Positions 1 to 64,000 of a DNA stretch of 64,000 bases are shown here, piece by piece. The stretch is from assembly GCA_902825855.1 (NCBI GenBank), contig CADECW010000011.1, positions 1-64,000 on the forward strand, written 5' to 3'. The notes under the pieces are model-generated. The model was not told the origin of the DNA. It searched no databases and worked only from the letters and a program-made list of their open reading frames with translations. The position numbers and the translations under genes were made by a program. The DNA is from an uncultured Rhodospirillales bacterium. GTDB lineage: Bacteria > Pseudomonadota > Alphaproteobacteria > Reyranellales > Reyranellaceae. Position 1 is the first letter of the stretch, and each line of letters begins with the position of its first letter.

Positions 1-54
1 GCAGGCGACATCCGCCTATTCTGGCTGGTCTATCGCTCGACCGAGTTGATCTAG
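1..54 (+). CDS. possible 3' end of an unidentified gene
   Basis: Frame 1 is open from the window edge and stops with TAG at 52-54, giving a 17-residue tail (AGDIRLFWLVYRSTELI). Its hydrophobic, ordered composition looks protein-like, but the piece is far too short to identify. It would converge on fixJ, whose stop is at 76-78. The other frames here offer nothing better. It could equally be chance. Confidence 0.25.
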   Translation, partial: AGDIRLFWLVYRSTELI

Positions 55-75
55 CGCAAATGGTCGCAGCCCGGT

Positions 76-687
76 TCAGAGCGCGCGATCCTCGATCAAC
101 GCCATGCGAACCAGCTCGGACAGGCTGTCGGCCTGCATCTTGGTCATGACATTGGCACGATAGACCTCGACGGTGCGCGGACTGATCCCGAGTTCGAAGG
201 CGATCATCTTGTTGGCCTTGCCGGCCACCAGCCGATCCAGTACCTCGCGCTCGCGCTCCGACAACCGCTTGAAGCGATCCCGAATCTCAAGGGTACGAGC
301 GTCGCGCGCGCTCTCGCGCGCCCGGCGCGCCAAGGCCGCCCGGACAGCCGATAGAAGAACCTCGTCGTCGAACGGCTTTTCGATGAAATCGACGGCGCCT
401 GCCTTCATCGCCTCAACTGCCAGCGGCACGTCGCCGTGGCCGGTCATGACGATCACCGGCAGGCCGGCCTTCAGCTCGCCCAAGCGACGCTGCAGGTCCA
501 GGCCGTTCATCTGCGGCATGCGTATGTCGGTGACGACACAGCCTTCCCTCGCCTCGGCCAGCACCGCAAGGAAGGCGACGGCAGATTCGTGCACGCGCAC
601 GGTAAAGCCTGCGGCCGTCAACAGAAACGCAAGGGATTGGCGGACATCGGCGTCGTCGTCGATCACGTGAACCACTTCAGCCGGCAT
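76..687 (-). CDS. fixJ: FixJ two-component response regulator
   Basis: 203-residue NarL/FixJ-type transcription activator, partner of the adjacent FixL. The receiver domain spans about residues 5-118 with the acidic pocket D10-D12, phospho-acceptor D54 (VVTDIRMP), T82 and K104 (EKPF). A LuxR-type helix-turn-helix follows at about 140-203 (LSEREREVLDRL, then ISPRTVEVYRANVMTKM). The ATG at 687 is preferred over an open upstream extension because it starts exactly at the receiver fold. It overlaps the fixL 3' end by 11 bp, so the pair is translationally coupled. In rhizobia phosphorylated FixJ activates fixK; no fixK is seen here, so it may lie beyond the left edge or elsewhere. Confidence 0.95.
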   Translation of the reverse strand: MPAEVVHVIDDDADVRQSLAFLLTAAGFTVRVHESAVAFLAVLAEAREGCVVTDIRMPQMNGLDLQRRLGELKAGLPVIVMTGHGDVPLAVEAMKAGAVDFIEKPFDDEVLLSAVRAALARRARESARDARTLEIRDRFKRLSEREREVLDRLVAGKANKMIAFELGISPRTVEVYRANVMTKMQADSLSELVRMALIEDRAL

Positions 688-2212
688 CGACGGCCTCCTC
701 GGTCCCGGCAGCGCGCAGAGTGAAGCGGAAGATGGTACCGCCGCCCGGTCGGCTCTCGACCCAGATCCTGCCGCCGTGCGCCTCGACAATGGTGCGGCAG
801 ATCGACAAGCCCAGTCCCATGCCCTGCCGCTTGGTCGTTACGAACGGCTGGAACAGGTTCTGCATCACCTCGGGTGCAAGGCCCGCGCCGGTGTCGGATA
901 CGCTCACCTCGACGAGGTCGCCAGGGATCGCAACGGTCGCGATCTCCAATCGCCGATCGTTCGCGGTCTCGATCATGATCTCCATTGCATTGCGGATCAG
1001 GTTCACGAGAACCTGCTGGATCTGGATGCGGTCGGCCAGCACGAGCTGGGCCTTGGGATCAAGTCGGAACGACACCGCGATCCCGGTCTCGCGAACGCCC
1101 ACGAGCGCGAGGGTGCTCGCATCCTCGATCAGCTTCGGGAGGTCCTCGATGCGGCGATCGCCCTCGCCGCGCGCCACGAACTCGCGCAGCCGACGGATGA
1201 TGTGACCAGCGCGCAGTGCCTGGTCGGCGGCCTTGCCCAACGCCTCGCGCAGCATCGGCGTGGGCTCTGCTTCGAGACGGTCGAGCAGGCGCTGGCTGCC
1301 CCTGAGATAGTTGCTGATCGCGGTGAGAGGCTGGTTGATCTCGTGCGCCAGGGTGGAGGCCATCTCCCCCAGCGCCGTGTAGCGCGACATGTGCGTCACC
1401 TCGGACTGCAGCTCCTTGAGCCGGGTCTCGGTAAGCTGCTGTGCAGTGAGGTCGCGGATGAAGCCCGTAAAGTAGTGCCGCTCCGCCGATCTCAGTTCAC
1501 CTACCGTCAGATGCATGGGGAAGGTGGTGCCGTCCTTGCGCTGGCCGACGACAATGCGGCCGATGCCGATGATCCGCCGCTCGCCGGTCGAAAGATAGCG
1601 CTCGAGATAGGAATCGTGCTGCTCGCGGTCCGGCGACGGCATGAACAGGCTGATGTTCCTGCCAGCCGCCTCGGCCATCGTATAGTCGAACAGACGCTCG
1701 GCGGTCGTGCTGAGTGATTCGATGCGGCCGCGCTCGTCGATGATGATCATGGCATCAGGCACGGTCTGCAGGATCGACCGCAGCCGCGCTTCGGCGGCCT
1801 CCCGCGCGGCTCGATCGGTCGACGCCGGCACGGCCTCGAGACTGTGCAGGATCCACTGCACCGAGCCGTCGATCCCCAGCACCGGCATGTTCGCCATCGC
1901 GAAGTTCGGCGATGAGTCCTCGCCGCCTTCGAGTGGTCGCGGTGCAGGCGACGCGACCCAGTGCGGGCGGCGCGAACGCCGGACGATCTCCAGTGACACG
2001 ATCAGGCGCTCGAGGGCCGGGCCTTCGGCGAAGGCCTCGCGCACCGGCCGGCCGATCATCGTCTCGCACGACACGCCGCGCGCCGAGCCGTACGCCGCAT
2101 TGCACGCGACCACGGTGAGGTCCGGGCCAAACGCAAGTTCCGGCTCGGATGACAGCGAGACCGAAAAGGCGATGTCGAATGAACCCGACGACTTGGCTGG
2201 GGATTTGTCCAT
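677..2212 (-). CDS. fixL: FixL oxygen-sensing PAS histidine kinase
   Basis: 511-residue soluble sensor kinase with no membrane segments, arranged like Bradyrhizobium FixL: N-terminal PAS-like region (about 15-130), heme PAS (about 143-258), then HisKA and HATPase domains (about 275-505). The heme PAS keeps the proximal histidine (H199 in QHDSYLERY) and the arginine that signals O2 binding (R219 in IIGIGRI). H290 in the H-box (EMASTLAHEINQPL) is the phosphorylation site. The ATP lid shows DTGAGL and GMGLGLSI. The ATG at 2212 follows a GA-rich ribosome site; the open frame continues upstream across the promoter of the CBS gene, which is not credible coding. It is divergent from the CBS gene and coupled to fixJ. 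A degenerate FixK box lies upstream. Confidence 0.95.
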   Translation of the reverse strand: MDKSPAKSSGSFDIAFSVSLSSEPELAFGPDLTVVACNAAYGSARGVSCETMIGRPVREAFAEGPALERLIVSLEIVRRSRRPHWVASPAPRPLEGGEDSSPNFAMANMPVLGIDGSVQWILHSLEAVPASTDRAAREAAEARLRSILQTVPDAMIIIDERGRIESLSTTAERLFDYTMAEAAGRNISLFMPSPDREQHDSYLERYLSTGERRIIGIGRIVVGQRKDGTTFPMHLTVGELRSAERHYFTGFIRDLTAQQLTETRLKELQSEVTHMSRYTALGEMASTLAHEINQPLTAISNYLRGSQRLLDRLEAEPTPMLREALGKAADQALRAGHIIRRLREFVARGEGDRRIEDLPKLIEDASTLALVGVRETGIAVSFRLDPKAQLVLADRIQIQQVLVNLIRNAMEIMIETANDRRLEIATVAIPGDLVEVSVSDTGAGLAPEVMQNLFQPFVTTKRQGMGLGLSICRTIVEAHGGRIWVESRPGGGTIFRFTLRAAGTEEAVDAG

Positions 2213-2264
2213 CGTGCCCCTTCTCGCCCTCAATCTAGCATGAGCGGCGTCGGCCGCCGCCGGC

Positions 2265-2278
2265 TTGATCTGCAGCAA
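2265..2278. promoter_or_regulatory. degenerate FixK/FNR-type site
   Basis: TTGATCTGCAGCAA matches the TTGAY-N4-RTCAA consensus except for one base in the right half (AGCAA for ATCAA). It lies between the divergent fixL and CBS genes. A class II geometry would give starts near 2230 (minus) and 2313 (plus), leaving leaders of about 18 and 27 nt. The -10 regions are weak (CATGCT, CATGCA). Suggestive only. Confidence 0.35.
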
Positions 2279-2339
2279 AGCGCCGCTGGCGAGCGCATGG
2301 CATGCAAGAAGCCCAGCGACCCTCGGCGGGGAGAGAACC

Positions 2340-3032
2340 ATGCACGCTTCGCAGGTGATGACACGCTCGGTCGTGACCGTGCCGGCCGACGCGACGGTGT
2401 ACGCCGCCGCCGACATCCTGCTCGGCTCGCGCATCAGCGCCGCGCCGGTCATCGACGCCGATGGGCGGATGGTCGGCATCGTGAGCGAAGCCGACCTGAT
2501 GAACCGCCCGGAAACCGGCACGGTGCCGAGCAGGACCTGGCTGCAGCGCCTGCTCGCCAGCGACGGCCGGCTGGCACGCGACTATGTTCGTTCGCATTCC
2601 CATCACGTTGCCGATGTCATGACCCGCAAAGTGGTGACGGCGGAGGAGCGCACGCCGCTGCACGATGTCGCGGTGCTGATGCAGCGCCATGGCGTGAAGC
2701 GCGTGCCGATCATGCGCGATGGCAAGGTGATCGGCATCGTCAGCCGCGCCAATCTCCTGCAAGGCCTGCTGGCGCGCGAACCGTTTCCGACGGACGCACC
2801 GTTCGGCGACGACCAGATCAGGGGCAAGGTTTACGAGGAACTCGCCCGCCATTCATGGGCAGCCGACATCGCCAACATCGTCGTCGATGGTGGCACAGTC
2901 AGCCTGTGGGGCCATGTCCATTCGACACCCGCCAAGGAAGCGGTGCGCATTGCCGTCGAGAACGTGACCGGCGTGAAGCGCGTGGCGAACAATATCGTTG
3001 TCATGCCATCGGCGTCCGACGGCGGCATCTAG
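2340..3032 (+). CDS. CBS-pair and BON domain protein
   Basis: 230-residue cytoplasmic protein. Two CBS motifs (about 5-60 and 92-148; VMTRSVVTV and VMTRKVVTA) form a Bateman module that usually binds adenine nucleotides. A BON domain follows at about 160-228 (TVSLWGHVHS, GVKRVANNIVV). The ATG at 2340 follows GGGGAGAGAACC, a good ribosome site; upstream in-frame sequence is promoter. CBS/BON proteins are frequent in low-oxygen regulons of alphaproteobacteria. The divergent fixL and the nearby hemN support a role in energy-state sensing, but the target is unknown. Confidence 0.85.
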   Translation: MHASQVMTRSVVTVPADATVYAAADILLGSRISAAPVIDADGRMVGIVSEADLMNRPETGTVPSRTWLQRLLASDGRLARDYVRSHSHHVADVMTRKVVTAEERTPLHDVAVLMQRHGVKRVPIMRDGKVIGIVSRANLLQGLLAREPFPTDAPFGDDQIRGKVYEELARHSWAADIANIVVDGGTVSLWGHVHSTPAKEAVRIAVENVTGVKRVANNIVVMPSASDGGI

Positions 3033-3040
3033 AGCCGACA

Positions 3041-3256
3041 TCACGGCCGCATGAAGACCAGCGGGCTGTCGTCGTCGAGATTGTCCGCCGCCGCCGTCAG
3101 CTCGGCCGCAATATCGTCGTTGGAGCGACCGAGCTTGAAGAGGCGAATGGCCTCGGACAACAGGCATCGGGCAACGACATCCTCGCCGATCTTGCGCTCG
3201 GCCGCTTCGGCCAGCGCGGCCTCGATATGCCGGGCGACCAGCTGATGTGTGCTCAC
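3041..3256 (-). CDS. small conserved hypothetical protein in hemN operon
   Basis: 71-residue acidic soluble protein with a helical pattern (EAALAEAAERKIGEDVVARC) and no signal peptide or membrane segment. The start is GTG at 3256, preceded by a strong GGAGGAG ribosome site. It begins 15 bp after hemN on the same strand, so it is probably the last gene of a usp-hemN operon under the FixK box at 5516. No function recognised. Confidence 0.6.
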   Translation of the reverse strand: MSTHQLVARHIEAALAEAAERKIGEDVVARCLLSEAIRLFKLGRSNDDIAAELTAAADNLDDDSPLVFMRP

Positions 3257-3271
3257 AGTCTCCTCCTCGCG

Positions 3272-4615
3272 CTAGATTCCACAGGCATGGCGGCCTTCTC
3301 CGCCGGTGTAGTGGCGGTCGAAGGCGGCGCAAACCGAACGCACCAGCGGTCGTCCTCGTTCGGTAACGCTGAGCCGCGTGCCGTCGAGGGCTGCCAGCCC
3401 GTCGCCGATCAGCGCCGGCAGCGTCGTCGTGTCGGACAGCAGGGGCTGAATCAAGGCACCATGACGCCGACAGACGTCGGCCAGATCCACTTCGAAGTGG
3501 CACATCAGCTCGTTGATGATGTCGCCTCGCAAGCGATCGGCGGCCGACCAGGCGATGCCACGCGCTGTCGGCCGGCTGCCCTGCATGACGGCCCGAATGT
3601 AGGCGCCCGCTTCAGCCACGTTCTGGGTGTAGCCCCTCGGTAGGCAGGAGATCGCCGAAGCGCCGATGCCGACGACCCACGGCTGCTCGTCGGGGACATA
3701 GCCCTGGAAATTGCGGCGCAGCCTGTGTGCCACCGCCGCGCGCGCCAGACTGTCACCCGGTCGGGCATAGTGGTCGAGTCCCACCTTCACGTAGCCTGCC
3801 GCGAGCAACCGCCGCTCGACCAGGTCCGCCATGGCCGCCCGCGCCGTCGCGTCTGGCAGCGTGGCGCTGTCGATCAGCTTCTGACGCGGTTTCATCCACG
3901 GAACATGGGCATAGCCAAACACGGCAAAGCGGTCGGGCTGCAGCGCGATTGCCGCGTCGAGCGTGCTCGACAGGGTTTCCAGCGTCTGCAGCGGCAGGCC
4001 ATGGACGAGATCTATGTTGAAATGGCGAATGCCGACGCGCCGCAGCAGCTGCAGCGCGGCCGCGGTCTCCTCCGGTAATTGGAGGCGATTGATGGCCTGC
4101 TGCACGGCGACGTCGAAGTCCTGCACGCCGAGACTAACACGCGTGACACCAAGCGCCGCCATGGCATCGGCCAGCGCCTCGTTGCAGAAGCGTGGATCTA
4201 CCTCCATCGACATCTCGCGGCCCGACCGGATATCGAACAATGCCGACAGCCGGCGACCGACCGACAGCAGCCGCGCCGCGCCCAGCTGCGACGGCGTGCC
4301 GCCGCCCCATTGCACCGAGCCGACCACGACCTCCGGCGCAAACCGTGCGACGAGCTCGAGCTCGCTTTTCAGGGCGGCGGCATGGTCATCCAGCGTGTCC
4401 TGACGGTTCATCGCGACGGTATGGCAGGCACAGTAGAAGCAGAGCTGCCGGCAAAACGGCACATGGAGATAGAACGTGGCCGCGCGCGATCCGACTTCGG
4501 CCAGCCATGCGGCATCCTCCGCTGGCCCGACCGACGGGCCGAACTGCGCCGCCGTCGGATAGCTGGTGTAGCGCGGTACCGGCCTGTCGTAGGCCACGAC
4601 GGTACGGGCATCCAT
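3272..4615 (-). CDS. hemN: oxygen-independent coproporphyrinogen III oxidase (radical SAM)
   Basis: 447-residue radical SAM enzyme converting coproporphyrinogen III to protoporphyrinogen IX without O2, supplying heme in micro-oxic cells. The N-terminus has the family signature (YDRPVPRYTSYPTA). The iron-sulfur loop CX3CX2CXC is at C55, C59, C62 and C64 (FCRQLCFYCAC), followed by the SAM-binding GGGTPS. Length and C-terminal HemN region are typical of true HemN rather than HemW. It starts 8 bp after usp, so the two are co-transcribed, most likely from the FixK promoter upstream of usp. The cbb3 oxidase nearby needs several hemes, which fits. Confidence 0.95.
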   Translation of the reverse strand: MDARTVVAYDRPVPRYTSYPTAAQFGPSVGPAEDAAWLAEVGSRAATFYLHVPFCRQLCFYCACHTVAMNRQDTLDDHAAALKSELELVARFAPEVVVGSVQWGGGTPSQLGAARLLSVGRRLSALFDIRSGREMSMEVDPRFCNEALADAMAALGVTRVSLGVQDFDVAVQQAINRLQLPEETAAALQLLRRVGIRHFNIDLVHGLPLQTLETLSSTLDAAIALQPDRFAVFGYAHVPWMKPRQKLIDSATLPDATARAAMADLVERRLLAAGYVKVGLDHYARPGDSLARAAVAHRLRRNFQGYVPDEQPWVVGIGASAISCLPRGYTQNVAEAGAYIRAVMQGSRPTARGIAWSAADRLRGDIINELMCHFEVDLADVCRRHGALIQPLLSDTTTLPALIGDGLAALDGTRLSVTERGRPLVRSVCAAFDRHYTGGEGRHACGI

Positions 4616-4623
4616 CGCCCGTC

Positions 4624-5460
4624 TCAGTGCGCCATGAGGACGGGGACGGTCATGCTGGCGAGCAACGTGCGGCTCGCGCCGCCCAGCACCATCTCGCGCA
4701 GGCGCGAATGACCGTACAGGCCCATGACGATCAGGTCCACGTCATGATCGGCCGCGCGTGACAGGATCACGCCGCCGACATCGGAATCGGCGGCGAAGTC
4801 ACGCTGCACCGTGACCTTCACCCCTTGCCGGGCCAGCCAGGTTGCGGCATCGGCGCCCGGCTCGGCGCCATGACCGCCGGCGGATGGTTTCGCATCGATC
4901 GACAGCACGATCACCTTGTCGGCGCCGCGCAGCAGCGGCAACGCATCCGATGCCGCTCGCGCACTCTCCCGGCTGGCGTTCCAGCACAGCAAAACTGTCT
5001 TGCCGAGCGGCGTCTTGGCTCCGATGTGGGGCACGACCAACACCGGCCGCCCGGTCGACAGGCTAAGCGTTTCCGGAAGGTCGCTCGGCGCATCGTCGTA
5101 GGAACCGGGATCGCTCTGTCCCAGCACGACCAGGTCGGCGTAGCGAGCGTGGACGCCGAGCTGGTTCGCGACATAGCCGCTTTCCGACCGCCACTCCGCC
5201 GAAACGTGCGTTCCCTTTGCTGCCTTGAAGAAAGCCGCCTTCGCTGCCGCCAGATCCGTCTGTGCCGTCTGCTCGTGTGCGGCAAACAGATCGTCCAGCG
5301 CAGCCGCGCCATCGAGCATCGCCGGGGCGACGAACGGCTCCTGGACGTACACGCCTACGAGATGGGCGGAGTAGCGCTGCGCCAATTCGATCGCGACAGC
5401 CAGCCTCTGCTCGACCTTCGGACGGGCGCTGCAATGCACGACAATGGTCTTGTAGGTCAT
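4624..5460 (-). CDS. tandem-domain universal stress protein
   Basis: 278-residue protein of two UspA folds (about 1-140 and 150-278). The second carries the nucleotide-binding signature from about residue 247 (GLYGHSRLREMVLGG, then SRTLL); the first lacks an intact version. Usp proteins of this type are common members of FNR/FixK regulons. A GGAG ribosome site lies just before the ATG at 5460. The FixK box centred at 5522.5 would be at -41.5 for a start at about 5481, with a 21-nt leader and CATGCT at -10. First gene of usp-hemN-small ORF. Confidence 0.9.
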   Translation of the reverse strand: MTYKTIVVHCSARPKVEQRLAVAIELAQRYSAHLVGVYVQEPFVAPAMLDGAAALDDLFAAHEQTAQTDLAAAKAAFFKAAKGTHVSAEWRSESGYVANQLGVHARYADLVVLGQSDPGSYDDAPSDLPETLSLSTGRPVLVVPHIGAKTPLGKTVLLCWNASRESARAASDALPLLRGADKVIVLSIDAKPSAGGHGAEPGADAATWLARQGVKVTVQRDFAADSDVGGVILSRAADHDVDLIVMGLYGHSRLREMVLGGASRTLLASMTVPVLMAH

Positions 5461-5515
5461 GGCGGTCTCCGAAGGCGCGAGAAGCCCAGCATGGCGCGCT
5501 TCGGATCCCTCGCCC

Positions 5516-5529
5516 TTGACCTAGGTCAA
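5516..5529. promoter_or_regulatory. FixK/FNR box between usp and the TauE-like gene
   Basis: TTGACCTAGGTCAA is a perfect 14-bp palindrome matching TTGAY-N4-RTCAA. It lies between divergent genes. Class II spacing predicts +1 near 5481 for usp and 5564 for the plus-strand gene, with TAGGTA at -12 to -7 in the latter direction. Confidence 0.85.
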
Positions 5530-5563
5530 GAACGGCAACGTCGCGCGGCGGTAGGTACCCGCG

Positions 5564-6295
5564 ATGGAGGTGATTGCCTTCTTCACCGCTTTGTGCGGCG
5601 ACAAGCTGCAGGTACTGGCGTCGTTGTCGCCGAGCCTGCCATTGGCCCTGCTGCTGGCCGGCCTCGCCGGCAGCCTGGTGCATTGCCTCGGCATGTGCGG
5701 CCCCTTCGCGCTTGGGCAGGTTGCAGCCGACAGCGAGCACGCGCGAGGCCGGTACGGTGAATGGCAACGCCTCGCCGGCGCCTCGCTCCTGCCCTACCAC
5801 TTCGGCCGCCTCACGACCTACACCGTCCTCGGCGCCATCGGCGGAGCGGCAACCGCGCTGTTCGCCGCGACCACAGGCTTTGCCTGGCTGTCGGCGGCGT
5901 TGCTGGTGCTGGGTGCGCTGCTGATGATCCTGCAGGCGATCGGCCTGGCATTGGGCAATGCTTCTCCGCTTTCGCGTCTCGTCACGCGACTGGCCGTGCC
6001 GGTCAGCGCCTCGCGCCATCCCCTGGCTCGCTACGCCCTCGGCCTGGTGCTGGGCCTGCTGCCCTGCGGCCTGCTCTATGGAGCGCTCGCCGCAGCAGCA
6101 GGTACGGGCAGCACCCGCGGCGGCGCGGTCGCGATGCTTGCTTTCGGCGTGGGGACCGCGCCTGCGCTGATCGGCGTGGCCTGGCTCGGCCTGCTGTTGC
6201 GTCGCCGGCTGCGCAGCCTCGCGCACTGGGTTGCGACGCCGCTGCTGATCGTCAACGGGCTGGTGATGCTGGGGCTGGCGAGCCAGCGTCTCTGA
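5564..6295 (+). CDS. TauE/SafE-like (UreH-type) membrane protein
   Basis: 243-residue polytopic membrane protein with about six hydrophobic segments. It has the motif HCLGMCGP near residue 42, typical of the TauE/SafE-like cysteine-containing family (UreH-type domain) found beside cbb3 oxidase genes; that motif is often linked to copper or thiol handling. The start is unusual: the ATG at 5564 sits in front of GGAGGTGAT, itself a near-perfect Shine-Dalgarno sequence, and no good ribosome site precedes it. With the FixK box at -41.5 the predicted transcript begins at this A, so the mRNA may be leaderless. It converges on the DUF2189 gene. Confidence 0.85.
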   Translation: MEVIAFFTALCGDKLQVLASLSPSLPLALLLAGLAGSLVHCLGMCGPFALGQVAADSEHARGRYGEWQRLAGASLLPYHFGRLTTYTVLGAIGGAATALFAATTGFAWLSAALLVLGALLMILQAIGLALGNASPLSRLVTRLAVPVSASRHPLARYALGLVLGLLPCGLLYGALAAAAGTGSTRGGAVAMLAFGVGTAPALIGVAWLGLLLRRRLRSLAHWVATPLLIVNGLVMLGLASQRL

Positions 6296-6305
6296 AGGTC
6301 GGCCG

Positions 6306-7097
6306 TCAGCCGTCGTCCGGCGGGAAGCGCACGATGTCGCGATAGGCGTGCCAGCTTGCATGCGCCACCACCGGCAGCACGACGACCAGACCGAGCAGGC
6401 CCGGCACCATTGCCAGCGCGACCAGCACGACGATCAGGCCGGCCCACAGCAGCATCGGCCGCAGGTTGAGGCGCACGGCAGCGACCGACGTGGCGATCGC
6501 CTCGAACAGGTTGCTGTCGCGGCGATCGAGAAGATAAGGCATCGAGAAGGCGCCGATCGCGAAGGCGAGTGCCGCCAGGGCGGCGCCGATGGCAACGCCG
6601 ACGGCAAGGAACGGCAGGCTGCGCGCCGAATGCCAGGCGAGATCGAGGAAATGTTCCCAGGACGGCACGGTGCGCCAATCGAACAGGGCGAACAGTAGCT
6701 GAGCCGCGCGCATCCAGGCGAGATGCAGCAGCAGCAGCACGGTGCCCATCAGCGCGATCTGGTCGGGATTGCGCCGCCACGCGAGGAAGGTCGATTTGGC
6801 GTCGATCAGGAGCCCGCTCTCGAGCCGGCGGCTGATCTCGTAGAGGCCGACCGCCATGAACGGCCCGACGAAGAAGAAGCCGGCGCTGATCGGCAGCACC
6901 AGATAGGGCAGGTCGCGCCACACAAGCAACGCAATGACCAGCCAGCCCGCCACGACGGCGGCGGCGCCGAAGGCAAGGCTGTGCAACGGCGCCGTCCAGA
7001 GATCGCGCCAGCCGGCCGCGAGCCACGACCAAGCGCGGTCGACGGCGACCTGGCGAATGCGCGGTTGGGCGCGGAACACGGCAATCATGTCACTCAT
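6306..7097 (-). CDS. DUF2189 family integral membrane protein
   Basis: 263-residue protein with about six transmembrane segments (for example around residues 40-62 and 66-90). It matches the DUF2189 family (FFFVGPFMAVGLYEISRR), regularly found next to cytochrome oxidase genes but without known function. The start could be ATG 7097 or, less likely, 7088. The FixK box at 7163-7176 serves it and ccoN divergently; the predicted transcript starts near 7128. A five-codon leader ORF overlaps its start codon. Confidence 0.85.
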   Translation of the reverse strand: MSDMIAVFRAQPRIRQVAVDRAWSWLAAGWRDLWTAPLHSLAFGAAAVVAGWLVIALLVWRDLPYLVLPISAGFFFVGPFMAVGLYEISRRLESGLLIDAKSTFLAWRRNPDQIALMGTVLLLLHLAWMRAAQLLFALFDWRTVPSWEHFLDLAWHSARSLPFLAVGVAIGAALAALAFAIGAFSMPYLLDRRDSNLFEAIATSVAAVRLNLRPMLLWAGLIVVLVALAMVPGLLGLVVVLPVVAHASWHAYRDIVRFPPDDG

Positions 7098-7111
7098 ATC
7101 GTGTCGCTCAT
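7094..7111 (-). promoter_or_regulatory. five-codon leader ORF coupled to the DUF2189 start
   Basis: ATG at 7111 follows an AAGGGAA ribosome site and encodes MSDTI. Its TGA (7094-7096) overlaps the ATG of the DUF2189 gene as ATGA. The sequences after both ATGs are near copies (ATGAGCGACACGAT and ATGAGTGACATGAT), suggesting a small tandem duplication of the start region. The main ATG has no separate strong ribosome site, so re-initiation is plausible. Confidence 0.4.
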
Positions 7112-7162
7112 GCGGTTCCCTTCCGTTGTCTGCGAATTCACCGTCTCGCGCGGCGACGGTCC

Positions 7163-7176
7163 TTGACCCAGATCAA
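7163..7176. promoter_or_regulatory. FixK/FNR box of the ccoN promoter
   Basis: TTGACCCAGATCAA matches TTGAY-N4-RTCAA exactly in both half-sites. With its centre at -41.5, ccoN transcription would start near 7211, leaving a 22-nt leader, with TAGACC at -12 to -7. In the other direction the start for the DUF2189 gene would be near 7128. Confidence 0.9.
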
Positions 7177-7232
7177 GGAGGTGTCGGGACGCGCCTCGTA
7201 GACCTCTTCGCGACACAGCCGCGGGAGAGAAG

Positions 7233-8693
7233 ATGTCCAGCCCAGCCGTCGCGCGCGTCGACCATCGCGGACCGCGATACGTCGAGGACGTCATCTGCGC
7301 TTCCGTCGTGCTCACCATGTTCTGGGGCGTGGCGGCCTTCCTCGCCGGCGTCGTGATCGCAGCCCAGCTCGTGTGGCCCCAGCTCTCGTTCGACAGCGAG
7401 TACCTGACGTTCGGCCGACTGCGGCCACTGCACACCTCGGCGGCGATCTTCGCTTTCGGCGGCACGGCGCTGATCGGCACCGCCTTCCACGTCGTGCAGC
7501 GTACCTGCCGTGCCCGGCTGTTCGGCGGCGCGCCGCTCGGCTGGTTCGTGTTGTTGGGCTACCAGTTCTTCATCGTCACGGCGGCAGCCGGCTACTTGCT
7601 CGGCATCACCCAGAGCAAGGAGTACGCCGAGCCAGAATGGTTCGTAGATCTGTGGCTGACGATCGTGTGGGTCGCCTATCTCGTGACCTACCTCGGCACC
7701 GTGCTCAAGCGCGAGGAACCGCACATCTACGTCGCCAACTGGTTCTACCTCGCCTTCATCATCACCATCGCGATGCTGCACATCGTCAACAACCTGGCGG
7801 TGCCGGTCTCGATCACCGGCAGCAAGAGCTACGGCGCCTGGTCGGGCGTGCAGGACGCGATGATACAGTGGTGGTACGGCCACAATGCCGTCGGTTTCTT
7901 CCTAACCGCGGCCTTCCTCGGGATGATGTACTACTACATCCCCAAGGCGGCGAACCGGCCGATCTATTCGTACCGGCTGTCGATCATCCACTTCTGGTCC
8001 CTGGTGTTCCTCTACATCTGGGCCGGCCCGCACCATCTGCACTACACGTCGCTGCCTGACTGGGCGCAGACCCTCGGCATGGTGTTCTCGGTCATGCTGT
8101 GGATGCCGAGCTGGGGCGGCATGATCAACGGCCTCATGACGCTGAGCGGCGCCTGGGACAAGCTGCGCACCGATCCCGGCCTGCGCTTCTCGGTAACCGC
8201 GGTCGGCTTCTACGGCATGGCGACCTTCGAAGGGCCGGTCATGTCGATCAAGGCCGTGAACTCGCTCAGCCACTACACCGACTGGACGATCGGGCACGTC
8301 CATTCCGGAGCGCTGGGATGGGTCGCCTTCATCGTGTTCGGCACGCTCTACTATCTGACGCCGAAGCTGTGGAACCGGCCGGCCATGTGGTCGGTGCGGC
8401 TGATCAGCTGGCACTACTGGATCGCCACCCTCGGCATCGTTCTCTACATCACAGCGATGTGGGTGAGCGGCATCATGCAGGGCCTGATGTGGCGCGCCTA
8501 CGATGAGCTGGGCTTCCTTCAGTATTCATTCGTCGAGACCGTGGCGGCGATGCAGCCCTTCTACATGATCCGCCTGCTGGGAGGGCTGTTCTTCCTGAGC
8601 GGCGGCCTGATCATGGCCTACAACATGTGGCGCACGATATGCGACGAGGTCCAGGCCTCCGCCGTCGCGACGCCCCAGGCCATCGCGGCTTAG
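7233..8693 (+). CDS. ccoN: cbb3-type cytochrome c oxidase subunit I
   Basis: 486-residue catalytic subunit with about 12 transmembrane helices. Histidine ligands are visible in the expected contexts: [11 protein letters not shown] for low-spin heme b, [11 protein letters not shown] with the CuB ligand and MMYYYIPK, the adjacent pair in [13 protein letters not shown], and [11 protein letters not shown] for the hemes. The enzyme reduces O2 at high affinity and pumps protons. Ribosome site GGGAGAGAAG precedes the ATG. First gene of ccoNOQPGHIS under the FixK box at 7163. Confidence 0.98.
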
Positions 8694-8703
8694 GAGGCGA
8701 TCG

Positions 8704-9429
8704 ATGTTCATGCGTCACCAGACCATCGAGAAGAACGTCGTCCTGATGGTGGTGCTGACCTTGATCACCGTCTCGATCGGCGGCCTGGTCCAGATCATCC
8801 CGCTGTTCACCATCGAGACGACGATCGAACGCGTCGACGGCATGCGACCCTACACGCCGCTCGAGCTGCTGGGCCGCAACATCTATGTCCGCGAGGGCTG
8901 CTACACCTGCCACAGCCAGCAGATCCGCCCGTTCAAGGACGAGGTCGAGCGCTACGGCCACTACAGCCTCGCCGCCGAGAGCATGTACGACAAGCCCTTC
9001 CAGTGGGGCTCCAAGCGTACAGGCCCCGATCTCGCGCGCGTCGGTGGCCGCTACTCCAACGACTGGCATGTCGCCCACCTCGTCTCGCCGCGCGCCGTGG
9101 TTCCGGAGAGCATCATGCCGGCCTATCCCGCACTTGCCGACCGCAAGCTCGACTGGGCCGACATCGCCCAGCATCTCAAGGCGATGCGCGCCGCCGGCAC
9201 GCCCTACTCAGACGAGATGATCGCCAATGCCCGCGCCGATCTTCTCGCCCAGGCCGATCCCGACGCCGATCCGGCCGCGTTGCTGAAGCGCTATCCGCGC
9301 GCGGTGGTCGGCAAGTTCAACGACCAGGCCGACAGCCTCACCGAGATGGATGCGCTGGTCGCCTACCTGCAGATGCTGGGAACGCTGGTGAGCTTCGGCG
9401 ACCTGCCGCCCGAGCGTCTGCGGCAATAG
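8704..9429 (+). CDS. ccoO: cbb3-type cytochrome c oxidase subunit II (mono-heme)
   Basis: 241-residue membrane-anchored c-type cytochrome. One N-terminal helix (about 11-33) is followed by a single heme site C66-x-x-C69-H70 (GCYTCHSQQ) and the axial methionine in SIMPAYPAL. Ribosome site TAGGAGGCGATCG. It begins 10 bp after ccoN. It relays electrons from CcoP to the CcoN active site on the periplasmic side. Confidence 0.97.
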
Positions 9430-9439
9430 GGAGGCGAGC

Positions 9440-9592
9440 ATGACCTTGCAAACCTTCGGCGAGATCCTGGCCTCGGCCTGGACGGTTTGGGCCGTGCTGG
9501 TGTTCGCCGGCATCGTGCGCTGGGCGTGGCGGCCAGCCAATCGCGGCCGCTTCGAGCAGGACGCCGACATCCCGCTCAACGACGAAGGCTGA
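9440..9592 (+). CDS. ccoQ: cbb3 oxidase subunit IV, CcoQ
   Basis: 50-residue protein with one transmembrane helix (about 10-30; SAWTVWAVLVFAGIVRWAW) and a short acidic C-terminus (QDADIPLNDEG), as usual for CcoQ/FixQ. Ribosome site GGGAGGCGAGC. It lies 10 bp after ccoO and 5 bp before ccoP. CcoQ stabilises the assembled oxidase. Confidence 0.93.
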   Translation: MTLQTFGEILASAWTVWAVLVFAGIVRWAWRPANRGRFEQDADIPLNDEG

Positions 9593-9597
9593 CGGCA

Positions 9598-10458
9598 ATG
9601 CCTACCAAGATCGAGAAAGACGCCCTGTCCGGCCAGGACACGACCGGTCACGAGTGGGACGGGGTGAAGGAGCTCAACACGCCGCTGCCGACCTGGTGGG
9701 TCTACACCTTCTACGCCACCATCGTGTTCTCCATCGTCTACTGCGTGCTCTATCCGTCGTGGCCGTGGTTCAACGGCCACACGCAAGGCCTGCTCGGCCA
9801 GACCAACCGCGCCGACCTCACGCGCGAGCTCGACGCACAGGCCATGGACCGCGCCGCCTTCGTCGAGCGCATCCGCTCGGCCTCGCTCGAGCAGATCCGC
9901 AAGGATCCGGCGCTGCTTGCCTTCGCTGTGGCCGGCGGCCGATCGGCTTTCCAGACAAACTGCATGCAATGCCATGGCGCGGGCGGCGCAGGCAGCAGCG
10001 GCTTCCCCAACCTGGTCGACGACGACTGGCTGTGGGGCGGAGCGATCGACCAGCTCTACGCCACCATCCAGCACGGCATCCGCAATGCCGACGACCGGTC
10101 GCGCCAGTCGCTGATGCCGAAGTTCGGCGTCGACGGCCTGCTGACCGGCGGACAGATCGCCGCCGTGACCGACTACGTGCTGAGCCTTTCCGGCCGCGGC
10201 CAGGCCACGGCCGAGGGCGCCAAGATCTGGCAGGAGCAGTGCGCCGCCTGCCACCAGGCCGACGGCAAGGGCAACCAGGAACTGGGCGCGCCCAACCTGA
10301 CCGACGGCATCTGGCTGTACGGCGGCGACCGCAACTCGATCTATCGGTCGATCTTCTACGCCCGCAACGGCAGCATGCCGGCGTGGAGCGGACGGCTCGA
10401 CGACGCGACCCTCAAGATGCTGGCGATCTACGTCCATTCGCTGGGCGGCGGCCGCTGA
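9598..10458 (+). CDS. ccoP: cbb3-type cytochrome c oxidase subunit III (di-heme)
   Basis: 286-residue di-heme cytochrome c. The N-terminus carries the family hallmark (HEWDGVKELNTPLPTWW) before one membrane helix (about 36-55). Heme sites are C122-x-x-C125-H126 (CMQCH) and C215-x-x-C218-H219 (CAACH), with methionines in SLMPKFG and GSMPAWS. The ATG at 9598 is chosen because the family signature starts there; upstream in-frame sequence overlaps ccoQ. It accepts electrons from soluble cytochrome c. Confidence 0.97.
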   Translation: MPTKIEKDALSGQDTTGHEWDGVKELNTPLPTWWVYTFYATIVFSIVYCVLYPSWPWFNGHTQGLLGQTNRADLTRELDAQAMDRAAFVERIRSASLEQIRKDPALLAFAVAGGRSAFQTNCMQCHGAGGAGSSGFPNLVDDDWLWGGAIDQLYATIQHGIRNADDRSRQSLMPKFGVDGLLTGGQIAAVTDYVLSLSGRGQATAEGAKIWQEQCAACHQADGKGNQELGAPNLTDGIWLYGGDRNSIYRSIFYARNGSMPAWSGRLDDATLKMLAIYVHSLGGGR

Positions 10459-10465
10459 GCGCGCA

Positions 10466-11917
10466 ATGGATGCCGAGCTCAAGGAGGCCGATGCAGTCTC
10501 GCTGCGCCAGCGCAAGGCCGAGGTGCCGCTGTACCTCAAGCGCATCAAGGTCTATCCGCGCGCGATCGGCGGGCATTGGCGGCGCATCAAGTGGGCGGCC
10601 CTCCTGCTGCTCCTCGGCATCTACTATCTCGTGCCGTGGCTGCGCTGGGATCGCGGGCCAGGCGCGCCCGATCAGGCCATCCTCATCGACCTCGACGGCC
10701 GTCGCGGCTGGTTCTTCGATGTCGTGATCTGGCCGCAGGAGGTCTATTTCGTCACCGGCCTCCTGGTCCTGGGCTCCATCGGCCTGTTCCTGGCGACCTC
10801 GCTGTTCGGCCGCATCTGGTGCGGCTTCGCCTGCCCGCAGACCGTGTGGACCGACCTCTTCATGCTGGTCGAACGCCTGATCGAGGGCGACCGCAACCAG
10901 CGCATGCGGCTCGACCGCTCGCCGATGTCGGCCGGCAAGGCCCTGCGCAAGGCATCGAAGCACGCCGCCTGGATCGCCATCGCCGCCGCCACCGGCGGCG
11001 CCTGGGTCTTCTACTTCGTCGACGCGCCATCGACACTGGCGAAGATCTTCACCGGCGAGGCCTCGCTGGAGGTCTACTTCTTCATCGGCCTGCTGACCGC
11101 CACCACCTACACGCTCGCCGGATGGGCGCGCGAGCAGGTCTGCACTTACATGTGCCCGTGGCCGCGCTTCCAGGCGGCCATGCTCGACGAGCAGAGCGTC
11201 ATCGTCACCTACCAGAAATGGCGCGGCGAGCCGCGCGCCAAGCACAAGGCGGGGGACGACTGGGCGGGCCGCGGCGACTGCATCGACTGTTCATTGTGCG
11301 TCGCGGTCTGCCCGACCGGCATCGACATCCGCGACGGCCAGCAGATCGAATGCATCGGCTGCGGCCTCTGTATCGACGCCTGCAACCAGACCATGGCCAA
11401 GGTCGGCCGGCCGACGGGCCTGATCCGCTGGGATACGCTCGCCGACCAGCAGGCCAAGGAGCGCGGAGCCAGCGCAGCCTGGCGACCGTTGCGTGCCCGG
11501 ACACTGCTCTATGGCCTGTTGCTTGGCCTGGTGGCGGCCTCGATGCTCGCCGCGTTCCTGTTGCGCAGCGAGGCCGAGCTGACCGTCCAGCGCGACCGCA
11601 GCCCGAACTTCGTGCGGCTGTCCGACGGCAGCATCCGCAACGCCTATACCGTGAAGATCCTGAACAAGCGGCGCAGCGAACAGAGCTTCGTGCTGTCGCT
11701 CGACGGCTTGCCGCAGGCGCGCCTCAGCACGATCGGCGGCGAGACCACAGCCAGCCTGATCGTCCATCCCGACACCGTGGGCACGTTCCGCATCTTCGTG
11801 ACCGTTGCGGCATCCGCGGCGCCGATGGGTTCGCGAGCCATCGATTTCACCGTCCGGGACGTCGCCGGCTACGTCCGAGCGTCGCATGGCGCCGTGTTCA
11901 TCGGACCCGAGCGATAG
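10466..11917 (+). CDS. ccoG: CcoG/FixG cytochrome oxidase accessory ferredoxin
   Basis: 483-residue membrane protein with about five hydrophobic segments. Two 4Fe-4S cysteine clusters lie at about residues 272-283 (CIDCSLCVAVCP) and 296-307 (CIGCGLCIDAC). A C-terminal periplasmic immunoglobulin-like region (about 360-480) completes the FixG architecture. CcoG has been reported as a cupric reductase in cbb3 assembly, supplying Cu(I) to the CcoA/CcoI route. It starts 8 bp after ccoP and is 9 bp from ccoH. Confidence 0.96.
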   Translation: MDAELKEADAVSLRQRKAEVPLYLKRIKVYPRAIGGHWRRIKWAALLLLLGIYYLVPWLRWDRGPGAPDQAILIDLDGRRGWFFDVVIWPQEVYFVTGLLVLGSIGLFLATSLFGRIWCGFACPQTVWTDLFMLVERLIEGDRNQRMRLDRSPMSAGKALRKASKHAAWIAIAAATGGAWVFYFVDAPSTLAKIFTGEASLEVYFFIGLLTATTYTLAGWAREQVCTYMCPWPRFQAAMLDEQSVIVTYQKWRGEPRAKHKAGDDWAGRGDCIDCSLCVAVCPTGIDIRDGQQIECIGCGLCIDACNQTMAKVGRPTGLIRWDTLADQQAKERGASAAWRPLRARTLLYGLLLGLVAASMLAAFLLRSEAELTVQRDRSPNFVRLSDGSIRNAYTVKILNKRRSEQSFVLSLDGLPQARLSTIGGETTASLIVHPDTVGTFRIFVTVAASAAPMGSRAIDFTVRDVAGYVRASHGAVFIGPER

Positions 11918-11925
11918 GAGATGCC

Positions 11926-12399
11926 ATGACCGCTCCTGCCTTGCCCAGTCGCTACATTCCCTGGCTGTTCGTCGCGGGTTTCGCCCTGGTCGTGACCGTC
12001 AACGCGGCCATGATCTGGCTGGCGGTCGGTTCGTTCTCGGGGCTCTACACCGTCAAGCCGCGCGAGAGAGGGCTGCACTACAACGCCGTCGTCGAAGCGC
12101 AGAACAACCGCGATGCGTTGGGCTGGCGCGTCGACACCACTTGGAACCCCGCTGCGAATCGCCTGGAAGTCGCAGCTTTCGACGCCGCTGGCCAGCCGCT
12201 CCCCGGTGCCCGCATCGCCATAGAGCTGATCCGCCCGGTCGCGAAGCAGCAGCCGCTGCCGGTGACGATGGCCGCCGTCGACATCGGCCGCTTCGCGGGC
12301 CGTGTCGAGCTGCCGGCGCGCGGCAACTGGGACGTCGACATCGTGGTCGAGCATCGCGGCGAACGCTATGCGCTGACACGGCGGATGTTCCTGAAATGA
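11926..12399 (+). CDS. ccoH: CcoH/FixH oxidase assembly protein
   Basis: 157-residue protein with one N-terminal membrane helix (about 11-33) and a periplasmic beta-rich domain (AFDAAGQPLPGARIAIELIRP; GRVELPARGNWDVDIVV). This is the FixH family, needed for stable cbb3 assembly. The ATG at 11926 follows TAGGAGATGCC. Its TGA overlaps the ATG of ccoI as ATGA. Confidence 0.93.
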   Translation: MTAPALPSRYIPWLFVAGFALVVTVNAAMIWLAVGSFSGLYTVKPRERGLHYNAVVEAQNNRDALGWRVDTTWNPAANRLEVAAFDAAGQPLPGARIAIELIRPVAKQQPLPVTMAAVDIGRFAGRVELPARGNWDVDIVVEHRGERYALTRRMFLK

Positions 12400-14756
12400 G
12401 CGACATCGCCCTCGCGACGCCCGCCAGGCCGATCGCCGCCCCGACCTGCGCCCATTGCGGAGAAACCGTGCGCGGTGCAGGTGAGTTCTGTTGCGCCGGC
12501 TGCGCCAGCGCCCATGCCATCATCGGCGCGGCCGGGCTCACGGCGTTCTACCGGCGCCTCGAGGACAAGAGGGCGCATCGGCCCGAGCCGCTCGACGCAG
12601 ACTTCGCCAGCTACGCCCGCGCCATCGATGACAGTGAGTGCGAGATCGATCTGCTCGTCGACGGCCTCGATTGCGCAGCCTGCGTCTGGCTGCTGGAGAG
12701 CCTCCTGGCCCGCAATCTGGCGATCCGGCGCGCCCGCGCCCATCTCTCGACGCGGCGGCTGGCACTTCGCTGGGCCGGACCCGCCAGCGACGCCAACGCG
12801 CATGTCGGGCTAGTCGCCGCGCTCGGCTTCCGGCCAGGGCCTTTCCAGGCGTCGGCAGCGAACGGCACCGGCGACCGCGAGATGCGCGACCTGCTGCGTT
12901 GCCTTGGCGTGGCGGGGTTCGCCGCGGCCAACGTCATGCTGCTATCGGTGGCGATCTGGTCAGGTCACGACGGATCGATGGGCGACGCCACGCGCACGAT
13001 GTTCCATTGGCTGTCGGCGGCAATCGCTCTGCCCGCCATCGCCTACGCCGGCCGGCCGTTCTTTCGCTCTGCCGTCAATGCGCTCAAGGCCGGACGGACC
13101 AACATGGACGTGCCGATCTCGATCGGCGTCACGCTGGCCTCGGTCGTCAGCCTGCACGAGGCGTGGGTCGGCGAGCAGCACGCCTACTTCGATTCGGCAA
13201 TCACGCTGCTCTTCTTCCTGCTGATCGGCCGCTATCTCGACCGGCGCGCCCGCGGCCGCGCGCGCCAGGCGGTGCAGGCCCTGCTGGCGCTCGGGGCGCG
13301 CAGCGCCACGGTGATCGCGGCCGACGGCCGTACGGCATCGCGGAGAGTCGACCGGCTCGTACCGGGCGATGTGCTCGTGGTCGCGGCCGGCGAGCGGCTG
13401 GCGGCCGACGGCATCGTCGCCGACGGCCGCTCCCTGCTCGACACCGCTCTGGTGAGCGGCGAAAGCGTGCCGCATCCCGCCGGGCCGGGCACGCAGGTGT
13501 TCGCCGGCATGGTCAATCTCGGCACGCCGCTCCGGGTTCGCGTCACCGCTGCCGGCGAACGCACGCTCCTGTCCGAGATCGTCCGCCTGGTCGAAGCCGC
13601 CGAGCGCGGCCGCTCGCGCTTCGTCGCCATCGCCGACCGGCTGGCGCGCGCTTACGCACCGGTCGTCCATCTGACCGCGCTGTTGACCTTCCTCGGTTGG
13701 ATGCTGCTGGGCGGTCTCGCCTGGGACCGCGCGCTGCTGGTAGCCACAGCCGTGCTGATCATCACCTGCCCCTGCGCATTGGCCCTCGCCGTGCCGGTAG
13801 TGCAGGTCGTTGCCAGCACCCGCCTGCTCGGCGACGGCGTGCTGCTGCTGTCGCCGACCGCACTGGAGCGCGTGGCCGGCGCCGATCACGTAATCCTCGA
13901 CAAGACCGGTACCTTGACGCTCGGCCGCCCCGAACTCGTCGGCGCGGGCCACGATCCGGCAATGCTGCGGCAGGCCGCGGCGATTGCCGCCAACTCGCGC
14001 CATCCGCTAGCCCGGTCGCTTGTCCGCGCGGCTACGGATTCGGTAGCCGCGCACGGCGTGGTCGAACATGCCGGCCTCGGCCTGCAGTGCGGCGAGAGCA
14101 GGTTGGGCTCGGCCCGGTTCTGCGGCGTAGTAGATCCGCCGGATGACGGGCACTCGGAGCTGTGGTTCATGCGGCCCGGCGCAACGCCAGTGCGACTGGC
14201 CTTTGCCGATCACCTGCGGCCGGACGCGACCGACACCGTCGCGCGCCTGAGCAAGCGCGGCTTCACGGTCGAGCTGCTGTCCGGCGACCGCCCGGCGGCG
14301 GTGGCACAGGTCGCCCACGAGGTCGGCATTGCGGCATGGCGCGCCGAAGTTTCGCCGGCTGCCAAGGCGGCTCGGCTGGCGGCGCTGGCGGCCGAAGGCC
14401 GACGCGCCCTGATGATCGGCGATGGCCTGAACGACGCACCGGCTTTGGCGACAGCCCATGCCTCGATCTCGCCGTCCACTGCGGCGGAAGCGACGCAGAA
14501 CGCTGCCGACGCGGTGTTTCAGGGCGATGCGCTCGGTGGAGTCGTCGAGATCGTCGACGTCTCGCGGCGGGCCGGCCGGCTGATGCGTCAGAACCTTGCG
14601 CTCGCCTTGCTCTACAACCTCAGCGCCGTGCCGCTCGCCATCCTGGGCGAGGTGACGCCGCTGGTCGCAGCGATCGCCATGTCGTCGTCCTCGCTGCTGG
14701 TGATCGGCAACGCGCTACGCCTGGCACGACGCTCGCGGAGCACGGCCCATGGATAG
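12396..14756 (+). CDS. ccoI: CcoI/FixI copper-exporting P1B-type ATPase
   Basis: 786-residue heavy-metal P-type ATPase that moves copper toward the periplasm for the oxidase. The N-terminus has a cysteine-rich metal site (CAHCGETVRGAGEFCCAGC) and a heavy-metal-associated domain with DCAAC. Membrane metal motif CPC is at residue 458, phosphorylation D502 in DKTGTLT, and the hinge GDGLNDAP has D676. The cysteine-rich front domain is typical of FixI rather than CopA. It overlaps ccoH by 4 bp and ccoS by 8 bp. Confidence 0.96.
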   Translation: MSDIALATPARPIAAPTCAHCGETVRGAGEFCCAGCASAHAIIGAAGLTAFYRRLEDKRAHRPEPLDADFASYARAIDDSECEIDLLVDGLDCAACVWLLESLLARNLAIRRARAHLSTRRLALRWAGPASDANAHVGLVAALGFRPGPFQASAANGTGDREMRDLLRCLGVAGFAAANVMLLSVAIWSGHDGSMGDATRTMFHWLSAAIALPAIAYAGRPFFRSAVNALKAGRTNMDVPISIGVTLASVVSLHEAWVGEQHAYFDSAITLLFFLLIGRYLDRRARGRARQAVQALLALGARSATVIAADGRTASRRVDRLVPGDVLVVAAGERLAADGIVADGRSLLDTALVSGESVPHPAGPGTQVFAGMVNLGTPLRVRVTAAGERTLLSEIVRLVEAAERGRSRFVAIADRLARAYAPVVHLTALLTFLGWMLLGGLAWDRALLVATAVLIITCPCALALAVPVVQVVASTRLLGDGVLLLSPTALERVAGADHVILDKTGTLTLGRPELVGAGHDPAMLRQAAAIAANSRHPLARSLVRAATDSVAAHGVVEHAGLGLQCGESRLGSARFCGVVDPPDDGHSELWFMRPGATPVRLAFADHLRPDATDTVARLSKRGFTVELLSGDRPAAVAQVAHEVGIAAWRAEVSPAAKAARLAALAAEGRRALMIGDGLNDAPALATAHASISPSTAAEATQNAADAVFQGDALGGVVEIVDVSRRAGRLMRQNLALALLYNLSAVPLAILGEVTPLVAAIAMSSSSLLVIGNALRLARRSRSTAHG

Positions 14757-14889
14757 CCTGCTTGTCCTGGTTCCGGCAGCCCTGCTGCTCGGCCTCTCGG
14801 CGCTGGCGGCATTCCTATGGGCGCTGCGCAGCGGCCAATACGACGACCCCGACGGGTCGGCGGGCCGAATCCTGTTCGACGATGAGTAA
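14749..14889 (+). CDS. ccoS: CcoS cbb3 maturation protein
   Basis: 46-residue membrane protein: one helix (about 3-26) then the CcoS signature SGQYDDPDGSAGRILFDDE. CcoS is required for cofactor insertion into the oxidase. The ATG lies inside the ccoI 3' end (8-bp overlap). Confidence 0.93.
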   Translation: MDSLLVLVPAALLLGLSALAAFLWALRSGQYDDPDGSAGRILFDDE

Positions 14890-14899
14890 GGAGGACACG

Positions 14900-15085
14900 A
14901 TGTCTCATTGGATCATGGGTATCTTCACCGGGCTGCTCGGAATGGCCGGTCTCATGATGGCGGGCGCCGCACGTGATTTCGGCATCCTCGCCTTCGGTCT
15001 GGCGCTGGCGCTCTATGCCGTCCTGTTCTGCTGGTGGATGATCAAGACCGCTTACGACGAGATCGAGCAGGAGCGACGGCCATGA
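14900..15085 (+). CDS. small two-helix membrane protein in the cco operon
   Basis: 61-residue protein with two hydrophobic segments (about 4-25 and 29-51; FGILAFGLALALYAVLF) and a charged C-terminus. An excellent ribosome site (TAAGGAGGACACG, overlapping the ccoS stop) fixes the ATG at 14900. It starts 10 bp after ccoS and overlaps the next gene by 4 bp as ATGA, so it belongs to the oxidase operon. No named family recognised; an assembly or accessory-subunit role is inferred from position only. Confidence 0.7.
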   Translation: MSHWIMGIFTGLLGMAGLMMAGAARDFGILAFGLALALYAVLFCWWMIKTAYDEIEQERRP

Positions 15086-15459
15086 GCCTGAAGCGCGTCC
15101 GCCTGGAACTGGCCCGCACGCCCGATCATCCCACCGGCAGCTCCTCGCACGGTTACGAGTTCATGGCGCCGCTCGACGAAAGAGGTCACCTCGCGTCGTC
15201 GGAATGGCAGAGGCAGAAGGGAGCGTGCACGGTGCGTCGGTTCTGGGCCGGCGCGGACGACGAGCACGGCGCGCTGATCCATCGACGCGACGGAAGCTGG
15301 GCGTTTTCCTATGCACCCGGCGAGAATGACGACGAGCCGATTTTCAAGTTCGATCGGCACCGCTTCGTGGTCGGTGAATACGTGACCATCACCGAGCACG
15401 ACAGCGTCCCGCGGCCCTTCCGCGTTGCCGAGGTCGCTCCCGCGATCAGACGTGCCTAG
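15082..15459 (+). CDS. conserved hypothetical protein, last gene of the cco operon
   Basis: 125-residue soluble protein without signal peptide or membrane segment. Visible features are an N-terminal RVRLELARTPDHPTGSSSHG, a central CTVRRFWAG, and a C-terminal beta-rich end (RHRFVVGEYVTITEHD). The ATG overlaps the preceding stop by 4 bp. I recall similar proteins beside fixNOQP in alphaproteobacteria but no function. Its 3' end overlaps that of a convergent microprotein gene by 14 bp. Confidence 0.7.
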   Translation: MSLKRVRLELARTPDHPTGSSSHGYEFMAPLDERGHLASSEWQRQKGACTVRRFWAGADDEHGALIHRRDGSWAFSYAPGENDDEPIFKFDRHRFVVGEYVTITEHDSVPRPFRVAEVAPAIRRA

Positions 15460-15574
15460 GAGGCTGAGTCGCCAACCAGCGGCGATAGCGGATGTAGGCG
15501 ATGCCGATCGACACGCCGAAGCCGACAAAGGAGAAGATCACGAGAAGCAGGTAGTAGAACTGGTCGGTCGTCAT
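15446..15574 (-). CDS. 42-residue membrane microprotein, FixK-linked
   Basis: Encodes 42 residues: a short polar start (MTTDQF), one strong transmembrane helix (about 6-28), then a basic tail (YIRYRRWLATQPPRHV), so the C-terminus is probably cytoplasmic. A consensus GGAGGTG ribosome site sits 5 nt before the ATG. The FixK box at 15626-15639 lies at -41.5 from a predicted start at about 15591, with GATCAT at -12 to -7 and a 17-nt leader. Size and topology recall single-helix subunits of cbb3 oxidases such as Pseudomonas CcoM, but I see no sequence proof of relationship. Confidence 0.6.
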   Translation of the reverse strand: MTTDQFYYLLLVIFSFVGFGVSIGIAYIRYRRWLATQPPRHV

Positions 15575-15625
15575 CGGCACCTCCGCTGGTCGCGGCGATG
15601 ATCGCCAAACAGCCGACCTTCGCGT

Positions 15626-15639
15626 TTGATCCAGATCAA
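15626..15639. promoter_or_regulatory. FixK/FNR box
   Basis: TTGATCCAGATCAA matches the FixK consensus in both halves. It lies between the divergent microprotein gene (15574) and the HicB-like gene (15682). A class II position predicts starts near 15591 (minus, GATCAT at -10) and 15674 (plus, TATCCT at -13 to -8). Confidence 0.88.
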
Positions 15640-15681
15640 CGAGCGACGATGGGCGGCGCGTATCCTCTCCGCGAGGGCACG

Positions 15682-15939
15682 ATGGACGCCAGCTACTACT
15701 CGATCATCGAACGCGGCGAGGATGGCCATTTCTGGGGGTGGGTGCCTGACCTGCCCGGCATCAGCGCCGACGGCCTGACCGAGAAGGAAGTGGCCGGTCG
15801 CCTGCTGCGAAGGGTGCGCGAATGCCTGCGCGATCTCATCGTCACCGGCGAGGCGATACCACGGCCGCGTCGTCCGGAGGAGCTGCCTGCCCGCGACAGT
15901 GGGCGCGAGCTGCGGCGCCTGCTGCTGATCATCAGCTGA
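15682..15939 (+). CDS. HicB-like antitoxin-fold protein without HicA
   Basis: 85-residue protein with the HicB partial RNase-H-like fold: YYSIIERGEDGHFWGWVPDLPGI, then an amphipathic helix (RLLRRVRECLRDLI). No C-terminal DNA-binding domain and no adjacent hicA are visible, so it is an orphan. The ATG at 15682 is chosen because it starts the fold, follows GAGGGCACG, and lies just after the predicted FixK-dependent start at 15674; the longer upstream reading would begin before the transcript. Confidence 0.7.
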   Translation: MDASYYSIIERGEDGHFWGWVPDLPGISADGLTEKEVAGRLLRRVRECLRDLIVTGEAIPRPRRPEELPARDSGRELRRLLLIIS

Positions 15940-15966
15940 CCATCACATCACGACAGGAACACTCAG

Positions 15967-16320
15967 ATGCCTCTCAGTCGGGCGATTGTCTGGATGGATT
16001 CACACCAGGCCAGCGTCTTCAGGTTCGGCGCGAACGAGGTCGCGCACGGTCGTCTTCGCGCCGACAGCCCGTTCCTCAAGGTCGACCACAAGGCCGGCCG
16101 CATGCACGGCGGGCGGCCCGCCGCCGATCACGACTTTCTCGACCGGGTCATCGATGCCCTGCGCGGCACGCGTGCCTCGTGCCTCGCCGGTCCCGACGGC
16201 GCCAAGGACGAGCTGGTCGACTATCTCGACAGGTACAAGGACCGCGACGGGCATATCGCAAGCCTTCGACAGCAGCTCCTCTGCATTTCGTCAATGGAGC
16301 GCCGACCGGTGGCGGGCTGA
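15967..16320 (+). CDS. conserved protein annotated elsewhere as translational machinery protein
   Basis: 117-residue soluble protein. The start (AIVWMDSHQASVFRFGANEV) and the segment KVDHKAGRMHGGRPAADHDFLDRV match, from memory, small alphaproteobacterial proteins labelled translational machinery protein, with an eRF1-like alpha/beta fold. The C-terminus after GHIA looks unlike that family, and another frame stays open there to 16358, so a truncation or frameshift is possible. 27 bp after the HicB-like gene, on the same strand. Confidence 0.6.
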   Translation: MPLSRAIVWMDSHQASVFRFGANEVAHGRLRADSPFLKVDHKAGRMHGGRPAADHDFLDRVIDALRGTRASCLAGPDGAKDELVDYLDRYKDRDGHIASLRQQLLCISSMERRPVAG

Positions 16321-16430
16321 TCCAGCAGACGCGCCGGGCCGCCGGACCGAATGCATGAAAAAAACCTGTAAACCGGTGCAACCAAAGCCCGGCGGCTAGG
16401 CATTGATCGATGTTACGAGAGGAGCATCCG

Positions 16431-16811
16431 ATGACCTACCTGGATCTTGCTCCGGCCATCACGGCCCTTCGTGCGCGACCGGAGGAATTCGAATTCACTC
16501 ACGATACGCTTCACCACCCGCGCAGTCGGCACAGGTTTCGCTTCGATAGCGAGGGCGACGTCCAGATCGATGCCCTCTGCGACTGCTCTTTGCTGCGCGC
16601 GCGCCCGGAACAGGCCAAGGCCTTCCATGCGGCCTATCGCGAATGGCATGCCAACTATTGGCGGCCCCTCATGATAAACCGCGAGTTCGCGTCACACTTC
16701 GGACCGCCGCCGCTGTGGCGGCGCGCGGCGATTTGGCTGCTGCGGCGGCTGCTGACCGGCTCACAGGACTCCAAGCCGATGCCGGCGCCAGCGATCGCAC
16801 CGGCCGAATAG
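16431..16811 (+). CDS. conserved hypothetical protein
   Basis: 126-residue protein with a distinctive core (FEFTHDTLHHPRSRHRFRFD, ALCDCSLLRARPEQ, WHANYWRPLMINREFASHF). I recall similar proteins in rhizobial low-oxygen gene neighbourhoods, without function. The ATG at 16431 is preferred over 16410 because GAGAGGAGC lies 5 nt before it. The 110 bp upstream contain no FixK box. Confidence 0.65.
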   Translation: MTYLDLAPAITALRARPEEFEFTHDTLHHPRSRHRFRFDSEGDVQIDALCDCSLLRARPEQAKAFHAAYREWHANYWRPLMINREFASHFGPPPLWRRAAIWLLRRLLTGSQDSKPMPAPAIAPAE

Positions 16812-16866
16812 TCTGCGCCACCTAAGCGAAGCCGCCCGCTCGACAGGCAGGCGCCGCGCGCACGCG

Positions 16867-17058
16867 TCAGCGCGTGTAGACGGTCGTCGTCGCGGCCGGG
16901 GCGACGGGCGTCGTCACCGTAGTGGTGCTGGCGGTTGCCGGACCGGTGTAGGTGGTGGTTGTCGCCGCGACGGGTGCCGGCTGCACCGTGGTACGTTCCT
17001 GCACGCTGCAGGCCGCAGTGGCCATGGCCAGTGTCAATCCGATGATCACGAACTTCAT
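16867..17058 (-). CDS. small threonine-rich lipoprotein
   Basis: 63-residue precursor. The signal peptide (MKFVIIGLTLAMATAAC) ends in a lipobox with the modified cysteine at about residue 17. The mature part is low complexity, rich in threonine, alanine, proline and valine (TTTTYTGPATASTTTV). The ATG at 17058 follows AAGGAG; the longer open frame upstream would bury the signal peptide. Probably an outer-membrane or periplasmic small lipoprotein; function unknown. Confidence 0.7.
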   Translation of the reverse strand: MKFVIIGLTLAMATAACSVQERTTVQPAPVAATTTTYTGPATASTTTVTTPVAPAATTTVYTR

Positions 17059-17070
17059 GCGGGCTCCTTT

Positions 17071-17085
17071 GTGCCTGAAAGGCAC
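17071..17085. promoter_or_regulatory. short perfect hairpin in the lipoprotein leader
   Basis: GTGCCT-GAA-AGGCAC is a perfect 6-bp inverted repeat with a 3-nt loop, directly upstream of the ribosome site of the lipoprotein gene. It could be an operator or a leader stem that shields the 5' end of the mRNA. No regulator is evident. Confidence 0.3.
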
Positions 17086-17199
17086 TGTCGCAACGTAACT
17101 ATCTTGCAACGGTTGCCAGGAGCGACGGGGTCCGAAATTCGCGAGCGCCTAAAGAACCCGTGTGAAACCATGGCGGTCCCCTGACCATGAGGCTCCGCC

Positions 17200-17595
17200 A
17201 TGTCGCTCCTGCTCAATATCGACGTCCCCGATGTCGAGACCGCCCTGCGTTTCTACACGACGGCTTTCGACCTCAAGGTAGGCCGCCGTTTCGGAGCCGA
17301 CTTCGTCGAGCTTCTGGGCTGGCCGGCCCCGGTCTACCTGCTGACCAAGGCCGCCGGCACAATCGGGGCCGGCGGCGACCCGCGGCGCTACACCCGGCAT
17401 TGGACGCCGCTCCATCCCGATATCGTCGTCGAAGACGTCGATGCTGCAGTCGAGCGCGCCGTTGCGGCGGGCGCCAGGCTCGAAGCCGCCGCCACGGATA
17501 CGAGCTGGGGCCGCATCGCCATGCTGGCCGATCCGTTCGGACACGGTTTCTGCCTGTTGGCGTTCAACGACCGCGGCTACGACGCGCTGCTTTGA
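17200..17595 (+). CDS. VOC (glyoxalase/bleomycin-resistance fold) protein
   Basis: 131-residue single VOC module: N-terminal LLLNIDVPDVETALRFYTTAF, a middle HPDIVVEDVDAAVERAVAAG, and the C-terminal DPFGHGFCLLAF typical of this superfamily. Such proteins act as metal-dependent lyases, dioxygenases or drug-binding proteins; the substrate cannot be read from sequence. It stands alone and converges on the racemase-like gene. Confidence 0.85.
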   Translation: MSLLLNIDVPDVETALRFYTTAFDLKVGRRFGADFVELLGWPAPVYLLTKAAGTIGAGGDPRRYTRHWTPLHPDIVVEDVDAAVERAVAAGARLEAAATDTSWGRIAMLADPFGHGFCLLAFNDRGYDALL

Positions 17596-17605
17596 TGGAA
17601 GGGTG

Positions 17606-18391
17606 TTACAGCCTCAGCAGAGCGCCATAGCCGTCGACCTTTGACTGGACGCCGGCCGAGCGCAGGCAGTGCCAGAGGCTTGCCTGGTTCGCCGAAACCA
17701 CCGGACGCTTGAGATCCTGCTCGAGCGCTTCGAGGATGCCGACGCAGCGAAAGCCGGTGCCCGCAATCAATATGCCGTCAGCATCGGCCGGGCATCTCGT
17801 TCTGATCTGGCTGTAAAGCGGCTCGATTTCCTGCTCGAAGCCCGCGCCCTGTCCGACCAGCTCACTCGGTGCCAGATCGCGCCACTTGCGTCCCGGATCG
17901 TAGCGCAGGTGCCCGGCGAGCGTGAAACCGTGATCGGCGTAGTAGCGGCAGCCGGCCGCCACCGTTTCGTCGTTGAACCAGGGCGGCAGCACCAGGAAGG
18001 GCCGCTTGCTGCCGGACGCGCGCAGTGCGGCGCAGGTATCGATGCCGTTGGTGGTGACGACCGTTCCGTCACCGAGCAAGGGCAACAGGCTCACCACCGC
18101 CGCTTCGTCCCAACCCTTGCCGCCCAGAAGGCTGCTCGAGCTGTGGGCGATCACGACGGCCGACAGTCGCATGGCGGCGAACTGGCGGCAGCCGCGCGCC
18201 AGGTCGTCCTCCGGCTCGACATTGCGGCGATCGTCGCGCCAGCGCAGCCAGGGCGCGCGCGCCGTCACGCGGGCGGCATGCAGCGACACGCCGGGTGGCG
18301 CCATCGCCCACCACTCTGCCTCCGGCACGGCCTCATTGCCGACGATGAACAGGCCGATGCGGGCCCGCCAGCCCCAGTTGTCATTGCCCAC
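17606..18391 (-). CDS. Asp/Glu racemase-superfamily protein (arylmalonate decarboxylase / maleate isomerase type)
   Basis: 261 residues from the GTG at 18391, which has GGAGG 10 nt before it; a TTG three codons upstream is too close to that site. The superfamily fold shows in LSAVVIAHSS, GTVVTTNGIDTCAAL and the C-terminal GTGFRCVGILEALE with a catalytic-type cysteine (C216). The first of the two cysteines used by racemases and maleate isomerases is replaced by a serine run (IAHSSSSLLGG, about 82-92). One-cysteine members include arylmalonate decarboxylase. Exact reaction unknown. Confidence 0.75.
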   Translation of the reverse strand: MGNDNWGWRARIGLFIVGNEAVPEAEWWAMAPPGVSLHAARVTARAPWLRWRDDRRNVEPEDDLARGCRQFAAMRLSAVVIAHSSSSLLGGKGWDEAAVVSLLPLLGDGTVVTTNGIDTCAALRASGSKRPFLVLPPWFNDETVAAGCRYYADHGFTLAGHLRYDPGRKWRDLAPSELVGQGAGFEQEIEPLYSQIRTRCPADADGILIAGTGFRCVGILEALEQDLKRPVVSANQASLWHCLRSAGVQSKVDGYGALLRL

Positions 18392-18449
18392 AGGAACCAA
18401 GCCTCCGTCTACGTCAATCGACTGGTGTGCGATGGCAAGCGCGCCGCCA

Positions 18450-19445
18450 TCACTTGAAATGCCAGCGGCTGCCTTGCTCGGGGACGACGAAGCGCACGCC
18501 GACGTCGTTGGCCGCCTCGAGTTCCTGCAGGAGCTGGCGCTGCGGCTGTTCCTTGCTCAGCGAATATTTGATGTGGCTCACGACGACCGGCAGGTCCTTC
18601 AGGGCCTTGCCGCCGGCCAGGCCGTCGAGCTTGCGCAGCTCTTCCATCAGCCAGCGCGGCGTCAAGTGGCCGAACAGCAGGTTGTCCGGGCGGTCGCTGG
18701 CGTAGGACACCTCGATGACGATGGCCTTGAGCTGCTTTCGCTTTACGCGCTCGGCAACGGCGGCCCAGACAGCGGCGAGCCGCGTGCCCTTCTCGACCGC
18801 GTCGGGACCGGTGTCGCCGAAGCACAGGATCCCATCGCCGCCGCTCTCCAGCAGGAACGCCGTCGATTCCATGCCGCCATGGGCCAGCGGAAAGGCTGTC
18901 ACGGTCATGGCGGTGTCGGCGATCGGCATCGCCTCCCCCGGCTTCAGGTCCATCATGGCGTATTTCTTGAGCTGCGGGGCCTTGCCGCGATCGCTGAAGT
19001 TCGGCCAGGCACGCCAGTTGAAGTAGGTCTCGATCAGGTCGGCACCGACAGAGGGCAGCGCGTAGATCGCTTTCTTGCTGTCATCGGGCGAGGCAACGAT
19101 CAGTCCTGCGACGTGGTCGAGATGGGCGTGGCTGATCAGGTAGCCCTTGATCGCGTTGGTAAGCATGTAGCCGACACGGCTCTGCGGCGAATCCGCGGGC
19201 ACCGTGACATTGGAGAAGGCGCCCTTCTCCTCGGCCACGCGCAGTCCGTTCACCAGCGTGCCGGCGTCGCACGTCACGCCGCGATTGTCGCCATGCGGAT
19301 GGATCAGCGAGGCGCTGAGATTGCCATCCTGTATACCGCCCAACGCACCAAGCACCACCAGGTCGAAACCATCCGCGGCGCACGCATGCTCGGCGCCGGG
19401 CAGCAGCGCCAGAGCCAACGCGGCCGCGGCAAGTCGTGATCTCAT
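18450..19445 (-). CDS. cpdP: periplasmic class II 3',5'-cyclic-nucleotide phosphodiesterase
   Basis: 331-residue precursor with a signal peptide (cleavage after about residue 23, EHACAADG). The metallo-hydrolase core has the metal motif HAHLDHVAG near residue 105, then FPLAHGG, CFGDTG, VIEVSYA and GHLTPRWL, as in the yeast PDE1 / Vibrio CpdP class. It would hydrolyse cyclic AMP or GMP in the periplasm. It stands apart from its neighbours by 58 and 96 bp. The symbol is by family resemblance. Confidence 0.85.
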   Translation of the reverse strand: MRSRLAAAALALALLPGAEHACAADGFDLVVLGALGGIQDGNLSASLIHPHGDNRGVTCDAGTLVNGLRVAEEKGAFSNVTVPADSPQSRVGYMLTNAIKGYLISHAHLDHVAGLIVASPDDSKKAIYALPSVGADLIETYFNWRAWPNFSDRGKAPQLKKYAMMDLKPGEAMPIADTAMTVTAFPLAHGGMESTAFLLESGGDGILCFGDTGPDAVEKGTRLAAVWAAVAERVKRKQLKAIVIEVSYASDRPDNLLFGHLTPRWLMEELRKLDGLAGGKALKDLPVVVSHIKYSLSKEQPQRQLLQELEAANDVGVRFVVPEQGSRWHFK

Positions 19446-19541
19446 AGGGCACCTCCGGCGATTTTTGCCCGGGGCACCCTACCCTATTCAGCTCGCCGAT
19501 GGCATGACAGCCACGCGCCATGCAACGCCGCGCGGCTTGGC

Positions 19542-19907
19542 CTACTTCTTGGTGAGCTTGCCTTCGAACTCACAGTAGCCGTAGAGCTTGATCTTGGAAT
19601 CGCCTTCCTTGATCTGGCCGACCACGTCCATCATGCCGCCGCCGCCGACCATGGCCGCCGTCTTGATGGCGCCGTTCTTGCCGAGAGTGGTCTCGAAGCC
19701 GCGCTCGGGACGGCCTTCCTGCTGGAACCTTCCTTTGACCGCATCGCCGCTGACCGTGACGTCGATCACCATCTTGTAGGTCGGGCACTTGGAGCTGCCG
19801 GGAACGTTCTTGCCATACCCGGTCCAAGTGTAGACGACCGGATCCGCGTGAGCCGCACTCACTACCACCAGGCCCGCCAACAGGCCGACAACTGCACCCT
19901 TAAGCAT
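19542..19907 (-). CDS. secreted hypothetical protein
   Basis: 121-residue precursor with a clear signal peptide (MLKGAVVGLLAGLVVVSAAHA). The mature part is a predicted small beta-barrel with two cysteines (SSKCPTYKMVIDV and YGYCEFEGKL) that could form a disulfide. No family recognised. It begins 14 bp after the alpha/beta hydrolase stop on the same strand, so it may be the distal gene of that operon. Confidence 0.65.
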   Translation of the reverse strand: MLKGAVVGLLAGLVVVSAAHADPVVYTWTGYGKNVPGSSKCPTYKMVIDVTVSGDAVKGRFQQEGRPERGFETTLGKNGAIKTAAMVGGGGMMDVVGQIKEGDSKIKLYGYCEFEGKLTKK

Positions 19908-19921
19908 CGCTCTCGTCTCCC

Positions 19922-20704
19922 TCAGAAGAATTCCCTGATCGCCTTGAGCACGGCGGCCGGTTTTTCCTGCCCCACAGCATGCCCAGCCTTGGCGACCTTG
20001 ACCAACTTCGATTTGGAAATCGCCTTTTTGAAGGCAGCCCCATAGACCGGCGGGATCAGAACGTCCTCCGCGCCCCAGACGATCAAGGTTCTGGCCCTTA
20101 TACGATGCAGGCGCTGGCCGAGGCCACGGTCCGGGATCGGGAAAAGGATCTTGCCCGCCATACCCAGCCGCCGAGCGTTCATGACCAGAAATTGCTTCAG
20201 GAATTCCGGGTCGTTCATGTCGCCACCCGGCACCAGGAGCCGGCCACCAGCAGAGACGTCATGAAACAGCAACCCTGGCAGCTCGTAGGGGAGCTTGGAG
20301 AAGATGTCGGTGATCGGATGGTCGTCCAGCCACAAGCCGGCCGGCGCCAGCAGGCAAAGCCTGGCGACTTCGGTGCGCGCGATCGCCGCCATCTCGGCGG
20401 CTATCATGCCGCCCATGGAATGACCGACGACGATCGGCTTCTTTAGTTTCAACGCATCCAGCACGTCGAGCCCGTGCAGGGCAATGTCGAGCATGTCGCG
20501 CAGCTCGTCTTCGCCAGTCGACTGGCCGTACCCCGGCAGCAGCGGCGCCACGACGTGGTACTTGGTGGCGAGCGCCGCGATCAGCGGATCGTCCGGCATG
20601 TGCCCGCCCGCGCCGTGGAGATAGAGGAGGTCCTTGCCCTTGCCGGCTTCAACGACCTGGATACGCGCGCCCGAGGGCTTGAGCGTGAGGAAACGCGACT
20701 TCAT
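19922..20704 (-). CDS. alpha/beta hydrolase
   Basis: 260 residues. Oxyanion region YLHGAGG near 29-34, nucleophile elbow GHSMGG with S96, and a C-terminal histidine in KAGHAVGQEKP. The acid is probably in WGAEDVLIPP. The ATG overlaps the stop of the upstream flavin-dependent oxidoreductase by 4 bp, so the two are coupled; a role in cleaving a product of that oxygenase is inferred. Confidence 0.85.
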   Translation of the reverse strand: MKSRFLTLKPSGARIQVVEAGKGKDLLYLHGAGGHMPDDPLIAALATKYHVVAPLLPGYGQSTGEDELRDMLDIALHGLDVLDALKLKKPIVVGHSMGGMIAAEMAAIARTEVARLCLLAPAGLWLDDHPITDIFSKLPYELPGLLFHDVSAGGRLLVPGGDMNDPEFLKQFLVMNARRLGMAGKILFPIPDRGLGQRLHRIRARTLIVWGAEDVLIPPVYGAAFKKAISKSKLVKVAKAGHAVGQEKPAAVLKAIREFF

Positions 20705-21936
20705 TCAGCGGCGACCCTGAGCGGCACGGGTTCGTTCATCGGATGTACCCAGAAGCGGTCGTCGTGATTCTTCCACTCGGGCCACAGGTTGCGCAGCCGC
20801 GGCATCACCTTCTCGGCGAAAAGGCCCGTCGAGTAGCGCACCTTGTCGTTGGGCATGTCGCCGACATGCATCAGGCAGAAGATATTGCCCACGCGCAGGG
20901 TCTTGATCAGCTCCTCCATCTGCTGGCGCACCGTCTCGGGCGAGCCGGCGACGACGTAACGGCCATCGACGAGGTCCTTCCAGGTCATGCTGGGATAGTT
21001 GCGCGCCGCGGCCTGGGTGAACTGCGACAGCGCACCGGTCTGGATCGTCTTGACGGTGCGATAGCCCGGCGCATCGGCGAAGCCCGGATAGACGTGCAGG
21101 CAGCGATTGTAGAAGTAGTTCACATGAGGCCAGTACAGCCGCTCGGCTTCGGCGTCGCTGTCGGCAACACAGATCACCTGGGCGAAGCCCGCTCGGTAGG
21201 GTGATTCGTCCGCCTTGCGCTCGGCCACGCGCTTCCAGTAGCCGTCCATCAGCAGCTTGGCGCGCAGATAGCCCGAGTAGCTGAGGTAGGAATAGGAATA
21301 GGTGTTGTCGAGGCAGAAGTCGTAGGTCTCGACCGACCCGCCGCCGGGGATGAAGATCGGCGGCGCCGGCCGCTGGATCGGCTTGGGCCAGCAATTGACG
21401 TAGCGCAGCTTGGTGTAGCGCCCGTTGAAGGCGAATGGCTCGTCGGCGGCCCATGCCTTGCGTATGAGGTCGTGTGCCTCGGCGTATTTCTCGCGCGTCA
21501 GTGCCGGGATCGTGCCGTAGGCATAGTTGGTGTCCATCGACGTGCCGACCGGAAACCCAGCGACCAGCCGGCCACCCGACAGCACGTCGAGCATGGCCAT
21601 CTCCTCGGCCACGCGCACGGGCGGATTGTAGAGCGCGATGGAGTTGCCCAGCACGACAATGGCAGACTTCGAGGTCCGCCGCGTCAGGGTCGCCGCCATG
21701 ATGTTGGGCGACGGCATCAAGCCATAGGCATTGGCGTGGTGCTCGTTGACGCCGATGCCGTCGAAGCCGACGGACTCGGCATACTCGAGCTGGTCGAGAT
21801 ACTGGTGGTAGGCGATGTGGCCGAGCTCGGGCTCGTACATGCGGTTGGGCAGGTCGACCCAGACCGAGCGGTGCTTCTCCCGGAAATCGTCCGGCATATG
21901 CGGCCACGGCATCAGATGGAACCAGGTGAATTTCAT
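20701..21936 (-). CDS. LLM-class flavin-dependent monooxygenase
   Basis: 411-residue luciferase-like TIM-barrel oxidoreductase. Typical pieces are FDGIGVNEHHANAYGLMPSPN, VVLGNSIALYNPPVRVAEEMAMLD, SGGRLVAGFPVG, and VAGSPETVRQQMEELI near the C-terminus. These enzymes use FMNH2 (or F420) and O2, often on aldehydes, terpenoids or sulfonates. It lies between an enoyl-CoA hydratase (31 bp upstream) and an alpha/beta hydrolase (4-bp overlap), which suggests a catabolic operon of unknown substrate. Confidence 0.9.
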   Translation of the reverse strand: MKFTWFHLMPWPHMPDDFREKHRSVWVDLPNRMYEPELGHIAYHQYLDQLEYAESVGFDGIGVNEHHANAYGLMPSPNIMAATLTRRTSKSAIVVLGNSIALYNPPVRVAEEMAMLDVLSGGRLVAGFPVGTSMDTNYAYGTIPALTREKYAEAHDLIRKAWAADEPFAFNGRYTKLRYVNCWPKPIQRPAPPIFIPGGGSVETYDFCLDNTYSYSYLSYSGYLRAKLLMDGYWKRVAERKADESPYRAGFAQVICVADSDAEAERLYWPHVNYFYNRCLHVYPGFADAPGYRTVKTIQTGALSQFTQAAARNYPSMTWKDLVDGRYVVAGSPETVRQQMEELIKTLRVGNIFCLMHVGDMPNDKVRYSTGLFAEKVMPRLRNLWPEWKNHDDRFWVHPMNEPVPLRVAAE

Positions 21937-21967
21937 CGGCGTGCTCCGTTGCGGGCGCTCTGGCGAG

Positions 21968-22798
21968 TCAACGACCCTTGAACTGCGGCTCGCGCTTTTC
22001 GAGGAAGGCCTTGATTCCTTCCTTCATGTCCTCGGTCTGCATCAAAGGCAGGAGCTGCAGGAAGACGTGATGGACGTGCTCGTTGAACGGCTCGTTCCAG
22101 GCCATGCGCATCATGCGCTTGGCAGCCTGGATGGCGAGCGGCGCGTTTGCCGCGATCTCGAGCGCGAGCTCGCGTGCGGCGCCCAAGACCTCGGCATCGG
22201 GCACGACCTTGTTCACCAGGCCGATTTCCAGCGACTGCACGGCATTCAGCGTGCGGCCGGTGAAGATCAGCTCGGCCGCCTTCGCCCAACCCAGCATGCG
22301 CGGCAGGTACCAGGTGCCGCCCGATTCGGGCAGCACGCCGCGTCTGGCGTAGGACGCGGCGAGCTTGGCCGACTGGGCCATGACCCGGATGTCGGCGCCC
22401 AGCGCCAGGTCGAGGCCGTAGCCTGCGGCCGAGCCGTTAAGCGCAGCGATCACCGGCTTGTCCATGGCATGCAGGACCGGCGGCGGCGTGTTGCGCAGGT
22501 CGATGTTGGTCGGCGTGGCGCCCGAACCGACGCTGAGATTGTCGGTGCCCTCGCTTTGCGCCGCGAGATTGAGTCCGGCGCAGAAGGCGCGGCCGGTGCC
22601 GGTCAGGATGACGACACGCACCTGCTTGTCTTCGTTTGCCCGCACCAGCGCATCGGTGAGCTGCCTGAGCATCGGCCCGGAGATGGTGTTCATGCGCTGC
22701 GGAGCGTTCAGCGTGACGGTGGCGATCGCGCCGTCCGCGCCGTAGAGCAGCTCTTCCGGCATTACCGAAGCTGCGGGCTGGGCCGCAAACTGGCTCAT
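21968..22798 (-). CDS. enoyl-CoA hydratase/isomerase family protein
   Basis: 276-residue crotonase-fold protein. The oxyanion and substrate loop shows in GTGRAFCAGLNLAA, then IAALNGSAAGYGLDLALGADIRV and RRGVLPESGGTWYLPRML. The glutamate in PESGG fits a catalytic residue of hydratases. Ribosome site GGGGGAGGAAAC precedes the ATG. It is the first gene of the string running to the hydrolase, and is divergent from ltaE with 54 bp between. Confidence 0.9.
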   Translation of the reverse strand: MSQFAAQPAASVMPEELLYGADGAIATVTLNAPQRMNTISGPMLRQLTDALVRANEDKQVRVVILTGTGRAFCAGLNLAAQSEGTDNLSVGSGATPTNIDLRNTPPPVLHAMDKPVIAALNGSAAGYGLDLALGADIRVMAQSAKLAASYARRGVLPESGGTWYLPRMLGWAKAAELIFTGRTLNAVQSLEIGLVNKVVPDAEVLGAARELALEIAANAPLAIQAAKRMMRMAWNEPFNEHVHHVFLQLLPLMQTEDMKEGIKAFLEKREPQFKGR

Positions 22799-22852
22799 GT
22801 TTCCTCCCCCTGCCGATTGCCGCTATGGTGGAGCAGGAGAACCCGACACGCC

Positions 22853-23896
22853 ATGCAAAACCGATTCATCGATCTTTACAGCGACACCAAGTCCAAGCCC
22901 TCGCCCGGCATGCGGAAAGCCATGGCCGACGCCGAAGTCGGCGACGAGCAGAAGATGGAAGACCCCACGGTCAACCGGTTGCGCGAGCGCGTCTGCGAGC
23001 TTTTGGGCAAGGAGGACTCCGTCTTCCTGCCGAGCGGCACCATGGCCAACCAGATCGCCATCCGTGTGCATTGCCGGCTGGGTGACGAAGTGATCGCCGA
23101 CCGCACGGCCCACATCATCAATGCCGAGACCGGTGGCCCGGCCGCAAATTCCGGCGTCATGATCCGCGCCATCGAAGGACCGAATGGCGTGTTCACCGGC
23201 GAGCAGGTCAAGGCAGCGCTGCGCGATCCCAACAGCCGCAATGCGCCGCGCTCGCGGCTGGTGTCGATCGAGAACACCTCGAACGGCGGCTTCGGCACGG
23301 TATGGCCGCTCGCCACCATGCAGGGCGTCACCAAGGTGGCGCGCGAGGCGGGCGTCGCCCTGCACATGGACGGTGCGCGCCTCTGCAACGCGTCGGTGAA
23401 GTCGGGCGTGAAAGCCAGCGACTACGCCGCTTGCGTCGATTCCCTCTGGCTCGACTACACCAAGGGCCTGGGCGCGCCGGTCGGCGCCAGCCTCGCCGGC
23501 CCCAAGGAACTCATCCGGGAGGCGTGGCGCCAGAAGCAGATGCTGGGCGGCTCGATGCGCCAGTCCGGCGTCATCGCCGCCGCCGCGCTCTATGCGCTGG
23601 ACAACAACTGGGACCGCCTGGCCGAGGACCACGACAATGCCCGCCATCTCTCCGAGGGGCTGGCAAACATCAAGGGCGTCCAGATCGACGTACCGCGCAT
23701 GGAGACCAACCTGGTGTTTTTCGAGATCACCAAGCCCGGATGGACCTCGGCCAAGCTGGTCGATGCCTGCCGCGAGCGCGGCGTCGGCCTCGGCGCCAAC
23801 ACGGCGACACGCATCCGCGCGGTCACCCATCTCGACGTCAACCGCAAGGACATCGACACGGCGCTGAAGGTGATCAGCGACGCGCTGGCAGCATAG
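22853..23896 (+). CDS. ltaE: low-specificity L-threonine aldolase
   Basis: 347-residue PLP enzyme of the threonine aldolase family, cleaving L-threonine or allo-threonine to glycine and acetaldehyde. The N-terminus FIDLYSDTKSKPSPGMRKAM, QKMEDPTVNRL, the aspartate in LHMDGARLCNA and the PLP lysine K204 (DYTKGLGAPVG) are all present. The ATG at 22853 begins the conserved region; the longer open frame upstream overlaps the divergent gene and is discarded. Confidence 0.93.
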   Translation: MQNRFIDLYSDTKSKPSPGMRKAMADAEVGDEQKMEDPTVNRLRERVCELLGKEDSVFLPSGTMANQIAIRVHCRLGDEVIADRTAHIINAETGGPAANSGVMIRAIEGPNGVFTGEQVKAALRDPNSRNAPRSRLVSIENTSNGGFGTVWPLATMQGVTKVAREAGVALHMDGARLCNASVKSGVKASDYAACVDSLWLDYTKGLGAPVGASLAGPKELIREAWRQKQMLGGSMRQSGVIAAAALYALDNNWDRLAEDHDNARHLSEGLANIKGVQIDVPRMETNLVFFEITKPGWTSAKLVDACRERGVGLGANTATRIRAVTHLDVNRKDIDTALKVISDALAA

Positions 23897-23899
23897 AGC

Positions 23900-24040
23900 T
23901 CAGGCCGCTCGGGGCTTCTTTTTCGGAGATGGCGCCTGGCTCTTGCCGGGCTGGCTCCTGGGCTGCGGCCGCCGCCGGGCAAGAAGCCGATTGATGACGG
24001 CTTGAAAGGCGGGATTGCGATTCGGTGGCGCCTCGGACAT
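23900..24040 (-). CDS. possible small basic proline-rich protein
   Basis: Open reading of 46 residues: a short helical start (NPAFQAVINRLLARRR) then a basic proline-rich tail (SQPGKSQAPSPKKKPRAA). GAGGGGC lies about 9 nt before the ATG. It fills the gap between the convergent ltaE and the LysE gene, 49 bp downstream of the latter on the same strand. Composition may reflect a real nucleic-acid-binding microprotein or chance in GC-rich DNA. Confidence 0.35.
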   Translation of the reverse strand: MSEAPPNRNPAFQAVINRLLARRRPQPRSQPGKSQAPSPKKKPRAA

Positions 24041-24089
24041 GTCGGATGCCCCTCGTCCAGTTGATTGCCCAGCACTCAGTAACGCAAGC

Positions 24090-24719
24090 TTACGATATCG
24101 GTCTCCCGGCGTCGGCCAAAACCTTGCCGCCGAGGCCGATGAAGCAGACGCCTGCTGCCCGCTCGATCCAGTGCCGGGCGCTCTGGAAGCGCCGCATCAC
24201 CGGCCCGGAGGACATGAACAGGCTGACGCAGGAATACCAGATCAAGGACGACAGCGTCACGAGGCCGATCATCAGCATCATCAGCCAGGTCGGCGTCGAC
24301 GCCGTGACGGCCGTGGCGAAGACGCTGGCGAACAGCACGATCGCCTTGGGATTGGTGAGTGTCACCAGGAACCCGAACAGGATCGCGCGCTTGCCAGGTT
24401 CCCTGGGCTGCTGGTCGAGATCGATGGTCTGCGGCCTGGCGCGCAGGAGCTTGATGCCAAGATAGGCGAGATAGCAGCCGCCGAGGACGCGCACCGTCCA
24501 GGTGAGCCACTGGTACTCCGCCAGGATGGCCGACAGGCCGAGAAGGCTGAGCGTCGCGTACATGCAAAGGCCGGTCGACACGCCGAGCGTCGTCAGCATG
24601 CCGGCACGCGTCCCATGGGTCATGGACGAGCGCACGACCGCAACGAAATCAGGCCCCGGCAAGATGAGCGCAGGGATGAAGACGGCAAAAACGCTGATCA
24701 GAACCAGGAGGCTGCTCAT
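24090..24719 (-). CDS. LysE family amino-acid exporter
   Basis: 209-residue membrane protein with about six hydrophobic segments. The N-terminus has the LysE/RhtB signature FIPALILPGPDFVAVVRSSM and the next region GTRAGMLTTLGVSTGLCMYA. Further signs are YLAYLGIKLLR and FLVTLTNPKAIVLF. The ATG at 24719 starts the first helix; the in-frame extension upstream crosses the divergent gene's start. It exports amino acids or derivatives; substrate unknown. Confidence 0.9.
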   Translation of the reverse strand: MSSLLVLISVFAVFIPALILPGPDFVAVVRSSMTHGTRAGMLTTLGVSTGLCMYATLSLLGLSAILAEYQWLTWTVRVLGGCYLAYLGIKLLRARPQTIDLDQQPREPGKRAILFGFLVTLTNPKAIVLFASVFATAVTASTPTWLMMLMIGLVTLSSLIWYSCVSLFMSSGPVMRRFQSARHWIERAAGVCFIGLGGKVLADAGRPIS

Positions 24720-24841
24720 GGCATCCGAGTTGCCACGCTCTCGGGCTGGCCGCAAGAGCGGCCGGCGCCAGGAACGGGAGTAATCCGAGCCCCAGATTTT
24801 CGCCGTCACGGGCCGGCTGCAAAAGCCGGTATATCCATCAC

Positions 24842-27127
24842 ATGAATGCTCCAGCAACGATCGGCCAGCCGCTGACCCGACGTGAGGACCACCGGCTGCT
24901 GACCGGCCGCGGCCGCTATGCCGACAACACCGCGCCGGCCGATGCCCTCGCCGTCCTGTTCGTGCGCTCGCCGCACGCCCATGCGCGCATCGCCGGCATC
25001 GACAAGGTAGCCGCCCTCGCTTCGCCCGGCATCGCGGCGATCTACACCGCCGAGGACCTCCTGGCCGACAAGGTTGGCCATCTGCCGGCGATCAGCGAGA
25101 TCAAGGACGCTGCCGGCAATCGCCATCGCGAGCCCGACCATCTGCCGATGCCTCCCGGCAAGGTGCGCCATGTCGGCGACATCGTGGCCATGGTCGCGGC
25201 GGAGACGCTCGACCAGGCGCGCGACGCGGCCGAGCTGCTGGAGATCGACTACGAGACTCTGCCGGCGGTCGTCACGGCCGCCCAGGCCCTCGCCCCCGAT
25301 GCACCGTTGGTCCATGACGACGTGGTGGGCAACCTGATGTGCCGCTGGGGCAAAGGCGATGCGGCGGCGACCGACGCCGCCTTCGCGCGCGCCGCGCACG
25401 TTACGACCTTGTCCATCCGCTCGCCGCGCCAGATCGTGCACTACTTGGAAACACGCGCGGCATGGTCGGCCTACGACGCAGCCGATGACCTGGTGACCGT
25501 TACCTTTTCCTCGCAGGGTGTACAAATCCCCCACCGGCTGATGTGCGAGCGCGTGCTGAACGTGCCGAAGGACAAGCTTCGCCTGATGACCGAGGATGTC
25601 GGCGGCGGCTTCGGTCCGAAATATCCGATCTATGCCGAATCGACCCTGATCGCCTGGGCGACGCGCAAGCTCAAGCGTGGCCTGCGCTGGGCCTGCGATC
25701 GCGCCGAACTGGCGCAGAGCGACAGCCATGCCCGCGATCTCGTGGCGAGCGGCGAGCTCGCGCTGGATGCACAAGGGAGATTCCTGGCGGTGCGCGTGAA
25801 GGCAGAGGCCAATTACGGCGCCTATGTCTCGATGTTCGCGCCGACCATCCCGACCACGGGCCTCGCCAAGGTGATCTCGGGCCTCTACCGCATCCCGGCG
25901 ATCCGTATCGACTTCGACTGCGCCTTCACCAACACCGTGCCAGTCGACGCCATCCGCGGCGCCGGCAAGCCCGAGGCATTGTTCCTGCTCGAGCGGCTGG
26001 TCGACCTCGCCGCCGTGGAGACCGGCCGCACGCCCGCCGAGCTGCGCCGGCTGAACCTGCTGAAGGCCGACGAAATGCCGTACGCAGCAGCGAGCGGCTA
26101 CACCTACGATGCCGCCGACTGCATGCGGCTGTTCGAGACAGCGTTGAAAGCGGCCGACGAGCATGGCTTCGACGCGCGGCGTATGGCGAGCGAAGCGTCG
26201 GGGAAGCGGCGCGGCCTGGGACTGGCCTGCCACCTGCACGGCACCGGGGGTATCGCCGACGAGCATGTCGTGGTGCAGGTCGGGCCCGACCGGCTGGTGG
26301 CGAGCCTTGGCACGCAAAGCCAGGGGCAGGGGCACGAGACGGTGTTCGCCCAGATCCTCGCGGCGACGCTCGGCGTGGCGATGGACCGCATCGAAATCCG
26401 CCAGGGCGACACCCGTACCATCCCGCATGGCGGCGGCACCGGCGGCTCATCGTCGACCATCATCAGCGGCACGACATTGAAGCGCGCCGCCGACGTCGTG
26501 ATCGAGCGCGGCCGGGACCTTGCTGCCGAACGGCTGGAGGCCGCGCCGGCAGATATCGCCTATCGCGACGGCAGATTCGAGGTCGTCGGCACCGACCGGC
26601 GAATCGGCCTGTTCGAGCTGGCGGCGAGCAAGCCGTTCACTGGAGACGCACTGTTCGGCGACAAGATCGAATCCTTCCCGACCGGCGTCATGGTTTGCGA
26701 GGTCGAGGTCGATCCGCAGACCGGCGTGGTGCGCGTCGATCGCCTGACCGAGGTCGCCGACTGCGGCACCGTGGTCAATCCACGATTGCTGGTCGGTCAG
26801 GTCCATGGCGGCATGGTCCACGGGCTGGGCAATGCGCTGATGGAAGAGGCGATCTACGACGAGGAGAGCGGCCAGCTGCTGAGCGGCACGCTGATGGATT
26901 ACGCCCTGCCGCGCGCCGACGACACGCCGTTCCTGCAGGTCGAGACGATCGCCACGGCCTCGCCCAATAACTTCATGGGCCTGAAAGGTGTCGGCGAACT
27001 GCCGACCAACGGCGCTCCCGCCGCGATCGCCAACGCAGTGCTCGATGCCCTGAGACCGCTCGGCGTGCGCCATCTCGACATGCCCATCACCTCACACAAA
27101 GTGTGGCGGGCGCTAAATGGGGGTTGA
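24842..27127 (+). CDS. CoxL-like molybdopterin-binding subunit of a xanthine dehydrogenase family enzyme
   Basis: 761-residue large subunit. N-terminal a/b hammerhead domain (REDHRLLTGRGRYADN, about 10-125), then two molybdopterin domains with DVGGGFGPKYPIYAE, FSSQGVQIPHRL and GGGTGGSSSTI. The catalytic glutamate is E719 (GVGELPTNG). The active-site loop reads IRGAGKPEA at 371-379, so this is not form I CO dehydrogenase (AYXCSFR) but a form II-like enzyme, with lysine where arginine is usual. The FAD (CoxM) and 2Fe-2S (CoxS) subunits are not adjacent. No clear ribosome site before the ATG. Substrate unknown. Confidence 0.88.
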   Translation: MNAPATIGQPLTRREDHRLLTGRGRYADNTAPADALAVLFVRSPHAHARIAGIDKVAALASPGIAAIYTAEDLLADKVGHLPAISEIKDAAGNRHREPDHLPMPPGKVRHVGDIVAMVAAETLDQARDAAELLEIDYETLPAVVTAAQALAPDAPLVHDDVVGNLMCRWGKGDAAATDAAFARAAHVTTLSIRSPRQIVHYLETRAAWSAYDAADDLVTVTFSSQGVQIPHRLMCERVLNVPKDKLRLMTEDVGGGFGPKYPIYAESTLIAWATRKLKRGLRWACDRAELAQSDSHARDLVASGELALDAQGRFLAVRVKAEANYGAYVSMFAPTIPTTGLAKVISGLYRIPAIRIDFDCAFTNTVPVDAIRGAGKPEALFLLERLVDLAAVETGRTPAELRRLNLLKADEMPYAAASGYTYDAADCMRLFETALKAADEHGFDARRMASEASGKRRGLGLACHLHGTGGIADEHVVVQVGPDRLVASLGTQSQGQGHETVFAQILAATLGVAMDRIEIRQGDTRTIPHGGGTGGSSSTIISGTTLKRAADVVIERGRDLAAERLEAAPADIAYRDGRFEVVGTDRRIGLFELAASKPFTGDALFGDKIESFPTGVMVCEVEVDPQTGVVRVDRLTEVADCGTVVNPRLLVGQVHGGMVHGLGNALMEEAIYDEESGQLLSGTLMDYALPRADDTPFLQVETIATASPNNFMGLKGVGELPTNGAPAAIANAVLDALRPLGVRHLDMPITSHKVWRALNGG

Positions 27128-27133
27128 TGGACG

Positions 27134-27148
27134 CGGTCCTTCGGGCCG
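27134..27148 (+). terminator. possible stem-loop with UUCG loop after the CoxL-like gene
   Basis: CGG-T-CC-TTCG-GG-CCG folds into a 5-bp stem with one bulged U and a UUCG tetraloop closed by C-G, starting 7 nt after the stop codon. There is no U-run, so intrinsic termination would be weak; it may protect the 3' end. Confidence 0.35.
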
Positions 27149-27233
27149 AAGTGCCATACACGCTTCGTGAAATACAAAGCAAAGTCGCGAAAGGGCGGTA
27201 GATCGCGAACGTGCACGCCGCGATAGTCGTCCC

Positions 27234-28217
27234 ATGCTCCGTCGCATCCTCCTCGCCATCGGCGTGCTCGTACTGATCGTCGTCGGCGCTTTCGCCGCCG
27301 TCATTGCCTTCAACTCGCCGCCAACGCCGCCCGTTCTGGCCGCCGGCAACTCGATCCCCGGAATTGCCCAGTGGAACTTCGCCGAGCTGCCCAAGGTGCA
27401 GACGCTCAAGGCACGCGACGGCGCGCCGCTGAACTACCGCGTCTATCCCGGCCGTCCCGACCGGGCCATCGTCCTGGTGCACGGATCGAGCGGCACGGAC
27501 GTCTCGATGCTGAAGCTCGCGCACGCACTGCAGGCCGCGGGGGCCAGCGTCCATGCCATCAGTCTAAGGGGCCATGGCGGCAGTGGCACCGCCAACGGCG
27601 ACGTCTCCTATCTTGGTCAGCTCGACGACGATCTGGCCGACCTCGTCAAAGGCCTTGGCCTGGACAAACCGGGTGTACATCGCACGCTGATGGGCTTTTC
27701 TTCCGGCGGCGGCTTCACGCTGCGCATCGCTGGCGGCCGCGAGACTCGGCTGTTCGACGACTACCTCGCAATCTCGCCCTACATCGGCCAGGACTCGCCC
27801 ACCAACAAGCCGAACTCGGGCGGCTGGGCAGGCGTGGCGGTGCCGCGTCTCATCGCCCTGTCAATGCTCGCGGGCGCCGGCCTGCCGTGGTTCCAGGACC
27901 TGCCCGTGATCCACTTTGCCACGGACGCCAAGCCGAGCAACACACGCACGCCGGTCTACACTTTCCGGCTCGCGGCGAGTCTTCAGCTCGGCCAGGACTG
28001 GCGCGCCGTGCTGGCGCGGATCGCAGCGCCGACGACCATCGTGGTCGGCGCCAACGACGAGCTGTTCAATGCCGGTCAGTTCAAGCCGATGCTGCAAGCG
28101 ATCAATCCCCGCATCGACGTGACGATCGTGCCTGGCGGGACCCATCTCGGCATGATCGCCGATCCGCCGGCCACGATGGCCATCGTCGCCGCCTGGCGAA
28201 GGTTGGCAAGGGACTGA
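27234..28217 (+). CDS. membrane-anchored alpha/beta hydrolase
   Basis: 327 residues. One N-terminal transmembrane helix (about 4-27) anchors a lysophospholipase-like hydrolase. The oxyanion region LVHGSSGTD is at about 81-89, the nucleophile elbow GFSSGG at S156, the acid probably in VGANDELF, and the histidine in GGTHLGM. Substrate unknown. It is followed closely by a hairpin and a TctC gene. Confidence 0.85.
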   Translation: MLRRILLAIGVLVLIVVGAFAAVIAFNSPPTPPVLAAGNSIPGIAQWNFAELPKVQTLKARDGAPLNYRVYPGRPDRAIVLVHGSSGTDVSMLKLAHALQAAGASVHAISLRGHGGSGTANGDVSYLGQLDDDLADLVKGLGLDKPGVHRTLMGFSSGGGFTLRIAGGRETRLFDDYLAISPYIGQDSPTNKPNSGGWAGVAVPRLIALSMLAGAGLPWFQDLPVIHFATDAKPSNTRTPVYTFRLAASLQLGQDWRAVLARIAAPTTIVVGANDELFNAGQFKPMLQAINPRIDVTIVPGGTHLGMIADPPATMAIVAAWRRLARD

Positions 28218-28240
28218 CCGGCGGCTAGTTTCGCCGCCGG
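28218..28240 (+). promoter_or_regulatory. perfect 8-bp inverted repeat between hydrolase and TctC genes
   Basis: CCGGCGGC (28218-28225), loop TAGTTTC, GCCGCCGG (28233-28240). It begins right after the hydrolase stop codon and its right arm abuts the GGGAGGAT ribosome site of the TctC gene. There is no U-run. It could attenuate read-through, mark a processing site, or limit access to the ribosome site. Confidence 0.5.
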
Positions 28241-28251
28241 GAGGATATTCG

Positions 28252-29217
28252 ATGATACGGAAGATGGTTGCCGCGCTTGCGGGCGGTTTGCTGCTGTTCG
28301 CCGCCGAGGCATCGGCGCAGGCCTGGCCCAACAAGCCGATCAAGCTGATCGCGCCCTATCCGCCGGCTGGTCAGACCGACGTCGTGTCGCGCTACTTCGC
28401 CGACAAGCTCGGCACCGTGTTCGGCCAGCAGGTGATCGTCGAGAACAAGCCCGGTGCGCAGGGCATGGTCGGCGCGGAGATCGCCAAGAACGCGCCGCCC
28501 GACGGCTACACGTTCCTGTACGTCAACTCGTCGATGATGTGCATCAACCCCTACGTCTACAAGAAGCTGCCTTATGACGGTTTCAAGGATTTCGTGCCGG
28601 TGACTCAGCACGGCCTGGCGCCGCTTGCCATGGTGGTGCCGCCGACGCTCGGGCCGAAGTCGGTGAAGGAGTTCGTCGCCTGGGCGCGCGAGCGCAAGGG
28701 AAAGGTGAGCTTCGCCTCGTTCGGCAATGGCTCGTCCTCGCACATCTGGGGCGAGATGCTGAACCAGGCCGAGAAGCTCGACATGACGCACGTGCCCTAC
28801 AAGGGCGCGGGCCCGGCAATCCAGGACACGCTGGCCGGCCACATCCCGATGACCATCCAGGATCTCGCCGCCGGCGGGCCGGCGATCTCGGGCGGCAAGC
28901 TCACACCGCTTGCCGTCACCTCGACGGTCCGCTGGCCGCGCCTTCCCGACGTGCCGACCTTCGAGGAGGCCGGCTACAAGATCAACCTGACCGGTTGGAA
29001 CGCCATTCTGGCGCCGGCCGGGACCCCGAAGGAGATCACCGATCGCATGAGCGCGGAAATACGCAAGCTCGTGCAGACACCCGAAGGCAAGGAGAAGCTG
29101 CTGGACATGGGTCTCTTCGCAACGGGCACGACGCCTACCGAGCTGACCGAGATCATGAAGACCGGCTGCGCCGCCTGGGGCGAAGCGGCGAAGCGCGCGG
29201 GTGTCGAGCCGGAGTGA
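28252..29217 (+). CDS. TctC/Bug family periplasmic solute-binding protein
   Basis: 321-residue precursor. Signal peptide about residues 1-23 (ending EASAQAWPNKPIKLI). The mature Bug fold has PYPPAGQTDVVSRYFADKL, VENKPGAQGMVGAE, PPDGYTFLY, VPYKGAGPAIQD and the C-terminal LAPAGTPKEITDRM. These bind carboxylates for tripartite tricarboxylate transporters, but no tctA or tctB is nearby. It follows the hydrolase by 34 bp. Confidence 0.9.
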   Translation: MIRKMVAALAGGLLLFAAEASAQAWPNKPIKLIAPYPPAGQTDVVSRYFADKLGTVFGQQVIVENKPGAQGMVGAEIAKNAPPDGYTFLYVNSSMMCINPYVYKKLPYDGFKDFVPVTQHGLAPLAMVVPPTLGPKSVKEFVAWARERKGKVSFASFGNGSSSHIWGEMLNQAEKLDMTHVPYKGAGPAIQDTLAGHIPMTIQDLAAGGPAISGGKLTPLAVTSTVRWPRLPDVPTFEEAGYKINLTGWNAILAPAGTPKEITDRMSAEIRKLVQTPEGKEKLLDMGLFATGTTPTELTEIMKTGCAAWGEAAKRAGVEPE

Positions 29218-29224
29218 TCGCGGT

Positions 29225-29554
29225 TCAGCGCTCGCGCAGATCGCTCAGCGCGACCGCTATCGCCTCGCGGGTCTGTGTCGGCTGCTGACCGATCGCCAGC
29301 CCGAGCTGATGGAGCTGGCGTCGCAGCGTGTGCACCTGATCGAGAAGATCGACGACCGTCTCGACCGCCTCCTCGTCGAAGCCGAGGTCGTCGGTCAGGT
29401 CGGCGAGGAGCCGGGCGCGCGCCACGTCGACCGGCTCGAAGATCCACCGTTCGCCGTCGGCCGTGGGGCGTAGCAGGCCGCGTGCGACCCAGCGTTCGAC
29501 ATGCACGGTGGTGAGACGGTGGTGCGCGCGCAACAGTTCTTCGAGCGTTGTCAT
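29225..29554 (-). CDS. cbpM: chaperone modulator CbpM
   Basis: 109-residue MerR-like helical protein (VHVERWVARGLLRP, then FEPVDVARARLLADLTDDLGFDEEAVETV and a C-terminal coiled helix). CbpM binds the J-domain of CbpA and inhibits it. The ATG overlaps the cbpA stop by 4 bp. Confidence 0.88.
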   Translation of the reverse strand: MTTLEELLRAHHRLTTVHVERWVARGLLRPTADGERWIFEPVDVARARLLADLTDDLGFDEEAVETVVDLLDQVHTLRRQLHQLGLAIGQQPTQTREAIAVALSDLRER

Positions 29555-30516
29555 GTGAACTGATCCATCGACTGGCGCGGATCATAGCCGCGGCCCGCCT
29601 CCCATTTCTCCAAAAACTCCTTCAGGGCGTCGTCCGGCTTGTCCGGCATCACGACCCGGAGCTTGACGTACTGGTCGCCGTGCTGGCCTGACTTGCGGTC
29701 GAGCAGACCGCGCCCCTTCAGCCGGAGCGATGTGCCGGTATTGGAGCCTGCCGGAACGTTCAGCATCACCGGCCCGCCCACCGTCGGCACGCGGATGCGG
29801 CCGCCCAGCACCGCCTCGGTCGGAGTCACCGGCAGTTCGACATGGATGTCGTTGTCACGCGGCTCGAAGAAGGCGTGCGGATCGACATGGATCTCGACAT
29901 AGGCATCGCCCGCCGGACCTCCCTTGCTGCCGGGCATGCCCTGCCCCTTCAGCCTGAGCGTCTGACCGTCGGTCGTGCCTTCGGGGATGTCGATGTCGAG
30001 CGTCTTGCCGTCCGGCAGATTGACCCGCTGCTTGCCGCCACGCGCCGCCACCAGGAACGGCACCCGCAGGCTGTAGGTGACCGGCATGCCGCCCATGTCG
30101 AATCCTTCGCCGCCGCCGGAGCGGAATGAGAAGCCACCAGGACCGCCACCGGCGCGGCCGCCGCGGCCGCGGCCGAACATTTCGGAGAAGATGTCGCCCA
30201 TGTCGACAAAGGCCTCCTCACCGTTCGACCGTTCGTACTTGGCGCCGCCGAAGCCGCCCGCATGGTCGCGGTAAAAGCCGCGCGGCGGCATCTCCTGGCC
30301 GGTCGCGTCGATCTCGCCGGCGTCGAAGCGGCGGCGCTTCTCGGGATCCGACAGGATGTCGTTGGCCTGGGAGATTTCCTTGAACTTGGCCTCGGCTGCC
30401 TTGTCGCCAGGATTGAGGTCGGGATGGTGTTTCTTGGCGAGCTTGCGGAATGCCTTGCGGATGTCGTCGTCCGAGGCGGCCTTCGGAACGCCGAGGATGG
30501 AATAGGGATCAGCCAT
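29551..30516 (-). CDS. cbpA: CbpA-type DnaJ co-chaperone
   Basis: 321-residue J-domain protein: J-domain 1-66 with H31-P32-D33, a glycine/phenylalanine-rich linker (about 80-145; GGRAGGGPGGFSFRSGGG), and two beta-rich client-binding domains (about 155-310; VNLPDGKTLDIDIPEGT, LRLKGRGLLDR). There is no zinc-finger region, which separates CbpA from DnaJ. The ATG at 30516 starts the J-domain; an in-frame extension upstream overlaps the neighbour. It stimulates DnaK. Confidence 0.93.
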   Translation of the reverse strand: MADPYSILGVPKAASDDDIRKAFRKLAKKHHPDLNPGDKAAEAKFKEISQANDILSDPEKRRRFDAGEIDATGQEMPPRGFYRDHAGGFGGAKYERSNGEEAFVDMGDIFSEMFGRGRGGRAGGGPGGFSFRSGGGEGFDMGGMPVTYSLRVPFLVAARGGKQRVNLPDGKTLDIDIPEGTTDGQTLRLKGQGMPGSKGGPAGDAYVEIHVDPHAFFEPRDNDIHVELPVTPTEAVLGGRIRVPTVGGPVMLNVPAGSNTGTSLRLKGRGLLDRKSGQHGDQYVKLRVVMPDKPDDALKEFLEKWEAGRGYDPRQSMDQFT

Positions 30517-30539
30517 GACCCAGCGAATGTGAGGTTTGT

Positions 30540-31460
30540 TCAGACGGTTGCAAGTCCCCGCCGGCCGACCGCCTCGACGAAAAGACGGTACTTCACGGTG
30601 TCGACTGAGAGTTCGCGGCCCCAGCTCACCAGATCGCCCCACGGGTCCTTGAGCTTGCCCAGGCCCGAAACCACGGCCACCACGGTGCCGACGTCGATGC
30701 GGCCGGTTGCAGCAAACCAGCCGCCGACGCCCAGCGCCGCGGCGACGGCAACGGCATACATGAGGTTCATGCCGAGGTTCATGCCGTACTTGAACTTGTA
30801 GATGCCCATATTGAGTTCGAACACGCGCTCGACGCGCCGGTCATCTGGCGTGCCGCGCTCGACGATATCGTCGCTCACCCGGCGCAGTGTCTTGATGCGG
30901 TCCCCGGCAAGGCGGTTGATCGCCTGCTGCAACGGCGGCACGAACAGTGCCTGTGGCAGCAGGTAGCCGAGACTCAGCACCAGCGTCCATGGTTCCAGCC
31001 AGGCCATATAGCCGATGACACTCAAAAGGATGCCGGTCTGCAGCAGCGGCTCGGAGATCGCCATGCCGACGAAGCCGCCGATCGGCTCGGCCTCGGCTAC
31101 CGCCATCGCGCTATGGGTGCCGGTCGCATCGCGCCGGCAATGCCCGGAGACTTCGACGTCCTCCAGGGTCTTGCGCAAGGTACGCACCGCGTTCTCGCTC
31201 ACCCAGCCGCGATAGACGTTCAGCGCCATCTTCAGTATCTGCTCGAGCAGCGCGACGCCGGCGTAGGCGATGGCAAGCCACATGATTGTCTCGACCGCGC
31301 CGTTCTTGATGGCGTCGTTGACGACCCGGCGCTGCAGCTCGAGGGGAACGCTGCTCAGCCCGAAGACGGCGGCCGACAGAGCAGCGAGCGCGACTTGATG
31401 GCGGCCCGAGCTGCGGACCACGTAACCCATGATCGTTCGTGGCAGCGCGCTTCCGTCCAT
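30540..31460 (-). CDS. ABC exporter-type six-helix membrane domain without ATPase
   Basis: 306 residues forming only the transmembrane half of a type I ABC exporter: about six helices (for example near 20-38, 58-76, 132-165 and 245-268) and the coupling-type segment RGWVSENAVRTLRK. The stop follows directly after the last helix and its tail (VGRRGLATV); no Walker A, signature or Walker B motif exists here or in neighbouring genes. I recall stand-alone proteins of this sort labelled ABC six-transmembrane domain proteins. Start uncertain (31460 or 31430). 23 bp before cbpA. Confidence 0.75.
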   Translation of the reverse strand: MDGSALPRTIMGYVVRSSGRHQVALAALSAAVFGLSSVPLELQRRVVNDAIKNGAVETIMWLAIAYAGVALLEQILKMALNVYRGWVSENAVRTLRKTLEDVEVSGHCRRDATGTHSAMAVAEAEPIGGFVGMAISEPLLQTGILLSVIGYMAWLEPWTLVLSLGYLLPQALFVPPLQQAINRLAGDRIKTLRRVSDDIVERGTPDDRRVERVFELNMGIYKFKYGMNLGMNLMYAVAVAAALGVGGWFAATGRIDVGTVVAVVSGLGKLKDPWGDLVSWGRELSVDTVKYRLFVEAVGRRGLATV

Positions 31461-31509
31461 ATGGCGTGAAACGCCGATGGAGGGCAGGCGTTCCCGTCCG
31501 CACGGCTGG

Positions 31510-32199
31510 TCAGAAGGTGCGGTGGATCAGCCCGACATCCGCCACACCGGGCACTGCCAGGGAAAGGCAGTAATCCTCAACGGTTGTCGACTGAAGCCAC
31601 CAAATGCCTGCCCTTCCCTCAGGCGCCAGAGCCATCGTCGGCCGCGACGCGGCGATGGAGACCTCGAAAGAATCCAGCGGGATGGAAAGACCGCATCCGA
31701 TGGCTTTGACCACCGCTTCCTTCAGCGTCCAGATGAGAAAGAAGGCGCGGCGCTGCGCTTCCACGTCACGTGGAGCTGCAATCGCCGACACCTCGTTGCG
31801 GTGGAAATAGCGCTTCGCCAGGTCCAGATGCTCGATCGGCCGCATGCGTTCGAGGTCGATGCCGACCTCGTCTTCGTCGCTGATCGCAAGGACCGCCCGA
31901 TCGCCGCTATGGCTGAGGTTGAAGTCACCCCGCCAGTTGCCTTTCAGCTCGGGCTTTCCGAATTCGTTTTCGTCGAAAGACAGCCCCCTCGGATCGAGGC
32001 CGAGGTGTCGCCCCAGGGCCAGCCGCAGGCCGACATGCGCCGCCGAGAAGCGGCGTCTCAACTCCGCCGAGACGAAGCGTTGCCGGCGCGCCCTCTCTTC
32101 TTCCGACAGCACTGCCTCGGCTTCGCCGCCACGAGGCAGCTCCGAGTCGAGGTTCCACGACCAGACATGCACCTGCCGCTTCTGCGGGTCGGCAGGCAT
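31510..32199 (-). CDS. 4'-phosphopantetheinyl transferase, Sfp type
   Basis: 229 residues. Core motifs: FGKPELKGNWRGDFNLSHSGD (middle part of the substrate site, split here as FGKPEL and FNLSHS), GIDLE at 113-117 with the Mg-binding D115 and E117, and W157-T-L-K160-E161-A. It transfers the phosphopantetheine arm of CoA to carrier proteins. The length fits the Sfp/Gsp class used for polyketide or peptide synthases and lysine synthesis, yet no synthase is in the window. It starts 6 bp after the acyl-CoA dehydrogenase. Confidence 0.9.
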   Translation of the reverse strand: MPADPQKRQVHVWSWNLDSELPRGGEAEAVLSEEERARRQRFVSAELRRRFSAAHVGLRLALGRHLGLDPRGLSFDENEFGKPELKGNWRGDFNLSHSGDRAVLAISDEDEVGIDLERMRPIEHLDLAKRYFHRNEVSAIAAPRDVEAQRRAFFLIWTLKEAVVKAIGCGLSIPLDSFEVSIAASRPTMALAPEGRAGIWWLQSTTVEDYCLSLAVPGVADVGLIHRTF

Positions 32200-32205
32200 G
32201 GTCGT

Positions 32206-33414
32206 CTACAGGCCGAGAACGGCCTTGGCGATGATGTTGCGCTGGATCTCGTTCGATCCCGCGTAGATCGTCGAAGCGCGATTGTTGAGATAGAGCGGCA
32301 TCGCCGTGACCCCCCACTCCGGCGTCACCGTTGGCTCGTTGTGCCCGAGAAGGCGCGCCTCGGGTTCGTACGGGGCCGCGTACCACGCCAACGCCTCGAT
32401 GCCGAGATGGTCGAGCTTCTGCAAGGTTTCGCTGCCGCGGATCTTCATCGCCGACGACACTGCTCCAGGGTTCTTGCCACGGCTCAGGTCGGACAGGACC
32501 TGCATCTCGATCATCTCCAGCGCCTGGATCTCCATCTCGGCTTCGGCGAGGCGCTTAGCGAAGGTGCGCTCTTCGATCAGCCGGCCGGTGGCGTCCGATG
32601 CTTCCTGGGCAGCGATGCGCCTGATGTCCTCGATGCGGGCATAGAGGTTGGGCGTGTAGGCATCGCCGCCACGCTCGAACTCGAGCAGGTACTTGGCAAC
32701 CGTCCAGCCGGCGTTCTCCGGGCCGATGCGATTGGCGACAGGCGTTCGAACGTTGTCGAAGAACACCTGGTTGACCTCGTGGTCGCCCGCCAGGGTGACG
32801 ATCGGCTTCACCGTCAGGCCGGGCGTCTTCATCGAATCGATCAGCACGAAGGAGATGCCATCCTGCGGCTTGCCTTCGGTCGCCGTGCGCACCAGGCAGA
32901 ACATGTGATCGGCAACGTGCGCGCCGGTCGTCCAGATCTTGGTGCCGTTGATCACATAGTCGTCACCATCCTGCACGGCGCGCGTCTTGAGGCTGGCGAG
33001 GTCCGAACCGGATCCGGGCTCGGAATAGCCCTGGCAGAACACGATGTCGCCGGCCACGATCCTGGGCAGGTACTTGGCCTTCTGCTCCGGCGTGCCAAAC
33101 TTCATGATCACCGGGCCGACCATGCGCAACCCCATGGCGAAGATGCGCGGCGCGTCGACCGCGATGCACTCGCGGGCGAAGATATAGCGCTGGGTGGCGT
33201 TCCAGCCGGTGCCGCCGTATTCGGTCGGCCAACTCGGCGCCGACCAGCCGCGCTGGGCCAGCACCCTGTGCCAGCGAAGGCCGGCATCGACGTCGGCAAA
33301 GACGCCGCCGGTCTTGCGGCCCGCCTCGCGCAAGTCCTCCGTAAGGTTTTCGTCGAGGAAGCGGCGCACCTCGTCGCGGAAGGCCTCGTCCTGCGGGCTG
33401 AGGGCCAGATCCAT
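32206..33414 (-). CDS. acyl-CoA dehydrogenase
   Basis: 402-residue FAD enzyme of the ACAD family: N-terminal helical domain, CQGYSEPGSGSDLASL in the beta domain, INGTKIWTTGAHVADH, and the C-terminal STIYAGSNEIQRNIIAKAVLGL with the family flavin-binding motif. It catalyses alpha-beta dehydrogenation of an acyl-CoA; chain specificity unknown. First gene of a minus-strand string with the transferase. Confidence 0.92.
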   Translation of the reverse strand: MDLALSPQDEAFRDEVRRFLDENLTEDLREAGRKTGGVFADVDAGLRWHRVLAQRGWSAPSWPTEYGGTGWNATQRYIFARECIAVDAPRIFAMGLRMVGPVIMKFGTPEQKAKYLPRIVAGDIVFCQGYSEPGSGSDLASLKTRAVQDGDDYVINGTKIWTTGAHVADHMFCLVRTATEGKPQDGISFVLIDSMKTPGLTVKPIVTLAGDHEVNQVFFDNVRTPVANRIGPENAGWTVAKYLLEFERGGDAYTPNLYARIEDIRRIAAQEASDATGRLIEERTFAKRLAEAEMEIQALEMIEMQVLSDLSRGKNPGAVSSAMKIRGSETLQKLDHLGIEALAWYAAPYEPEARLLGHNEPTVTPEWGVTAMPLYLNNRASTIYAGSNEIQRNIIAKAVLGL

Positions 33415-33545
33415 GTTTCCTCCTGAATTCGTTCCACAAAGGCTAGCGGCGCACGCTTGGCAGAGTCCAGCGCGCGGCTGGCCGAAGCTTCCGACGGGCG
33501 GTATGGTTGTTGCCTGATCATCCGCATCCGACCGCGGAGTCGTCC

Positions 33546-34466
33546 ATGGTAAAGCTGCTGCGTATCGTTGCTATCAGTCTCCTCATCGCCTTTTCGGCGA
33601 GCGCTCAGGACAAGAAGGAGGTCGACCTGGCGCTGGCGCTGGCCATCGACATCTCGGGCAGCATCGATCCCGACGAGGCCAAGCTGCAGCGCGAGGGCTA
33701 CGTCCAGGCCTTCCGCGATCCGGTGATCGTCAAGGCGATCCTGGGCGGCAGCCACGGCCGCATCGCCGTCGCCTACTACGAATGGTCCGACGCCTGGGTT
33801 CAGCGCCTGCTGATCGACTGGACGCTGCTCGATTCGGAGGCGGCGATCATGGAGTTCACGACACGGCTGGCCAACGCGCCGATCTCGATCGCGCGGCGCA
33901 CCTCGATCAGCGGCGCCATCCGCTACGCCCTCCCGCTGTTCGGACGCAGCCCCTACGAAGCCGAGCGCAAGGTCCTGGACATCTCGGGAGACGGCTCGAA
34001 CAACGACGGCGGGCTGGTCACCGACATGCGCTACGAGGCGCTGAAGGAGCGCATCGTCATCAACGGATTGCCGATCATGAACGACCGACCCAACCCCTTC
34101 GGCTTCCCGAGCGAATCCGACCTCGACAAGTACTATCTGCACTGCGTCACCGGCGGACCGCGCTCCTTCGTCGAGGTTGCGACGAACTTCGAGGACTTCC
34201 CCCGCGCCGTGCGCAAGAAGCTCCTGCAGGAGGTCGCCAACCTCAGCCCCGAGCTCGGCCCCCTCAAGGGCCCCGTAAACGACTTCGACATCGCCCTTGG
34301 GCCGCTGCCCGACGGCACCCAGCTGGCGCAAAGCGGGCGGCGGCCGGTTCGCGGCGAGGACGACTACACGAAGTTCGTGCGGCCGGAATACGAGCTGGGA
34401 TGCGACGTCGGCGAGCGGCGGAGCCGCGAGTTCTGGCAGCGCCGCTTCGGCGTGACGCCGGACTGA
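33546..34466 (+). CDS. secreted DUF1194 (VWA-like) protein
   Basis: 306-residue precursor with signal peptide (VKLLRIVAISLLIAFSASA, cleavage near 20). The mature start LALALAIDISGSIDPDEAKLQ carries the MIDAS-like DISGS metal site and begins the DUF1194 family, a von Willebrand A-like fold. The ATG at 33546 starts the signal peptide. Role unknown; probably periplasmic protein or ligand binding. Confidence 0.85.
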   Translation: MVKLLRIVAISLLIAFSASAQDKKEVDLALALAIDISGSIDPDEAKLQREGYVQAFRDPVIVKAILGGSHGRIAVAYYEWSDAWVQRLLIDWTLLDSEAAIMEFTTRLANAPISIARRTSISGAIRYALPLFGRSPYEAERKVLDISGDGSNNDGGLVTDMRYEALKERIVINGLPIMNDRPNPFGFPSESDLDKYYLHCVTGGPRSFVEVATNFEDFPRAVRKKLLQEVANLSPELGPLKGPVNDFDIALGPLPDGTQLAQSGRRPVRGEDDYTKFVRPEYELGCDVGERRSREFWQRRFGVTPD

Positions 34467-34468
34467 CT

Positions 34469-34915
34469 TCAGACCGGGGCGTTCAGCGGATAGTCGTAGC
34501 GGATAAAGCCAGCAAAGCGCGCGACCTTGTCGTAGAGGCCGCGGGCACGGACATTGTGCTGCTGCGTCAGCCAGTAGTAGCGCTGGCAACCACGCTGGCG
34601 GGCCCTGTCTGCCACTGCCTCGATCAGCAGACGCGCAGCCCCGTGGCCGCGCACTTGCTCGTCGACGAACAGGTCGGCCAGATAGCAGACATCGTCGACC
34701 CAGACGTTGGTGTGGAACAAGAAGTGGGCGATGCCGACGACCCGGCCGTCGAGCCGGGCGGCGAGCCCGTGCAGTTCCTGTCCCTCCATCAGACGCCGCC
34801 AGATGTGGTCGTAGGTGGCGTCGGGCATCGTCCGTTCGTAGAACGTGTTGTAGCCGACGGCGAGCGGTTGCCAGGCGGCGCGGTCGTCCCGGCGAAGCGG
34901 CGTGATCTCGATCAT
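34469..34915 (-). CDS. GNAT family N-acetyltransferase
   Basis: 148 residues with the GNAT core: N-terminal ITPLRRDDRAAWQPL, the LADLFVDEQVRGHGAARLLIEAV motif A with the acetyl-CoA loop (RGHGAA), and YYWLTQQHNVRARGLYDKV near the end. Substrate unknown. It ends 2 bp from the convergent DUF1194 gene. Confidence 0.88.
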   Translation of the reverse strand: MIEITPLRRDDRAAWQPLAVGYNTFYERTMPDATYDHIWRRLMEGQELHGLAARLDGRVVGIAHFLFHTNVWVDDVCYLADLFVDEQVRGHGAARLLIEAVADRARQRGCQRYYWLTQQHNVRARGLYDKVARFAGFIRYDYPLNAPV

Positions 34916-34936
34916 GTCCGCTTCTAGCGCGATCGC

Positions 34937-35293
34937 TTAGAACTCCACCACCGTCTTGAAGCCGCCGTATGCCATTCGCTTCATGTCGAACGGCATCTCC
35001 TTGGGCATGCCCTCGGACAGGCGCTTGTCTTTCATCACCTTGGCATTGACCTTGTCCCGATGGGCGCGCGACCTGTAGACGATGTAGGAGAACACCACCG
35101 TCTCGCCGGGCTTGGTCTTGGCGAGCTTGGTGAACGGCAGTCCCATCTTCACCTTGAGGTCGTCGCCCACGCATTCGCGGTAATCGAGCGCGCCATGGTC
35201 GCGCCACACCATAGCGGCGCGCCTCGCCATCTTCTTGTAGATCGCGAGCTTCCGCTTCGGCACGACCAGGACGAAACCATCGACATAGGACAT
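34937..35293 (-). CDS. DUF1428 family protein
   Basis: 118 residues, soluble, of the DUF1428 dimeric ferredoxin-like fold: MSYVDGFVLVVPKRKLAIYKKMA, DHGALDYRECVGDD and the C-terminal MPFDMKRMAYGGFK. The ATG at 35293 has GGAG 8 nt before it; a TTG one codon upstream is unlikely. Function unknown. Confidence 0.85.
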   Translation of the reverse strand: MSYVDGFVLVVPKRKLAIYKKMARRAAMVWRDHGALDYRECVGDDLKVKMGLPFTKLAKTKPGETVVFSYIVYRSRAHRDKVNAKVMKDKRLSEGMPKEMPFDMKRMAYGGFKTVVEF

Positions 35294-35352
35294 CAAGCTA
35301 CTCCCTGACGCTTAACCTGAGGGTTAAGCGATAGGGAATTGCACACCGTGTG

Positions 35353-36297
35353 TCAATCGCGTCGTCCCGATGCCGGCGGTTGCCGCGGTCCTCGCCGGAC
35401 GGTTTCCAGCGCGGTAGCCAGCACGGGTAAGGTCCGGAGCCGCTTGGCGGCGAACTCGACGAAAGCGTCGATCTTGGGCGCGCGGTGGGCGCGGCCCTTG
35501 GTGACGAGGTGAACCGGCAGCGGCGGCGCCTCCCAGGCGTGCAGCAGGCGCACCAGCTTGCCCGACGCCAGGTCGTCGGCCACCTGGTAGGACAGGAGCT
35601 GGGCCACGCCGCGGCCTTCGCGCGCGGCGCGCAGCCGGGTCTCGACGTCATCGACGCGCAGCCGGCCCATCAGACGCGGCGGCGTGCGCAGGCCGGCGAA
35701 GCTCCACTCCCTGTTCGCCCGCACGGTGCCCAGGATCGCCTCGTGTTCCACCAGGTCGCCCGGCGCCCGCGGAACGCCGCGGCGCTCGAGATAGGCGGGG
35801 CTCGCCACCCACAGCCGTCGCACATGGCCGACCAGCCGCGCCGACAAGCTCGAATCGGCGAGCGTGCCGATGCGCAGCGCGACGTCGATGCCCTCGTCTA
35901 TGAGGTCGATATTGCGGTCGTTCAACATCAGCTCGACCTCGACGCCGGACTGGGCATCGAGGAAGCGCGCGACGATCGGCGCCATGTGGCGACGGCCGAA
36001 CTGCACCGGCGCAGTGATCCGCAGCAGGCCCCGCACCGGAGCCTCGCGCGCTCCCGCTGTCGCCGCCTCGTAGTCGGCGGTCAGGCTGCGAGCCTTGTCA
36101 TAGAAGGCTCGGCCCGCCTCAGTCGGCGCCAGCCGCCGCGTCGTGCGGTCGACCAGCCGCACGCCGATGCGGTCCTCCAGCGCCGCCAGGGCACGCGTCA
36201 CCGCTGGCGGCGAACGACGCAGGCGTGCGGCAGCGCGCGCCAGGCTGCCCTCCTCCACGATGCGCACGAAGATCGCCAGCTCGTCCAGTCGATCCAT
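35353..36297 (-). CDS. LysR family transcriptional regulator
   Basis: 314 residues. N-terminal winged helix (DELAIFVRIVEEGSLARAAA, then RRSPPAVTRALAALEDRIG) and a C-terminal effector domain (RGLLRITAPVQFGRRHMAPI). The ATG at 36297 has GGAAG just before it and matches the usual LysR start; 36309 is the alternative. It is divergent from the GFA/PNPOx-like pair, its most likely target. Confidence 0.9.
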   Translation of the reverse strand: MDRLDELAIFVRIVEEGSLARAAARLRRSPPAVTRALAALEDRIGVRLVDRTTRRLAPTEAGRAFYDKARSLTADYEAATAGAREAPVRGLLRITAPVQFGRRHMAPIVARFLDAQSGVEVELMLNDRNIDLIDEGIDVALRIGTLADSSLSARLVGHVRRLWVASPAYLERRGVPRAPGDLVEHEAILGTVRANREWSFAGLRTPPRLMGRLRVDDVETRLRAAREGRGVAQLLSYQVADDLASGKLVRLLHAWEAPPLPVHLVTKGRAHRAPKIDAFVEFAAKRLRTLPVLATALETVRRGPRQPPASGRRD

Positions 36298-36390
36298 GAA
36301 TTCTTCCATTTACCGGAATACTGATTTGTACATTGATGTTCTTCACGTCGCAATTTGCCGGCGCTAGCTTCGTGGGCGACGGAGGACACC

Positions 36391-36786
36391 ATGCTCACCG
36401 GAAGCTGCCTGTGCGGCGCCGTGGCCTACGAGGCCGACGCCCCTCTCGAGCGCATCGTGCATTGCCATTGCCGGACCTGCCGCAAAACCCATGGCAGCGC
36501 CTTCTCCTCGGTCACCGCGGTGCCGCGTGAAAAATTCCGTTGGACCCGCGGCGAGGATCAGCTCGGCGCCATCGAATCGTCGCCCGGCAAGTTCCGCCGC
36601 TTCTGCGCGCAGTGCGGATCGCACGTCATGGCCGAGCGCGTCGCCCAGCCGGTGGTGCTGCTGCGCCTGGGTTGCCTCGACACGCCGGTCACCGATCGCC
36701 CGCAGATCCATATCTGGCGATCCGAAGCGGCCCCCTGGTACGACCCCAAGCGGCAATTTCCCGAGAAACCCGAGGGACTCACATGA
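36391..36786 (+). CDS. GFA family (glutathione-dependent formaldehyde-activating-like) protein
   Basis: 131-residue zinc protein. Cysteine motifs: GSCLCGAVAYE (positions 3-13), HCHCRTCRKTHG and FCAQCGSH, the pattern of the GFA/Mss4-like fold. Ribosome site GGAGGACACC fixes the ATG at 36391. It overlaps the next gene by 4 bp. The family name is historical; real substrates are mostly unknown. Confidence 0.88.
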   Translation: MLTGSCLCGAVAYEADAPLERIVHCHCRTCRKTHGSAFSSVTAVPREKFRWTRGEDQLGAIESSPGKFRRFCAQCGSHVMAERVAQPVVLLRLGCLDTPVTDRPQIHIWRSEAAPWYDPKRQFPEKPEGLT

Positions 36787-37688
36787 CCTTCCTCGCTTTC
36801 CACGAGGACGAGCGCAAGGCACAGGCTCTGGCCGGCCATCAGCGGGACGGGCGCGCCGCCATCCGGCCGTTCATGCCCGACCAGCATCGCGAATTCTTCG
36901 CGCTGCTGCCCTACCTTTTCCTTGCCACGCTGGACGGCGAGGGATGGCCGATGGCGTCGGTGCTGACCGGCGACAAGGGTTTCATCCAGTCGCCCGATCC
37001 GGCGACGTTGCGCATCGGTGCCCTGCCGGCCCCGGACGATCCCGCCGCGTCGACATTCAGGGCCGGCGCCGAGATCGGTACGCTGGGCCTCGACTTCACC
37101 ACGCGGCGCCGCAACCGCGCCAACGGCCGGCTGGTCGCCGTCGACGATGGCCTCACCATCACGGTCGCCCAGAGTTTCGGCAATTGCCCGCAGTACATCC
37201 AGACGCGCACGCCCGCGCCGCGTGTCTCGGCTGGCGCAGCGGCAGAGCGTCTCGACCGTCTCGACGACGCCGCGCGGGCCCAGATCGCCGCGGCCGACAC
37301 CTTCTTCATCGCCAGCCGGTCGCGCGCCTGCATCGGCGACGGCGGGCTCGACATGTCGCATCGCGGCGGCAGGCCCGGTTTCGTCGAGACGAAGGGCGAC
37401 ACGCTGGCCATACCCGACTTCCGCGGCAACCGCTTCTACAACACCCTCGGCAACCTTCTAGGCGACCCGCGCGCCGGCCTGATCTTCATCGACTTCGCAG
37501 CGGGCGACATCCTGCAACTTCAGGGCCGGGTAACCATCGATTGGCACCCGCAAGGCAGCGGCCCGGCCGGCGGCGAGCGGCTGTGGCGGGTCGAAATCGC
37601 GCGTGCCTGGCGGCGGCGCCGCGCCTTCCCCTTTGCCTGGACGTTCGGCGAATACGCGCCGACCACGCTGGCCACCGGTACCTGGTAG
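36783..37688 (+). CDS. pyridoxamine 5'-phosphate oxidase-like flavin protein
   Basis: 301 residues with two split-barrel regions: RPFMPDQHREFFALLPYLFLATLDGEGWP and, later, DFRGNRFYNTLGNLLGDPRAGLIFIDF, the recognisable FMN-binding segment of this family. Between them lies a helical segment with SRSRACIGDGGLDMSHRGG. It overlaps the GFA gene as ATGA, so the two proteins probably act together under the divergent LysR. Redox substrate unknown. Confidence 0.82.
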   Translation: MTFLAFHEDERKAQALAGHQRDGRAAIRPFMPDQHREFFALLPYLFLATLDGEGWPMASVLTGDKGFIQSPDPATLRIGALPAPDDPAASTFRAGAEIGTLGLDFTTRRRNRANGRLVAVDDGLTITVAQSFGNCPQYIQTRTPAPRVSAGAAAERLDRLDDAARAQIAAADTFFIASRSRACIGDGGLDMSHRGGRPGFVETKGDTLAIPDFRGNRFYNTLGNLLGDPRAGLIFIDFAAGDILQLQGRVTIDWHPQGSGPAGGERLWRVEIARAWRRRRAFPFAWTFGEYAPTTLATGTW

Positions 37689-37692
37689 AACG

Positions 37693-38130
37693 TCAGCTCG
37701 TGGGCTTGCGCAACCGCGCTGCCATGGCCTCGAGCGCCAGCAGATAGGAGTCGACGCCGAAGCCCGCGATCATGCCGACCGCGGCTTCGGAAGTGACGGA
37801 GCCGTAGCCGCGCTTTTCGATATTCGTCATGTGAATCTCGATTGCCGGAGCATCGATCGCCTTCAGACAATCGCGCAGGCCGTACCCGGCATGCAGGAAG
37901 CCGGCGGGATTGAACAGGATCCCGTCCAAGCTAGCCCGCGCGGCCCGGTAGATCGCCGAGACCGCCTCGCCCTCGCTGTTGGTGTAGAGGATATCGAGGT
38001 CGACATCGAGCTCGCGCGCCCGCTGGTGCAGGATGGCGTCGAGTTCCCCGGCCGACGTCGTACCATAGAGCTCGGGCTGGCGACGGCCGAGATACTCCAT
38101 GTTGGCGCCCTGGATCAGCAGCAGCTTCAT
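37693..38130 (-). CDS. atypical type II 3-dehydroquinate dehydratase (AroQ-like)
   Basis: 145 residues, the usual AroQ length. Conserved: an N-terminal GANMEYLGRRQPELYG (catalytic-type R17 and Y22), NSEGEAVSAIYRA, FNPAGFLHAGYGLRDCL and EIHMTNI with the histidine H100. Divergent: the first motif lacks GPNLN, and the usual RExFR after the SN motif is replaced by RGYGSVTSEA, losing a conserved arginine of the active-site region. It may be a paralogue with a changed substrate. It follows gltD by 53 bp on the same strand. Confidence 0.75.
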   Translation of the reverse strand: MKLLLIQGANMEYLGRRQPELYGTTSAGELDAILHQRARELDVDLDILYTNSEGEAVSAIYRAARASLDGILFNPAGFLHAGYGLRDCLKAIDAPAIEIHMTNIEKRGYGSVTSEAAVGMIAGFGVDSYLLALEAMAARLRKPTS

Positions 38131-38183
38131 TGACACCCCAACAGGTCGCGGCCGGGCTCTCGCACGGCGCCTGGCTCTCTCGC

Positions 38184-39635
<1,452 letters not shown>

Positions 39636-39671
39636 TGGCCTGAATTCTCCCCTCTCGTTGTCCGACGGCCG

Positions 39672-44312
<4,641 letters not shown>

Positions 44313-44468
44313 CAAATTCTGTCCTGCAGTCCCCCGGCGCAGGCCCCCCGGGAACAATGGCGTTATCGGGCATTATTAGCGCGGCAGCTACGCCCGACGA
44401 AAGCAATTGTTGCGGCGCAAAAGCCGCTGTAATTTCAAGCCGCCTGCCTCGGGGGAGTTGCCAGAAAG

Positions 44469-44759
44469 ATGTCGTTTCCGTTGCTGCGTCGCCCGGCGAT
44501 CTGCATTGCGGTCGTGTCCCTCGCCGGACTGTCGGTTTCCGGTTGCACGCCGACCCCCAGCGTCGCCATGGCCTGGACCGGGCCGGGCTGGTACCTGCAG
44601 AAAAACAACATGGTCCAGCTCTCGGGCAACTCGTATTTCGGTGGTCCGTGGAGCTACGACAAGTGCGAGGAAGAGCGCGCGAAGCTGCCGCCCGAAACAG
44701 CCATTCAGATGCTATGCGTCCGCGAGAACCGCAAGCCTGACGTGCTCGGACGGTCGTAA
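44469..44759 (+). CDS. small lipoprotein of unknown function
   Basis: 96-residue precursor with a signal peptide and lipobox LSVSGC (cysteine near 26). The mature part has WTGPGWYLQKNN and two further cysteines (YDKCEEERAK and QMLCVRENRK). It is divergent from gltB with 156 bp between. The 179 bp downstream, before the metallo-hydrolase gene, hold no ORF or motif I can support. Confidence 0.7.
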   Translation: MSFPLLRRPAICIAVVSLAGLSVSGCTPTPSVAMAWTGPGWYLQKNNMVQLSGNSYFGGPWSYDKCEEERAKLPPETAIQMLCVRENRKPDVLGRS

Positions 44760-44938
44760 GGCCGGCACCGGACAAGTAGCGATTCAGGCTGAGCCCCAAG
44801 GGCAGGGGCGCAAGCCAACTGCTCGAGGAAGCGGCCTCGCCTGCGCCATGGCGCGACGGTACGCGCGCCTGACCTTCATTCGAGTTGCGGCGGGTCTGCA
44901 CAACCTCGGCTCAGCGCAGCCGTTGCGCTGATCCCCGA

Positions 44939-45730
44939 TCATCCGGCCGGCGGCACGTCCAGCCTGACGGCAATCCCCTCCAGCGCCTTCGACGGCGCGG
45001 CATACCGCTTCATCACCAGCGGATCGTGGCCCGGGATGATGTGCTGCGGCGAGGCCGCCAGCGACCGCAGCTTGTCGTAGCCCTCGACCGTGTCGCCGAC
45101 ATGGAAGGTCGTCGGGAAGACCCGGCCGCTCTCCATGTGCTCGTAGTAGTGGCTGCAGTCGGACGCCAGCACCAGCCAGCCGCGCGCCGTGGCAACGCGC
45201 ACACACTGCAGGCCCATCGTATGGCCACCGATGTGATGCACGCTGAGCCCAGGCGCCAGCTCGGCCGAACCGGCGTGGAAACGCACGCGATGGCCGAACA
45301 CCAGGCGCACCATGCCGACGACGTCCTCGACCTCGTAGCCGTGACTGAACCGGCCGTGGCGCATGTAGCGCCCGGTGGCAAAGTTCATCTCGAGGTCCTG
45401 CAGATGAAACTCGGCTGCGGGGAAATCGAAGAAGGTACCGACATGATCGTAGTGCATGTGGGTGATGACGACGTCCTTCACCGTCCTGGCATCGACGCCC
45501 ATCAGCGCCAGGCCCTCTGTCGGCGTGCGCAGGAAGGTGCGCTTGCGCTTCTCGGCCATCGCCGCGGTGAAGCCGGTATCGACCACGAAGGTCCGGTCGG
45601 CATTGCGCACCAGCCAGATGAAATAATCCATCGGCATCGGCCCGTCGTGCGGATCGCCGCCGATGAAGTGGGAGGCACGCAGGGCGTCGCGTGTGGCGTA
45701 TCTGATGGCAAAGACTTCGTACGTTTCCAT
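44939..45730 (-). CDS. metallo-beta-lactamase-fold hydrolase, AHL-lactonase type
   Basis: 263 residues. The dinuclear metal motif HMHYDHVG lies at H91, H93, D95 and H96, followed by a histidine in HHIGGHTMG, LASDCSHYYEH and PGHDPLV. This pattern is that of the N-acyl-homoserine-lactonase (AiiA-like) branch, although many members have other esterase or lactonase substrates. The ATG at 45730 is chosen because upstream in-frame codons overlap the divergent gene's promoter. Confidence 0.85.
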   Translation of the reverse strand: METYEVFAIRYATRDALRASHFIGGDPHDGPMPMDYFIWLVRNADRTFVVDTGFTAAMAEKRKRTFLRTPTEGLALMGVDARTVKDVVITHMHYDHVGTFFDFPAAEFHLQDLEMNFATGRYMRHGRFSHGYEVEDVVGMVRLVFGHRVRFHAGSAELAPGLSVHHIGGHTMGLQCVRVATARGWLVLASDCSHYYEHMESGRVFPTTFHVGDTVEGYDKLRSLAASPQHIIPGHDPLVMKRYAAPSKALEGIAVRLDVPPAG

Positions 45731-45831
45731 GGTTCCGCCAAATTCGTGCTTGAAAGCCAGTGTTCCGGCGGACATCGTCGGCAACAAGAAAAAACGCTGC
45801 GCCAGACCGCGGACCGATGGGAGGAACGACA

Positions 45832-46791
45832 ATGCTCACGCGACGCCGGGGCCTGTTGGGGTCCCTTGCCATGGCGGCTGCCTGGCCTGTGGCCGGACAC
45901 GCCCAGCCCTATCCCAGCAAACCGATCCGCATCGTCCACGGCTACGGGCCGGGATCGAACCCCGACATCATCGCCCGCGTGATCACGCCCAGCCTGATGA
46001 GCACGCTGGGCCAGAGCGTGATCGTCGAGCCCAAACCCGGGGCGGGCGAACGCATCGCCGCGCAATACCTGACGACGCAGCCGCCCGACGGCTACACGCT
46101 CTATCTCATCACCGGCGGCGCCAACGTCATCAGCGCGACAGACCCTCAGGTGACGTTCAGCACGCTGAAGGATTTCTCCTACATCTCGACCATTACGCTC
46201 TTCCCCTTCGCGCTGTTCGTCGCGGCGAACGCGCCCTACAAGACCCTCAAGGACTTCATCGCCGCGGCGCACGAGCGGCCCGGCAAGCTGAACTACGGAC
46301 ATGCCGGCACCGGCAACACGCTTCACCTTGCCGTCGAGCTGCTGAAATCGCGCACCGGCATCCAGATCGAGCCGGTGGCCTACAAGGACCAGGCGCAGCT
46401 CATCAGCGACGTGATCGTCGGCCGCCTCGATGCCTCGATCAGCACTTTCACCAACTTCCATAGCGCCCTCAGCTCGGGCCAGGCGCGTGCGCTTTGCGTA
46501 ACCTCGCAGGAGCGCTGGCCGCTCAATCCTGACGTCCGGCCGGTTGCCGAGGACGTGCCGGGTTATGAGGTCGTGTCGTGGCTGGGGCTTGCCGCGCCGG
46601 CGGGTCTGCCGGCCGACGTCGCCAACAAGCTTTCGGACGCGGTGCAGATCGCCGTCGCCGTGCCTGAGCTGCAGAGCCGCCTGCGCGATATGGGCAACGA
46701 GGCCCGCGCCAGCACGCCGGAGCAATTCCGGACGCGCGTCGTCGCCGACTACGACAAGTGGAAGCCGCTGGCGAAGATCGTTTATCCGTGA
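45832..46791 (+). CDS. TctC/Bug family periplasmic solute-binding protein
   Basis: 319-residue precursor with a twin-arginine-like signal (MLTRRRGLLGSLAMAAAW, ending GHAQ). The Bug pattern follows: YPSKPIRIVHGYGPGSNPDI, VEPKPGAGERIAAQYL, PPDGYTLYL, and LAAPAGLPADVANKL. Ribosome site GGGAGGAACGAC fixes the ATG at 45832. It is divergent from the lactonase-like gene and convergent on putA. No membrane partners nearby. Confidence 0.9.
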   Translation: MLTRRRGLLGSLAMAAAWPVAGHAQPYPSKPIRIVHGYGPGSNPDIIARVITPSLMSTLGQSVIVEPKPGAGERIAAQYLTTQPPDGYTLYLITGGANVISATDPQVTFSTLKDFSYISTITLFPFALFVAANAPYKTLKDFIAAAHERPGKLNYGHAGTGNTLHLAVELLKSRTGIQIEPVAYKDQAQLISDVIVGRLDASISTFTNFHSALSSGQARALCVTSQERWPLNPDVRPVAEDVPGYEVVSWLGLAAPAGLPADVANKLSDAVQIAVAVPELQSRLRDMGNEARASTPEQFRTRVVADYDKWKPLAKIVYP

Positions 46792-46821
46792 CGGGAGCAC
46801 GGGCCAAAGGCGAGCGCTCCG

Positions 46822-49800
46822 TCAACCGATGGTCATCAGGCTGGCGTTGCCGCCAGCCGCGGCGGTGTTGACGCTGAGCGAGACTTCGTTCCCCAGGAAT
46901 TCCAGTGGATAGGGCTCGACATAGACCGGCACGATCGGCCCGTCGCGCGCCGCCAGACGCTGGCTCAGCGCCAGCAGCTCGTCGGCGGTGCCGGCGAACA
47001 GTGCCGCGCCGATTCCGACGGCGGCTGGGTCGTCCGTGGCTCGATTGCCGCTCGCCTTCACGAGATCGACCTGCACGGCCCGCTTCGCCTCGTCGCGCGC
47101 CACGCAGAGGATCGTGCCCTTCGGCCGCTGGCCATAGCTGTTGCGCTCGCCGACCGGTCCTGGCAGCTCGCCGGCCGGCGACGCCTTCCACGGCCGCTGG
47201 GCAAGCAGGCGGTGGACATAGAGCGGGCCACCGGCCTTCGGACCGGTACCCGACAAGCCGTGCCCGCCGAATGGCTGCACGCCGACCACTGCGCCGATCA
47301 TGTTGCGGTTGACGTACTGATTGCCGGCAGTGCTTGCCCCGGTTGCGCGCTCGATCGTCTCATCGATGCGGCTGTGCACGCCGAAGGTCAGGCCGAAGCC
47401 TGTCGCGTTCACTGCGCGCACAACGTCCTCCATTTCCTCCCGCCGGTAGCGCAGCACGTGCAGCACCGGCCCGAACACCTCGCCCGGCAGGTCGGAGACG
47501 GATCCGATCTCGATCAGTGTCGGCGGCACGAAGGTGCCGTACTGAGTTTCAGCCGGCAGCTTCATCTGGTGCACGTCATGTCCGGCGGCGCGCATGCGCT
47601 CGATGTGGGCGTCGAGAGCCTGCTGCGCATCGACCGAGATCACCGGTCCGACATCGACCGAGAGCCGAGTGGGATTGCCGAGAGCGAGCTCCGCCATCGC
47701 CCCCTTGAGCAGGGGCAGAACACGATCGGCGATGTCATCCTGCAGGCAGAGCAGGCGCAAGGCCGAACAGCGCTGGCCCGCCGAATCGAAGGCCGAGGTC
47801 ACCGCATCGTGCACGAGCTGCTCGGGCAAGGCCGACGAATCGGCAACCATGGCGTTCTGACCGCCGGTCTCGGCGATCAGCACCGGAGGCCGCCCGTCGG
47901 CATCGAGCCGCCGGGCGAGTTCGCGGTTGATCGACTGCGCGACCCCGGTCGAGCCGGTGAACACGACCCCGGCGACCGCCCGATTGCCGACCAGACGGCT
48001 ACCGACCTTTCCGTCGCCGGGCAGAAGCTGCAGCGCGGTGCGCGGCACACCCGCCTCGTGCAGGAGCGCCACGGTGAGCGAGGCGGTCAGCGGCGTCTCC
48101 TCGGCCGGCTTGGCGATCACCGCATTGCCGGCCGCCAGCGCGCCAGCGACCTGGCCGGTGAAGATCGACAGCGGAAAATTCCACGGGCTGATGCAGGCGA
48201 CCACGCCCAGCGGCTTGTGCGTGTCGTTCGAAAAGCCTTCGACGCAGTGCGCGTAGTAGCGCAGGAAGTCGACCGCTTCCCTTACCTCGCCAACCGCATT
48301 GCCGAACGTCTTGCCGGCCTCGCGCACGATCGGCCCCAGCAGCGGTTCCAGGCGTGCTTCCATGAGATCGGCGGCCCGCCGCAGCGTCGCGGCGCGCGCG
48401 GCGGGCCTCTCCTGCCACGGCCGGCTGAGCTCGCAGGCCGCGTCGACCAGGTCGGGCGTTGCTTCGACGACCGTGCCGACGACGTCGCGGCGATCGGCCG
48501 GGTTGAAGACGGGCAGCACTTCTCCGCTGCGCGGGCTGTCGGAGAGCACCGGCACAGCGGCGAGCGGCTGTCCTTGCTGCAAGATCGCGGCAAGCCCTGC
48601 CAGCACATGCTCATTGGCAAGATCAAGTCCACGCGAGTTCTTGCGCGAACTGCCGAACAGGTCGGGCGGCAGGACGATGCGCGGATGCGGTGCGCCGACG
48701 GGTTTCAGCGCCAGCGCCTGCTCGACCGGATCGCCGAGCAGCGTGTCCAGCGTCACCTCCGGATTGGCAACCTGGTTGACGAACGAGGTGTTGGCGCCGT
48801 TCTCCAGCAGGCGGCGCACAAGGTAGGCCAGCAGCGTCTCGTGCGTCCCGACCGGAGCATAGATGCGGCACGGACGGTTCAGCCCGTCTTGCCTCACGAC
48901 CTCGTCATAGAGAGGTTCGCCCATGCCGTGCAGGCACTGGAACTCGTACTGTCCGGCATAAAAATTCTCGCCGGCCATTGCGTGGATAGTGCCGAGCGTC
49001 AACGCATTGTGCGTGGCGAACTGCGGAAACGCAGCATCGGGCGCAGCCAGCAGGCGGCGGGCGCAGGCGAGATAGGACACGTCCGTGTGGATGCGGCGGG
49101 TGAACACCGGATAGTCCGAAAGCCCGTCGAGCTGGGCGCGCTTGATCTCGCCGTCCCAGTAGGCGCCCTTGACCAGCCGCACCATCAATCGGCGCTTCGA
49201 GCGGCGCCCCAGATCGACCAGCCAGTCGATCGTGAAGACCGCGCGCTTCTGATAGGCCTGGACCACGAAGCCGATTCCGTTCCAGCCATCGAGCTCGGGC
49301 TCGAAGCAAAGCCGTTCGAGGAGGTCGAGCGAGATTTCCAGCCGATCGGCCTCCTCGGCATCGATGTTGAGCCCGATGTCGTAGTGGCGCGCGAGCACCG
49401 CCAGCTCCTTGAGCCGCGGATAGAGTTCCGCCAGCAACCGGTCGATCTGGCCGCGGCTGTACCGCGGATGGAGTGCCGAAAGCTTGATCGAGATGCCAGG
49501 ACCCTCGTAGATGCCTCGCCCTCGCGCCGCGCGGCCGATCGCATGGATGGCCCGCCGATAGGCCTGCATGTACTCGAAGGCCTGGCGCGCCGTGACCGCG
49601 GCCTCGCCCAGCATGTCGTAGGAATGGCGGAAGCCCGTCGCCTCGCGATCGCGACCGTTGTCGAGCGCCTCCTCGATGGTCTGGCCGGCGACGAACTGCT
49701 CGCCCATCAGGCGCATGGCGATGTTGACCCCGGTGCGGATCAGCGGCTCGCCGCCGCGCCCGATCAGGCGGACCAGCGACGCCGACAGCCCCTGCTCGCT

Positions 49801-50238
49801 GCTGGTTGCCGTCAAGCGCCCGGTCAGCAGCAGGCCCCAGGTCGCAGCGTTCACGAACAGCGAGGGGCTGTGGCCGAGATGGGCACGCCAGTCACCGCCG
49901 CCGATCTTGTCCCGGATCAGGGCATCGCGCGTGTCGTCGTCGGGAATGCGCAACAGCGCCTCGGCGAGGCACATCAGCGCCACGCCCTCCTGGCTCGACA
50001 GGGCGTACTCGTGGATCAGACCCTCGACGCCGCCAGATGGCGTCTTCCTGCGCAACGCCTCGACCAGGCGCGTCGCCAGCGCGCGGGCACGCTGGGTGCG
50101 TACTGTCGTCAGCTTGGCCTGTTGGATCAGCGGCGGCAGGCATTCGGTTTCAGGCAATCGCCACGCTGCGGTGATGGCCGCCCGCAGCCCGGATTGCGGC
50201 CGGATCGATTGTGCAAAAGCGTGAAATGGCCGGGACAT
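46822..50238 (-). CDS. putA: bifunctional proline dehydrogenase / 1-pyrroline-5-carboxylate dehydrogenase
   Basis: 1138 residues oxidising proline to glutamate in two steps with channelling. The FAD-binding proline dehydrogenase barrel spans about 150-450 (GISIKLSALHPRYSRGQ, VRLVKGAYWDGEIK). The aldehyde dehydrogenase half has CISPWNFPLSIFTGQV, PGDGKVG, ETGGQNAM and catalytic C824 in GQRCSAL. A C-terminal extension (about 1000-1138) resembles that of longer PutA proteins. No N-terminal ribbon-helix-helix domain is seen, so it should not be self-repressing. The ATG at 50238 is divergent from a TctC gene. Confidence 0.96.
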   Translation of the reverse strand: MSRPFHAFAQSIRPQSGLRAAITAAWRLPETECLPPLIQQAKLTTVRTQRARALATRLVEALRRKTPSGGVEGLIHEYALSSQEGVALMCLAEALLRIPDDDTRDALIRDKIGGGDWRAHLGHSPSLFVNAATWGLLLTGRLTATSSEQGLSASLVRLIGRGGEPLIRTGVNIAMRLMGEQFVAGQTIEEALDNGRDREATGFRHSYDMLGEAAVTARQAFEYMQAYRRAIHAIGRAARGRGIYEGPGISIKLSALHPRYSRGQIDRLLAELYPRLKELAVLARHYDIGLNIDAEEADRLEISLDLLERLCFEPELDGWNGIGFVVQAYQKRAVFTIDWLVDLGRRSKRRLMVRLVKGAYWDGEIKRAQLDGLSDYPVFTRRIHTDVSYLACARRLLAAPDAAFPQFATHNALTLGTIHAMAGENFYAGQYEFQCLHGMGEPLYDEVVRQDGLNRPCRIYAPVGTHETLLAYLVRRLLENGANTSFVNQVANPEVTLDTLLGDPVEQALALKPVGAPHPRIVLPPDLFGSSRKNSRGLDLANEHVLAGLAAILQQGQPLAAVPVLSDSPRSGEVLPVFNPADRRDVVGTVVEATPDLVDAACELSRPWQERPAARAATLRRAADLMEARLEPLLGPIVREAGKTFGNAVGEVREAVDFLRYYAHCVEGFSNDTHKPLGVVACISPWNFPLSIFTGQVAGALAAGNAVIAKPAEETPLTASLTVALLHEAGVPRTALQLLPGDGKVGSRLVGNRAVAGVVFTGSTGVAQSINRELARRLDADGRPPVLIAETGGQNAMVADSSALPEQLVHDAVTSAFDSAGQRCSALRLLCLQDDIADRVLPLLKGAMAELALGNPTRLSVDVGPVISVDAQQALDAHIERMRAAGHDVHQMKLPAETQYGTFVPPTLIEIGSVSDLPGEVFGPVLHVLRYRREEMEDVVRAVNATGFGLTFGVHSRIDETIERATGASTAGNQYVNRNMIGAVVGVQPFGGHGLSGTGPKAGGPLYVHRLLAQRPWKASPAGELPGPVGERNSYGQRPKGTILCVARDEAKRAVQVDLVKASGNRATDDPAAVGIGAALFAGTADELLALSQRLAARDGPIVPVYVEPYPLEFLGNEVSLSVNTAAAGGNASLMTIG

Positions 50239-50302
50239 GTCGTTGTCCCTCAGATGAGGTAACATATGCTGAAAGACAAGCACCCGCGGGAGGGTGACGC
50301 CG

Positions 50303-51265
50303 ATGACGCTTCTGTTGCGGGCCGCCGCCGCGCTCTTGCTGCTGGTCGCGCCAGCCTTCGCCCAGGCACCTTATCCAGCCAAGCAGGTGCGCGTCGTCGT
50401 GCCCTTCCCGGCCGGCGGCTCGGCCGACATCTTGTGCCGCCTGGTCGGCGAGAAGCTCTCCACCGCCTGGGGACAGACGGTGATCATCGACAACCGCGCC
50501 GGAGCGGGCGGCAATGTCGGAGCCGAAATCGTCTATCGCGCCGAGCCCGACGGGTACACCCTGCTGTGCAGCCCGCCCGGGCCGCTTTCCATCAACCACA
50601 ATCTCTACAAGTCACTGACCTACGATTGGACGAAATTCGTGGCCATCGGCGTACTGGCGCTGGTGCCCAACGTCATCACGGCGCGCATCGACCTGCCGGC
50701 CTCCTCGCTGCAGGAGTTCATCGCCTATGCCAAGGCCAATCCCGGCAAGGCGACTTACGCATCGCAAGGCAACGGCTCGACCTCGCACCTTTCGGCCAGC
50801 AACCTCGCGAGCCTGGCCGGCATCGATCTGGTGCACGTCCCCTACAAAGGTGAAGGCCCGGCCCTGGTCGACATCGGCGCCGGCCGCGTCGACATCTTCA
50901 TCGGCAACATCTCCGCATCGCTGCGCTTCGAGAAGCAGAAGCAGGTGAGGTTCCTCGGGCTGGCCAGCCGCACCCGCAGCCCTGTTGCGCCCGAGGTGCC
51001 GACCACGGCCGAGCTCGGCCTGCCCGACCTGGTATCCAGCGCCTGGTTCGCCCTGATGGCGCCGCCCGGCACGCCGGATGCCATCGCGCAGAAGATCAAC
51101 CTCGACTTGGCGTCGGCCCTGAAGCAGCCGGAGATGCGTGCCCGCTTCCTGGAACTCGGCGCCGAGCCGCAAGGCGGCACCCCGGCCGAGACCACGAGCT
51201 TCATCAAGGACGAGGAAGCGCGCTGGCGCGCCGTCATCAAGTCGGCCAATGTAACGCTGGAGTGA
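50303..51265 (+). CDS. TctC/Bug family periplasmic solute-binding protein
   Basis: 320-residue precursor. The signal peptide ends near LLLLVAPAFAQ. Mature Bug motifs: YPAKQVRVVVPFPAGGSADILC, IDNRAGAGGNVGAE, EPDGYTLLCSPPG, VPYKGEGPALVDIGAGRVD and LMAPPGTPDAIAQKI. The ATG at 50303 has GGGAGGG 8 nt upstream; a GTG at 50294 lies inside that site. First gene of an apparent operon with a Rieske dioxygenase, 12 bp apart, so it may deliver the dioxygenase substrate. Confidence 0.9.
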   Translation: MTLLLRAAAALLLLVAPAFAQAPYPAKQVRVVVPFPAGGSADILCRLVGEKLSTAWGQTVIIDNRAGAGGNVGAEIVYRAEPDGYTLLCSPPGPLSINHNLYKSLTYDWTKFVAIGVLALVPNVITARIDLPASSLQEFIAYAKANPGKATYASQGNGSTSHLSASNLASLAGIDLVHVPYKGEGPALVDIGAGRVDIFIGNISASLRFEKQKQVRFLGLASRTRSPVAPEVPTTAELGLPDLVSSAWFALMAPPGTPDAIAQKINLDLASALKQPEMRARFLELGAEPQGGTPAETTSFIKDEEARWRAVIKSANVTLE

Positions 51266-51277
51266 CAGGAGGTTCGC

Positions 51278-52546
51278 ATGGACGTCCGACACGACGAAGG
51301 TCTCAAGGACCCGGTCTCGAACGGCATCTGGCCGGAGGAGTCCCTGGCCCGCGTGCCCTACTGGGTCTACCAGGACGAGGCAAACTACAGGCGCGAGATG
51401 GAGCGCCTGTTCGAGGCCGCCACCTGGAACTTCGTCTGCCTGGAAGCGGACATCCCCGACAAGGGCGACTATCGCACCAACCATGTCGGCATCATGCCGG
51501 TGATAGCGGTGCGCGCTGCGGACGGGTCGATCAACTGCTTCGAGAACCGCTGCTCGCATCGCGGCGCGCTGATCGCCTTCGACGACGGCGGCAACGTCGG
51601 CAACCAGTTCCGCTGCGTCTACCACTCGTGGAGCTACGATCTCGCCGGCAACCTGCGCGGCATCGCCTTCGAGCGCGGCATCAACGGCGTGGGCGGCATG
51701 CCCAAAGATTTTTGCCGCGACGATTTCAGTCCGAGGAAGCTGCGCACGACGACATTGTGCGGCCTGGTGTTCGCCACCCTGTCCCCTGAAACGCCGCCGA
51801 TCGAGGAGTACATCGGCAGCGAGGTGCTCGGCCGGGTGCGGCGCGTGCTTAACCGGCCGATCCGGGTGATGGGCCGTTTCGTCCAGCCGCTGCCCAACAA
51901 CTGGAAACTCTACGTCGAGAATGTGAAGGACACCTATCACGCCTCGATCCTTCACACCTTCCTGACGACTTTCCGCATCTCTCGCCTGACCCAGGGTGGC
52001 GGCGTGCTGGTCAGTCCCGACGGCGGCAACCATGCAAGCTACACCATCGCCATGCCCGAAGGCGCCAATGCCAATGCCTACAAGGAGCAGCAGATCCGCT
52101 CCGACCAGGACGGCCGCTTTGCACTCGCGGATCCCAGCGTGCTCGATTCGGTCGAGGAGTTCGGCGACCACATCCAGCTGCAGATCCTGTCGGTGTTTCC
52201 GGGCTTCATCCTGCAGCAGATCCACAATTGCCTGGCCGTGCGCCACGTCGTGCCGCGCGGCGTGGACAAGATGGACCTCGTGTGGACCTACTTCGGCTTC
52301 GCCGACGACACGCCCGAGATGAACAGGCGGCGGCTGAAGCAGCAGAACCTGGTCGGCCCGGCGGGCTTCATCTCGATGGAGGACGGCTGCATCGGCGGCT
52401 TCGTGCAGCGCGGCACCGCCGCGGCAGGCGATGAGGTATCGGTCATCGAGATGGGCGGCAGCAGCGCCGAAAGCCAGGCCACCCGCGCCACCGAAGCGTC
52501 GGTGCGGGGCTTCTGGAAGGCCTATCGGCGACACATGGGTTACTAG
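51278..52546 (+). CDS. Rieske ring-hydroxylating dioxygenase, alpha subunit
   Basis: 422 residues. The Rieske 2Fe-2S site is C92-x-H94 (RCSHRGA) and C113-x2-H116 (RCVYHSWSYD). The catalytic iron site is N215-x2-D218-x2-H221-x4-H226 (ENVKDTYHASILH). This is the classical dioxygenase alpha-subunit layout. A matching small subunit follows after 43 bp. No ferredoxin or reductase gene is in the window. Aromatic substrate unknown. Confidence 0.92.
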   Translation: MDVRHDEGLKDPVSNGIWPEESLARVPYWVYQDEANYRREMERLFEAATWNFVCLEADIPDKGDYRTNHVGIMPVIAVRAADGSINCFENRCSHRGALIAFDDGGNVGNQFRCVYHSWSYDLAGNLRGIAFERGINGVGGMPKDFCRDDFSPRKLRTTTLCGLVFATLSPETPPIEEYIGSEVLGRVRRVLNRPIRVMGRFVQPLPNNWKLYVENVKDTYHASILHTFLTTFRISRLTQGGGVLVSPDGGNHASYTIAMPEGANANAYKEQQIRSDQDGRFALADPSVLDSVEEFGDHIQLQILSVFPGFILQQIHNCLAVRHVVPRGVDKMDLVWTYFGFADDTPEMNRRRLKQQNLVGPAGFISMEDGCIGGFVQRGTAAAGDEVSVIEMGGSSAESQATRATEASVRGFWKAYRRHMGY

Positions 52547-52589
52547 CGCGCATCCCTCCCCACGCGAAGTGGAGAGGAAGGGGAGAGGA

Positions 52590-53054
52590 ATGGACATCGG
52601 CCGCCTCGTCGAGCTCAACGCCCTGTATGCGCGCGTGATCGACAACGAGCAGTTCGAGGAATGGCCGAAGCTTTTCCACGATCCGTGCCTCTACAAGCTG
52701 ACGACGGCGGAGAACGTGGCGCGCGGCCTCGAAGGCGGGCTCATCTACGCCGACACGCGCGGCATGCTGGAGGACCGCGTCTCCTCCCTCCGCAAGGTCA
52801 ACATCTACGAGCGCCAGCGCTACCGCCACATCGTCGGCCTGCCGGTCGTGCTCGGCCAGGCGAACGGCTCGGCCGAGGTCGAGACGCCGTTCCTGATCGT
52901 GCGCATCATGCGCGAAGGCGACATGGACGTGTTCGCCACCGGCTGCTACCGCGACAAGGTCAAGCCCGACGGCTCGGGCGCCCTGCGCTTCGCCGAGCGC
53001 GTCGTGATCTGCGACGGCCGCCGCTTCGACACCCTGGTCGCGATTCCGTTCTAG
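52590..53054 (+). CDS. ring-hydroxylating dioxygenase, beta subunit
   Basis: 154-residue NTF2/SnoaL-like fold small subunit: LVELNALYARVIDNEQFEEW at the start, YERQRYRHIVG in the middle and the C-terminal ERVVICDGRRFDTLVAIPF. It packs with the alpha subunit in the dioxygenase hexamer. The ATG at 52590 follows GGGGAGAGGA. The 152 bp downstream, before the next gene, contain no feature I can support. Confidence 0.88.
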   Translation: MDIGRLVELNALYARVIDNEQFEEWPKLFHDPCLYKLTTAENVARGLEGGLIYADTRGMLEDRVSSLRKVNIYERQRYRHIVGLPVVLGQANGSAEVETPFLIVRIMREGDMDVFATGCYRDKVKPDGSGALRFAERVVICDGRRFDTLVAIPF

Positions 53055-53206
53055 GCGCTTCGATGGCGGGCGCGGGCTGCCACATGCGATAGCCCCGCAT
53101 ATGACGGGAGGTGATGGGAGCGGCATGACGCCGTGACATTTCCCACAGACGCGCGGCAGCATCGATCGTATCGGGTTCAGGACCAAGCGGGGACAGGAGA
53201 CGAGCC

Positions 53207-54169
53207 ATGCCGGTAACGGTTCATTTCGCGACAAACCGCGTGCTGGACGGCCCGCCGGACCAGCTCGGCAGCTACAGCGAGAGCGTCGTGGCACCGTCGA
53301 ATCCCAATGAGGTCACCTACGGCACGGCCTACGTCAACGATGCCAACCTCGACGCCGACACGATCGGCGCCATCACTTCGCTGCAGACGATCGGCAAAGG
53401 GCAGTTCGACCAGAGCGCAATCGACGATCTCAGCGATCCCGGCCGCAATCTGCTGGTGTTCATCCACGGCTTCGACAACAGCTTCGAGAACGCCATCACC
53501 CGTGCCGCCTTCAACCAGCAATGGTTCATGAGATCGGGCTTGGCCGGGGCGGAGACCAGTGTTGTCGCCTTCAGCTGGCCCTCGGCCGGCAAGCTCATCG
53601 CCCTGCCCTTCCCTAGCGCCGCCTATCGACGCGACCAGACCAAGGCCGGCCAGTCTGGCCTGCACATCATGACCTTCTTCGCCAACCTGGAGCCGATCAT
53701 CACCAGCGCGCGCGCAAAGGGCAATCGCGTCTTCCTGCTCGCGCACAGCATGGGCAACTGGGCGCTGCAGGCCGGCGTCGAGAGCTGGTTCGCCCACGGC
53801 AACGGCGATGCCGACCTGTTCGACGAAGTTTTCCTGGCTGCTGCCGACGAGATCCATAGCAGCTTCGACTTCCTGCCGATGGGCCGCCTCAGTGCCCTCG
53901 ATCGTCTCGGCCGGCGCATATCGACCTATGCCAGCGACAAGGACGTCGTGCTCGACATCAGCATGAAGATCAACTTTGCAAAGCGCCTGGGCCAGGACGG
54001 CGCGCACGACCGTTCCAACCTGCAGCGCTTTCCGGCGGACAAGTACCGCACAGTGATGTGCGGAGGCTTTGCCGACTACAAAATCGATATCGCCAGCTCG
54101 CACCAGTACTATCGCCGCTCGCCGGGCGTGCGGATGGACATCGCCAACACGATGGCAGGCAATGTCTGA
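53207..54169 (+). CDS. alpha/beta hydrolase, DUF900 type
   Basis: 320 residues. VFIHGFDNSFENAI supplies the oxyanion region, and LLAHSMGNWALQ the nucleophile elbow with S181. The front part (VHFATNRVLDG) and DEVFLAAADEI match the DUF900 esterase family. No signal peptide. Substrate unknown. It converges on a metallo-hydrolase gene. Confidence 0.85.
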   Translation: MPVTVHFATNRVLDGPPDQLGSYSESVVAPSNPNEVTYGTAYVNDANLDADTIGAITSLQTIGKGQFDQSAIDDLSDPGRNLLVFIHGFDNSFENAITRAAFNQQWFMRSGLAGAETSVVAFSWPSAGKLIALPFPSAAYRRDQTKAGQSGLHIMTFFANLEPIITSARAKGNRVFLLAHSMGNWALQAGVESWFAHGNGDADLFDEVFLAAADEIHSSFDFLPMGRLSALDRLGRRISTYASDKDVVLDISMKINFAKRLGQDGAHDRSNLQRFPADKYRTVMCGGFADYKIDIASSHQYYRRSPGVRMDIANTMAGNV

Positions 54170-54178
54170 GCGAATGTC

Positions 54179-54991
54179 TCAAGCAATCGGGCGCAGGACA
54201 TATCCGGAGCCTTCTTCGACGACCTTGCCCATGCCCGGCTTGGCCATGTGCGCGCCCGCCAGCCACGCCTGCGTGTTTGAAACCTCACGCAGCAGCCTGA
54301 GCCGCGTAGCGCGGGCCGTGGACTGATTATCGTCGTAAGCCCAGGTGAGTTCGGGCCGCGCAAACTGTGCGGCAGGAACGTGGATCAGGTCGCCGCAAAA
54401 CAGGATGCGGTCCTCACCCGAGTCGAGAACATAACCCATATGGCCCGGAGCGTGTCCCGGCATGGCAATTGCCGACAGATGATCGGTCAGCCGTTCTCCG
54501 TCCTCGATCGGCACGAGCAAGTGGCGAAAACGCTCCAGGTGCGGTTCGTCGGCAAAATGACAGACGGCATCGTGCGCGATCACGATTTTGCTCAAGTTCA
54601 CAAACGCTTCCCGGCCATCGCGCGTTATCAGCCCGTTCAAATGGTCGAGATGCGTATGAGTGAGAGCGACGACACCGATCGACGACGGATCGATGCCTGC
54701 CTCGACCATCGCGCTTTCGAGGTGACCCAGTGTCGGCTCCCACCTTCCTCCTGCGCCGCAATCGATCAGCACTCCGTGGTTTCCCGGCTGCTCCAACAAA
54801 AAGCAATTGACCGACAATCGAACGAGCGACGGCTCCGCCTGCAGGAGCCCCGGTAGTGTGTACTTGCCAAGGCCTGGTCCCTGGCGCAGGAGGTCTGCGG
54901 GCATGTCGACATGGCCGTCGGACAGCGACCAGATCCTCCACGATCCTGATGTGCAGCCCAAGGCGTTCGCACTTTTCGACGTGACGATCAT
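54179..54991 (-). CDS. metallo-beta-lactamase-fold hydrolase
   Basis: 270 residues with the zinc motif HTHLDHLNG at H112, H114, D116 and H117, a later histidine in MPGHAPGHMGY, and LFCGDLIHVP. This is the general MBL hydrolase fold, similar in outline to lactonases. The ATG at 54991 follows GGAGGCGGC. Substrate unknown. It is on the same strand as the monooxygenase gene 48 bp upstream and may be co-transcribed, which would pair a Baeyer-Villiger oxygenase with a lactone-hydrolysing enzyme. Confidence 0.85.
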   Translation of the reverse strand: MIVTSKSANALGCTSGSWRIWSLSDGHVDMPADLLRQGPGLGKYTLPGLLQAEPSLVRLSVNCFLLEQPGNHGVLIDCGAGGRWEPTLGHLESAMVEAGIDPSSIGVVALTHTHLDHLNGLITRDGREAFVNLSKIVIAHDAVCHFADEPHLERFRHLLVPIEDGERLTDHLSAIAMPGHAPGHMGYVLDSGEDRILFCGDLIHVPAAQFARPELTWAYDDNQSTARATRLRLLREVSNTQAWLAGAHMAKPGMGKVVEEGSGYVLRPIA

Positions 54992-55039
54992 GCCGCCTCC
55001 ATCACAGCAGTCGGCCAGGCTCGCCGACGTGACGGTCCT

Positions 55040-56545
55040 CTATTTATAGACGAACGCCCTGTCGTCGAGGTCGATCGCGGGGAACTCGTTCTTCTCGCGC
55101 CAGTAGTCCTGGGTATGCTGCCACTCACGCTTGTCGCCGCGTCTGGGCAGCAGGTGCATGCCGCGCGTCACGTAGCCGGGATTGAAGTTCTCGGTGTCGA
55201 TCCAGGGCAACAGCGGCATGTCCTTGTCCTCGGGCCGCAGCGCCACCTCGACGCGGCGCGCCTGCTTGTCCTTCATGTGACCGAGCAGGCGGCAGACGAA
55301 ATCGGCGACCAGGTCCGAGCGCAGGGTCCAGCTGGCGCGGAAATAGCCGAACACCCAGGCCATGTTGGGGATGCCGGTGAACATCATGCCGCGGTAGGTC
55401 ACGGTCTGCGAGAAATCGAGCGGCTTGCCGTCGATCTCGAAAGCGATGTCGCCCAGCACGTTGAGATGGAAGCCGGTCGCCGTGACGACGACATCGGCCG
55501 GCAGCTCCTTGCCGGACTTCAGTTTGATGCCCTTTGCGGTGAAGCGATCGATCTCGTCGGTGACGACCGACGCCTTGCCCTCGCGCATGGCGCGGAACAG
55601 GTCGCCGTCGGGCACGAAGGCGATGCGCTGGCGCCACGGCCGGTAGGACGGCGTGAAATGCGCGTCGATGTCGAAGTCGGGACCGAGATAGGCGCGTACG
55701 CCGGCCAGAAGCTCGGCCTTGACCTTCTCGGGCTCTTCGAAGGAGCGGCGGGTGAACTCCGACTGGTCGTGCAGGATGCGGCGGCGCACGATCTCGTGGA
55801 TCCAGGCTTCGTCGACCTCGAGCTTGCGCAACTGATCGGCGAGGTCGTTGGCGTTGCGCGCCGGGATAAAATAGGTCGGCGAGCGCTGCAGCATCGTGAC
55901 GTGCGCGCAATCGTCGGCGATGTTGGGCACCAGCGTCGCCGCCGTGGCGCCCGAACCGATGACGATCACCTGCTTGCCCTTGACGTCGAAGTCCTTGGGC
56001 CAGGTCTGGGGATGGACGATGCTGCCCTTGAAGTCGGCGATTCCTTCCCACTCGGGCGTGTAACCCTCGGAGTGACGGTAGTATCCCTGGCACATCCACA
56101 GGAAGCCCGCGGTGATGCGGAAGGGCGCGCCGGTATCGAGGCGCTCGCCTTCGATCGTCCAGCGATTGTCCTCGCCCGACCAGCGCGCCGAGACGATGTG
56201 ATGACGATAGCGGATATGGCGCGCGAGGTCGTTCTCCTCGATCACCTCGCCCATGTAGTCCAGTATCTCCTCGGCCGTGGCGATCGGCTTGCCGGTCCAC
56301 GGCTTGAAGCGATAGCCGAAGGTGTAGAGGTCGCTGTCGGAACGGATGCCGGGATAGCGATGCGTGATCCATGTCCCGCCGAAGCTCTCCTGCCCTTCCA
56401 ACACGACGAAGCTGGTGCCCGTACACTGCTTGACTAGATGGTAAGCGCCGCCCACGCCGGAAATTCCGGCACCGACGATGAGCACATCGAAATGCTCGAC
56501 GGTCTGGGCGGATGAAGACGTGAGCTGGGCAGCGGTATCGGGCAT
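55040..56545 (-). CDS. Baeyer-Villiger-type flavin monooxygenase
   Basis: 501 residues. FAD Rossmann motif GAGISG (25-30), NADPH Rossmann motif GSGATA (198-203), and between them the BVMO fingerprint F172-x-G174-x3-H178-x3-W182 (FKGSIVHPQTWP). Also FGGTWITHRYPGIRSD and ATGFHLNVLG. The enzyme should insert oxygen next to a ketone to give an ester or lactone. The ATG at 56545 follows GAAGGCC; an earlier in-frame ATG lies in the intergenic region. Confidence 0.92.
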   Translation of the reverse strand: MPDTAAQLTSSSAQTVEHFDVLIVGAGISGVGGAYHLVKQCTGTSFVVLEGQESFGGTWITHRYPGIRSDSDLYTFGYRFKPWTGKPIATAEEILDYMGEVIEENDLARHIRYRHHIVSARWSGEDNRWTIEGERLDTGAPFRITAGFLWMCQGYYRHSEGYTPEWEGIADFKGSIVHPQTWPKDFDVKGKQVIVIGSGATAATLVPNIADDCAHVTMLQRSPTYFIPARNANDLADQLRKLEVDEAWIHEIVRRRILHDQSEFTRRSFEEPEKVKAELLAGVRAYLGPDFDIDAHFTPSYRPWRQRIAFVPDGDLFRAMREGKASVVTDEIDRFTAKGIKLKSGKELPADVVVTATGFHLNVLGDIAFEIDGKPLDFSQTVTYRGMMFTGIPNMAWVFGYFRASWTLRSDLVADFVCRLLGHMKDKQARRVEVALRPEDKDMPLLPWIDTENFNPGYVTRGMHLLPRRGDKREWQHTQDYWREKNEFPAIDLDDRAFVYK

Positions 56546-56677
56546 AGGCCTTCTTTCCTGTGTGTCGTCGGAGCTGGCGGCAATATCGATCGCTTTGCCG
56601 GTAGAGATCAACCTGCGGGACCCTATTTCGAGGCGCGAAGGTTATAGCAAACATGCATTCCGAAAGCTGCGCTCCTC

Positions 56678-56698
56678 ACGCTAGGCTCGACCGAGCGT
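56678..56698. promoter_or_regulatory. imperfect inverted repeat in a divergent promoter region
   Basis: ACGCT-A-GG-CTCGA-CC-G-AGCGT forms 7 pairs around one mismatch and a 5-nt centre. It lies between the monooxygenase gene and the peptidoglycan-binding/hydrolase fusion gene. Possible operator; no regulator gene is adjacent. Confidence 0.25.
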
Positions 56699-56736
56699 AA
56701 ACCCGGGCGGGCCTATGCCGCAGTCGGAGGGTACTG

Positions 56737-57804
56737 ATGGCGTTTCCATTCAAGTCGCAGCATTTCGTGAGTACTGAGGGCGTCACCAGGCAGAAGCTGA
56801 ACGACTGCGCAACCAAGGACTCGGCGCATTTCGTCCGAGGCTCGTTCGGCGATCACATTGGCCTCGTTCAGGATGCGCTGGTTCAGCTCAATCAGCATGC
56901 TTTTCTCGACGCGAAGGATGCAGCTTCATTCACCGCCGAAGCTGCAGGGGCTTTTTACGGACCGATTACTGCAAAGGTCGTCGAATCCTACAAGAACAAC
57001 CACAAGCCGAAGCCGATCCTCCAGCCATGGCAGAAAACAGCCGATAACGTTGTGGGAAGGCAGACCATATTCTTTCTCGACGACGACATGGCTGCACTCG
57101 AAGGCATTCCGCCGGCGCCCGAACCCAAACCAGCCAGAGACATCTTCGTATTCTTCAGCGGCGTGCAGGATGGTCCCAGCGCGGGTGCCGAACTTGACGA
57201 CACTGCCGTCGGCCACGGGTTTCTGATGCGGCCGGAAATGCAAGCCATCGCCAAGAAAAGAAATGGCAAGTTCTTGGCCATTGGCGGTGGCTTGAGACGG
57301 GATCAAGAGGAATCCGGTATCGCGCTTGCGCTAAAATTCCTGCGTGACAACATGTCGACCCCACCCGGAAAGCACATAGTGTATGGCTTCAGTGCAGGAG
57401 GCACCAACTCACTGAATCTCGCGCTCAGAATCGACGAGTTCAACAAGAACAAGCCGAAGGACGCCGCGAAGCTTCGAATCGACAAGTTGGTGACGGTCGA
57501 TGCTTCTACCAAGAACGACTCGACGGTAAGGAAGACAACCGTCGTCGGCGGATGTGTCCGCCGATGTGCCAATTTCTTCCAGCAGGAAATCCGGCCGCAA
57601 TCGGACGGCGTGGGAGGTTCCTTTCTTTCTGCGGGCAAGGACTCCGACGGTGAAAGTCCCAGTATTTCTCCGAACAGGCGCCTTGACGACCGAGCTCTGG
57701 GACGCCCTCTACCTGGTGCTGCTCACAGAGAGATCGAAAGGGTCACGCTCAGCGAATGTAAGTCCCAAATCGAACTGGAGTTCCCCGCACCCGCCGCACC
57801 CTGA
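56737..57804 (+). CDS. peptidoglycan-binding-like / alpha-beta hydrolase fusion of unknown role
   Basis: 355 residues with lower GC and looser codon choice than its neighbours. Residues about 35-118 resemble a PG_binding_1 module (GDHIGLVQDALVQLN, YGPITAKVVESYK, VVGRQTIFFLD). Residues about 134-345 look like a serine hydrolase: VYGFSAGG with S219, LVTVDAS with D255 and GAAH with H330 as a possible triad. The middle has many lysines and asparagines. No signal peptide. GGAGGGTACTG precedes the ATG. The architecture recalls polymorphic or type VI secretion effectors; function is inference only. The open frame shows no forced frameshift. Confidence 0.6.
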   Translation: MAFPFKSQHFVSTEGVTRQKLNDCATKDSAHFVRGSFGDHIGLVQDALVQLNQHAFLDAKDAASFTAEAAGAFYGPITAKVVESYKNNHKPKPILQPWQKTADNVVGRQTIFFLDDDMAALEGIPPAPEPKPARDIFVFFSGVQDGPSAGAELDDTAVGHGFLMRPEMQAIAKKRNGKFLAIGGGLRRDQEESGIALALKFLRDNMSTPPGKHIVYGFSAGGTNSLNLALRIDEFNKNKPKDAAKLRIDKLVTVDASTKNDSTVRKTTVVGGCVRRCANFFQQEIRPQSDGVGGSFLSAGKDSDGESPSISPNRRLDDRALGRPLPGAAHREIERVTLSECKSQIELEFPAPAAP

Positions 57805-57903
57805 GATTTCTTTGCTGCACTTCGACACAAAGAAGCGCAGCGGGACCTGGAGAGGCCGGGTGACCGCTACCAATGACCGGGCGCACCTGTTACCAAGCGG
57901 CGC

Positions 57904-58116
57904 ATGCAGTATCTGACCATCCTCGTGAGCGTGCTTGTAGGCCTTGGGTATGGCGCGTCGGCTGTCGGTGCGGCGGCTTGGGTCATCGACCTCGCAGTCC
58001 CGAACGTTCACGCCGTCGACTGGCTTCTATACAACGGCTGGGGCCACCTGGTCCTGGTCATTGCCGGCGCGGTGTGGGTCGCGCGCCTGATCTGGGTCGG
58101 ACAGCTTGTGCGCTGA
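57904..58116 (+). CDS. small two-helix membrane protein
   Basis: 70 residues with two hydrophobic segments (about 3-30 and 47-65; WGHLVLVIAGAVWVARLIW) and few charges. The ribosome site is weak (AGCGGCGC). It lies 99 bp after the hydrolase fusion on the same strand, so it could be its partner or an immunity protein; equally it may be an unrelated microprotein. No family recognised. Confidence 0.5.
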   Translation: MQYLTILVSVLVGLGYGASAVGAAAWVIDLAVPNVHAVDWLLYNGWGHLVLVIAGAVWVARLIWVGQLVR

Positions 58117-58158
58117 GGCGCGGCACGGGCGAACCCAGGCGTACCCATCGAGGTCCTT

Positions 58159-59892
58159 CTAGATTTTCGTGACCTTTGCATGCAGCACGGCCGAGCGGCC
58201 AGAGCGCACCGCCTCGAGGCAGCGCGCGACCGCACGATCGACGCCCGCAGGCTCGGACAGGAACTCCCCGTGTGCGCCGGCGGCTTCGGCGATCTTGCCG
58301 AAGTCCATGTCGATGCCGAACCCGGCGCCATAGTCGTCGGCGGCCTTGGCCTCTCCGGCCGGATAGACGCGCAACGTCGCCTCCTTCACTGCCCCCCAGC
58401 CCGAATTGTCGAGCACGACCATGAAGATCGGCAGGCGGTAGTTCCGTGACACCGCCAGCACGGATTGCGGATTGGAGAAGTAGAAGGTGCCATCGCCCAT
58501 GATCGGCATGATGACGCGATCGGGCATGGCGAGTTTCAGGCCGAGCGCCACGCTGCCGGAGAAGCCCAGTCCCGCGCCGGCCAGGCCGACCAGGGTGCCC
58601 GGCTCGGTCCGCGGCATCTGCGCCAGCACCGTCGGAATGTTGCGGATCGCCTCGTTGATCACGACGCCAGACGGGCCGAGCGCCTCGACCAGCTTGGCGC
58701 AAAGGTGGTGCGGGTTGATCTCGCCCGCGACGCCAGGCTCGGCGGCGAGCCTGGCCGCCTGTTCGCGGCGCGCCACGCCCTCGGCTGCTGTCTCCTTCAC
58801 GCGCGCGGCCGCCCGCGCCTTGAAGCCGGCATCTGCGCGCGCCTTCAGCACGGCGAGAAGATCGGCATAGAAGCGGCAACTGTCACCCTGCAGGCGCAGG
58901 TTCGCCGGGAAGGTCCACATCGGGATCGCCCGTTTCTCCGCATCGACATCGACATGCGCCCACCAGGTCGAGGGATTCTCCGGCATGTCCTTGGGGATCC
59001 ACGGTACATCGACGTCGACCAGCAGGCCGACATCCGCGTCCGCCAACGCCTTGGTCGGGACGAACCCGCCGTGGCAGACGGAATCGTGCGGCAGGTTGAG
59101 ATGAACGGGGCTGAATTCGACGACGCGAATGCCGGCGAACTGTGCCAGCTCGTCGAGCAACGCGACCGCCGCCGGATTGCGGCCCGAGTAAGCCGTGATC
59201 AGGAGCGGCCGCTCGGCCGCCAGCAGCCTGGTGGCGATGGCATCGAGCGACTGACCATCGACAGCGCCGACCGGTGCCGCGCGAAAACGCTCCTCGGGAT
59301 AGGAGCGGATCTGGCCCTCCGACCATAGCTCGGTCAGCGTCTCGCGCGGGAAGGTCATGTAGACCGGTCCCTTGGGATCGCTCATCATCACGGTGTGGGC
59401 GCGGCGCAGCGCCTCTTTCGCGACCACGCCCGAGGGCAGGTTGTATTCCCACTTGGTGTAGGGCCGCACCAGCGCGGCCTGGTCGAACGGCTCCTGGATG
59501 AAGTGCACGTAGGTATCGCGCGTCCCCAACAGCTCGCCGCGCGTGGTGTAGGGCGCGCGACCGGCCATCAGCAGAACCGGGATGCGAGCGCGGCAGATGT
59601 TGTGCAGGGCCATCGCTGAATTGGCCGTGCCCGAGTCGACATGGACCATCACGCCCTGGCCGCGGCCGGTGGCGAGGAAGTAGCCCGCCGCCATGTGCGC
59701 CGCCGTGATCTCGTGCGGGCAGATCACGGTCTTGGGCGCCTTGCGGCCATCGCGCTTGAAAGCCGCCATGGCCTCGATGATCGGCGCGTGGTCGGTGCCG
59801 AAGTTGCAGAAGATGTAGTCGCAGCCGATCTCGCTCAGGCCTTCGAGGAAATAGTGGGCGGCCGAGCGGCGGGCCTCGTTGATGCTGTCCAT
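58159..59892 (-). CDS. thiamine-diphosphate-dependent enzyme (acetolactate-synthase-like)
   Basis: 577 residues with the three ThDP domains. The catalytic glutamate is E61 (CPHEITAAHMAAGYF). The central domain carries GRNPAAVALLDEL. The cofactor motif begins G466-D467-G468 (MGDGTFYF) and ends with LDN-S where most relatives have LNN. The ATG at 59892 has GAGGAAG before it; a TTG five codons upstream is the alternative. It is on the same strand as a TctC gene and an EthD gene. Candidate decarboxylase or lyase; substrate unknown. Confidence 0.85.
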   Translation of the reverse strand: MDSINEARRSAAHYFLEGLSEIGCDYIFCNFGTDHAPIIEAMAAFKRDGRKAPKTVICPHEITAAHMAAGYFLATGRGQGVMVHVDSGTANSAMALHNICRARIPVLLMAGRAPYTTRGELLGTRDTYVHFIQEPFDQAALVRPYTKWEYNLPSGVVAKEALRRAHTVMMSDPKGPVYMTFPRETLTELWSEGQIRSYPEERFRAAPVGAVDGQSLDAIATRLLAAERPLLITAYSGRNPAAVALLDELAQFAGIRVVEFSPVHLNLPHDSVCHGGFVPTKALADADVGLLVDVDVPWIPKDMPENPSTWWAHVDVDAEKRAIPMWTFPANLRLQGDSCRFYADLLAVLKARADAGFKARAAARVKETAAEGVARREQAARLAAEPGVAGEINPHHLCAKLVEALGPSGVVINEAIRNIPTVLAQMPRTEPGTLVGLAGAGLGFSGSVALGLKLAMPDRVIMPIMGDGTFYFSNPQSVLAVSRNYRLPIFMVVLDNSGWGAVKEATLRVYPAGEAKAADDYGAGFGIDMDFGKIAEAAGAHGEFLSEPAGVDRAVARCLEAVRSGRSAVLHAKVTKI

Positions 59893-59949
59893 CGCTTCCT
59901 CACTCAAGGGTCGTACGGATGTCGAAGCACTTGATGGTCTCGCCGTCCC

Positions 59950-60909
59950 TCATTCGAGCTTTATGTTGGCAGCGGTCGCCACTGCCTTCCAGCGTGCGGA
60001 GTCGCCTGCGATCAGGACGCGATACTGCTCGGGCGTAGTGCTGCGGGGCTGGACGGCGATCTTTTCCAGCGCCGTGCGCACGTCGGCTTCAGCCAGGCTC
60101 TCGACGCTGGCCTTGTTCAGTCGGGCGACGATGTCCGGCGGCGTGCCAGCCGGCGCCACCAGGCCGGTCCACAGTGAAATCGCCATGTCGGACACGCCGG
60201 CTTCGGCGAGCGTCGGCACGTCGGGGAATACGCGGTCGCGCTGGTCCGCGGTGATGGCGAGCGCGCGCAGCTTGCCGGCACTGAGCAGGCCGGAGATCGG
60301 GCCGGTGTCGGCGATGGTCATCAGCACCTGGCCCGACGCGACGGCCTGCGCCGCATCGCCGCTGCCGCGATAAGGGATGTGCTGGAATTTCGATCCGGTG
60401 CGCTGGTTGAAGAGCTCCGAGGCGAGCTGGAAGGGCGTCGCGCTCGAGGCGTAGTTGGCCTTGTCGGGATGGGTGCGACCATAGTCGATCAGGTCGCGCA
60501 CCGACTTGATCGGCTGGTCGGCGCCGACCACCAGCAGCAACGGGAACTCGGCGAGCAGGGAGATCGGCGCGAAGTCCTTCTCTGGAGCGTAGGGCAGCTT
60601 CGCATAGACGGCAGGGTTGATCGTCATCGGCCCGCTCGGAGCGACCAGCAGCGTGTAGCCGTCGGGCTGGGCCTTGGCGACCAGTTCGGCGGCCACGATC
60701 GACGCTGCACCGGGCTTGTTGTCGACCACGATGGGCTGACCGAACTTCTCCTGCAGCTTGGCCGCGACGATGCGCGCGATAAGGTCGTTTCCGCCGCCGG
60801 CCGAGTAGCCGACGACGAGCCGGATCGGCTTGGTCGGATAGGTTTGCGCCGTTGCCGACTTTGCAGTCAGCAGCGCTGCAGGGACGCCGAGGAACAGCCG
60901 TCGTCTCAT
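59950..60909 (-). CDS. TctC/Bug family periplasmic solute-binding protein
   Basis: 319-residue precursor with a basic signal (MRRRLFLGVPAALLTAKSATA). Bug pattern: YPTKPIRLVVGYSAGGGNDLI, VDNKPGAASIVAAELV, QPDGYTLLVAPSG, IPYRGSGDAAQAVASGQV and VAPAGTPPDIVARL. It overlaps the upstream EthD gene by 4 bp and precedes the ThDP enzyme gene by 57 bp. Probably captures a carboxylate handled by these enzymes. Confidence 0.9.
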   Translation of the reverse strand: MRRRLFLGVPAALLTAKSATAQTYPTKPIRLVVGYSAGGGNDLIARIVAAKLQEKFGQPIVVDNKPGAASIVAAELVAKAQPDGYTLLVAPSGPMTINPAVYAKLPYAPEKDFAPISLLAEFPLLLVVGADQPIKSVRDLIDYGRTHPDKANYASSATPFQLASELFNQRTGSKFQHIPYRGSGDAAQAVASGQVLMTIADTGPISGLLSAGKLRALAITADQRDRVFPDVPTLAEAGVSDMAISLWTGLVAPAGTPPDIVARLNKASVESLAEADVRTALEKIAVQPRSTTPEQYRVLIAGDSARWKAVATAANIKLE

Positions 60910-61295
60910 GGCGACAACCTGCTCATGTCATCGTAGATCGTCTCTTCGCGGTTGAGCCACAGGGGCGAGTTCGCAAGATCGATGAACTTGGCCTCGTCCT
61001 CCAGCAGTAGCCGATTGGCCTCTCGCGCCTCGGGATTGCGGCTGGCGGTGCGCCAGGTCTCCTCGCTCTGCCACCACAATTCGGCCACGCCGTCATAGGG
61101 CTCCGGCGCGCGACGCGCCCGTCGCATGCCGTCGGCCAGGTCGCCCCGCAGCCGGTGAAGCTGCACGTAGCGCGTCATGCCGAGCACCGGCTGTAGCGTT
61201 CTGACCAGCGGTCCATGCTTGTTCAGCCAGTAGTCCTGGAACTCTTCCAGGCTCAGCGACGGCGATCGCCGAAGACAGAAGGTCAGTTTCAGCAC
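60906..61295 (-). CDS. EthD domain protein
   Basis: 129 residues, ferredoxin-like dimeric barrel. The N-terminal LTFCLRRSPSLSLEEFQDYW and HGPLVRTL are the EthD family signature. The start is GTG at 61295 with GAGGGAA upstream. First gene of the EthD-TctC-ThDP string. EthD-fold proteins often remove or isomerise reactive catabolic intermediates; the real role here is unknown. Confidence 0.85.
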   Translation of the reverse strand: MLKLTFCLRRSPSLSLEEFQDYWLNKHGPLVRTLQPVLGMTRYVQLHRLRGDLADGMRRARRAPEPYDGVAELWWQSEETWRTASRNPEAREANRLLLEDEAKFIDLANSPLWLNREETIYDDMSRLSP

Positions 61296-61405
61296 GGCGT
61301 TCCCTCGATCCTTCGCCGGATCATGCCACTCCTTGCCGGGAGCACGCCACTCAATGTGGGAGCAGGCCCGAAGGACCGCGCTGGCCTCATGCTATAAGCC
61401 CGCCA

Positions 61406-63862
61406 ATGGACTCCCTTCCCATCGACGAAGCGCTGCCGCGCCTGAAGGACGCGCTCTTGGCGCGCAACGCCGCCGTCCTTGTGGCACCTCCCGGCGCCGG
61501 CAAGACGACCCGCGTGCCGCTGGCGCTGCTCGACGCACCCTGGCTCGGCGACGGCAAGATCATCATGCAGGAGCCACGGCGGCTGGCGGCGCGCGCCGCG
61601 GCGCGGCGCATGGCGGCGACCCTGGGCCAGCCGGTCGGCGAGACTGTCGGCTATCGCGTGCGGCTCGACACCAAGGTTGGTCCGCGCACGCGCATCGAAG
61701 TGGTGACCGACGGCCTGTTCCTCAGGATGTTGCAGGACGATCCGTCGCTCGACGGTGTCGGCTGCGTGATCTTCGACGAATTGCACGAGCGCGGTCTGGA
61801 GACCGACCTCTCCTTCGCTCTGGTGCGCGAGGCGCAGACGGCGTTGCGCGACGACCTGCGCCTCGTCGCCATGTCGGCGACGCTCGATCCCGGACCGGTA
61901 TCCGACCGCCTGAACGGCGCGCCGATGATCGATTCCGCCGGCCGCATGTTCCCGGTCGACACACGCTATCTCGAGCGCGAAGCGGCCGGACGCATCGAGG
62001 ACAGCGTCGCCTCGACGGTACGCCGTGCGCTCGCCGAAGAAAGCGGCAGCGCGCTGGTCTTCCTGCCCGGCGTCGGCGAGATCCGCCGCGTCGAGGAGCG
62101 CCTGGACCTCGGCCGCAACGTCGATGTGGCGCCGCTCTACGGCGATCTCTCGCCAGCCGATCAGGACCGCGCCATCGCCCCGTCGCCCGCCGGCCGCCGC
62201 AAGGTCGTGCTGGCGACGTCGATCGCCGAAACGAGCCTCACCATCGAGGGCGTGCGTCTCGTCATCGATTCCGGCCTGATGCGCGTGCCGCGCTTCTCGC
62301 CGCGCTCGGGCATGACGCGACTGGATACCGTGCGCGTGAGCCAGGCGTCGGCCGACCAGCGCCGCGGCCGAGCCGGCCGCCTCGAGCCTGGCGTGTGCTA
62401 CCGCCTGTGGCCCGAAGAGCAGCAGCGCGGCCTTTTGCCTTACACACCGCCCGAGATCCTCGAGGCCGATCTGGCGCCGCTCGCCCTGGAGCTCGCGCTG
62501 TGGGGCGCCAGCGACACCACCCTGCCCTGGCTGACGCCACCGCCGGCCGCGTCGCTCGCCACGGCGCGCGCCCTGCTCGTCGATCTCGGAGCGCTCGATC
62601 GAGCGGGCGCGATCACGGCGCACGGCCGGGCGATGGCGCGGCTCGGCCAGCATCCGCGTCTGGCCCATCTCGTGCTGAAGGGCCGCGAGCTTGGACAAGG
62701 CAGGATCGCCGCCCTGCTGGCCGCGATCCTGAGCGAGCGCGATTTCCTGCGCCTGCCGCCGGGCCAGCGCGACGTCGATCTACGGCATCGCATCGACATC
62801 GCGTTGAGCGGCAAGCGCGACGGCAACTTGCGCCTGATCCAGGAACAGGCGCGCCGCCTGATGCCCCGCGGCGGCACCGGCGGCACGCCCGACGTGTCGA
62901 TGACGGGCGCATTGCTGGCGCTCGCCTATCCCGACCGCATCGGCCGGCGGCGCCCTGGAACCAATCGCTATCTACTTTCGGGCGGGCGCGGCGCGGCTCT
63001 GCCCGACGGCGATCCGATGGCCAACGTGGAGTTTCTTGTCGTCGCCGATCTCGACGGCGCAGCCCAGGACTCGCGCATCTTCCTCGCCGCGCCCATCTCC
63101 CTCGACGAGATCGAAGAACTGTTCGCCGAACGGATCGTCGACGAGGACGCGCTGCAGTGGAGCGAGCGCGAGGGAGCGGTGCTGGCGCGCCGCCGGCGGC
63201 GGCTGGGCGCGTTGCTGCTCGAGGACAAGCCGCTTGCGAACCCCGACGCCGACAAGCTCAAGGCGGCGATGGTCGCAGGCATCCGCCAGCTCGGCCTCGG
63301 CGCACTGCCGTGGTCGGACGACCTCGCCCGGTGGCGAGAGCGCATCGCCTTCCTGCGAGCGCAGGACAATGGCTGGCCCGACCTGTCGGACAAGGCGTTG
63401 CTCGGCTCGCTCGAAACCTGGCTGGCACCGTCCCTCGACGGCGTGTCGCGGCGCAGCCATCTCGCGCGGGTCGATCTTGCAGCAGCGCTGAAAGCGCTGG
63501 TGCCGTGGGACAAGCAGCGCGAGCTCGACCGTCTGGCGCCGACCCACGTCGAAGCGCCGAGCGGTTCGCGTGTACCGATCGACTACGGCAATCCGGCGGA
63601 GCCAACGCTGTCGGTGCGCCTGCAGGAGATGTTCGGACTTCTGGACACGCCACGCGTCGGCGGCGGCAAGGTGCCGTTGACCATCCATCTGTTGTCGCCG
63701 GCGCGCCGTCCGGTCCAGGTGACGCGCGACCTCGCGAGCTTCTGGGCCAACGGCTACAAGGCGGTGAAGGCCGAGTTGAAAGGCCGCTACCCGCGCCATT
63801 ACTGGCCCGACGATCCGCTGATTGCCGAACCCACGGCGCGGGTCCGGCCGCGGCCGCGTTAG
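61406..63862 (+). CDS. hrpB: ATP-dependent helicase HrpB
   Basis: 818 residues of the DEAH/RHA family. Walker A PPGAGKTTR (28-36), motif II DELHE starting at D124, SAT in VAMSATLDP, motif V TSIAETSLTIEGV and motif VI QRRGRAGRLEPG. The C-terminal HrpB region (from about 480; PLTIHLLSPARRPVQVTRDL near the end) is complete. It acts on RNA; the exact role in most bacteria is unsettled. It stands alone, with its stop overlapping the convergent cupin gene end by 4 bp. Confidence 0.95.
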   Translation: MDSLPIDEALPRLKDALLARNAAVLVAPPGAGKTTRVPLALLDAPWLGDGKIIMQEPRRLAARAAARRMAATLGQPVGETVGYRVRLDTKVGPRTRIEVVTDGLFLRMLQDDPSLDGVGCVIFDELHERGLETDLSFALVREAQTALRDDLRLVAMSATLDPGPVSDRLNGAPMIDSAGRMFPVDTRYLEREAAGRIEDSVASTVRRALAEESGSALVFLPGVGEIRRVEERLDLGRNVDVAPLYGDLSPADQDRAIAPSPAGRRKVVLATSIAETSLTIEGVRLVIDSGLMRVPRFSPRSGMTRLDTVRVSQASADQRRGRAGRLEPGVCYRLWPEEQQRGLLPYTPPEILEADLAPLALELALWGASDTTLPWLTPPPAASLATARALLVDLGALDRAGAITAHGRAMARLGQHPRLAHLVLKGRELGQGRIAALLAAILSERDFLRLPPGQRDVDLRHRIDIALSGKRDGNLRLIQEQARRLMPRGGTGGTPDVSMTGALLALAYPDRIGRRRPGTNRYLLSGGRGAALPDGDPMANVEFLVVADLDGAAQDSRIFLAAPISLDEIEELFAERIVDEDALQWSEREGAVLARRRRRLGALLLEDKPLANPDADKLKAAMVAGIRQLGLGALPWSDDLARWRERIAFLRAQDNGWPDLSDKALLGSLETWLAPSLDGVSRRSHLARVDLAAALKALVPWDKQRELDRLAPTHVEAPSGSRVPIDYGNPAEPTLSVRLQEMFGLLDTPRVGGGKVPLTIHLLSPARRPVQVTRDLASFWANGYKAVKAELKGRYPRHYWPDDPLIAEPTARVRPRPR

Positions 63863-64000
63863 CCCTTCCGATGCACGGCGAGCCACACCGTCGGTGGCTC
63901 GGCCTGCGTGGACTCGACGCGATGGCGGACGTGTGAGGGGATTTCGATCCAATCACCGGGCTTCATGTCGATCGTGACGTTGCCTTCTGCGAAGCGCAGG
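63859..64000 (-). CDS. cupin-domain protein, 3' end only
   Basis: The last 47 codons of a gene that runs off the right edge; the stop TAA is at 63859-63861. The visible residues form the second cupin motif: VTIDMKPGDWIEIPSHVRHRV, with the PGDW turn and a metal-type histidine in SHVRHR, then the final strand (TVWLAVHRKG). Looks like a small single-domain cupin. Its 3' end overlaps hrpB by 4 bp. Confidence 0.7.
   Translation of the reverse strand, partial: LRFAEGNVTIDMKPGDWIEIPSHVRHRVESTQAEPPTVWLAVHRKG

Follow-up and report, generated by a model that had tools for sequence, protein, structure and literature searches.

Known single-helix microproteins and the Reyranella locus

Single-helix microproteins that serve as accessory subunits or in stress responses are already known as a kind, with CcoM, CydX and YohP as examples. 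CcoM of the Pseudomonas stutzeri cbb3 oxidase is 36 amino acids long (PMC10433244), and YohP of Escherichia coli is a stress-induced protein of 27 amino acids tied to starvation and stationary phase (PMC12719787). FixQ/CcoQ and FixS/CcoS are small proteins with a single transmembrane helix, and CydX and CydH (YnhF) are single-helix accessory subunits of cytochrome bd with 30-40 residues. The haem exporter subunit CcmD is of similar size to the microprotein described here and has an N-out/C-in orientation with a basic tail, like the topology predicted below.

The window, which is the whole stretch of 64,000 nucleotides that was analysed, is part of contig C11 in a Reyranella genome of 7.79 Mb (G000; G-codes denote sampled genomes and L-codes fetched loci). 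Its minus strand carries an open reading frame consisting of ATG, 41 further codons and a stop, which translates to MTTDQFYYLLLVIFSFVGFGVSIGIAYIRYRRWLATQPPRHV and whose product is identical to the Reyranella soli copy (Table 1). The preliminary description had claimed 42 codons with a consensus GGAGGTG ribosome site, lying opposite the end of the cco operon. The reading frame and the ribosome site are both present, GGAG precedes the start codon in most homologues, and the gene is arranged tail-to-tail with the plus-strand genes that come after fixS, sharing the last 14 nt of the gene at 15082-15459. Its wider surroundings, recognised by eye, comprise the cco operon, a universal stress protein, a HemN-like gene, a CBS gene and a FixL/FixJ-like pair.

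Table 1. Coordinates of the microprotein locus and of two oxidase-related genes in the window
Feature	Position	Strand	Remark
Microprotein gene	15446..15574	-	42 aa, single TM helix, predicted N-out/C-in
Shine-Dalgarno GGAGGTG	15578..15584	-	three bases 5' of microprotein ATG
Predicted -10 element GATCAT	15598..15603	-	last-position T kept in 83% of 29 promoters
FNR/FixK box TTGATCTGGATCAA	15626..15639	-	perfect palindrome, 51 nt upstream of microprotein start
FixQ/CcoQ gene (PF05545)	9440-9592		
FixS/CcoS gene (PF03597)	14749-14889		

Three further plus-strand genes lie near the microprotein. The gene at 14900-15085, between fixS and the 15082 gene, encodes a 61-aa, probably two-helix protein with no above-cut-off family match. 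The 15082-15459 gene encodes a 125-aa protein starting MSLKRVRLELARTPDHP that has no Pfam or NCBIfam match, and the homologous gene of a Reyranella massiliensis MAG (L079) is itself preceded, at 45-60 nt, by an FNR/FixK box. The protein encoded at 15967-16320 (starting MPLSRAIVWMDSHQASVFRF) likewise lacks a Pfam or NCBIfam family match; its homologues are FNR/FixK-boxed and, in the MTDIPIY group (a diverged subgroup of the family), share an operon with the microprotein.

The microprotein had been called unannotatable in size, and it gave no meaningful match in Pfam, NCBIfam or the PDB (sequence searches), nor did we find a description of its family in the open-access literature. Membership in the FixQ, FixS, CydX and CcmD families was rejected, as no model matched above its cut-off. 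The only PDB matches, to the transmembrane helix of the potassium-channel subunit KCNE1 (profile A1, E 0.05), were taken as chance. The microprotein resembles CcoM in its single short helix, in its low-oxygen biology and in being easily missed by annotation, but the PDB profile search gave no sequence match between them, and members of the family also occur outside cbb3 carriers. FixQ and FixS are encoded in the same operon region, whereas the microprotein is transcribed separately from the opposite strand. Unlike YohP, it carries an FNR/FixK box rather than a link to starvation and stationary phase; the two would share the character of tiny stress-induced membrane proteins, and no sequence relation is claimed. 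As for CcmD, one family member matches PF04995 weakly (E 0.02-0.04), but the genome of the window has a separate, above-cut-off CcmD (G000:C18:50176-50286), and its PF04995 matches do not include the microprotein.

Conservation and predicted fold of the microprotein

A single-sequence search recovered homologues in 28 of 61 sampled Reyranella genomes, and a profile search raised this number to 37 of 61 (E<=4.5e-6), including the MTDIPIY subgroup. Pooled substitutions gave pS 0.39 against pN 0.17 (Fisher p=1e-10), and the copy from R. soli, the single one found in that species, differs at seven synonymous and no nonsynonymous positions. The preliminary description had allowed that the reading frame might prove absent from relatives, or might change at equal synonymous and nonsynonymous rates; neither was observed. 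This pattern indicates that the microprotein is a real gene maintained by purifying selection across Reyranella and more distant relatives. The FNR/FixK box is the best-conserved feature of the locus, better kept than any other, as would be expected if the conserved element were a promoter or an RNA and the reading frame did not code for protein. However, this non-coding reading is refuted by the substitution pattern, with synonymous changes far above nonsynonymous ones, and we give it practically no weight.

Most of the Reyranella copies sit between dnaE2 and a serine-hydrolase/helicase pair. The genome of the window has a second copy on a 3.75-kb contig (G000:C271:341-532, L102), which is 74% identical and shows the same box and spacing. 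This copy may represent a paralogue or a contaminant; with 6.94% contamination listed for the assembly, a foreign origin is conceivable.

The single strong helix and basic tail ascribed to the product were borne out by prediction. Hydropathy analysis revealed one transmembrane segment (KD 2.33) with a charge of -1 on its N side and +4 on its C side, and AlphaFold2 modelled one helix spanning residues 3-36 (mean pLDDT 91.6), so that an N-out/C-in topology is predicted. Conservation along residues 5-34 in Reyranella is periodic, with its maximum at 100 degrees per residue (p=0.008); within residues 5-24 helical periodicity was found in the class-wide set (p=0.00025), on the same face as in Reyranella, and in Reyranella alone (p=0.04), all of these p values being calculated with phylogeny ignored. 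The conserved face includes E/Q5, Y8/L9, V12, F16, F19, L23, Y30 and L34, and Y7, F16 and Y30 are invariant in profile A1. Conservation along one face of the helix favours a specific helix-helix contact and suggests a fixed membrane partner, although the face could equally serve self-association.

Promoter box and distribution in the Alphaproteobacteria

The preliminary description had placed a FixK box so as to give a 17-nt leader, and the geometry agrees: from a box centre at 15632.5, a class-II start of transcription (41.5 nt from the centre) is predicted at about 15591, 17 nt before the start codon. When 29 promoters were aligned on the box, the T located 28 bases downstream, which was kept in 83% of them, matched position -7 in class-II promoters. 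The palindrome could also act on the plus strand, where the nearest gene begins at 15682 (UPF0150-like, a sub-cut-off Pfam match). Since the leader to that gene would be only about 8 nt, the microprotein is the more likely target of the box. FNR, FixK and DNR boxes are indistinguishable by sequence. The cco promoter has a box of the same kind at 7163, and a further perfect FNR/FixK box (TTGACCTAGGTCAA, 5516-5529) separates a universal stress protein-like gene from a divergent gene for a membrane protein.

A perfect TTGAN6TCAA was present 47-55 nt upstream of the start in all 29 copies from the single-sequence search, which had been picked on protein similarity alone. Among the Reyranella copies found later, three have a perfect box (G036, G066, G069) and one has a single mismatch (G068). 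For comparison, a box at 45-60 nt precedes 57 of 4,170 ATG open reading frames (1.4%) in the fetched loci; 26 of these 57 belong to the microprotein family, and many of the others look like real low-oxygen, stress or redox genes (Usp, CBS). A stricter pattern combining the box with the start motif matched in 2 of 386 genomes and was too narrow.

The profile search also revealed short relatives of 30-62 residues in Hyphomicrobium and in genomes from at least seven further families of the alphaproteobacterial sample, and these counts are lower bounds, as the class searches scored no more than 18 or 42 candidates in each genome. Outside Reyranella the gene is an orphan among unrelated neighbours. 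A perfect box precedes 15 of these relatives at about 52-61 nt, namely those in Hyphomicrobium and in G070, G156, G215, G201, G082, G128, G158, G101, G216, G485, G469, G460, G478 and G475. The box of the G185 copy is degenerate, and none was found for the possible members in G064 and G463 or for the second G488 copy. Distant members score weakly before their addition to the profile (E 1e-3 to 1e-6 per genome), and short transmembrane helices may resemble one another by chance. Matches in G395 and, in G106 and G160, within an antiporter-like gene lacked boxes and were rejected as chance, and a plasmid tblastn match in Microvirga was rejected as an unboxed, different protein. That the marginal class-wide matches are boxed and the false antiporter-gene matches are not lends support to a low-oxygen-induced membrane microprotein as the best explanation of the family.

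Diverged copies without a box of their own are second genes of operons whose first gene is boxed. An AIVWMDS-type gene precedes the microprotein in five of five cases checked (L103, L105, L106, L108 and L109; operon box at 53-55 nt), and a DoxX-like gene precedes it in two (L159 and L160; 56-58 nt). Thus, whether before the gene itself or before its operon, the box stands at class-II distance, the arrangement of an FNR/FixK-controlled small membrane protein.

Candidate partners and proposed function

We somewhat favour the view that the product is an accessory membrane microprotein, induced at low oxygen, whose partner is not cbb3 alone. As oxygen falls, an FNR/FixK-type activator would bind the box and recruit polymerase at the class-II promoter. 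The 42-residue product would then insert as one helix, with the N-terminus outside and the basic YRRW tail in the cytoplasm, and its conserved face would pack on a membrane partner, tuning the assembly or activity of that partner under low oxygen. The likelier candidate is some respiratory or redox membrane complex common to all carriers, and the partner may differ between lineages. More tentatively, and with somewhat less than even confidence, the family as a whole could be an FNR/FixK-dependent, class-wide alphaproteobacterial set of general adaptors that would serve, at low oxygen, some respiratory or redox complex distinct from both cbb3 and bd.

The preliminary description had proposed an unnamed oxidase subunit or assembly factor. 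In the window the gene adjoins the cco operon and shares its box type; in several Reyranella genomes 6-11 kb separate it from fixO. Co-occurrence within the genus also agrees with a dedicated subunit or assembly factor like CcoM or CcoQ: among near-complete Reyranella genomes (>=90%), the microprotein is present in 27 of 36 with FixO and in none of nine without it (Fisher p=5.5e-5, relatedness ignored). However, nine of those 36 FixO carriers lack it, most Reyranella copies lie at dnaE2, unlinked to cco, and those of other families are scattered. Near-complete genomes from other families (G101, G128 and G185) have the gene and no FixO, which means that the family as a whole cannot have cbb3 as its obligate partner; G101 and its FixO-carrying congener G216 share the same orthologue, box and neighbourhood. 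In the class sample FixO was found in 8 of 11 carriers among the matches listed, against 78 of 172 genomes overall (p=0.07). Restriction to genomes with cbb3 core subunits fits Reyranella alone and does not extend to the class. Pfam and PDB sequence searches found no relation to FixQ or CcoM: none of 25 members matched the FixQ or FixS models at E<=1, and the PDB profile search gave no oxidase chain. We therefore regard a dedicated cbb3 role as unlikely, and cbb3 may be one partner of the microprotein.

A CydX-type subunit of cytochrome bd would have a similar size and topology, and CydA is present in G000 and G015. Yet G082, G101, G201 and G216 carry the microprotein gene without CydA, the CydA matches of G185 are weak and divergent, CydA showed no association with the microprotein in the class sample, and no CydX-type Pfam model was among the matches of 25 members at E<=1. 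Such a role is thus very improbable. Rather less doubtful, though still a little less probable than a dedicated cbb3 role, is that the product, singly or as a homo-oligomer, acts on the membrane and lowers its potential or alters lipids. YohP provides the precedent (PMC12719787) for a tiny single-helix protein lacking catalytic residues under a stress-type promoter, and universal-stress and CBS genes adjoin the microprotein in some genomes. Against this, the strict conservation of aromatic residues on one side (Y7, F16 and Y30) and the periodicity point to a specific interface, although self-association would also be one.

If the accessory low-oxygen reading holds, the low-oxygen regulon of the Alphaproteobacteria includes a widely kept member that has been overlooked on account of its size (30-62 residues) and its position among unrelated genes. 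Regulon reconstructions from annotated genes (e.g. PMC2908626) would include such genes only where they are annotated, and the family can be recognised by its promoter. The conserved helix face makes the question of the partner directly testable. In the family of G128 (genus g270), the boxed operon of a DoxX-like gene and a microprotein relative (L159 and L160) lies amid genes for a CRP/FNR-like regulator, a response regulator and universal stress proteins.
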